Shown piece by piece: positions 1 to 29,487 of a stretch of 29,487 nt of DNA. The notes under the pieces were generated by a model. It saw nothing but the letters and a program-made list of their open reading frames with translations, ran no database searches and was not told the DNA's origin. Every line of letters starts with the position of its first letter. Within the stretch, counting starts at the first letter, position 1. The DNA is taken from positions 1 through 29,487 of the IMG/VR virus record IMGVR_UViG_3300050139_000044; one strand, given 5' to 3'. The translations under genes were made by a program, and so were the position numbers. This DNA comes from a virus.

Positions 1-3000
1 ATTAATGTATCTGACTTTATAAATATAAAACAAGTAAATTATGGTCCTTTAAGTCTTAGGTTATTATCAATACAAAAAGACCCAGACCCACAATACGAAC
101 AAAACAAAAAACCTTTATTACAAAAGTATGGTTTACCAAAAGATTCAATAGCATTTGATAATGTTAGAAAGGATATTTTAAAATATGTATTAGATAACTA
201 TACTTTTGACCAAAATTATGAATTTACTGTTTATAATTTAAGTAATAAATATCAAATAATTCAAACTAAATTAGATGAAATTTCGTCTCAACAAAAAACA
301 TTACAAAAAACTCTTGGTGATATACTAAGAGCTGAAGTTGCTGGAACACTTGGTTTTGACCCAACCGTCCGAAACATAATTAATATATTTACAACAGCTG
401 TTGAAGTGTGGATGTATGTGTTATTTCAAGTATCAGCAGCTGCTGGTGCTAATCCAAATGATGATAGAACAGCTCAATTAAAGAACTTTAAAGGGGATTC
501 AACTGATTATAAAGAGAAAGCGAATGGTTCAACGTCTAATAGTGGCCCAGCTGGAAATTTAACCCCAATATATTATCCATGGCCAGATTATAGAGTTAAA
601 GATGCTAAAACTGGTTGGGTTGAAAAATATTTAGGGGACCCAATAGTTGGGGTTAAGACTCCCAAGGATGTTGATGAATTAGATTTTATGAATAACTTGT
701 TAAATGCTTTTTTAAAAGCTGCTGCTGAGTCTGAATTAGCAAAACAAGCATTAACAGAAGCATCTCAAAATTGGATACCAGTTAATCCATTAGATACACG
801 TTTATTTACACCAAATTATCCTTACAAAAGAATAACTGGTAATAATGTCAATGATGTATGGACACTTATGTTGATTAGAGCTATGACTTTTTTAGCTTTT
901 TCAAATGATAAATTAACATCAGACGAAATTGTTGCTATGGCTAATTCAGAATTAGAAGCTATCATATCTGATATACCAAATGAAAAGGTTGTTGATGCAT
1001 TACAATTTTCATCAACTGATGATATACTTAAATTACAAAATAAGATAAATGATATATCTACAGATATTATCGAAACAGATATAGTTGGTGGCCTTAATTA
1101 TTATCGTTACAAATATATTGGTGGATTAAAGAAAGTAATACCAATTAATGATGGGTTTACTGGTCCTTGGAATACAACACCAGCTGGATTAAAAGAAGCA
1201 GCGATAAATAATTTATTTCTAACAAATTATACAACAACACCACTTTCTGATTCGTTTGGTAATTTGTTAACAAAAATTGATGATGGTGGAATATATATAA
1301 AAATACTTGATAAAGGAACTTATTATAGCCAATCAACAGCGTTCCCTTTGATTAATTCTGACTTACCAGCTGGTAATGTTTTAGATTTAGACATACTAAA
1401 ACAACCTTTAGCTGATTTTCAATTTGATAGTGTAGGGTTTAACGCATTAGCTTGTACTTATGGTATACAAGAATTCACAAAAATGAATTATAATGTTGAC
1501 AAATTAGAAAACGCACCATATATGTATATGTTTTATCAAGATGGTAATTATGATAGTGAAACATATAATAAAAGTAATGGATTAGGTCGTAATAGAATTT
1601 TTAACCCAATAAAGGTTGATGATAATTTACTTAACTATTTCACAACAAAACCATCAAAAGAAGTCACAGATAAATTAGTAACACCTTATGATATGATAGG
1701 TACTAGTGTATTCAGAGTACCAAACTTATATGACGATATTATCCCATATATTGATGGTGATAAACCGATGCATAATGATTATGGTAAAACAAGAACACTT
1801 ATAAATGAGTATATTCAGGGCGATTCAAAAATATGTTATCCATTTATAAATTTTCAAGTTAATGTTTCTGGCGTTAAAGCAAATAATTCTAAAAATTTAG
1901 CACCAGTTAGTTTATTTGGTAGTAGACTTTATTATGAACAAACGAGTGAATATTCAAAAGCTTTGTTGTTTCTACACACTTTTCCATGGAATGGATTGAT
2001 AACTGATAAAAGAAATGCTGGTATTTTTGGAACTGGATTGTTTGATTTTCAAACACCAAATAGAAAAATATTTGATACACCAGAAATAATAAATACGTTT
2101 GCTAACAGAGCTGGGTTTGTTTCAGCACCAAAACTTTGGGTTGCATTTATTGGTGCTATGTTATGGCGAGCTGACATACAACCACCAATAAATGACCCAA
2201 CAACTGGTAGACAAATAGAAGGTGGTTCTGGTACTAGTGACCCTATATTATTTAGAGGTACTAGTGGAACACAAGCAGATGAATTTATCCCAACATATAA
2301 TCCATCAACACCAGTACCAACAAAAACAGAGTATATTACAAAAGGACATAGTTCATTAACAACATCTGCTGGTCAAATTGAAAAAGAATTTCCAAATTCT
2401 CAAATGATTTTTTCAACTAATAGTGAAAATTATAAATCATTAGACCCAATGTTAATAAATCTTCCAGAACAAGCCAAACAAGCTTTCAAACAAGTGTTTT
2501 TTGACTTTGTATCTTCTAGTGATTTATCTTCATTATCAGATTGGGAAACGATAAAATCTCAATTGGAAATTTTTAACGGTACGGGTTCTCAATGGGTTTC
2601 AACATACACTACAACACTAACAACAGCTAGTGTTGTACTAACTGGTCCACTTAATGGATTAACGGTATTACCTTATGCTTCAACAAGAGCTACATATACC
2701 GTTAATAATGGTACTGGTAATAATTTTGATAATTATATATTGTTTGCTCCGTTATTAAATGAAACCTTTTTTGTTAATAATTATTTATTAGAATTAAGAG
2801 ATAGTACTACAGCTATGAAAACACTAATGGATTTATTAACTAGTGAATTAATAATAACAAATACATCTATACTGATATGGCAAGGTAATAATAGTTCAGC
2901 TACTGGTAGTTTAACACAATTAACTGAATCGGTTTTAGCTTCCGCTGACGATTTAAAATTATATATTGATACGATAGTTAAAAAGATTAAAGAAAATAAA

Positions 3001-4245
3001 AATTTATTATCAGCTTCTGGTAAAAAGAAACAAAGAGAACAAGAAATATTCGGAACATCTGATGAATCATTGATTAAATTTCAAATGTATCGAACATGTA
3101 AAAATACATATGATAAATGGATAGGTGGTTCTGATAGTGCTGATAATTTAGTTTTTCAAGGTGCTTGCAATGGAAGAAATAGTTTAGATTATGAATTAGC
3201 AAAATTAGCTCGTAGAACAACACCAAAACTTATTGATAGCTTTAGATTCGTTACTAGGTCATTTAGAGACATTGGTGATGAAATGGTTATAAACCCAGTT
3301 CCAGTAAATCAATATTTATCAGATAATCCTAATTCTAGTTTTTATGATGCCGTAACTAGTCTTTTATCTTCAAATAACTTTGATTTTATCCCGTTACCAA
3401 CGTATATTAATTATGGTGATGAAGCGACTCTTAAATCTATGTTCAAACCAATGTCTTCAGTACAAGCCTTTAAACAAGGTACTGTTGGTCCATCGTTTGT
3501 TTGTGTATATGTCGGTCAAACTTCTAAACATTTGGATTTTGGTGATTCAGATTACAGTAATGATGGTTTTGATGTTAGATGTGATTCAGATGGTAATATG
3601 ATGGTTGGATTACCAGATGATTTTTCTTTATCAGCAGCTTCACATGAGAACAATGTAGCTGTGTTTGCTGTTAATTATGGCCAACAAAATCAAAATATAT
3701 TTAAAGATATCACTTTAGACCAAAATGAATTTGCTGAAACAGCTGAATCATTACAGATAACTGATGATATCGCTAATAGTGGTTCTGAGAGTAATAGGAG
3801 TTTAGCTGGGCAAAATATATTTAACGTATATTCAGTTAGAAGCTATAAAACAGAAGTTGAAATGATGGGTAATGCCATGATTCAACCAATGATGTATTTC
3901 CAATTGAATAATATACCTATGTTCCATGGTGCTTATATGATAACACATGTTACACACAGTATTAAACCTAACCATATGTCAACACATTTTACTGGTGTTA
4001 GAATAAGAAAGGTTGAAACACCATTAATGGATGTATCAGAATTATTTATGTCAATGCTTGATTCAATTGATTCAGCCGATATCAAAGCTGCTGAACCTAC
4101 AAGAGACTTTGGTAGTACCTCAGCTAATAATAGTGGTTCATTTAAGATTCCAAATACAGTACCGATAGCTGATTTGAAAAATAAGATTAACAACAATAAG
4201 TTTAATACTTATGTAAATAAAAAATTCACTCAATATGGCAACTAG
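1..4245 (+). CDS. Giant baseplate hub-like virion protein (5' end outside window)
   Basis: The reading frame is open from the first base to the TAG at 4243-4245, so at least 1414 residues are encoded and the true start lies upstream; the first internal Met is at codon 136. Most of the protein is not recognisable: long, Asn/Thr-rich and structural in character. The last 130 or so residues hold a segment (about 3861-4020) with the pattern GNAMIQP, then a hydrophobic strand, IPMFHGAYMITHVTHSI, and a final FTGVRIRK. This pattern is typical of the C-terminal part of contractile-tail hub proteins (gpD/VgrG/gp27 type). The next gene, a GH19 wall hydrolase, overlaps it by 11 bp, matching the usual pairing of hub and cell-puncturing enzyme. 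The hub assignment is inferred from this motif and context; structural protein is more certain than hub. Confidence 0.6.
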   Translation: MNVSDFINIKQVNYGPLSLRLLSIQKDPDPQYEQNKKPLLQKYGLPKDSIAFDNVRKDILKYVLDNYTFDQNYEFTVYNLSNKYQIIQTKLDEISSQQKTLQKTLGDILRAEVAGTLGFDPTVRNIINIFTTAVEVWMYVLFQVSAAAGANPNDDRTAQLKNFKGDSTDYKEKANGSTSNSGPAGNLTPIYYPWPDYRVKDAKTGWVEKYLGDPIVGVKTPKDVDELDFMNNLLNAFLKAAAESELAKQALTEASQNWIPVNPLDTRLFTPNYPYKRITGNNVNDVWTLMLIRAMTFLAFSNDKLTSDEIVAMANSELEAIISDIPNEKVVDALQFSSTDDILKLQNKINDISTDIIETDIVGGLNYYRYKYIGGLKKVIPINDGFTGPWNTTPAGLKEAAINNLFLTNYTTTPLSDSFGNLLTKIDDGGIYIKILDKGTYYSQSTAFPLINSDLPAGNVLDLDILKQPLADFQFDSVGFNALACTYGIQEFTKMNYNVDKLENAPYMYMFYQDGNYDSETYNKSNGLGRNRIFNPIKVDDNLLNYFTTKPSKEVTDKLVTPYDMIGTSVFRVPNLYDDIIPYIDGDKPMHNDYGKTRTLINEYIQGDSKICYPFINFQVNVSGVKANNSKNLAPVSLFGSRLYYEQTSEYSKALLFLHTFPWNGLITDKRNAGIFGTGLFDFQTPNRKIFDTPEIINTFANRAGFVSAPKLWVAFIGAMLWRADIQPPINDPTTGRQIEGGSGTSDPILFRGTSGTQADEFIPTYNPSTPVPTKTEYITKGHSSLTTSAGQIEKEFPNSQMIFSTNSENYKSLDPMLINLPEQAKQAFKQVFFDFVSSSDLSSLSDWETIKSQLEIFNGTGSQWVSTYTTTLTTASVVLTGPLNGLTVLPYASTRATYTVNNGTGNNFDNYILFAPLLNETFFVNNYLLELRDSTTAMKTLMDLLTSELIITNTSILIWQGNNSSATGSLTQLTESVLASADDLKLYIDTIVKKIKENKNLLSASGKKKQREQEIFGTSDESLIKFQMYRTCKNTYDKWIGGSDSADNLVFQGACNGRNSLDYELAKLARRTTPKLIDSFRFVTRSFRDIGDEMVINPVPVNQYLSDNPNSSFYDAVTSLLSSNNFDFIPLPTYINYGDEATLKSMFKPMSSVQAFKQGTVGPSFVCVYVGQTSKHLDFGDSDYSNDGFDVRCDSDGNMMVGLPDDFSLSAASHENNVAVFAVNYGQQNQNIFKDITLDQNEFAETAESLQITDDIANSGSESNRSLAGQNIFNVYSVRSYKTEVEMMGNAMIQPMMYFQLNNIPMFHGAYMITHVTHSIKPNHMSTHFTGVRIRKVETPLMDVSELFMSMLDSIDSADIKAAEPTRDFGSTSANNSGSFKIPNTVPIADLKNKINNNKFNTYVNKKFTQYGN

Positions 4246-5269
4246 AATTAACCAAGATTTTTGGGTTACAGAGACCAATAAATCATTTAAAGATTTCTTC
4301 AACAAATTTTGCTCAAACAAAAATCATTGGGGTATTAAATTAAATGGTGAAGTGACAAGTATAGTAGCATCACAAGAAACTGATAATAGGTTATCAACTA
4401 TATTCACCCCACAGAATATAAATGCTGTTACTGGTCAAAATGATATAAGTATTTATCAATTTTTAATAATGGTTTCAATTATGTTGAATGAAACTGGTGG
4501 TACTTTTATTTTAGCTAAGACTGAAGGTGGTAATGCTAAACATATGTTCAATTATAACCCAAGTGTTCCAAAAGTTAGTTATAATTGTACAAAATCTTAT
4601 AGTAAAACAGCTTGTAGTGATTTAGGAAATAAATCAGCATATGATTTATTCAGAGACCCAATATTTTTAAATGTACCAGCTAGGGCCAGTATGTATAAAC
4701 CAAAAAATATGAATGACCAAGTATGGCAAGGTTATACATATCCAGATGGTGAACCTGTTGGGTTAAATAATTTAAGTTTTAAACCAGCAGATACCATTAA
4801 AACCTATAATGAATTAGGTATAATAGCTGAGTGTGATTTTTATAAATTTAGAGGTCGTGGTGTTATACAATTAACTGGTAGAGGAAATTATAAAAAATGG
4901 GTTGAATATATCGTAGCCAATAAAGGAATAATACCTTTTAATTCTGCTTCTCAAGTAATAATTAATGGGTGGGGTATAGATTCAAGTGATGTGATACTAA
5001 CCAAAATAACCAATACGGAATTAGATGTATTATTTTCAGATAATGCATTGGCATTGCTTGTTTTTAAAACTCATTCATCAAATAAAGCTTTGGTTGAAAT
5101 GTATAATGTTAGTTCTCCAGATAGATTTATAGATTTAGCTTATGCGTATGCTGTTTCAATAGGTGGTAATCAAAAGTATGGGACTTTGTTCGCTAACAGG
5201 GTTTTTGAAATTGTGGAAAATATACCAGATTGGGTAACAGCAGCTTCAAGTACACCCCCAGTTGCTTAA
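4235..5269 (+). CDS. GH19 chitinase/lysozyme-family muramidase, probably tail-associated
   Basis: The 344-residue protein carries the signature FRGRGVIQLTGRGNYKKW (residues 205-222), the hallmark of glycoside hydrolase family 19. An upstream LNETGG (Glu86) sits where the catalytic acid normally lies in an HETGG-type motif. GH19 enzymes cleave beta-1,4 bonds in chitin or peptidoglycan; in a phage, peptidoglycan is the expected substrate. The ATG overlaps the end of the hub-like gene by 11 bp, suggesting translational coupling and a virion role in local wall digestion during DNA entry, rather than lysis. No signal peptide and no adjacent holin are visible, which also argues against an endolysin, though that role is not excluded. 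A promoter for the next gene begins directly after the stop codon. Confidence 0.85.
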   Translation: MATRINQDFWVTETNKSFKDFFNKFCSNKNHWGIKLNGEVTSIVASQETDNRLSTIFTPQNINAVTGQNDISIYQFLIMVSIMLNETGGTFILAKTEGGNAKHMFNYNPSVPKVSYNCTKSYSKTACSDLGNKSAYDLFRDPIFLNVPARASMYKPKNMNDQVWQGYTYPDGEPVGLNNLSFKPADTIKTYNELGIIAECDFYKFRGRGVIQLTGRGNYKKWVEYIVANKGIIPFNSASQVIINGWGIDSSDVILTKITNTELDVLFSDNALALLVFKTHSSNKALVEMYNVSSPDRFIDLAYAYAVSIGGNQKYGTLFANRVFEIVENIPDWVTAASSTPPVA

Positions 5270-5273
5270 AAAC

Positions 5274-5304
5274 TTGCATCTTATCGATTTAATTCGTACC
5301 TTTG
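5274..5304 (+). promoter_or_regulatory. Bacteroidota-type promoter P1
   Basis: AACTTGCA at 5271-5278 supplies the -33 TTG, and TACCTTTG at 5297-5304 matches the -7 consensus TAnnTTTG. The two TTG/TA starts are 23 nt apart, the same spacing as in P2 and P3. The ATG of the next gene begins 5 nt after the box, so the transcript should start at or very near the start codon. Confidence 0.8.
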
Positions 5305-5308
5305 TAAA

Positions 5309-5926
5309 ATGAAGGTGGCGAATATTGTTTCAACCAGTAATGTAAAAGTTTCAGATGAATTTAATGTGGTGAAGGCTATGGGTGAAATAATCCATAACCT
5401 TCCGACATTAATCGTAGGGTATGATTATGTAGATAGACACTACCCTAATTTTGATATTACCAATATAAAATTAGGTGAAAACCTTTATTGGACATTTAAA
5501 AGAACCGAAAGACGTGATAAGTTTGAGGAAGATTTGGAATGGTTTAAAACCAAAGTATTTGTCGACCTAACAAAACAAGTTAATTATGTGTTTGTTGACC
5601 CAATACAACAAAAGACACGAGTTCTTTGGAAAATCATTAGAAAAATTGCTAATTTAAAACATAAAATTACGTATATACAAGGTGAAATGGTCTACGTATA
5701 TGGCGATAATCTAATATTCGGAATTGATTTGAAGTTATTACGTTTTATGTCAATGAACATTGACAAAATAAAAGATAAGATAAAACAAATCAGTGATGTC
5801 TTTTTGGATGACGATAAGATACTTATAGAATATAAAAAAAATGTAGGGAAACTTGGTGAACAAGTTAAATACATACCCTTTTTATATTCTATACGAAATA
5901 ATGTTATAAAAACTTGCACTATGTAG
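5309..5926 (+). CDS. Unknown 205-residue protein of the accessory island
   Basis: I do not recognise this family. The protein is soluble-looking, rich in Lys, Asp and Ile, without Cys pairs, signal peptide or membrane helix. It contains a basic, amphipathic middle section (VDPIQQKTRVLWKIIRKI, near residues 91-108) and a charged helical C-terminal third. It has its own host-type promoter (P1), and the ATG at 5309 is only 5 nt past the -7 box, so it is probably translated from a leaderless mRNA. Its last codons contain the -33 element of the tnpB promoter. The shared promoter architecture with tnpB suggests both are expressed early by host RNA polymerase. A partner or regulator of the neighbouring TnpB/array, or an anti-host factor, is possible but is only a guess from position. 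Confidence 0.8.
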   Translation: MKVANIVSTSNVKVSDEFNVVKAMGEIIHNLPTLIVGYDYVDRHYPNFDITNIKLGENLYWTFKRTERRDKFEEDLEWFKTKVFVDLTKQVNYVFVDPIQQKTRVLWKIIRKIANLKHKITYIQGEMVYVYGDNLIFGIDLKLLRFMSMNIDKIKDKIKQISDVFLDDDKILIEYKKNVGKLGEQVKYIPFLYSIRNNVIKTCTM

Positions 5927-5944
5927 AATTTATTAGTATCTTTG
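5914..5944 (+). promoter_or_regulatory. Bacteroidota-type promoter P2 for tnpB
   Basis: AACTTGCA at 5911-5918 and TATCTTTG at 5937-5944 form a consensus -33/-7 pair with the same 23-nt TTG-to-TA spacing as P1. The -33 element lies inside the last codons of the upstream gene. The GTG start of tnpB is 5 nt after the box. With no clear terminator after tnpB, this promoter could also transcribe the repeat array. Confidence 0.8.
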
Positions 5945-5948
5945 TAAT

Positions 5949-7091
5949 GTGAAGTTTAATAAAGCTTATAAATTTAGAATTTACCCAAACAAGTCTCAAA
6001 CTAAATACATTGAGGGTTGTTTTAATGCATGTAGATATGTTTATAATGTAAGTTTAGATTGTGAGAAACAATTATATGATTTAGGCTGTAAATCTAATTT
6101 GTCAGCATTTGGGTTAGGTTATCATTTGAAATTTTATAAAATTTCAACACCATGGTTAAATGAATACGATTCTTTGGCTTTAGAGTTTGAAATGTCTAAT
6201 TTAGCTAGTAGTTATGAAAAATTTTTTAATGGTGGTGGATTTCCAAAATTTAAAAGTAAAAATGATATTAAACAAAGTTTTAGAACTAGAATAAATATTA
6301 AGGTTTTAGATAAAAAAATTAAAATACCAAAGTTAAAAGAACCAATAAAAGCTGTTTTACATAGAAAAATAGAAGGCAAAGCAAAACAAATTACCATATC
6401 TAGAAAAAATGGTAAATATTATGCTTCAGTGATGTGTGAAATTGAAAAAGATATCAAACCAGTTTATATTAGTAAAGAAGTTGGTATTGACCTTGGTATT
6501 AAATCATTTTTGACGATGGATGATGGTAGAAAGGTCTATAATCCATTGTTTTTAAGGAGTGAAGTTGAATATTTGAGTAAACTACAAAGACGATTATCTA
6601 AAGCTAAAAAACAATCTAATAATTATATAAAATTAAAAAATAAAGTAGCCAAGCTTTATGAGAAAATATCGAATAAACGAAAAGATTTTTTACATAATGT
6701 ATCATCGAATTTAGTAAATGAATTTGATAGGATATATATGGAGGATTTGAATATATCTGGATTAACCCGTTCAGCTAAAGGGTCTATAGAAAATCCAGGT
6801 AAAAAAGTTAAACAAAAATCTGGTCTAAACACATCAATACTTGATGTAGGTTTGGGTGAATTTAAGACAATGTTAGAATATAAGACAAAATTTAGCGGTA
6901 AAGAATTGATTAAAGTTAATAGATTTTTCGCCTCAAGTAAAACTTGTTCTAATTGTGGTGAAAAAAACACTAATTTAAAATTATCTGACAGGATATGGGT
7001 TTGTAACAACTGTAATACTGAATTAGATAGAGATATAAATGCTGCTATTAACATTAAAGCAGAAGGTAGACGTTCTTTGATAGAAATATAA
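5949..7091 (+). CDS. tnpB: TnpB-family RNA-guided nuclease (OrfB/Cas12-like), intact
   Basis: The 380-residue protein has the full TnpB plan. The N-terminal YKFRIYPNKSQ motif is typical of OrfB helix-turn-helix domains. RuvC motifs follow: GIDLG (Asp181), YMEDLN (Glu265) and DRDINAA (Asp362). A zinc ribbon with Cys333, Cys336, Cys352 and Cys355 sits between the second and third motifs. Length and residue spacing match functional TnpB proteins, the ancestors of type V Cas12. Such proteins cut DNA next to a short motif, guided by an omega RNA encoded at and beyond the gene's 3' end. No tnpA transposase is present. The start is GTG: an in-frame TAG lies just upstream and there is no ATG choice. 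It begins 5 nt after promoter P2, so the mRNA is probably leaderless. A CRISPR-like array begins 80 nt after the stop. Whether this protein uses that array is inference. Confidence 0.93.
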   Translation: MKFNKAYKFRIYPNKSQTKYIEGCFNACRYVYNVSLDCEKQLYDLGCKSNLSAFGLGYHLKFYKISTPWLNEYDSLALEFEMSNLASSYEKFFNGGGFPKFKSKNDIKQSFRTRINIKVLDKKIKIPKLKEPIKAVLHRKIEGKAKQITISRKNGKYYASVMCEIEKDIKPVYISKEVGIDLGIKSFLTMDDGRKVYNPLFLRSEVEYLSKLQRRLSKAKKQSNNYIKLKNKVAKLYEKISNKRKDFLHNVSSNLVNEFDRIYMEDLNISGLTRSAKGSIENPGKKVKQKSGLNTSILDVGLGEFKTMLEYKTKFSGKELIKVNRFFASSKTCSNCGEKNTNLKLSDRIWVCNNCNTELDRDINAAINIKAEGRRSLIEI

Positions 7092-7171
7092 AAAAGATGG
7101 GCGGTGTAACGTCCAATTTTATTGTTCCGAGATATCTCATTAGAGATATTGTTGACGACAAGAATTTTTTA
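7092..7171 (+). ncRNA. Candidate omega RNA / structured leader between tnpB and the array
   Basis: The 80 nt after tnpB are non-coding and contain a perfect 7-bp hairpin: ATATCTC (7132-7138), a four-base ATTA loop, then GAGATAT (7143-7149). GTCCAA (7111-7116) can pair with TTGAC (7152-7156) outside it, with one bulge. In TnpB systems the guide RNA scaffold covers the end of tnpB and the sequence just past it, and the guide begins where the scaffold ends. Here that join would be the ATTACAAC ending at 7207. A leader or tracr-like RNA for the array is the alternative. The existence of the RNA is inferred. Confidence 0.4.
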
Positions 7172-7509
7172 AATTTAGGTATAATATAAATTAAAAGTAA
7201 TTACAACAACCGAAGTAAGCTCTCGGCTGGGTTCCTAGTTGTTTAATATCTTAATTTTAAAGATGATTACAACAAGGACTGATTCCTCAACTCTTGTTAG
7301 GTGGTTGTTTAATATCTTAATTTTAAAGATGATTACAACGCACCAGATTAAAAAAAGCATAACTGAACTGTTGTTTAATATCTTGATTTGAAAAGTAATT
7401 ACAACTACATACATGAAATGTGATATTATTTAATATCTTAAATTGAAAAGTGATTACAACTACGTGTATTACTACGCTATAATTACTTAATTTTAAAAAT
7501 ATTTACAAC
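7172..7509 (+). CRISPR. Short CRISPR-like array, six repeats, three full-length spacers
   Basis: Repeats 2 (7238-7273) and 3 (7304-7339) are identical 36-mers beginning GTTGTTTAATATCTT and ending GATGATTACAAC. Repeat 4 (7370-7405) matches them at 31/36 positions, repeat 5 (7425-7460) at 30/36 and repeat 6 (7474-7509) at 26/36. Repeat 1 (7172-7207) keeps only its 3' half, whose last 15 nt equal those of repeat 4. Spacers 1-3 (7208-7237, 7274-7303, 7340-7369) are exactly 30 nt and unrelated to each other. Spacers 4 and 5 are shortened to 19 and 13 nt. Each consensus repeat can fold: GTTGT with ACAAC, AAT with ATT, and ATCTT with AAGAT around a 7-nt loop. No cas1, cas2, cas9 or cas13 is present; the only nuclease nearby is TnpB. 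The strand is assumed from tnpB and not proven. Confidence 0.85.
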
Positions 7510-7553
7510 AGCCTCATTCATATTCCATATTTTCAATAATTATTGACTATTTA

Positions 7554-7575
7554 TTCAATAGAAACTTCTATTGAA
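7554..7575. promoter_or_regulatory. Perfect 10-bp inverted repeat abutting a start codon
   Basis: TTCAATAGAA (7554-7563), a two-base AC spacer and TTCTATTGAA (7566-7575) form a perfect palindrome whose last base touches the ATG at 7576. It could be a dimeric repressor operator, or an RNA hairpin limiting ribosome access to the start. The two-base loop is too tight for an ideal hairpin, which favours a DNA operator. There is no T-run, so it is not a terminator. Confidence 0.6.
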
Positions 7576-7977
7576 ATGGATAAAACGATATTATTAGCCT
7601 CATTCATCTTCCCAGAAAGGGTTGATTGGTTTCTAAGTTATCTTGAGGCTAAATTTAGTATAACCAAAGACAAAGTTTTCTGTTATAAAAATCTAGATGA
7701 CGAATCTAAGGTGATTATGACTTTTAAGCTGGCTATTCCAGAAGGTAAGCGTTATAACCTTAAAGAACTATTCCCAAGTGCGATACCAATACATAAAAAG
7801 GGAAACGCCCTATACACCATAAATGCACTCAATAGGCTCATAGACCTAAAGAATGGTGATTCAGTAGGTAACGTTGATAATAAGTCGGTTATAATCGATT
7901 GGAATGAATACCAGAACAAATTACTTCTAACCAATGGGAAAGAATTGTCTTTTTTGACAATTGAACGTGTTTTTTAG
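7576..7977 (+). CDS. Unknown 133-residue protein
   Basis: No family is recognised. The protein starts MDKTILLASFIFPERVDWF and is a compact alpha/beta-looking domain with no Cys pair, signal peptide or membrane helix. It ends with an alternating pattern of strands (SVIIDWNEYQ, KLLLTNGKELSFLTIE). The frame is open further upstream to a TTG at 7543, but I chose ATG 7576: the upstream codons run through the perfect inverted repeat at 7554-7575, and the TTG has no ribosome site. It is the first gene after the array and runs into a group of late-looking genes. It may belong with 8028 and 8228 functionally. Confidence 0.75.
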   Translation: MDKTILLASFIFPERVDWFLSYLEAKFSITKDKVFCYKNLDDESKVIMTFKLAIPEGKRYNLKELFPSAIPIHKKGNALYTINALNRLIDLKNGDSVGNVDNKSVIIDWNEYQNKLLLTNGKELSFLTIERVF

Positions 7978-8027
7978 CTATTTCGGGATATTTATATAAA
8001 AGATAACACTATTCAAACCAAACTGTT

Positions 8028-8219
8028 ATGGAAAACAAAGAAATAAAAAAAGACGATAAAAACCTGGATAAAGCATTAGATGGGTTTTTAAACACTGAGA
8101 ATCAAGACCCTAATTTGGACTGTTCTTCTGGTGTTTGCGTTATCAAGGGCGATAAAAGCCTAGTAGAACGTATTAACAAAAAAATAATTACCGAAGACGG
8201 TAGACAACTTTTATTCTAA
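8028..8219 (+). CDS. Unknown 63-residue acidic/basic protein with CSSGVC motif
   Basis: This short ORF is supported by its ATG, its tight fit between neighbours (9 nt before the next start) and a domain-like C-terminal half. The N-terminal half is charged and probably disordered. The C-terminal half, CSSGVCVIKGDKSLVERINK and then IITEDGRQLLF, looks like a short conserved binding element with two Cys three residues apart. I do not know its function. Its place before an acidic scaffold-like gene suggests virion assembly, but that is only context. Confidence 0.75.
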   Translation: MENKEIKKDDKNLDKALDGFLNTENQDPNLDCSSGVCVIKGDKSLVERINKKIITEDGRQLLF

Positions 8220-8227
8220 TCATATAC

Positions 8228-9007
8228 ATGAAAAAGAAAAAAATTAACCCAGCTTTATTGAAAGAGGTCCTTAACAGATTCAATCTATTGAATGAGTATG
8301 ACTTCTATCAAGAGAAGAAGGAGTTACCAGAGTATAAAGACCTCATCCTTGGTGATATTGATGAAGAAGAAATGCCAGATGATGCAAAACCAGATGATGG
8401 TAAATTAAACGACACAACAGCTGATGCTGATGCTAAAGATGTTGGTGATGATTTAGGTGTTGATGGTGGTAATGATGATGCTGAAGGTGGTGAAACCGTT
8501 GGTGACATATCAGAGCCAGATTCTGACCCAACAGCTGATGAACCAGCTCCAGAACCGACTCCAGCCCCAGAACCAGAAAGTGATGATGTAGAAGTTGATG
8601 TAACTTCTTTGGTTAAAGGTTCAGAAGAAGCTAAACATGCTGCTGATATTGCTAGTCATAATTCAGAAATGATTATGCAACAATTGAAACACTTGGAAGC
8701 ACGTGTTGCAAGTATGGATAAAGTTAGTGGTAAAATTGAAGACCTTGAAAAGGAGATAATTAAACGTAACCCAACACCTGTTGAAAAATTAGAAATGCGT
8801 TCACTTAGTTCTTACCCTTATTCACAAAAACTAACAGATTATTGGGCTGATAAAGAAGGTGCATATGATGTTATGAATAAAGATAATGAAAAGAAAGAAT
8901 ATGTCTTAACAAAAGATGATGTTGATACAGATTATAGCGACACAAATGTCAAAAAAAGCTTCACAGTAAATCCAGACCAAAATGATTACGAAGAAGAAGA
9001 TATCTAA
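8228..9007 (+). CDS. Acidic, scaffold-like protein, function unknown
   Basis: The 259-residue protein has three parts. A Lys-rich N-terminus contains a predicted helix (residues 1-35). A long, strongly acidic low-complexity stretch rich in Asp, Glu, Ala and Pro, including repeated PAPEPTPAPEPE-like units, covers roughly residues 45-125. A coiled-coil-like segment with heptad character (about 130-180: EEAKHAADIASHNSEM, then QLKHLEARVASMDK) is followed by a charged tail ending YEEEDI. Acidic, coiled-coil proteins of this kind often serve as head scaffold or core proteins in large phages, but no specific family is recognised. A strong terminator follows 27 nt after the stop and closes this transcription unit. 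Confidence 0.8.
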   Translation: MKKKKINPALLKEVLNRFNLLNEYDFYQEKKELPEYKDLILGDIDEEEMPDDAKPDDGKLNDTTADADAKDVGDDLGVDGGNDDAEGGETVGDISEPDSDPTADEPAPEPTPAPEPESDDVEVDVTSLVKGSEEAKHAADIASHNSEMIMQQLKHLEARVASMDKVSGKIEDLEKEIIKRNPTPVEKLEMRSLSSYPYSQKLTDYWADKEGAYDVMNKDNEKKEYVLTKDDVDTDYSDTNVKKSFTVNPDQNDYEEEDI

Positions 9008-9034
9008 GTAACAATCAATTACAATATTAAAAAG

Positions 9035-9059
9035 AAGCCTCTTAAATAGAGGCTTTTTT
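9035..9059 (+). terminator. Rho-independent terminator after the acidic gene
   Basis: AAGCCTCT (9035-9042), loop TAAAT, AGAGGCTT (9048-9055) form a perfect 8-bp stem followed by a T-run to 9059. Confidence 0.93.
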
Positions 9060-9088
9060 CGTTTATAAAAATAAATTTTGGTTCAAAC

Positions 9089-9119
9089 TTGCATCCATGG
9101 AAAAACCTTCGTATCTTTG
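9089..9119 (+). promoter_or_regulatory. Bacteroidota-type promoter P3 (distal, replication genes)
   Basis: AACTTGCA at 9086-9093 and TATCTTTG at 9112-9119 repeat the P1/P2 arrangement, again with 23 nt from TTG to TA. An ATG 6 nt after the box opens only a six-codon frame (9125-9145), so this may be a leader peptide or chance. Confidence 0.8.
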
Positions 9120-9173
9120 TAAAAATGATTATATTTTATGATTAATTTTCATGAAAATATATGAAAATATTAC

Positions 9174-9203
9174 TTGACTTTTACAGATAAATTAGTATCT
9201 TTG
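9174..9203 (+). promoter_or_regulatory. Bacteroidota-type promoter P4 (proximal, replication genes)
   Basis: TTG at 9174-9176 and TATCTTTG at 9196-9203 lie 22 nt apart. Transcripts would begin near 9208, giving the ssDNA-binding protein gene an A-rich leader of about 50 nt with no Shine-Dalgarno sequence, as is usual in this phylum. Confidence 0.8.
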
Positions 9204-9258
9204 TATTAGCTAAATTAAAGAAAAATAACAAACAAATATAAACAAGAAAAAAAACAAA

Positions 9259-10170
9259 ATGAGTGAAACAAAATCAAATCCGTTAGAGGCAATGTTAGCC
9301 CAATACGAGACAAACAACAAGCCAAACAACAAGCCAAAGTTCACACCAAGAGCTGAAGCAAAAGTCTATGACTTAAAAAATTACTTTAACACTTTCATGA
9401 AAGATGGTGTTGATACTGCGAAAAAAGAAATTCGTATTTTACCAACAGCTGATGGCACAAGTCCATTTGTTGAAATGTACGGACACAAGCAACAAGTAGA
9501 AGGAGAATGGAAAACTTTTCCATGTTTGAAACATGAGAAAAATGAAGCTTGTCCTTTCTGCGAAGCTCGTGAAGCTTTATTAGCAACTGGCAAAGATTCT
9601 GATAAAGAATTGGCTAAAAAATACAACGCAAAATTAATGTACGTTGTTAAACTTATCGACAGAGACCACGAAGATGAAGGGGTTAAATTCTGGAGATTCA
9701 ACCACGATTACCGTAAAACTGGTATCATGGATAAAATTCACGGATTACTTTCTTCTTTGAAAAAAGATAGAGATTTCTCTAATGTGGATAATGGTCGTGA
9801 TTTAGTTATCACTATCAACAGAGACCAAAATAAGAAACCAGTTGTTTCTTCAATTGTTGCTTTAGATGCAAGTCCTCTATCAGAGAATGCTGAATTGAAA
9901 GCTACATGGGTTGCTGACACAAGAACATGGGAAGATGTTTACAGCGTAAGAAAATACGACTACTTGGAAATCATCGTTAAAGGTGGTGTACCAGCGTGGG
10001 ATAAAGCAACAAACAAATTTGTTGACAAAGCATCTTTAAAAGCTGAAGATGGTGAAGCTCTACAACAAGAGTTAACCATTGGTGTTGAAAATGTTAAAGC
10101 TGGTGTAACAACTGCTACTAACACTTCGACTCCACCACCAGCTGGTGAAGGTGATGACTTACCGTTTTAA
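9259..10170 (+). CDS. 32: gp32-like zinc-binding ssDNA-binding protein
   Basis: The 303-residue protein has a short charged N-terminus and an OB-fold-like core. Its zinc ligand set His76, Cys89, Cys98 and Cys101 has spacing 12, 8 and 2, nearly the pattern of phage T4 gp32 (12, 9, 2). A Thr/Pro-rich linker follows, and the protein ends GEGDDLPF. The zinc module with OB fold marks a T4-type single-strand binding protein, which coats ssDNA at the fork and in recombination. The acidic tail ending in DDLPF resembles the C-terminal tip of bacterial SSB rather than the tail of T4 gp32. It is the first gene of the replication cluster, served by two promoters and followed by a terminator, consistent with high expression. 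Confidence 0.88.
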   Translation: MSETKSNPLEAMLAQYETNNKPNNKPKFTPRAEAKVYDLKNYFNTFMKDGVDTAKKEIRILPTADGTSPFVEMYGHKQQVEGEWKTFPCLKHEKNEACPFCEAREALLATGKDSDKELAKKYNAKLMYVVKLIDRDHEDEGVKFWRFNHDYRKTGIMDKIHGLLSSLKKDRDFSNVDNGRDLVITINRDQNKKPVVSSIVALDASPLSENAELKATWVADTRTWEDVYSVRKYDYLEIIVKGGVPAWDKATNKFVDKASLKAEDGEALQQELTIGVENVKAGVTTATNTSTPPPAGEGDDLPF

Positions 10171-10195
10171 TTAAGGGTTTTATACTAAACAAGAG

Positions 10196-10218
10196 AAGGT
10201 TGGAAACAGCCTTTTTTT
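10196..10218 (+). terminator. GNRA-loop terminator between ssb-like gene and uvsX
   Basis: AAGGTTG (10196-10202), a GAAA tetraloop and CAGCCTT (10207-10213) give a 7-bp stem with one T-G pair, then a run of T to 10218. It probably ends part of the transcripts after the ssDNA-binding gene. No consensus promoter is seen between it and uvsX, so read-through is likely needed. Confidence 0.85.
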
Positions 10219-10255
10219 GTTCAAAATAACAAAAGAAATAGAACATGAATTAATA

Positions 10256-11404
10256 ATGGCTAAAAAACCAAGTAAGAGTGGTGCGACTGAAACAGTAGGA
10301 AAATCAGTAGAAAAAAAACCACTTGAAAAGAAAACATTCGATAACAAAGCATTTAAGAAAAATTTAGGATTAGGTGCTCAAATCGTAAAAGAAAAAGAAT
10401 TATCATGGATACCTTTTAAAAAAGCGTTCCATGATGCAGTAGGATTACCAGGTGTACCACGTGGTTACACAACACAGTTTAGAGGTTTCTCAGACGTAGG
10501 TAAATCAACAGGTATTTATGAAGCACTAGCTGGTGCACAAAAATTAGGTGACTATTGTATCATAATAGACACTGAGGGAAGTTTTAATTGGGAACACGCT
10601 AGATTGGTTGGTTTCAATTATGAAGAGGTTGTAGATGAAGATGGTGTAGTTATTGATTATGATGGACCAGACTTTATGTACTTCGGTGGTTCGGATTTAT
10701 TAGCTTTGTATCAAAATTATGATTACAAAGATTCTAACATGAAAAAAGAACCATTAAGATTCATTCCAGTGGTTGAAGATATCGCTCGTTTAATTAATGA
10801 AATACTTGACAAACAAGCAAGGGGTGAATTCCCACATAACATTACATTCCTTTGGGATTCTATTGGTTCAATAGGTTGCTATCAAGGTGCTATCTCAAAC
10901 ACAAATAATAATATGTGGACTGCTGGTGCATTGAAAAGAGAATTCGAATCAATTCTTAACTACAGAATTCCAGCATCAAGAAGAGAAGGTTCTCCTTACA
11001 TTAATACATTTGTTGCTGTTCAAAAGATTTGGTTAAGACCAAACGCTGTTGGACAACCGACTATAATGCACAATGGTGGTGAAGGATTCAAATATGGCGT
11101 TAGAATGATTTTCCACATGGGCGGTAAGTCAACTTCATCGGCTAAAAAATTAGATGCAACAATGGGTGGTAAATCATATTTGTTCGGTGTTAAAACTGAT
11201 ATTGAATGTGTAAAGAATCACGTTAATGGAATTGAGAGAATGGGCTCTATTTGTTCAACACCTCATGGATTCCTTAACCCAGAAGATAAAAATAAATACG
11301 TTAAAGATAATAACGCATTTATAAACGCAAAACTAGGTACAAATTATTCTGATTTTGAAGTGAAAGAAGAAGATTTAGCTGCGGATGCATACGAAAAAGA
11401 GTAA
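10256..11404 (+). CDS. uvsX: UvsX/RecA-type recombinase
   Basis: With the ATG at 10256 the protein is 382 residues. The frame opens at a TTG (10217) that lies in the T-run of the terminator, so that start is unlikely. A Walker A loop GFSDVGKST is at residues 77-85 and a Walker B strand ITFLWD at 196-201. IIDTEGSFNW (103-112) carries the conserved acidic position seen in RecA-fold ATPases. The P-loop is not the bacterial RecA form (GPESSGKTT), so a phage UvsX-like protein is favoured. It forms filaments on ssDNA and drives strand invasion for recombination-dependent replication, cooperating with the gp32-like protein upstream. The N-terminus is Lys-rich and probably disordered; the C-terminus is acidic (EEDLAADAYEKE). 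Confidence 0.88.
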   Translation: MAKKPSKSGATETVGKSVEKKPLEKKTFDNKAFKKNLGLGAQIVKEKELSWIPFKKAFHDAVGLPGVPRGYTTQFRGFSDVGKSTGIYEALAGAQKLGDYCIIIDTEGSFNWEHARLVGFNYEEVVDEDGVVIDYDGPDFMYFGGSDLLALYQNYDYKDSNMKKEPLRFIPVVEDIARLINEILDKQARGEFPHNITFLWDSIGSIGCYQGAISNTNNNMWTAGALKREFESILNYRIPASRREGSPYINTFVAVQKIWLRPNAVGQPTIMHNGGEGFKYGVRMIFHMGGKSTSSAKKLDATMGGKSYLFGVKTDIECVKNHVNGIERMGSICSTPHGFLNPEDKNKYVKDNNAFINAKLGTNYSDFEVKEEDLAADAYEKE

Positions 11405-11425
11405 TAACCCTTTAAATAAGGAACT

Positions 11426-12484
11426 GTGAATAAAAGACCACCACGTAACGGTGAAATTGTTGAGAAGACACAAAATATATTATTGGTAGACGGGAATGCC
11501 CTATTTAAAGTAGGGTATTTTGGTGCCAAAGATTCATATAACAAACATGGTCAGCACATAGGTGGCTTATATTCATTCCTTACGATACTTCGTAAAATGC
11601 TTACTGAAGATTTATATCACAGAGTATTTGTATTCTGGGATGGTAATTTTAGTGGTAAGCTTCGTTATGAAATATATGAGCCGTATAAAAGTAGTCGTGG
11701 TAAAGATTACAAAAACGGAACTCAACCGATTGACGAATCAGAACTAGAACAACGTAGACTAGTTTGGGATTATCTAAATGAAATGTATGTTAGACAACTT
11801 AAACACGAGGTAATCGAGAGTGATGACTTCATAGCATATTATTGTCTAACAAAGAAACCTAACGAGAAGATAACTATTTGTACAACTGATAGAGATTTTT
11901 GTCAACTGATTTCTAACGACATAAGAATTTATTTTTTAGATTTAAAGACTTTAGTTGACTCTACCAATTATTCTTCGTATTTTTGCCATTATCAAGAGAA
12001 CTCAGTTTTGTTAAAAACAATGGCTGGAGATACTAGTGATACAATAAAGGGTATTAAGGGATTAGGTGAAACAAAACTATTATCTTTATTTCCAGAATTG
12101 AAAGAAAGGAAAGTTACGTTAAATGAGATTCTTGCTCATGCTAAAAAACAACAAGAAGACAGAATAGAAAAAAAATTAAAACCTCTAAAGATATTAGATA
12201 ATATCGTTAACGTGGTTACTGATGGTGTACAAGGGACTAGACTCTACGAAATAAATGAGCGACTAGTAAACTTAAAAAAGCCTCTACTAACAGAAGACGG
12301 GATAAGAGAGTTAGAACAATTGATTGATGGTACCCTTGACTCATCGGGTAGAGATTTAAAAAATGTTCTTATAATGATGAAACGAGATGGGTTAGACGAT
12401 GCAATAGGTGAGATTAGGTATCCAGATTATCTTACACCTTTTCAAAAACTTATTGATAGAGAAAAACTTTTTATTAACACTTAA
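11426..12484 (+). CDS. rnh: 5'-3' exonuclease / RNase H-like FEN-family nuclease
   Basis: The 352-residue protein shows the metal-binding acidic motifs of the PIN/FEN superfamily in order: LLVDGN (Asp22), FWDGN (Asp72), ESDDFIA (131-137), TTDRDFCQL (Asp155, Asp157) and GDTSDTIKGIKGLGETK (201-217), the last being the helix-hairpin DNA-binding element. T4 RNase H is the closest functional analogue; it removes RNA primers and 5' flaps on the lagging strand. The start is GTG at 11426, preceded by AAGGA (11418-11422), one of the few Shine-Dalgarno-like sequences in the window. It sits between recombinase and helicase, matching a lagging-strand maturation role. Confidence 0.87.
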   Translation: MNKRPPRNGEIVEKTQNILLVDGNALFKVGYFGAKDSYNKHGQHIGGLYSFLTILRKMLTEDLYHRVFVFWDGNFSGKLRYEIYEPYKSSRGKDYKNGTQPIDESELEQRRLVWDYLNEMYVRQLKHEVIESDDFIAYYCLTKKPNEKITICTTDRDFCQLISNDIRIYFLDLKTLVDSTNYSSYFCHYQENSVLLKTMAGDTSDTIKGIKGLGETKLLSLFPELKERKVTLNEILAHAKKQQEDRIEKKLKPLKILDNIVNVVTDGVQGTRLYEINERLVNLKKPLLTEDGIRELEQLIDGTLDSSGRDLKNVLIMMKRDGLDDAIGEIRYPDYLTPFQKLIDREKLFINT

Positions 12485-12495
12485 ACCAAACCAAA

Positions 12496-13032
12496 ATGAC
12501 AACAAACACTAACACAACAGCATTCGAAAACAAAAGACCAGACCAAAGATTTGAGTTTGCGTTGTACATCAACCAAACAAAATTTATAGTACAACGTTTT
12601 TTTGACATTCGTGATTTTAATGAAGATTCACTTAAATCTGCTGAACTAAAAGAGCTTATGGATAACATAGCTGGACTTAACATTGATTCATTCGGTGGAA
12701 TGGGTATCATACCTAAATTCTTAAAGCAGAAATCAATAGATTATTTATGGAATAATTATAATCCATATTATGTTCAACAAGAAGAAATAACTAAAAATGT
12801 CAACGACAAAATAGATAATTTTCAATTTGAAATTCGTGTTGATAAACGCATAGTTGCTAAGAGTGAATTCTCTGGAAATATCTTCCCACCAAAGGTAAGA
12901 TATGATGTTAACATCAAAGAAATAATTCCTTCGATAATGGCCGAAATTCGTCATTTTTTGGCACAAAAAAAATATAACGTAATTGAGGTTTCACCGACTG
13001 CTTACGATATTTATTATAACGAAGAGTTTTAA
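12496..13032 (+). CDS. Unknown 178-residue protein in replication cluster
   Basis: No known family is recognised. The protein has a polar Thr/Asn-rich N-terminus, then an alternating pattern (FEFALYINQTKFIVQRFFDI) suggesting beta strands. A Gly-rich turn near residues 65-75 follows, and an aromatic C-terminus (PTAYDIYYNEEF). There are no cysteines, membrane segments or signal peptide. It begins 11 nt after the nuclease gene and ends 17 nt before the helicase, so it is very probably co-expressed with them. A helicase loader, primase accessory or fork protein fits the position, but nothing in the sequence proves it. Confidence 0.8.
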   Translation: MTTNTNTTAFENKRPDQRFEFALYINQTKFIVQRFFDIRDFNEDSLKSAELKELMDNIAGLNIDSFGGMGIIPKFLKQKSIDYLWNNYNPYYVQQEEITKNVNDKIDNFQFEIRVDKRIVAKSEFSGNIFPPKVRYDVNIKEIIPSIMAEIRHFLAQKKYNVIEVSPTAYDIYYNEEF

Positions 13033-13049
13033 AAAAAGACACTGAACAA

Positions 13050-14498
13050 ATGGCAAAAATTGACAAAAATAGCTTAGGATACTTGGGGTTTGATTACCAA
13101 GTACGCTTAATGGCACAAATATTAACAGACAGAAAATTTGCCAATTCAATCATTGATATTATTGACCCAAATTATTTTGAAGACCCATACTTAAGAATCA
13201 TCGCAGCAACTGTAAAAGATGCAAAAAGAGAAGATGATATAATACCAGATGTTGGTAGTCTTGAATTTAGATTATTAGAAGATGTGAAAGAGGACATACA
13301 ACGAAAGTATGTCCTTGCACAACTTCAGAAAGTAAAAGAAGCTAATCTTAACGACACACTTAAAGTACAAGACATCGCAATGAAGTTTTGTAAACAACAA
13401 GAGTTAAGAAAAGCGGTAAAAGAAATCACAAAAATTATTGATAGAGGTGATTTGGAAGACCATGAACAATGTGAAGCTATTTTAAGGAAAGCATTAGAGC
13501 ATGGTGATAATAAAGATATTGGTATGGATGTTTTATATGACATCGCATCAGTATTAGAAGATGATTTTAGAAAACCAATACGTACAGGTATTTCTGGACT
13601 TGATGAGGTAATGGATGGTGGTTTATCTAAAACAGAATTGGCAATTATACTAGCACCATTTGGTGTTGGTAAAACAACAATGATGACCAAGATAGCTAAC
13701 ACAGCTATGATGGATGGTTATAACGTTTTACAAATATTTTTTGAAGATAACCCTAAAGTTATCCAACGAAAACATTTATCTTGTTGGTCAAAATATGACT
13801 TAAATAGTTTATCGTTACACAAAGAAGAAATTCTAGAAATGTGTAATAACATGACAACAAGTACAAAAGATGGTAAAGGAAAACTAAAGCTAGTTAAATT
13901 TTCTAGCGATGGTACTACAATACCAATTATTAGACAATACATTAGAAAGTTGATAGCCCAAGGGTTTAGACCAGATATAGTGTTGCTAGATTATATTGAT
14001 TGTGTCGAACCATCAAGAAAATTTGATGATGTTAATGCTGGTGAAGGTAGTGTAATGAGACAATTTGAAACATTACTATCTGAATTGGATATAGCTGGTT
14101 GGACCGCAGTACAAGGTAATAGAAGTTCGATTAAAGCAGAAGTAGTTGAAGCTGACCAAATGGGTGGTTCAATTAAGAAAGCACAAATAGGACACTTCGT
14201 TTTATCAATAGCAAAAACACTTGACCAAAAAGAGAATAATACAGCTACTATGGCAATACTTAAATCTCGTTTTGGTAAATCTGGACTTGTTTACGATAAC
14301 ATACGATTTGATAATTCAACAATTCAAATTGATATGGGAGCAAACACTGGAGCAAGAACCCAAGTGGAACACAAGAAAGATACTGAAGTTTCATCTCAAT
14401 TAAGAGTGAACGCAGTAATGGAAGCTGCTAAAAGCCGTACAAAAGCTTTAGGTGGACCCACCGAAACTGGTGAGGAAAATAAAATAACAAATAATTAG
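13050..14498 (+). CDS. 41: Replicative DNA helicase, DnaB/gp41 type
   Basis: The 482-residue protein has an N-terminal helical domain (1-170) and a C-terminal RecA-fold helicase domain. RTGISGLDEVMDGGL (178-192) is the standard entry to DnaB-type motors. Walker A is APFGVGKTT (202-210), the acidic motif FFED is near 230-233, and the Walker B strand is DIVLLDYID (309-317). AVQGNRSS (353-360) occupies the sensor/arginine region, and a linker and charged tail follow. It should form a hexamer that unwinds DNA 5' to 3' at the phage fork. No primase gene is visible in the window. The N-terminal domain differs from bacterial DnaB, which fits a phage gp41-like helicase. Confidence 0.9.
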   Translation: MAKIDKNSLGYLGFDYQVRLMAQILTDRKFANSIIDIIDPNYFEDPYLRIIAATVKDAKREDDIIPDVGSLEFRLLEDVKEDIQRKYVLAQLQKVKEANLNDTLKVQDIAMKFCKQQELRKAVKEITKIIDRGDLEDHEQCEAILRKALEHGDNKDIGMDVLYDIASVLEDDFRKPIRTGISGLDEVMDGGLSKTELAIILAPFGVGKTTMMTKIANTAMMDGYNVLQIFFEDNPKVIQRKHLSCWSKYDLNSLSLHKEEILEMCNNMTTSTKDGKGKLKLVKFSSDGTTIPIIRQYIRKLIAQGFRPDIVLLDYIDCVEPSRKFDDVNAGEGSVMRQFETLLSELDIAGWTAVQGNRSSIKAEVVEADQMGGSIKKAQIGHFVLSIAKTLDQKENNTATMAILKSRFGKSGLVYDNIRFDNSTIQIDMGANTGARTQVEHKKDTEVSSQLRVNAVMEAAKSRTKALGGPTETGEENKITNN

Positions 14499-14515
14499 AC
14501 AAATGAAATTAAATA

Positions 14516-16510
14516 ATGGATTTATCGACAAGCATATTATCGGACATTACTGTCCATATGAAATACGCTAAATTCATACCCGAACTAAAAAGACGAGAAA
14601 CATGGTATGAATTAGTAACAAGAAATAAAGAGATGCACCAAAAGAAGTATCCTCAGATAAAAGATGAAATCGAGGCTGCTTACAAATTAGTATACGACAA
14701 AAAAGTATTACCTTCAATGCGTTCTCTACAATTCGGTGGAAAACCAATTGAAATTAGTCCTAACAGAATTTATAACTGTGCTTATTTACCAATAGATGAT
14801 TGGAGAGCATTCGGTGAAACAATGTTTCTTCTATTAGGAGGTACTGGAGTAGGTTACTCTGTACAAAAACATCACGTTGAACAATTACCAGAGATTCGTA
14901 AACCTAATACCACAAGGAATAGAAGGTTTTTAATTAGTGACAACATTGAAGGATGGGCTGACACTATTAAAACACTTATGAGAGCTTATTTTGAAGGGCT
15001 TTCAACACCAGACTTTGATTACTCAGATATTCGTCAAAAGGGTGCTTTGTTGATTACTAGTGGTGGTAAAGCTCCTGGTCCTCAACCACTTAAAGATTGT
15101 GTTCACAATATTAAAAAAATACTTGATGCTAAAAATGATGGTGATAAATTAACACCATTGGAAGTTCACGATATTGTTTGTTTTATTGCAGATGCAGTAT
15201 TAACAGGTGGTATTCGTAGAGCAGCACTTATTTCATTATTCTCAATGGATGATGAAGAAATGCTTACATCAAAGATTGGCCCATGGTGGGAACTTAACCC
15301 ACAAAGAGGTCGAGCAAATAATTCAGCTGTAATACTTAGACATAAAATTACTGAAGAAAGATTTTTTGACCTTTGGAAAAAAATTGAAGGCTCTGGTTCT
15401 GGTGAACCAGGTGTTTATTTCTCTAACGATAAAGATTGGGGTACCAATCCGTGTTGTGAAATAGCTCTTCGCCCATATCAATTCTGTAATCTTTGTGAAA
15501 TAAATGCTTCAAATATTATATCACAAGAAGACCTTGAAGAACGTGTTAAAGCGGCTTCATTGATTGGTACATTGCAAGCTGGTTATACAAATTTTCATTA
15601 TCTACGTGACGTTTGGAAACGTACAACAGAAAAAGATGCATTGATAGGTGTAGGTATGACAGGTATAGGTTCTGGTACTGTTCTTAAATATGACCTTGAA
15701 GCTGCGGCTAAAGCTGTTATGAAAGAAAATACTAGAGTTGCTAAATTAATTGGAATAAATAAATCAGCAAGAACAACTACTGTTAAGCCTTCTGGAACAT
15801 CTTCATTGGTGTTAGGAACAGCTTCTGGTATTCATGCATGGCATAACGATTATTATGTGAGAAGAATTCGTGTTGGTAAAAATGAAGCTATTTACACATA
15901 TTTGTCAATTTATCACCCAGAATTGATTGAAGATGAGTATTTTAAACCAAAAGAACAAGCAGTTATTTCAGTGCCAGTTAAAGCACCAGAAGGAAGTATA
16001 TTTAGATTCGAATCACCAATGGATTTATTAGAACGTGTAAGGTTATTCAACACCAAATGGGTTAAATCTGGTCATAGAGACGGTCAAAACACTCATAACG
16101 TGTCTGTAACTGTTAGCATAAAGAAAGAGACTGAGAAGGTATCTAAATTGGATGATAACGGCATTCAATTATTAGACAGCAACAGTCAACCAATAATGGA
16201 AGACAGACGTGATTCTGATGGTAATATCATTTACAAGGTAAATGAATGGCCAGCAGTTGGAGAATGGATGTGGGCTAATAGAACAACGTTTAACGGTATA
16301 TCTGTATTACCGTATGATGGTGGAACTTATATTCAAGCTCCTTTTACTGATTGTTCAAAAGAAAAATACGAAGAAATGATGAAATCATTATCTAATATTG
16401 ACCTTACAAAGGTAATAGAAATGACCGATAATACTAATTTATCTGGCGAAGCAGCTTGCAGTTCGGGCGGCTGTGAAATTAACGTTGATGAATTAGTCAA
16501 AGAAAAATAA
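14516..16510 (+). CDS. nrdJ: Class II (adenosylcobalamin-dependent) ribonucleoside-triphosphate reductase
   Basis: The 664-residue protein carries the reductase barrel signatures. IYNCAYLP has the first redox Cys (88). NPCCEI has the thiyl Cys313 and Glu315. FCNLCEIN supplies the partner Cys324, 11 residues on as in the Lactobacillus enzyme. The C-terminus has the shuttle pair Cys648 and Cys653 in ACSSGGC. KPSGTSSLVLGTASGIHAWH matches the RTPR family. It is somewhat shorter than the 739-residue Lactobacillus enzyme. It would convert NTPs to dNTPs using B12 and no separate radical-generating subunit, with or without oxygen. The B12 must come from the host or environment; no cobalamin riboswitch is seen upstream. 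The gene follows the helicase by 17 nt and ends at a strong terminator. No intein is present. Confidence 0.93.
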   Translation: MDLSTSILSDITVHMKYAKFIPELKRRETWYELVTRNKEMHQKKYPQIKDEIEAAYKLVYDKKVLPSMRSLQFGGKPIEISPNRIYNCAYLPIDDWRAFGETMFLLLGGTGVGYSVQKHHVEQLPEIRKPNTTRNRRFLISDNIEGWADTIKTLMRAYFEGLSTPDFDYSDIRQKGALLITSGGKAPGPQPLKDCVHNIKKILDAKNDGDKLTPLEVHDIVCFIADAVLTGGIRRAALISLFSMDDEEMLTSKIGPWWELNPQRGRANNSAVILRHKITEERFFDLWKKIEGSGSGEPGVYFSNDKDWGTNPCCEIALRPYQFCNLCEINASNIISQEDLEERVKAASLIGTLQAGYTNFHYLRDVWKRTTEKDALIGVGMTGIGSGTVLKYDLEAAAKAVMKENTRVAKLIGINKSARTTTVKPSGTSSLVLGTASGIHAWHNDYYVRRIRVGKNEAIYTYLSIYHPELIEDEYFKPKEQAVISVPVKAPEGSIFRFESPMDLLERVRLFNTKWVKSGHRDGQNTHNVSVTVSIKKETEKVSKLDDNGIQLLDSNSQPIMEDRRDSDGNIIYKVNEWPAVGEWMWANRTTFNGISVLPYDGGTYIQAPFTDCSKEKYEEMMKSLSNIDLTKVIEMTDNTNLSGEAACSSGGCEINVDELVKEK

Positions 16511-16520
16511 TTTAAAATTA

Positions 16521-16548
16521 AAAAGTAGAGAAAATCTCTACTTTTTTT
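16521..16548 (+). terminator. Terminator after the reductase gene
   Basis: AAAAGTAGAGA (16521-16531), an AAA loop and TCTCTACTTTT (16535-16545) form a perfect 11-bp stem with a T-run to 16548. The end of the replication and nucleotide operon is here. Confidence 0.93.
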
Positions 16549-16606
16549 TGTCTTTTTATTTACTTCACAATATTTATAGGTATAATTATGATATAAATGT
16601 GAAGTT

Positions 16607-17161
16607 ATGAAAAAAGCTGAAATGATAAATAAAAAATTTGGTAAATTAACACCAATATCAGAACATTCAACAACAAGGAATGGTCATATAAGATATGAGT
16701 GTATTTGTGAATGTGGAAATACAACAAATGTTCTTGGGACACATTTGAGACAAGGAAACACAATATCATGTGGTTGTGCGAATAAAATTGGAAAAGAACA
16801 TAAACAATGGAGTGGTGTTGGTGAAATGTCTGGTGATTTTTGGTATAACCATATTGTTAGAAGTGCTAGTGGTGGTAAAGGTCGAACACCTATTGATTTA
16901 ACGATAACTAAAGAATATGCTTGGGAATTATTCATCAAACAAAATCGTAGATGTCGTCTTAGTGGTGTTGAAATTAAATTCCCGATTAAAAACAAAGATA
17001 CATCATATACAGCTTCACTTGACCGTATTGACTCATCTAATGGTTACATAGAAGGTAATGTACAATGGGTTCATAAAGATATTAATATGATGAAGAGAAC
17101 CTATAATAATGACTATTTCATAAGAATGTGTCAGTTAGTTAACAATAATCAACGTGGATAA
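16607..17161 (+). CDS. HNH-type homing endonuclease-like protein
   Basis: The 184-residue protein has an N-terminal zinc-finger-like part with paired Cys (CICECGNTTN around residues 33-42, SCGC near 60-63), as found in phage HNH proteins with a nucleic-acid-binding head. The C-terminal nuclease part has LDRIDSSNGYIEGNVQWVHK (about 139-158), the variant HNH motif common in stand-alone phage homing enzymes. Such proteins nick or cut phage DNA at a target and promote spread of their own gene. It lies between two terminators, and its 3' end overlaps the next HNH gene by 8 bp. It looks like an inserted cassette rather than a working part of either flanking module. Confidence 0.85.
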   Translation: MKKAEMINKKFGKLTPISEHSTTRNGHIRYECICECGNTTNVLGTHLRQGNTISCGCANKIGKEHKQWSGVGEMSGDFWYNHIVRSASGGKGRTPIDLTITKEYAWELFIKQNRRCRLSGVEIKFPIKNKDTSYTASLDRIDSSNGYIEGNVQWVHKDINMMKRTYNNDYFIRMCQLVNNNQRG

Positions 17162-17513
17162 ATGTTTTGAATGTGATAGTGAAAACGACATACACTATCA
17201 CCATGTGATACCTAGAACACTTGGTGGTGTTAAAACAATACCATTATGTTGTGTTTGTCATGGTAAAGTTCATGGGTTGGATTTTACTAAACATGGTACT
17301 TTAATCAAGTTAGGGTTAGCTAATTCAACAAAAATAGGTGGTCAACCAAGAATTGATAAAGAATTACAAGTCAATATCTTAAAAATGAAAGCTGAAGGAT
17401 TAAGTAATAGAGCGATTGGAAGGTTACTTAATATATCTCATTCAACTGTTGGTCTTTATGCTGGTGGTGCTTGTGAAATAGATATTGTTAAATCCGATTT
17501 GGTCAAACACTAA
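17154..17513 (+). CDS. HNH nuclease fused to helix-turn-helix domain
   Basis: The 119-residue protein opens with CFECDSENDIHYHHVIPRTL (residues 4-23) followed by IPLCCVCHGKVHG. This is a complete HNH motif with two Cys pairs and His residues for zinc and catalysis. The second half, ELQVNILKMKAEGLSNRAIG and then RLLNISHSTVGLY, is a resolvase-like helix-turn-helix. The start is GTG at 17154, overlapping the stop of the preceding HNH gene, so the two are probably translationally coupled. Tandem HNH genes of different subtypes are unusual. The pair may cooperate, or one may have inserted beside the other. A terminator follows directly. Confidence 0.83.
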   Translation: MDKCFECDSENDIHYHHVIPRTLGGVKTIPLCCVCHGKVHGLDFTKHGTLIKLGLANSTKIGGQPRIDKELQVNILKMKAEGLSNRAIGRLLNISHSTVGLYAGGACEIDIVKSDLVKH

Positions 17514-17530
17514 AAGAAACATAATTAAAA

Positions 17531-17554
17531 GAGGGGCCTAGAGCCCCTTTTTTT
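17531..17554 (+). terminator. Terminator after the HNH pair
   Basis: GGGGC (17533-17537), loop CTAGA, GCCCC (17543-17547) form a GC-rich stem extended by an A-T pair, with a T-run to 17554. Confidence 0.92.
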
Positions 17555-17612
17555 ATTTCCCATATTTACTTACAAAAATAGTTTAGTATTATATTTATCT
17601 ATAAAACAAGCT

Positions 17613-17999
17613 ATGGCTAATGGTAAATACATAAACATCAACTATCCGTTCAAAGATAGTCATAAAGGGTTCTTTTTGGACCTAAATTCGGATGATAATG
17701 CAGCTATTAAGGCTGACCTAATGCATTTGATACTAACTCGTAAGGGTCAAAGACTTTACCTACCAGATTTTGGAACAGATTTATTGAAATTCATCTTCGA
17801 ACCAGAGGATGGAATGACACTTGGTGACATTAAACAAGAAATAACAAATGTCGTAAAGAAATACTTACCTAAGCTAAACATAACAAACATAAGTGTTGAC
17901 CAATCAAGCGATAGCGAATATGCAGCTGTTGTTAGACTTGATTACACAATAATAGATGATGTCTTTTCAACTACAGACTTCGTAATAATTAATATTTAA
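17613..17999 (+). CDS. 25: gp25-like baseplate wedge protein
   Basis: The 128-residue length and the pattern ILTRKGQRLYLPDFGTDLLK (about residues 42-61) followed by FIFEPEDG are typical of the gp25/GPW family. These small baseplate proteins begin sheath assembly. The C-terminal half has the expected strands (LNITNISVDQ; AAVVRLDYTI). It starts a new transcription unit after the terminator at 17531-17554, with the baseplate J/gp6 gene beginning two codons' distance away. That neighbour pair is conserved across contractile injection systems and supports the call strongly. Confidence 0.9.
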   Translation: MANGKYININYPFKDSHKGFFLDLNSDDNAAIKADLMHLILTRKGQRLYLPDFGTDLLKFIFEPEDGMTLGDIKQEITNVVKKYLPKLNITNISVDQSSDSEYAAVVRLDYTIIDDVFSTTDFVIINI

Positions 18000-18000
18000 C

Positions 18001-19824
18001 ATGGCAAATCAAGGAATAAATTATACATCACGTAACTTTGCTGACATTCGTTCTGACTTAGTGGATATGGTTAGACAATACTACCCAGAAATTTTTAATG
18101 ATTTTAACGATGCATCTGTAGGTATGATGATTCTTGAATTAAACGCTGCGGTAGGTGATATGTTATCATTTAATACCGACAGAATGTTCCAAGAAACACA
18201 AATTGATTATGCTCAAGAACGTAAATCAGTTTTATCAATGGCAAGAACCTTCGGATTAAAAATTCCAGGAAAACGCCCAAGTGTTACCATAGTAGATTTT
18301 AGTGTTGTAGTACCAGTATTTGGTGATACATTTGACATTTCATATGCGCCAATAATAGCTGCTGGTTCTCAAGTTACTGGAGCTGGTAAGGTTTTTGAAA
18401 CATCTGATGATATTGATTTTTCAAGTCCGTTCACTCTTGGTGGTATACCAAATAGATTAATAATACCAAATTTTGATGCAAACAACAATTTAATTAACTA
18501 TACACTTGTTAAAAGAGAAATTGTAACAAATGGTTTCACCAAAATATTCAAAAGAGTTCTTACATCAACAGATGTTAAACCATTTTTAGAAATTGTTTTA
18601 CCAGATGATAACGTATTATCAATTGATTCGGTAATAACTCTTGATGGAACAAACATAACAAAGAATCCAGCAGCTGACCAATTTTTAGATTTAGACAAAC
18701 AATGGTTTGAATTAGATTCTTTAGCTGAAGATAAAGTGTTTATTGATGACACAAGTAAAATAAGTGATAATGCTGGTGTAAGACCAGGAAAATGGATATC
18801 AGTTACTCGTAAATTCATTCGTGAATATACCGATTTAGGTTTTACCAAAATGATTCTTGGTGGTGGAACACAAGACACTAGTAGTCTTTGTGATTTCGAT
18901 ACCAATACAGCATTGGTTAACCAAATAGGTGACTTTATAAACAATATGTCATTAGGTGTTACACCTACAGCTAATACTACTATGTTTATAAAATATAGAG
19001 TAGGTGGTGGTGCAGATACAAACATAGGTCCAAATGTATTAACCAGTGTTGGTCAACTTAACATGACAGTTAATGGTAATGATGCAAATATAAACAGTGG
19101 GGTTGTAAATAGCCTTAAGGTTAATAATGCGTTTCCAGCTTTAGGTGGTAGAGATATTCCGAGTGTGGAAGAAGTTAGAAACATGGTTAGATATAACTTT
19201 GCGGCTCAAAATAGAGCAGTAACAATAAAGGATTATCAATCTAGAATAAGTTTAATGCCTGGAAAATTTGGTGTTCCATTCAGAATTGGTGTATTCGAAG
19301 AACAAAATAAGATTAAGATTTATGTTTTAGGTCTGGATGCTGATTCTAATTTGACCAATACATCAACTAGTGCTTTAAAAGATAATATTACAACTTATTT
19401 GGCTGATTATAGAATGCTTAATGACTATATTTCAATAGCAGACGGTAGAATTATAAATTTAGGTTTCCAAATAGACTTATATGTAGATAAAAAAGTACCG
19501 CAATCACAAATAATTAGTCAAGTAATTAATGATGTACAAACATTTTTAGATATTAATAAGTTTCAAATGGGTGATACAATATATCTATCACCATTGATTG
19601 AAACAATAAACAATGTTGGTGGTGTTACAAACGTAATTGACCTTAGAGTTTATAATAAAGTTGGTGAAGGTAAGTATAGTCTTAACGAAATCAGCCAACC
19701 ATATTTAGATACCAACACTAGACAGATAGATATATCACAAGACTATACAATATTTGGAGAACCAACTAGTATGTTTGAGATTAAATATCCAAACATGGAT
19801 ATTCAAGTAAGAGTTAAAACATAA
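18001..19824 (+). CDS. 6: gp6-like baseplate wedge protein (baseplate J family)
   Basis: The 607-residue protein starts with NYTSRNFADIRSDLVDMVRQ and then DASVGMMILELNAAVGDMLS. This is the standard N-terminus of T4 gp6/baseplate J proteins in large phages, where the protein helps form the hexagonal inner ring. The middle has several beta-rich inserts. The C-terminal third has the NAVTIKDYQ-like hallmark (NRAVTIKDYQSRI, near residue 403) and repeated alpha/beta segments of the J fold. It follows gp25 with one intergenic base and no separate ribosome site, so the two are co-translated. Length is near that of T4 gp6 (660). Confidence 0.9.
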   Translation: MANQGINYTSRNFADIRSDLVDMVRQYYPEIFNDFNDASVGMMILELNAAVGDMLSFNTDRMFQETQIDYAQERKSVLSMARTFGLKIPGKRPSVTIVDFSVVVPVFGDTFDISYAPIIAAGSQVTGAGKVFETSDDIDFSSPFTLGGIPNRLIIPNFDANNNLINYTLVKREIVTNGFTKIFKRVLTSTDVKPFLEIVLPDDNVLSIDSVITLDGTNITKNPAADQFLDLDKQWFELDSLAEDKVFIDDTSKISDNAGVRPGKWISVTRKFIREYTDLGFTKMILGGGTQDTSSLCDFDTNTALVNQIGDFINNMSLGVTPTANTTMFIKYRVGGGADTNIGPNVLTSVGQLNMTVNGNDANINSGVVNSLKVNNAFPALGGRDIPSVEEVRNMVRYNFAAQNRAVTIKDYQSRISLMPGKFGVPFRIGVFEEQNKIKIYVLGLDADSNLTNTSTSALKDNITTYLADYRMLNDYISIADGRIINLGFQIDLYVDKKVPQSQIISQVINDVQTFLDINKFQMGDTIYLSPLIETINNVGGVTNVIDLRVYNKVGEGKYSLNEISQPYLDTNTRQIDISQDYTIFGEPTSMFEIKYPNMDIQVRVKT

Positions 19825-19826
19825 GG

Positions 19827-19856
19827 TTTCCTTATTGGTCTCTGATAGTATATTTG
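19827..19856 (+). promoter_or_regulatory. Possible weak Bacteroidota-type promoter P5
   Basis: TATATTTG at 19849-19856 fits TAnnTTTG, but the -33 region has only TTTC (19827-19830) at the right distance. A start near 19861 would give the next gene a 27-nt leader. Weaker than P1-P4. Confidence 0.4.
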
Positions 19857-19887
19857 TACAAATAACGTTTCATTAAAAATAATAAAC

Positions 19888-20232
19888 ATGGGTTGCAATT
19901 GCAAAGGTAATAATAAAAATATTGATAGTTACTTAACAGACGGTACTAAATCACAAGAAAAAATAGGTCCATTAATTGGAACTTACATTTTAAAATCAAT
20001 TGCTTTTATATTAATGATAGCGGCTTTACCTATCATTAATTTATTTATAATTTGGTTCATTTTTAGAACATTAATGCTTAATAAAGAGGTAAATATTAAA
20101 CCTTTATTAACTGTTATCGGAAAGAAATTCCAAGATAAATCAGAAGATGATGAGGAAGAAGACTATGATAATTTAACCAAAGACGATGTTGTCTTGGTAA
20201 ACGTAGAAGAAATAACAACGAATAGTAAGTAA
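19888..20232 (+). CDS. Small membrane protein with Cys-rich N-terminus, unknown
   Basis: The 114-residue protein begins MGCNCKGNNKN, then has a long hydrophobic region (about residues 35-66: YILKSIAFILMIAALPIINL continuing IIWFIFRTLML). That is enough for one long or two short membrane helices with a Pro-Ile turn. A strongly acidic cytoplasmic-type tail (KSEDDEEEDYDN) follows. The N-terminal Cys are not in a lipobox, since no signal helix precedes them. It lies inside the baseplate cluster, between gp6-like and the giant tail protein. It could be a virion membrane-contact component or an inner-membrane protein acting during assembly. No function can be assigned. Confidence 0.78.
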   Translation: MGCNCKGNNKNIDSYLTDGTKSQEKIGPLIGTYILKSIAFILMIAALPIINLFIIWFIFRTLMLNKEVNIKPLLTVIGKKFQDKSEDDEEEDYDNLTKDDVVLVNVEEITTNSK

Positions 20233-20237
20233 TATTA

Positions 20238-23200
20238 ATGTCAAATACAATAAGAATAAGAACCACACCAAACGGAAGTGATAGTTACTTAAAGGTAAAA
20301 TTAGAACAAGATTTTGATTTTATTGAAATTTTATCTTTAAAAATATCTCAAGAAGATACCTACAGAAAATTTTGTTCTGATTATGGGACTATTGTTGGTA
20401 GAGTAATCATCAATAATGGATTCGGTGTTCCAAACGCTAAAGTTAGTGTGTTTATTCCATTGGATGATATTGATAAAAATGACCCTTTAATCAAAGGGTT
20501 ATATCCATTTGAAGTTATAACAGATAAAGATAATGATGGTATTCGTTATAATTTATTACCTAAAGATGCCGACCCAACAAATGAATGTTTTACACCTATA
20601 GGTACATTTCCTAGTAAAAGAGAAGTTCTTGATAATGATACGTTATTAAGTGTCTATTGCAAATATTATAAATTTACAACAACTACAAATCACGCTGGTG
20701 ATTTTATGTTATTCGGTGTTCCATTAGGAACATATACTGTTCACGTTGATGCTGACATGTCAGATATTGGTATTGGCTCACAAAGGCCATATGACCTTAT
20801 CAGTCAAGGTACACCATCAAAATTGTTTTACAGCCCTACAAAGTTTAAAGAAGACAAGAATCTAGATAAACTCATACAAGTTAAAAGTATGAACGCTGGG
20901 GTTAATGTACAACCATTCTGGGGAGATTCAGAAAATTGTGAAATAGGTATAACTCGTTTAGATTTTGATTTAAACTATAGTCTTAGACCAGCAGCTATCT
21001 TTATGGGTAGTATATATGGCGACCAACACAAACATTCTGTTAATAAAAGATGTCGTCCTAGAAAAAAATTAGGTGAGGTTTGTGAACAAGTCACAGAACC
21101 AGGTTCAATAAACATGATTCGTAAAACACTTGACGGTCAAATAGAAGATTTTGATGTTGAAGGTGGTAGAGTAATTGACGATGATGGAACTTGGGCTTAT
21201 CAAATACCGATGAATTTAGATTATATGGTTACTGATGAAGAAGGTAATCTAATATTATCTCAAGACCCTAATTTTGGTGTTCCAACACGTGCACGTGTTA
21301 GATTTAATATCGGAATGGATGAAACAGGTGGTGAAGGAAGACTTAGAACACGTGCAAGATATTTAGTACCAAATAATCCTACTAATCCTAGTGAAATAGA
21401 TTATACATTCGATTCTACAACAAAAGATACTAGTTTTAGGGATTTATATTGGAATAAGATTTATTCAGTTTCCAATTTTGTTTCTAGATTTCAAAAAGAA
21501 TTAGATGTATTACCTGTTAAGACAAGAGCTATGACAGGTATGAAAAACGTTGATGCGTGTGCTGGGGATAAAACACCTTTCCCATACAACAGAGTCAACA
21601 CAGAATTAAATCCTATTTTCTTTATAATTTGTTTGATTATAAAGATAATTGCGTTTCTTATTTATATAATGAATTTTATTTTTATACCTTTAATAAACAC
21701 TATTATTGATATAATAAATTCGGTAATTGGAGGTATCGTCAGTGTAATTAACACCATTATTAGTGCTGTTAATAGTCTACCAGGTGTTAATATAAGCACT
21801 ATTAATTTTTCACCAATACCACACGTAGGTTGTCTTACAGTTAAATGTCCAGAGGATGATACGAAATATTTTGCGCCTGGATGTAAGAGTGGTACATCTG
21901 GCTTTAACGCTGCTAACCCACATCCAGATTTCTATTGTGGTGATAGTGTAGGTCACTCATGTACACTTAGTGATTATGCTGTTGGTCTTGATGATTGTAT
22001 TGCATTTGAAATGGCTAAAACACTTGATTTATTTCAATTTGACTTCTACAATGATTGGGTTAATGGAACTTTATTTGGTTTCTTATTGAAATATAAAAAG
22101 AAAAAGAAGGGTAGAGAAATATTCTGTGAATATGACTGTCAAGATTTTGGTGGTGGTGTTGATGGGAACAATAACGGTGTCGGTGATAATAGTTGTTTTA
22201 ATAACCTATTATTAGATACTTGTTTTGATAATACAGGTCATTATAATTTAACTGGTACCAATTATCAAAGTGAAATGACAAGTTTTAGTCTTAGAGATGG
22301 TCTAATTAAAAAAGTTGGTGACGAGTTTTTCTATGCTGCAACAACACATGATACTAATTATAAATTATTTGCAACCGAACTAATAACATTAGGTTCAGTA
22401 TTTGAATGTGATTGGCAAGGAATTCCAATGATTCAACCTTATTTGATTCCAACAACATATAAAATACCACCAGATGTTCTTGAATTTGCGGCAGATAATA
22501 TTACAGTTGAAACTTGTGGTATGGTATCTATTGGTGGAAGTACCAGAGGATTATTCTTCGACATTAATTGTTTAGGTCTACATGTAGACTATGAACAATG
22601 TTTAAATTTACGTCACATATGTGAAATGGGTGTTGATATAGATGAAGCTCAAGAAGATGCTTTTGGTAATATTACTGTGCAATCAGATTGTATTATTGGT
22701 GTTAGTGATATCGATGATAATCATGGTAAATTCTTTAGAGATGTTTATTATGGTTTAAATAATTCAGCAACACCTTGGGTTGGTATAACTAACTTAACAA
22801 TACCACCACTTGGGTTCACAACTAATTTTAATACAGGTGACCTTGGTAACTATGACTTCACTAACTCATCACAAAATGGTGTTGACTATGTTAATTTTAG
22901 AAACTATAGCTTTGCTGGTATACCACAACCTCAAACTAATTTTGGTCAACCATCTCATTCATTTTATTTCTATTTCGGTATCCTTCCAGGAAAAACCGCA
23001 TTAGATAAAATGAATCAAAGATTCTTTACTCATTGTAATGCGGTAACTAGAAATGATTTATTAATTCAATCAACAACTACAGCGACTACAACATCTACAA
23101 GTTCAGATGGATGTATAAGTTTTACCTTTGTTGGTGGTACAGCACCTTATTCATATACATTAGCTGGTGTATCGCCTACAATTTATGGCCCTACATCTGG

Positions 23201-24605
23201 CACAACCAATCCAACGCAAACAATATGTGGATTAGCCGCTGGAACTTATATAATAACTGGTACTGATTCATTAGGTAACCCAGTTAGTCAAACAGTTGTT
23301 GTACCACCTCCACCATCATTATATTGCGCTGTTGCTGTAACACAAAATGCAACTTCATCTATAAGTAATGATGGTCAAATTACAATATCAGCATTAGGTG
23401 GTGGTCTTCCACCATACATAGCTGAAGTTAAGACTTTCTTAGGTGCAACAGTATTTGGTCCAACAACAATTACAGCACCAACAACAGTTACTGGTTTAGC
23501 AGTTGATAACATTAATGGTTATAAAGTAATCATCACTGATTCTGCTAGCAATACATGTATTACAACTGGTTTAACAATAACAGGCCCTAATCCGTTGATA
23601 TTATCGGCATCAACACATACAAATGTTGTTTGTTATGGAGATTTTTCTGGTGTTCTTAACCTAAGTGCAACTGGTGGTCAACCACCATTAACAATTAATA
23701 CAACTGGCCCAGCTGGTTACACATCAACGTCATTGATTATGGGTGGTTTACAAGCTGGTGTTTACACAACAACAGTTGTAGATGCGTTGGCAACTACCGT
23801 AACATTAACTAGTACTATATCACAACCACCAGCACCATTATTGGTTGCGAAAACATCTACTGCTATTATGGGACAACAATGTGACCCGAATAATTATGAT
23901 ATACCATTCTATATTACATCTGCACCTTCAGTAATAAGCCCAGGTTCCGTATCCGTAGAATACTCTGTAGATTCTCCATCAAGTTGGGTTTCAACTGGTA
24001 TGACTTATGTTAATAGTACAACTCCATTGGTGATTACATTACCAAATGGTAGCTTCACTTCTTATGTAAGAGTTAGATATAAAAATGGTTTAGGTTGTTA
24101 CAGTAATTATGTGGATATTACAATTGCAGAAGTAGCATTACCACCAGCATTCTTAACACTTAATACAATAGGTATTAATAACGTTAAACAATGTACTCCA
24201 ATGACTGCGGTATTTGGCTTTAATATTAGTTACTTGACTCGTGCTCCATATAGTGTAAGTTACACGATAAATGGTGGACCAGCAATTACAACTACTACAT
24301 CTTCTAATCCTACTACAATAACAACAGCTGTTCCGTTAGCTTCACCATCAAGTAATAATATACTTGTAACAGTAACTGATAGCAAAGGTTGTGTTAGTCC
24401 AGTATTGCCATTAACGATTACAGTTCCAGCGACTACATTAACTTGTAATATAGTAACTACTGGTTCTGGTCCTTATACACATACGGTATCAGCAACAGGT
24501 GGTATAGGTCCTTATACAGGTACTGGAACATTCAATGATTTAAACCCAACATATACAGCAATAATAACAGATAGTGTAGGTTGTACAGCAACAGCAACAG
24601 GATAA
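20238..24605 (+). CDS. Giant baseplate/tail protein with SprB-like repeats
   Basis: The 1455-residue protein has distinct parts. Residues 50-172 resemble a carboxypeptidase-regulatory-like beta domain (GTIVGRVIINNGFGVPNAKV, then GDFMLFGVPLGTYTVHVD). Residues 458-512 are an almost purely hydrophobic stretch. A Cys-rich central region follows (about 525-940). From about residue 945 to the end there are roughly six tandem Thr/Ser-rich beta modules of SprB/Ig type, with motifs such as GGTAPYSYTL, GGQPPLTI, AGTYIITGTDS and SKGCVSPVLPLTI, mostly joined by Pro-rich linkers. SprB is the flavobacterial gliding adhesin. Position after gp25 and gp6 suggests a large wedge or peripheral baseplate protein carrying receptor-contact modules. 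The last module stops at GCTATATG without its usual final strand, and an HNH gene begins 4 nt later. Confidence 0.8.
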   Translation: MSNTIRIRTTPNGSDSYLKVKLEQDFDFIEILSLKISQEDTYRKFCSDYGTIVGRVIINNGFGVPNAKVSVFIPLDDIDKNDPLIKGLYPFEVITDKDNDGIRYNLLPKDADPTNECFTPIGTFPSKREVLDNDTLLSVYCKYYKFTTTTNHAGDFMLFGVPLGTYTVHVDADMSDIGIGSQRPYDLISQGTPSKLFYSPTKFKEDKNLDKLIQVKSMNAGVNVQPFWGDSENCEIGITRLDFDLNYSLRPAAIFMGSIYGDQHKHSVNKRCRPRKKLGEVCEQVTEPGSINMIRKTLDGQIEDFDVEGGRVIDDDGTWAYQIPMNLDYMVTDEEGNLILSQDPNFGVPTRARVRFNIGMDETGGEGRLRTRARYLVPNNPTNPSEIDYTFDSTTKDTSFRDLYWNKIYSVSNFVSRFQKELDVLPVKTRAMTGMKNVDACAGDKTPFPYNRVNTELNPIFFIICLIIKIIAFLIYIMNFIFIPLINTIIDIINSVIGGIVSVINTIISAVNSLPGVNISTINFSPIPHVGCLTVKCPEDDTKYFAPGCKSGTSGFNAANPHPDFYCGDSVGHSCTLSDYAVGLDDCIAFEMAKTLDLFQFDFYNDWVNGTLFGFLLKYKKKKKGREIFCEYDCQDFGGGVDGNNNGVGDNSCFNNLLLDTCFDNTGHYNLTGTNYQSEMTSFSLRDGLIKKVGDEFFYAATTHDTNYKLFATELITLGSVFECDWQGIPMIQPYLIPTTYKIPPDVLEFAADNITVETCGMVSIGGSTRGLFFDINCLGLHVDYEQCLNLRHICEMGVDIDEAQEDAFGNITVQSDCIIGVSDIDDNHGKFFRDVYYGLNNSATPWVGITNLTIPPLGFTTNFNTGDLGNYDFTNSSQNGVDYVNFRNYSFAGIPQPQTNFGQPSHSFYFYFGILPGKTALDKMNQRFFTHCNAVTRNDLLIQSTTTATTTSTSSDGCISFTFVGGTAPYSYTLAGVSPTIYGPTSGTTNPTQTICGLAAGTYIITGTDSLGNPVSQTVVVPPPPSLYCAVAVTQNATSSISNDGQITISALGGGLPPYIAEVKTFLGATVFGPTTITAPTTVTGLAVDNINGYKVIITDSASNTCITTGLTITGPNPLILSASTHTNVVCYGDFSGVLNLSATGGQPPLTINTTGPAGYTSTSLIMGGLQAGVYTTTVVDALATTVTLTSTISQPPAPLLVAKTSTAIMGQQCDPNNYDIPFYITSAPSVISPGSVSVEYSVDSPSSWVSTGMTYVNSTTPLVITLPNGSFTSYVRVRYKNGLGCYSNYVDITIAEVALPPAFLTLNTIGINNVKQCTPMTAVFGFNISYLTRAPYSVSYTINGGPAITTTTSSNPTTITTAVPLASPSSNNILVTVTDSKGCVSPVLPLTITVPATTLTCNIVTTGSGPYTHTVSATGGIGPYTGTGTFNDLNPTYTAIITDSVGCTATATG
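23067..24605 (+). repeat. Region encoding tandem SprB/Ig-like modules
   Basis: About six protein modules of 70-100 residues, diverged in sequence but sharing GG-x-PPY or GGIGPY near the middle and a TDS-x-GC or similar strand near the end. They are repeats at protein level, not recent DNA duplications. Confidence 0.7.
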
Positions 24606-24609
24606 GATT

Positions 24610-25218
24610 ATGAGAAAATTAACTGAAGAAGAAAAAATAAATAGTGATATTATTAGAAAATTATATAAAAAAGAATATAATAAAAAATGGTGTGAACTTA
24701 ACCCTAATTATAATAAAATATATACAGAAAATAATCTTGATAATGTTAAAGAAAATCAAGAAAAATGGCGTAAAAAGAATAAACCAAAAATAAAAGAATT
24801 AAGTAAAGAATATCGCAAAAACAATCCAGAAAAAGTAAAGAAACTTAAAAATACTTTAACAAAAAAACGTAAAAATAATGACCCGTCATATAAACTTATT
24901 TGTAATATTAGAACAGCTATTGGTTCATCATTAAGGCGAATGAAATATACTAAAAAATCTAAAAGCTATCAAATACTTGGTTGTTCATTTGAAGAATTCA
25001 AACAACATATAGAAAGTCTTTGGGAACCTTGGATGAACTGGAATAATTACGGTAACCCTAAAGATGGAATTATTGTTCCTAACAAAACATGGGATGTTGA
25101 CCATATTATTCCAGTCTCAACTGCTAAAACTGAAGATGATGTGATTAAACTTAATCATTATTCTAATTTACAACCACTTTGTAGTTATCATAATAGATAT
25201 ATTAAAAGATGTAATTAA
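24610..25218 (+). CDS. HNH homing endonuclease-like protein within tail genes
   Basis: The 202-residue protein has a very Lys/Asn/Glu-rich helical N-terminal half (residues 1-95), then a C-terminal HNH core. WDVDHIIPVSTAKTEDDVIK (about 159-178) supplies the catalytic DH pair, and HYSNLQPLCSYHNRYIK the Asn and His. This is the well-known HNH subtype common in phage genomes. It lies in a 615-bp gap between two large structural genes, 4 nt after one and 2 nt before the next. That tight fit suggests insertion at or near a gene end. It is probably selfish rather than structural. Base composition is even more A-rich than in its neighbours. Confidence 0.88.
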   Translation: MRKLTEEEKINSDIIRKLYKKEYNKKWCELNPNYNKIYTENNLDNVKENQEKWRKKNKPKIKELSKEYRKNNPEKVKKLKNTLTKKRKNNDPSYKLICNIRTAIGSSLRRMKYTKKSKSYQILGCSFEEFKQHIESLWEPWMNWNNYGNPKDGIIVPNKTWDVDHIIPVSTAKTEDDVIKLNHYSNLQPLCSYHNRYIKRCN

Positions 25219-25220
25219 TT

Positions 25221-27005
25221 ATGCGATTAAAACAAAGACTTAATGTCGAGACATCAAAAAAATCGGTAAACACTGACACCTACTTGAAAATTAATCCAGA
25301 GAGTAAAGAAAGACTTCTACCTCCAGATGAGATTAATAAAGTAGTTAATGTTGGTGATAGATTTAATGTTGAAAGACAAAGAAGTTCATTCTATAGAATT
25401 TTAGGTACATTAAATCCTACAATATCAAATGCATTATTTAATCTTAATGATGCTTCATTGATGGATGAGTTTACATGGGCTGGTTTTAATAGTCTTGATT
25501 TTTTAGATACATCATACCCTAAAGATGCTGATGTATTGGACCCAACAGATGAGACATATTCTCAAGCAATTAAAACATATTTAACAGAACGAGATGGATG
25601 GTTTGGTTATAAAGACCCAGACTTAACTAAATCTGGTTTATGTAATTTTTTTGATATGGAACCAAAAAGAGAACGGTTCTCTTTTGTTATTGATACAATA
25701 CCATACCATGCACCATTAGCACCTCCATCAAAGAATTGGGAGTTAACAATCACTTATCCTCATTCTAGCGATACAGGTCATACAATGGTTGTGGGTGGGT
25801 TATCAATTGTTGAAGCGGTACCAGCAATAGTAGCTACTAGAAATATGGTTGCATTTGGTATGCCTTCATTACATAATTTAAACATTGGTGATACTGTTAA
25901 TATAACAGGAACAACTGGATTTGATGGCGAACATGTAGTTGTTAGAACTGGTTTGGATAATGGGGACCTAAAAGATTATTATTTTGTTGTGGATATCCCA
26001 TCAAGTGCTGGAACAGTATCAGCACTTTCAAGAATAAATAGAATGTTTGGTGGTATAAAATCTACTTATTATTTTAGAATTTTCCGTAAGATAAAAACTA
26101 GAAACATGCCAGTGATTGAAACTGATGATTATGAAACATATCCATTGGCTTTTAGTGAAAATATTTACACGGATTCAATTTCACAATTTGTCTTCAATGA
26201 AGATATAGACGTTAGTGATTTAACTGATAATCTTGGTAGGCCATTAAGTGAACTATACTTAACAATTATTAAGACATCTAGTTCTGGTACAACAAATGAC
26301 CCATTGTTTAGCAATGTATCATCTGGAATTGAAACACCATTTATTGCGGAATTAAATACAAGTAACGTTAATACATATTTACAAAATATTCCAGCAATAA
26401 ATAAAATTCACAATGGTGGTTCATTACCGTTCCCATCGCATATTCCATTAGAAAATGTTGTTAGTATAACTAACTTAGATTTCTATGGTGATTTGGTAGA
26501 GTATAATATTAATGAAGTTAAGGAAACAGTTCTTGCTGATGTATCACATAGATTCAATACTGCTAATAGAGAAACAACAGCACCATTTAATTATATTAGT
26601 ACAATAGGTGCTTTCTCAGCAGCTACAAGTATAAATTTAGGTCCAAGGCAAGAAGGATATTTTTATAAAGCACATCACTTGATTAAAATAAGAGATTTTT
26701 CTAGTTATGTAGAAACTGGAGACCAATTTACTGGAGGAATACCAGATTATGCGGTTACATTAGGTGATGGTAGATATTTATGGAGAGATATCTTAGATAT
26801 AGGATTTAATGAAAGCAGTGATGAAATACTTGATTATCCATTTTTAAATGGTTGTCATTATATGTATAATAATTATTGTTTCAGTGTAAGAAGACAAGAC
26901 CCATTTGATAATTGGGGATTATTCTATGCTAAGTTTCCAGCTGACCCAATAGGTGAGCGAATGACAGACCAATTTACAATTAATTCAGCTGACGATGTTT
27001 GCTAA
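25221..27005 (+). CDS. Baseplate/tail structural protein, unknown family
   Basis: The 594-residue protein has no recognised domain. The N-terminal 60 residues are basic and extended (MRLKQRLNVETSKKSVNTD). The rest is mixed beta-rich sequence with many Asp/Gly/Tyr turns and repeated STYYFRIFRK-like strands. A segment around residues 170-265 (WELTITYPHSSDTGHTMVV to IPSSAGTVSALSRI) looks like an inserted beta domain. It is followed by two structural-looking genes with overlapping starts (26995 and 27828), so the three probably form one complex. Wedge or tail-fibre attachment roles are plausible from context only. Confidence 0.78.
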   Translation: MRLKQRLNVETSKKSVNTDTYLKINPESKERLLPPDEINKVVNVGDRFNVERQRSSFYRILGTLNPTISNALFNLNDASLMDEFTWAGFNSLDFLDTSYPKDADVLDPTDETYSQAIKTYLTERDGWFGYKDPDLTKSGLCNFFDMEPKRERFSFVIDTIPYHAPLAPPSKNWELTITYPHSSDTGHTMVVGGLSIVEAVPAIVATRNMVAFGMPSLHNLNIGDTVNITGTTGFDGEHVVVRTGLDNGDLKDYYFVVDIPSSAGTVSALSRINRMFGGIKSTYYFRIFRKIKTRNMPVIETDDYETYPLAFSENIYTDSISQFVFNEDIDVSDLTDNLGRPLSELYLTIIKTSSSGTTNDPLFSNVSSGIETPFIAELNTSNVNTYLQNIPAINKIHNGGSLPFPSHIPLENVVSITNLDFYGDLVEYNINEVKETVLADVSHRFNTANRETTAPFNYISTIGAFSAATSINLGPRQEGYFYKAHHLIKIRDFSSYVETGDQFTGGIPDYAVTLGDGRYLWRDILDIGFNESSDEILDYPFLNGCHYMYNNYCFSVRRQDPFDNWGLFYAKFPADPIGERMTDQFTINSADDVC

Positions 27006-27828
27006 TAGATATAAAATAAACCTAACAACTATTGCTACTGGCACTACAGCCACTACTATTGATATACCTATTAACTTGGAGTTTCAAGTAGTGGACCAAG
27101 GCGAATTGGTTGAACGTGTGTTTGTCGAAACAGAAGTTGAAAAAGCAATAAACCCTATTCTTGATTATGAAAAGGTTAGATTTTTACCAACAACGTTAAC
27201 TGGAATACATGTGGATGAAATAACATATAATATTAATATTAGTGGGGCAACTGATTATGGTGCTATTGGTTTTACAGATGATGATATTAGATTTGAAAGA
27301 AATAATTTTAAATATACTTTTTTAAATTTAGGATTTTATGACACAGATAATCCTTTAAATCAAAGGTTAATTACTGATATAACTTTATTTTCTCATTTAA
27401 CACCTAATGATTTATTACCATCTGGTACTTTGGGAATACCAGGTCAACCTAAACCAGCGGCTCAAATACCATTAAGTTTTGTTGTTTCTAATCCTATACT
27501 AAATCCTAGAGGTTTTGCGGAGGGGTATCATTTATATGATTATAAAGATGAACTTAATATAGGTGATACCAAGTACCTATATATGAGAGCTAGCTTTAAA
27601 AACGCTAAAACAGGTAAGAGTATTAATCTTATGAATCAAATAGCACCAGATACCATAGATAATTTGGTACATAAATTATATACTAGGTATGTATTAACTA
27701 GAACTAACACTGGTTTCTTCTATGAATTAGATGATACATATCACGGAGATGGTACCTCTGGTCCAAATAACGTAAGTTATTTAGGAAATAACGCAACGAT
27801 TAACCTTTATTTAATAAAAGCATTGTAA
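26995..27828 (+). CDS. Structural protein of baseplate/tail cluster, unknown family
   Basis: The 277-residue protein begins MFANRYKINLTTIATGTTAT with beta-strand periodicity and continues as a virion-like beta-rich domain. The tail end (VSYLGNNATINLYLIKAL) resembles the last strand of a multimeric virion protein. The ATG overlaps the preceding gene by 11 bp, and its stop overlaps the next start by one base (TAATG), showing tight coupling. No family is recognised; there are no cysteines and no membrane helices. Confidence 0.78.
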   Translation: MFANRYKINLTTIATGTTATTIDIPINLEFQVVDQGELVERVFVETEVEKAINPILDYEKVRFLPTTLTGIHVDEITYNINISGATDYGAIGFTDDDIRFERNNFKYTFLNLGFYDTDNPLNQRLITDITLFSHLTPNDLLPSGTLGIPGQPKPAAQIPLSFVVSNPILNPRGFAEGYHLYDYKDELNIGDTKYLYMRASFKNAKTGKSINLMNQIAPDTIDNLVHKLYTRYVLTRTNTGFFYELDDTYHGDGTSGPNNVSYLGNNATINLYLIKAL

Positions 27829-28706
27829 TGGAAGTAATAAAACGTAAAATATTATTAGAAGATAGCACTGATAGAACACTTAACAGTCCAAATTGGGGTG
27901 TTATGACTGCAACTACCTTCTATATTAACGTAATGCTCACCCAAGACATGGATGATATGGGGTTATTTACTGATATGAACTATATTCAGACAGCAAATAA
28001 TGCTTATGTTGCTCCAGATTATACTCTTTTGGTAAATAAATTGAGTGTTAGTGGTATTACTTTCCCATTTATGACTGGTGCAACCTCTGGTCCAATGACT
28101 GGAGTTACTGGAACGACACAAGTTGTCTTAAGATTGACTGGTGCCGTTGAATCTGACTACTATAATTACGGTAATTTACCTATAACTGGTGCTACTGATA
28201 CTAAAATTGAAGATTTAAGGTCATATAGTGCTGGTACCCCCTTCATAACTGGGTTTGATATGGCCACTGAGGTGTATAATGACTATACTAATGCTATAGT
28301 AAGTGGGGTAAGTAGGGTTGTTTCTATGGCAGAGCCTAGAATATACGTATTTGATACACCAGCTGACCCTAATATAGGTACCAATTCACAGGTATATGGG
28401 TTACAGTACCAAGATTACACAGGTACTACTAGACAAGTCATTATAGATGGTATAGCAAATCAGATACCAGTAACTAATTTTAGGTATATAGGTGAAGGAT
28501 GGAATCAAACCAATATTTCATTGTCAGCATTGACAAAAGAGGAGTATTTATTTGGAATAATTTCTCCACCAGAAGTGCAAAGTGATGTATTTATAGACAG
28601 AGGAATAACAACTGTAATGGATAAACATTTACGACTATCAGAAATTAAAGATTTAGGTATGTTGAGTAGATATGGAAACGGTTATTATAATTTAACAAAG
28701 CAATAA
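27828..28706 (+). CDS. Structural protein of baseplate/tail cluster, unknown family
   Basis: The 292-residue protein has an N-terminal basic segment (MEVIKRKILLEDSTDRTLNS) and then Thr/Gly-rich strands with repeated TGAT/TGV motifs (MTGATSGPMTGVTGTTQVVL, near residues 82-101). The C-terminal region is more helical (KHLRLSEIKDLGMLSRYGNG). Its start overlaps the preceding stop by one base. It precedes the tail-tube-like gene by 48 nt. A head-tail completion, sheath-connector or baseplate role is possible; none can be shown from sequence. Confidence 0.76.
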   Translation: MEVIKRKILLEDSTDRTLNSPNWGVMTATTFYINVMLTQDMDDMGLFTDMNYIQTANNAYVAPDYTLLVNKLSVSGITFPFMTGATSGPMTGVTGTTQVVLRLTGAVESDYYNYGNLPITGATDTKIEDLRSYSAGTPFITGFDMATEVYNDYTNAIVSGVSRVVSMAEPRIYVFDTPADPNIGTNSQVYGLQYQDYTGTTRQVIIDGIANQIPVTNFRYIGEGWNQTNISLSALTKEEYLFGIISPPEVQSDVFIDRGITTVMDKHLRLSEIKDLGMLSRYGNGYYNLTKQ

Positions 28707-28754
28707 AAATATACTTTGTAAAAAACATTGTTATATTAATAAAAAACAAGAAAA

Positions 28755-29237
28755 ATGACAACAGATATATCTTTTAGCGTACCATCAGAAAATGAACCAA
28801 AAAGGGTTAATAGATGGGTAGTGATTTTTCCTAAAGCTTTTAATTTAGAAAGTTGGGTAGTAAAAGAAACGGAAAGACCTTCAATTACATTGTCTGGTAA
28901 TACTTCATCAATAAATCCGATTAAATTTGTGTTTTTGGACCCAATAGGTCCTTCAACAACTGAAAGATTATTTAAAATAATTAGGTCAACTCCAAGTATT
29001 GTTGAAGTAACAAAAAAAGAAGAAGATAACGATTTGATAAATACATTAAAAGATGGTTTTGATTATCAATTAGAACTTTTGAATTCAAGAGGTGAATCAA
29101 TTGAGAAATGGACAATAGTAGGTTGTAATATAATATCAGTTGATTTTGGAAGTTTAGATTACGACATAGATAAATTAGTTACATGTTTAATGGTAGTACA
29201 ACCAAAAGATTTTAAATTACATGAAAATGAAAAATAA
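28755..29237 (+). CDS. Tail-tube-fold protein (gp19-like or baseplate tube initiator)
   Basis: The 160-residue length is close to T4 gp19 (163). NRWVVIFPKAFNLESWVVKE (about 19-38), FLDPIGPSTTERLFKII (59-75), a YQLELLNSRGESIEKWTIVG hairpin and the final SVDFGSLDYDID with VTCLMVVQPKDFKL follow the order of strands in tail-tube proteins, including the late aspartate-rich turn before the closing strand. This is pattern recognition and not a proven homology. It could equally be a gp48/gp54-like tube initiator, given the baseplate neighbourhood. A-rich leader, no clear promoter. Confidence 0.5.
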   Translation: MTTDISFSVPSENEPKRVNRWVVIFPKAFNLESWVVKETERPSITLSGNTSSINPIKFVFLDPIGPSTTERLFKIIRSTPSIVEVTKKEEDNDLINTLKDGFDYQLELLNSRGESIEKWTIVGCNIISVDFGSLDYDIDKLVTCLMVVQPKDFKLHENEK

Positions 29238-29394
29238 GTTAGATGAACTGATAAAATCGGTATCGAATGATGTGATTGAATCACTATCTCAAGAAGTTAA
29301 ACTTGATTGGGCTAAAGATACTAATGGTGAATATATCTATAAAGGTTTTGAAACAATTACTACGATTAAAACAAATAAACAAATAAATAAATGA
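29221..29394 (+). CDS. Small unknown 57-residue protein
   Basis: ATG at 29221 (a second in-frame ATG is at 29227) opens a frame of 57 codons ending TGA at 29392-29394. It overlaps the end of the tube-like gene by 17 bp and the next start by 4 bp (ATGA). The sequence is helical and charged (KNKLDELIKSVSNDVIESLS), then a short strand region (NGEYIYKGFETITTIK). The coupled overlaps on both sides support it as real. Function unknown. Confidence 0.6.
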   Translation: MKMKNKLDELIKSVSNDVIESLSQEVKLDWAKDTNGEYIYKGFETITTIKTNKQINK

Positions 29395-29487
29395 AATTAA
29401 CTTTTACTAATACTGAAATAAACGATATAGTTACTTTATACACTAAAGATGGACTAAACACAACTGAAATTGGTGTTAAACTTGGTA
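29391..29487 (+). CDS. Start of an ORF with helix-turn-helix-like N-terminus (partial)
   Basis: The frame opens with ATG at 29391 inside the ATGA of the preceding gene and runs off the window. The 32 visible residues include IVTLYTKDGLNTTEIGVKLG, which resembles the first two helices of a resolvase-type helix-turn-helix, as also seen at the end of the HNH gene at 17154. It could be another homing-type protein or a regulator; too little is visible to say. Confidence 0.55.
   Translation, partial: MKLTFTNTEINDIVTLYTKDGLNTTEIGVKLG

What the first reader, a model, noticed from the sequence alone, without database searches (positions are those of the whole stretch)
5949..7509. Intact TnpB-family nuclease directly followed by a CRISPR-like array in a phage
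Seen: a complete RuvC nuclease of TnpB size (Asp181, Glu265, Asp362, four zinc Cys), no tnpA, and 80 nt downstream on the same strand an array with exact 36/30 repeat-spacer periodicity. Known: TnpB uses an omega RNA from its own 3' flank and is the ancestor of type V Cas12; tiny Cas12 forms occur in phages. Inference: this may be an intermediate in which a TnpB-sized protein uses several guides from an array, i.e. a minimal phage-borne RNA-guided system with no adaptation genes. The link between protein and array rests only on adjacency.
Basis: partly seen in the sequence, partly recalled or inferred. Interest (0 to 1): 0.93.

Follow-up and report, generated by a model that had tools for sequence, protein, structure and literature searches.

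The report
Phage TnpB with multi-guide homing array
A phage carries a small RNA-guided DNA cutter next to a row of six guide units, and the last guide matches the gap in related phages that lack the insert, so the cassette probably copies itself into them; it may show a step in how CRISPR arrays arose.

Summary
An intact IS605-type TnpB (5949-7091) is followed by six, not five, repeat units (ends at 7207, 7273, 7339, 7405, 7460, 7509). The 36/30 period is exact only for the first four; spacing then falls to 55 and 49. The repeat occurs nowhere else searched.

Three results go beyond adjacency. (1) In about two dozen related phages the flanking genes abut directly, so tnpB plus array is one insertion (5900-7572). 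(2) The 17 nt after the last repeat match the uninserted allele of the adjacent gene exactly in one relative and with one mismatch in seven others; 0 of 40,000 control 17-mers did so. The phage's own copy differs by one synonymous base, where all 19 uninserted Ile alleles agree. (3) All repeats end UUACAAC. UUACA complements the loop of a hairpin just after tnpB, at the pseudoknot position known from TnpB omega-RNA, and the same pairing covaries in six related TnpB loci.

Best reading: an RNA-guided homing cassette with one scaffold RNA and several guide-bearing 3' ends; the last guide cuts the empty allele. Processing, cleavage and homing are untested. TnpB beside CRISPR arrays is known; the repeat origin and homing guide appear new.

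The parts
5900..7572 (+). Whole inserted cassette; flanking DNA 'CGAAAT' on the left and 'GAAATGG' on the right are contiguous in uninserted relatives
5914..5944 (+). Promoter-like TTG-N20-TATCTTTG (Bacteroidota type) just before tnpB; similar motifs lie before orf5309 and gp32
   Evidence: consensus match only
5949..7091 (+). tnpB, 380 aa, catalytic and zinc residues intact, GTG start
7098..7115 (+). Scaffold hairpin I, UGGGCG[GUGUAA]CGUCCA; loop UGUAA (7105-7109) complements the UUACA that ends every repeat
7117..7163 (+). Second scaffold stem-loop, similar in layout to the CUUGU...ACAAG stem of related TnpB loci
7172..7207 (+). Repeat unit R0 (5' half degenerate), contiguous with the scaffold; 7092-7207 is 116 nt, the ISDra2 scaffold length
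   Evidence: PMC10097598
7208..7237 (+). Spacer/guide S0, 30 nt, target unknown
7238..7273 (+). Repeat R1
7274..7303 (+). Spacer S1, 30 nt, no target in relatives
7304..7339 (+). Repeat R2 (identical to R1)
7340..7369 (+). Spacer S2, 30 nt, no target found
7370..7405 (+). Repeat R3
7406..7424 (+). Spacer S3, shortened (19 nt); a 15/16 match in a conserved gene of relatives is not above chance
7425..7460 (+). Repeat R4
7461..7473 (+). Spacer S4, 13 nt (longer if R5 is counted as a half repeat)
7474..7509 (+). Repeat R5, degenerate 5' half, 3' end TTACAAC kept
7510..7526 (+). Guide S5 AGCCTCATTCATATTCC: exact match to the uninserted allele in L051, one mismatch in seven further distinct alleles
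7527..7572 (+). 46-nt tail with hairpin TTCAATAGAAacTTCTATTGAA, ends at the junction with the native gene
7596..7612 (+). Own copy of the S5 target, one synonymous mismatch at guide position 13 (ATA to ATC), inside the gene starting at 7576

Best explanation
An RNA-guided, intron-less homing cassette of a T4-like phage, probably of Bacteroidota. TnpB is made from its own promoter. The RNA that runs on past its stop codon carries one scaffold (hairpin I and a second stem, 7092-7171) followed by six copies of the guide-proximal module (stem, pseudoknot strand, guide). Hairpin I can pair with the UUACA of any copy: R0 in cis as a normal omega-RNA, R1-R5 by looping or in trans, like tracrRNA and crRNA. 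The R5-S5 guide directs TnpB to the start of the neighbouring gene in co-infecting relatives that lack the cassette. Repair of the break from the cassette-bearing genome copies the cassette and its resistant flank. The other guides are older or aimed at unknown targets. Shown: one insertion, the S5 match, the pairing potential and its covariation in related loci, the intact nuclease. Inferred: transcription, processing, use of R1-R5, cleavage, homing, self-protection.
For: Flanking genes overlap or abut in about two dozen relatives, so tnpB and array form one insertion at 5900-7572. S5 is 0 mismatches from the L051 empty allele and 1 from seven other distinct alleles; its match starts at the first base after the repeat. 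Of 40,000 control 17-mers (20,000 drawn from the window, 20,000 shuffles of S5) none reached 0; S0-S4 give 4-5 mismatches. The own copy differs by one synonymous base where 19 of 19 distinct uninserted Ile alleles have ATA, and ATC is the rarest Ile codon here, 62 of 645. TTACAAC is invariant in all six repeats while the 5' halves decay. Hairpin I loop G-UGUAA complements it at -104 to -99; 5 of 2000 shuffles do as well. In L065-L070 the loops GGACA/GGACG/GGAUA pair with guide-adjacent UGUC/CGUC/UGUC. ISDra2 pairs -5..-3 with -103..-105 and -2A with -106G. Best protein matches are ISDra2 TnpB by sequence and fold. Free-standing endonucleases between conserved genes are common in T4-like phages (PMC2988022).
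Against: A single example; no relative carries the cassette, so neither the array nor the pairing can be checked by conservation of this element itself. S0-S4 have no identified targets. The S5 match ends at 17 nt, and one mismatch at position 13 may not protect the phage's own copy. The canonical omega-RNA 3' end (stem 4 with GTTCA) is not found in the window although it is found in most related TnpB loci, so the RNA may be degraded. The pairing was looked for after seeing the relatives, and UGUAA is common in AT-rich DNA. No anti-repeat better than background was found. No target-adjacent motif could be derived.
Confidence: 0.55

Rival explanations
1. A decaying tnpB element. TnpB uses, or used, one omega-RNA. 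The array is a tandem duplication of the element's right end, and S5 is simply the flank recorded when the element inserted at the start of the neighbouring gene, whose start was later restored by recombination. Guides S1-S4 are never used.
For: In ordinary TnpB elements the guide is the insertion flank, so an S5 match needs no array function. R4, R5 and the last spacings are eroded. The canonical omega-RNA end is missing.
Against: The flank after S5 is not the native continuation and the native gene start is intact downstream, which needs a second event. Four repeats keep 36/30 spacing and all six keep TTACAAC. The tnpB frame is open with all catalytic residues.
Confidence: 0.22
2. TnpB works with a single guide (S0 or S5) and the array serves the host's Cas proteins: a phage mini-array against related phages, or a decoy repeat (RNA anti-CRISPR).
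For: [quoted passage not shown] S5 does match related phages.
Against: Mini-array repeats copy a host CRISPR; this repeat is absent from 84,980 genomes and 395 Bacteroidota genomes at 3 mismatches, though the host is unknown. The matched site lies 24 nt from the array's own insertion point, which a random protospacer would rarely do. The repeat ends fit the scaffold loop 3' of tnpB.
Confidence: 0.13
3. RNA-guided regulation: TnpB with the S5 guide binds the start of the phage's own downstream gene (16/17 match) and represses it, as TnpB-derived repressors do, with little cutting.
For: The own copy matches 16/17 and lies at the gene start. TnpB-derived repressors are known (own knowledge).
Against: The RuvC residues are intact, unlike nuclease-dead repressors, and an active nuclease would cut the phage's own genome.
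Confidence: 0.05
4. Assembly artefact joining a TnpB/array fragment to a phage contig.
For: The window is a 29.5-kb linear metagenomic record; reads are not available.
Against: Both junctions fall between adjacent conserved genes in the right order, and S5 is itself phage sequence from this site.
Confidence: 0.05

Closest known systems
IS200/IS605 TnpB with omega-RNA (ISDra2 TnpB)
   Same: Protein family, size, fold, catalytic residues; RNA scaffold directly 3' of tnpB; pseudoknot between guide-adjacent nucleotides and a segment about 100 nt upstream (PMC10097598)
   Different: No tnpA, no recognisable left end, no canonical stem-4/GTTCA right end; six guide-bearing 3' ends in place of one
Type V-U and other TnpB-CRISPR associations, including virus-encoded TnpBs near arrays (PMC12669027, PMC12607003)
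   Same: TnpB-sized RuvC nuclease next to a CRISPR-like array in a virus, no adaptation genes; about 50 independent associations are inferred
   Different: Repeats tied by complementarity to the local TnpB scaffold; terminal guide matches the empty allele of the insertion site; profile scores do not separate this protein from ordinary TnpBs
TranC (LaTranC structures in the PDB)
   Same: TnpB-like nuclease described (own knowledge) as a transposon-CRISPR intermediate; similar fold
   Different: Sequence much closer to ISDra2 TnpB (202 bits) than to LaTranC (84 bits)
Delocalized homing crRNA of type V-K/I-F CAST transposons (PMC12719977, PMC11656645)
   Same: Degenerate partial repeat plus a short (17-nt in V-K) guide to the element's own attachment site, beside an array
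   Different: Here an active nuclease and recombination would move the cassette, not a transposase
Free-standing homing endonucleases of T4-like phages, seg and mob (PMC2988022)
   Same: Gene inserted between conserved phage genes, target in the adjacent gene, spread by break repair with co-conversion of flanks
   Different: Target chosen by an RNA guide
TnpB gene drive in plasmids (PMC11870625)
   Same: Guide recorded at the insertion site cuts copies lacking the element
   Different: Single-guide insertion sequence on plasmids, no array

Membership tests
IS605-type TnpB | OrfB_IS605 and TNB domains, RuvC D-E-D, four-Cys zinc finger | tested here: met
IS605-type TnpB | omega-RNA scaffold 3' of tnpB with pseudoknot to guide-adjacent nucleotides | tested here: met
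   Pairing possible at the expected position, 5/2000 shuffles; covariation in six related loci; prediction only
IS605-type TnpB | Canonical right end, stem 4 plus GTTCA, as in related loci | tested here: not met
   Covariance model finds it in 18 of 20 held-out loci (24-61 bits), not in the window (best 12.7 bits, far from tnpB; best near tnpB 7 bits). The GTCAA variant of the loop-bearing subgroup was only compared by alignment and is not evident
IS200/IS605 transposon | tnpA or intact left and right ends | tested here: not met
   No tnpA in the window; 49 nt between left junction and start codon; right end not canonical
Type V CRISPR-Cas | Effector in a Cas12 subtype clade rather than with IS605 TnpB | tested here: not met
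   ISDra2 TnpB 202 bits against LaTranC 84 and Cas12f under 35; Cas12u4 score equals that of ordinary TnpBs with the same loop. No tree was built
Type V CRISPR-Cas | CRISPR array of regular repeats and unique spacers next to the effector | tested here: met
   Six units, four regular
Type V CRISPR-Cas | crRNAs processed and loaded on the effector | not testable with these tools
   Needs RNA sequencing
Type V CRISPR-Cas | tracrRNA anti-repeat | tested here: not met
   No duplex with the repeat 3' half above background near tnpB; only the 5-nt loop pairing
Homing endonuclease cassette | Inserted between conserved genes and absent in relatives | tested here: met
Homing endonuclease cassette | Recognises the uninserted allele, spares its own | tested here: inconclusive
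   Guide matches empty alleles; own copy has one mismatch; cutting not tested
Viral mini-array or RNA anti-CRISPR | Repeat matches a host CRISPR repeat | tested here: inconclusive
   No match in 84,980 genomes or in 395 Bacteroidota genomes at 3 mismatches; host unknown

The most novel reading that the evidence does not exclude
The array is the duplicated guide-proximal module of an omega-RNA: one scaffold hairpin serves six guide-bearing 3' ends. It would be a natural step from a single-guide TnpB RNA to a CRISPR array, maintained because its last guide drives RNA-guided homing between phages.
Probability: 0.4. Interest if true: 0.92.

Novelty: new variant of a known kind. Interest (0 to 1): 0.78.

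Why it matters
CRISPR type V arrays are thought to come from TnpB omega-RNA, either by duplication of a condensed guide module or by splitting into tracrRNA and crRNA (stated as hypotheses in PMC10097598). A locus with an unmodified TnpB, one scaffold and six guide ends would let this be tested directly. It would also show that phages can home with an RNA-guided nuclease, gaining many targets with one protein.

Tried and rejected
Canonical omega-RNA end in the window: covariance model negative near tnpB (positive control). Host CRISPR mimicry: repeat not found in genomes. Anti-repeat in or near tnpB: not above background. Targets of S0-S4: none in 2.2 Mb of related phage sequence beyond control level; 17-mer scans of viral contigs gave no hit for S0, three unrelated contigs for S1 and one for S4. 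S3's 15/16 match in the gene downstream of uvsX is conserved in relatives but was judged not above chance, and it lacks the 5' context of S5. Reading S0 as stem 4 of the omega-RNA was considered and dropped, because R0 is exactly 30 nt from R1 and shares the repeat's 3' half. Cas12u4 profile hit as evidence for a CRISPR effector: dropped, since ordinary TnpBs with the same loop score 264-280 bits. Other TnpB loci with a downstream array: none of about 170. A MAFFT alignment of hairpin I with guide ends was off by one and not used. Rfam: no match.

Full report
What is there. The window is a 29.5-kb linear virus record with T4-like genes: gp32 (Pfam), and by sequence and neighbourhood UvsX, a replicative helicase and baseplate proteins. 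The baseplate-wedge protein's relatives include Flavobacterium phages. Between two syntenic genes lies tnpB (5949-7091, 380 aa). Its domains, catalytic residues and zinc cysteines are intact. The best solved relatives by sequence are ISDra2 TnpB and a designed nuclease of that family; the AlphaFold2 model best matches ISDra2 TnpB. No other TnpB found is closer than about 44-46% identity.

The array. From 7172 there are six repeat units ending at 7207, 7273, 7339, 7405, 7460 and 7509. R1 and R2 are identical and fold into a hairpin, GUUGU-AUCUUU...AAGAU-ACAAC, with z = -2.15. The 5' halves of R0 and R5 are degenerate. The last seven bases, TTACAAC, are identical in all six. Spacers S0-S2 are 30 nt; S3 and S4 are shortened.

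One insertion. UvsX was used to fetch 52 loci of related phages. Wherever both flanks are present, orf5309 and the gene at 7576 overlap or abut, with no tnpB or array between them (L034 and L041 lack the downstream gene). Comparing junctions, the insert is 5900-7572; flanking 'CGAAAT' and 'GAAATGG' are contiguous in relatives. In 33 related records the repeat is absent, and only three TnpB C-terminal pieces were found, of which L057 was read and is a decayed remnant. A promoter-like TTG-N20-TATCTTTG lies just before tnpB inside the cassette, like those before orf5309 and gp32.

The last guide matches the empty site. The 17 nt after R5 (7510-7526) equal the start of the neighbouring gene in L051, and differ by one base in seven other distinct alleles. 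The match begins at the first base after the repeat. Of 20,000 17-mers from the window and 20,000 shuffles of S5, none matched the empty-site flanks perfectly; the other five spacers miss by 4-5 bases. The phage's own copy, 24 nt beyond the right junction (7596-7612), has one mismatch at guide position 13. It is a synonymous ATA to ATC change in a codon that is ATA in all 19 distinct uninserted Ile alleles; ATC is the rarest Ile codon of the window. This is what a homing element that spares its own genome would show, though whether one mismatch protects is not known.

Link between protein and repeats. In ISDra2 omega-RNA, nucleotides -5 to -3 before the guide pair with -103 to -105, and -2A meets -106G (PMC10097598). 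Six related TnpB loci that share a loop insertion with the window protein (L065-L070) have a hairpin after tnpB whose loop GGACA, GGACG or GGAUA pairs with guide-adjacent UGUC, CGUC or UGUC; L066 shows a compensatory change. In the window the corresponding hairpin (7098-7115) has loop GUGUAA. It complements UUACA, the invariant end of all repeats, at -103 to -99 from the S0 guide, again with G opposite -2A. Five of 2000 dinucleotide shuffles of the 3' region had such a loop. The segment 7092-7207 is 116 nt, the ISDra2 scaffold length. The test was framed after seeing the relatives, so this is support and not proof. The usual IS605 right end (stem 4 plus GTTCA) is missing, while a covariance model finds it in 18 of 20 held-out relatives.

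Mechanism. The simplest reading is a TnpB cassette that homes without an intron, as seg and mob endonucleases do in T4-like phages (PMC2988022), but with an RNA guide. R0 could act as a normal omega-RNA; R1-R5 would need the scaffold to reach over or act in trans. R5-S5 resembles the delocalized homing crRNA of type V-K CASTs, a 13-nt repeat piece with a 17-nt spacer (PMC12719977). TnpB as a gene drive against copies lacking the element is shown for plasmids (PMC11870625). The target of S0-S4 is unknown.

Known or new. TnpB next to CRISPR arrays has arisen about 50 times (PMC12669027) and has been reported in viruses (PMC12607003), so the pairing alone is not new. The protein is an ordinary TnpB: Cas12u profiles do not separate it from array-less TnpBs. 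About 170 TnpB loci were scanned and none had a downstream array. What appears new is the derivation of the repeat from the local omega-RNA end and the terminal homing guide. The duplication route to arrays was proposed by the authors of PMC10097598; this locus would let it be tested.

Limits. One example, a metagenomic fragment, no RNA or activity data, no host, no target-adjacent motif.

Noticed in passing
L226:2687-2942: Four 39-nt repeats at 71-73 nt spacing directly upstream of a tnpB in a virus contig that carries an MCM-like helicase; possibly another TnpB beside an array.
   Followed up: partly
window 16607-17161: HNH endonuclease-like ORF (PHROGs) between the ribonucleotide reductase and gp25-like genes; not found at that place in relatives L006 and L046, so probably a homing gene.
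   Followed up: partly
window 24610-25218: ORF with an HNH-like DVDHIIPVS...NLQPLC motif in a structural gene cluster; a relative's 362-kb genome (L234-L247) has nine similar stretches.
   Followed up: partly
window 5274, 5914, 9089, 9174, 11955: TTG-N19/20-TAnnTTTG promoter-like motifs, several just before genes (orf5309, tnpB, gp32); these suggest a Bacteroidota host.
   Followed up: partly
L057:1384-1965 (- strand): Decayed tnpB C-terminal remnant in a related phage, so tnpB elements have visited this phage group before.
   Followed up: no
window 7527-7572: 46-nt tail between the last guide and the native gene, with the perfect inverted repeat TTCAATAGAA/TTCTATTGAA; origin unknown.
   Followed up: no
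window 14516-16510: Adenosylcobalamin-dependent ribonucleotide reductase; the relatives' enzyme at this place is only 25-34% identical although neighbouring genes are 72-78%, which suggests replacement.
   Followed up: no
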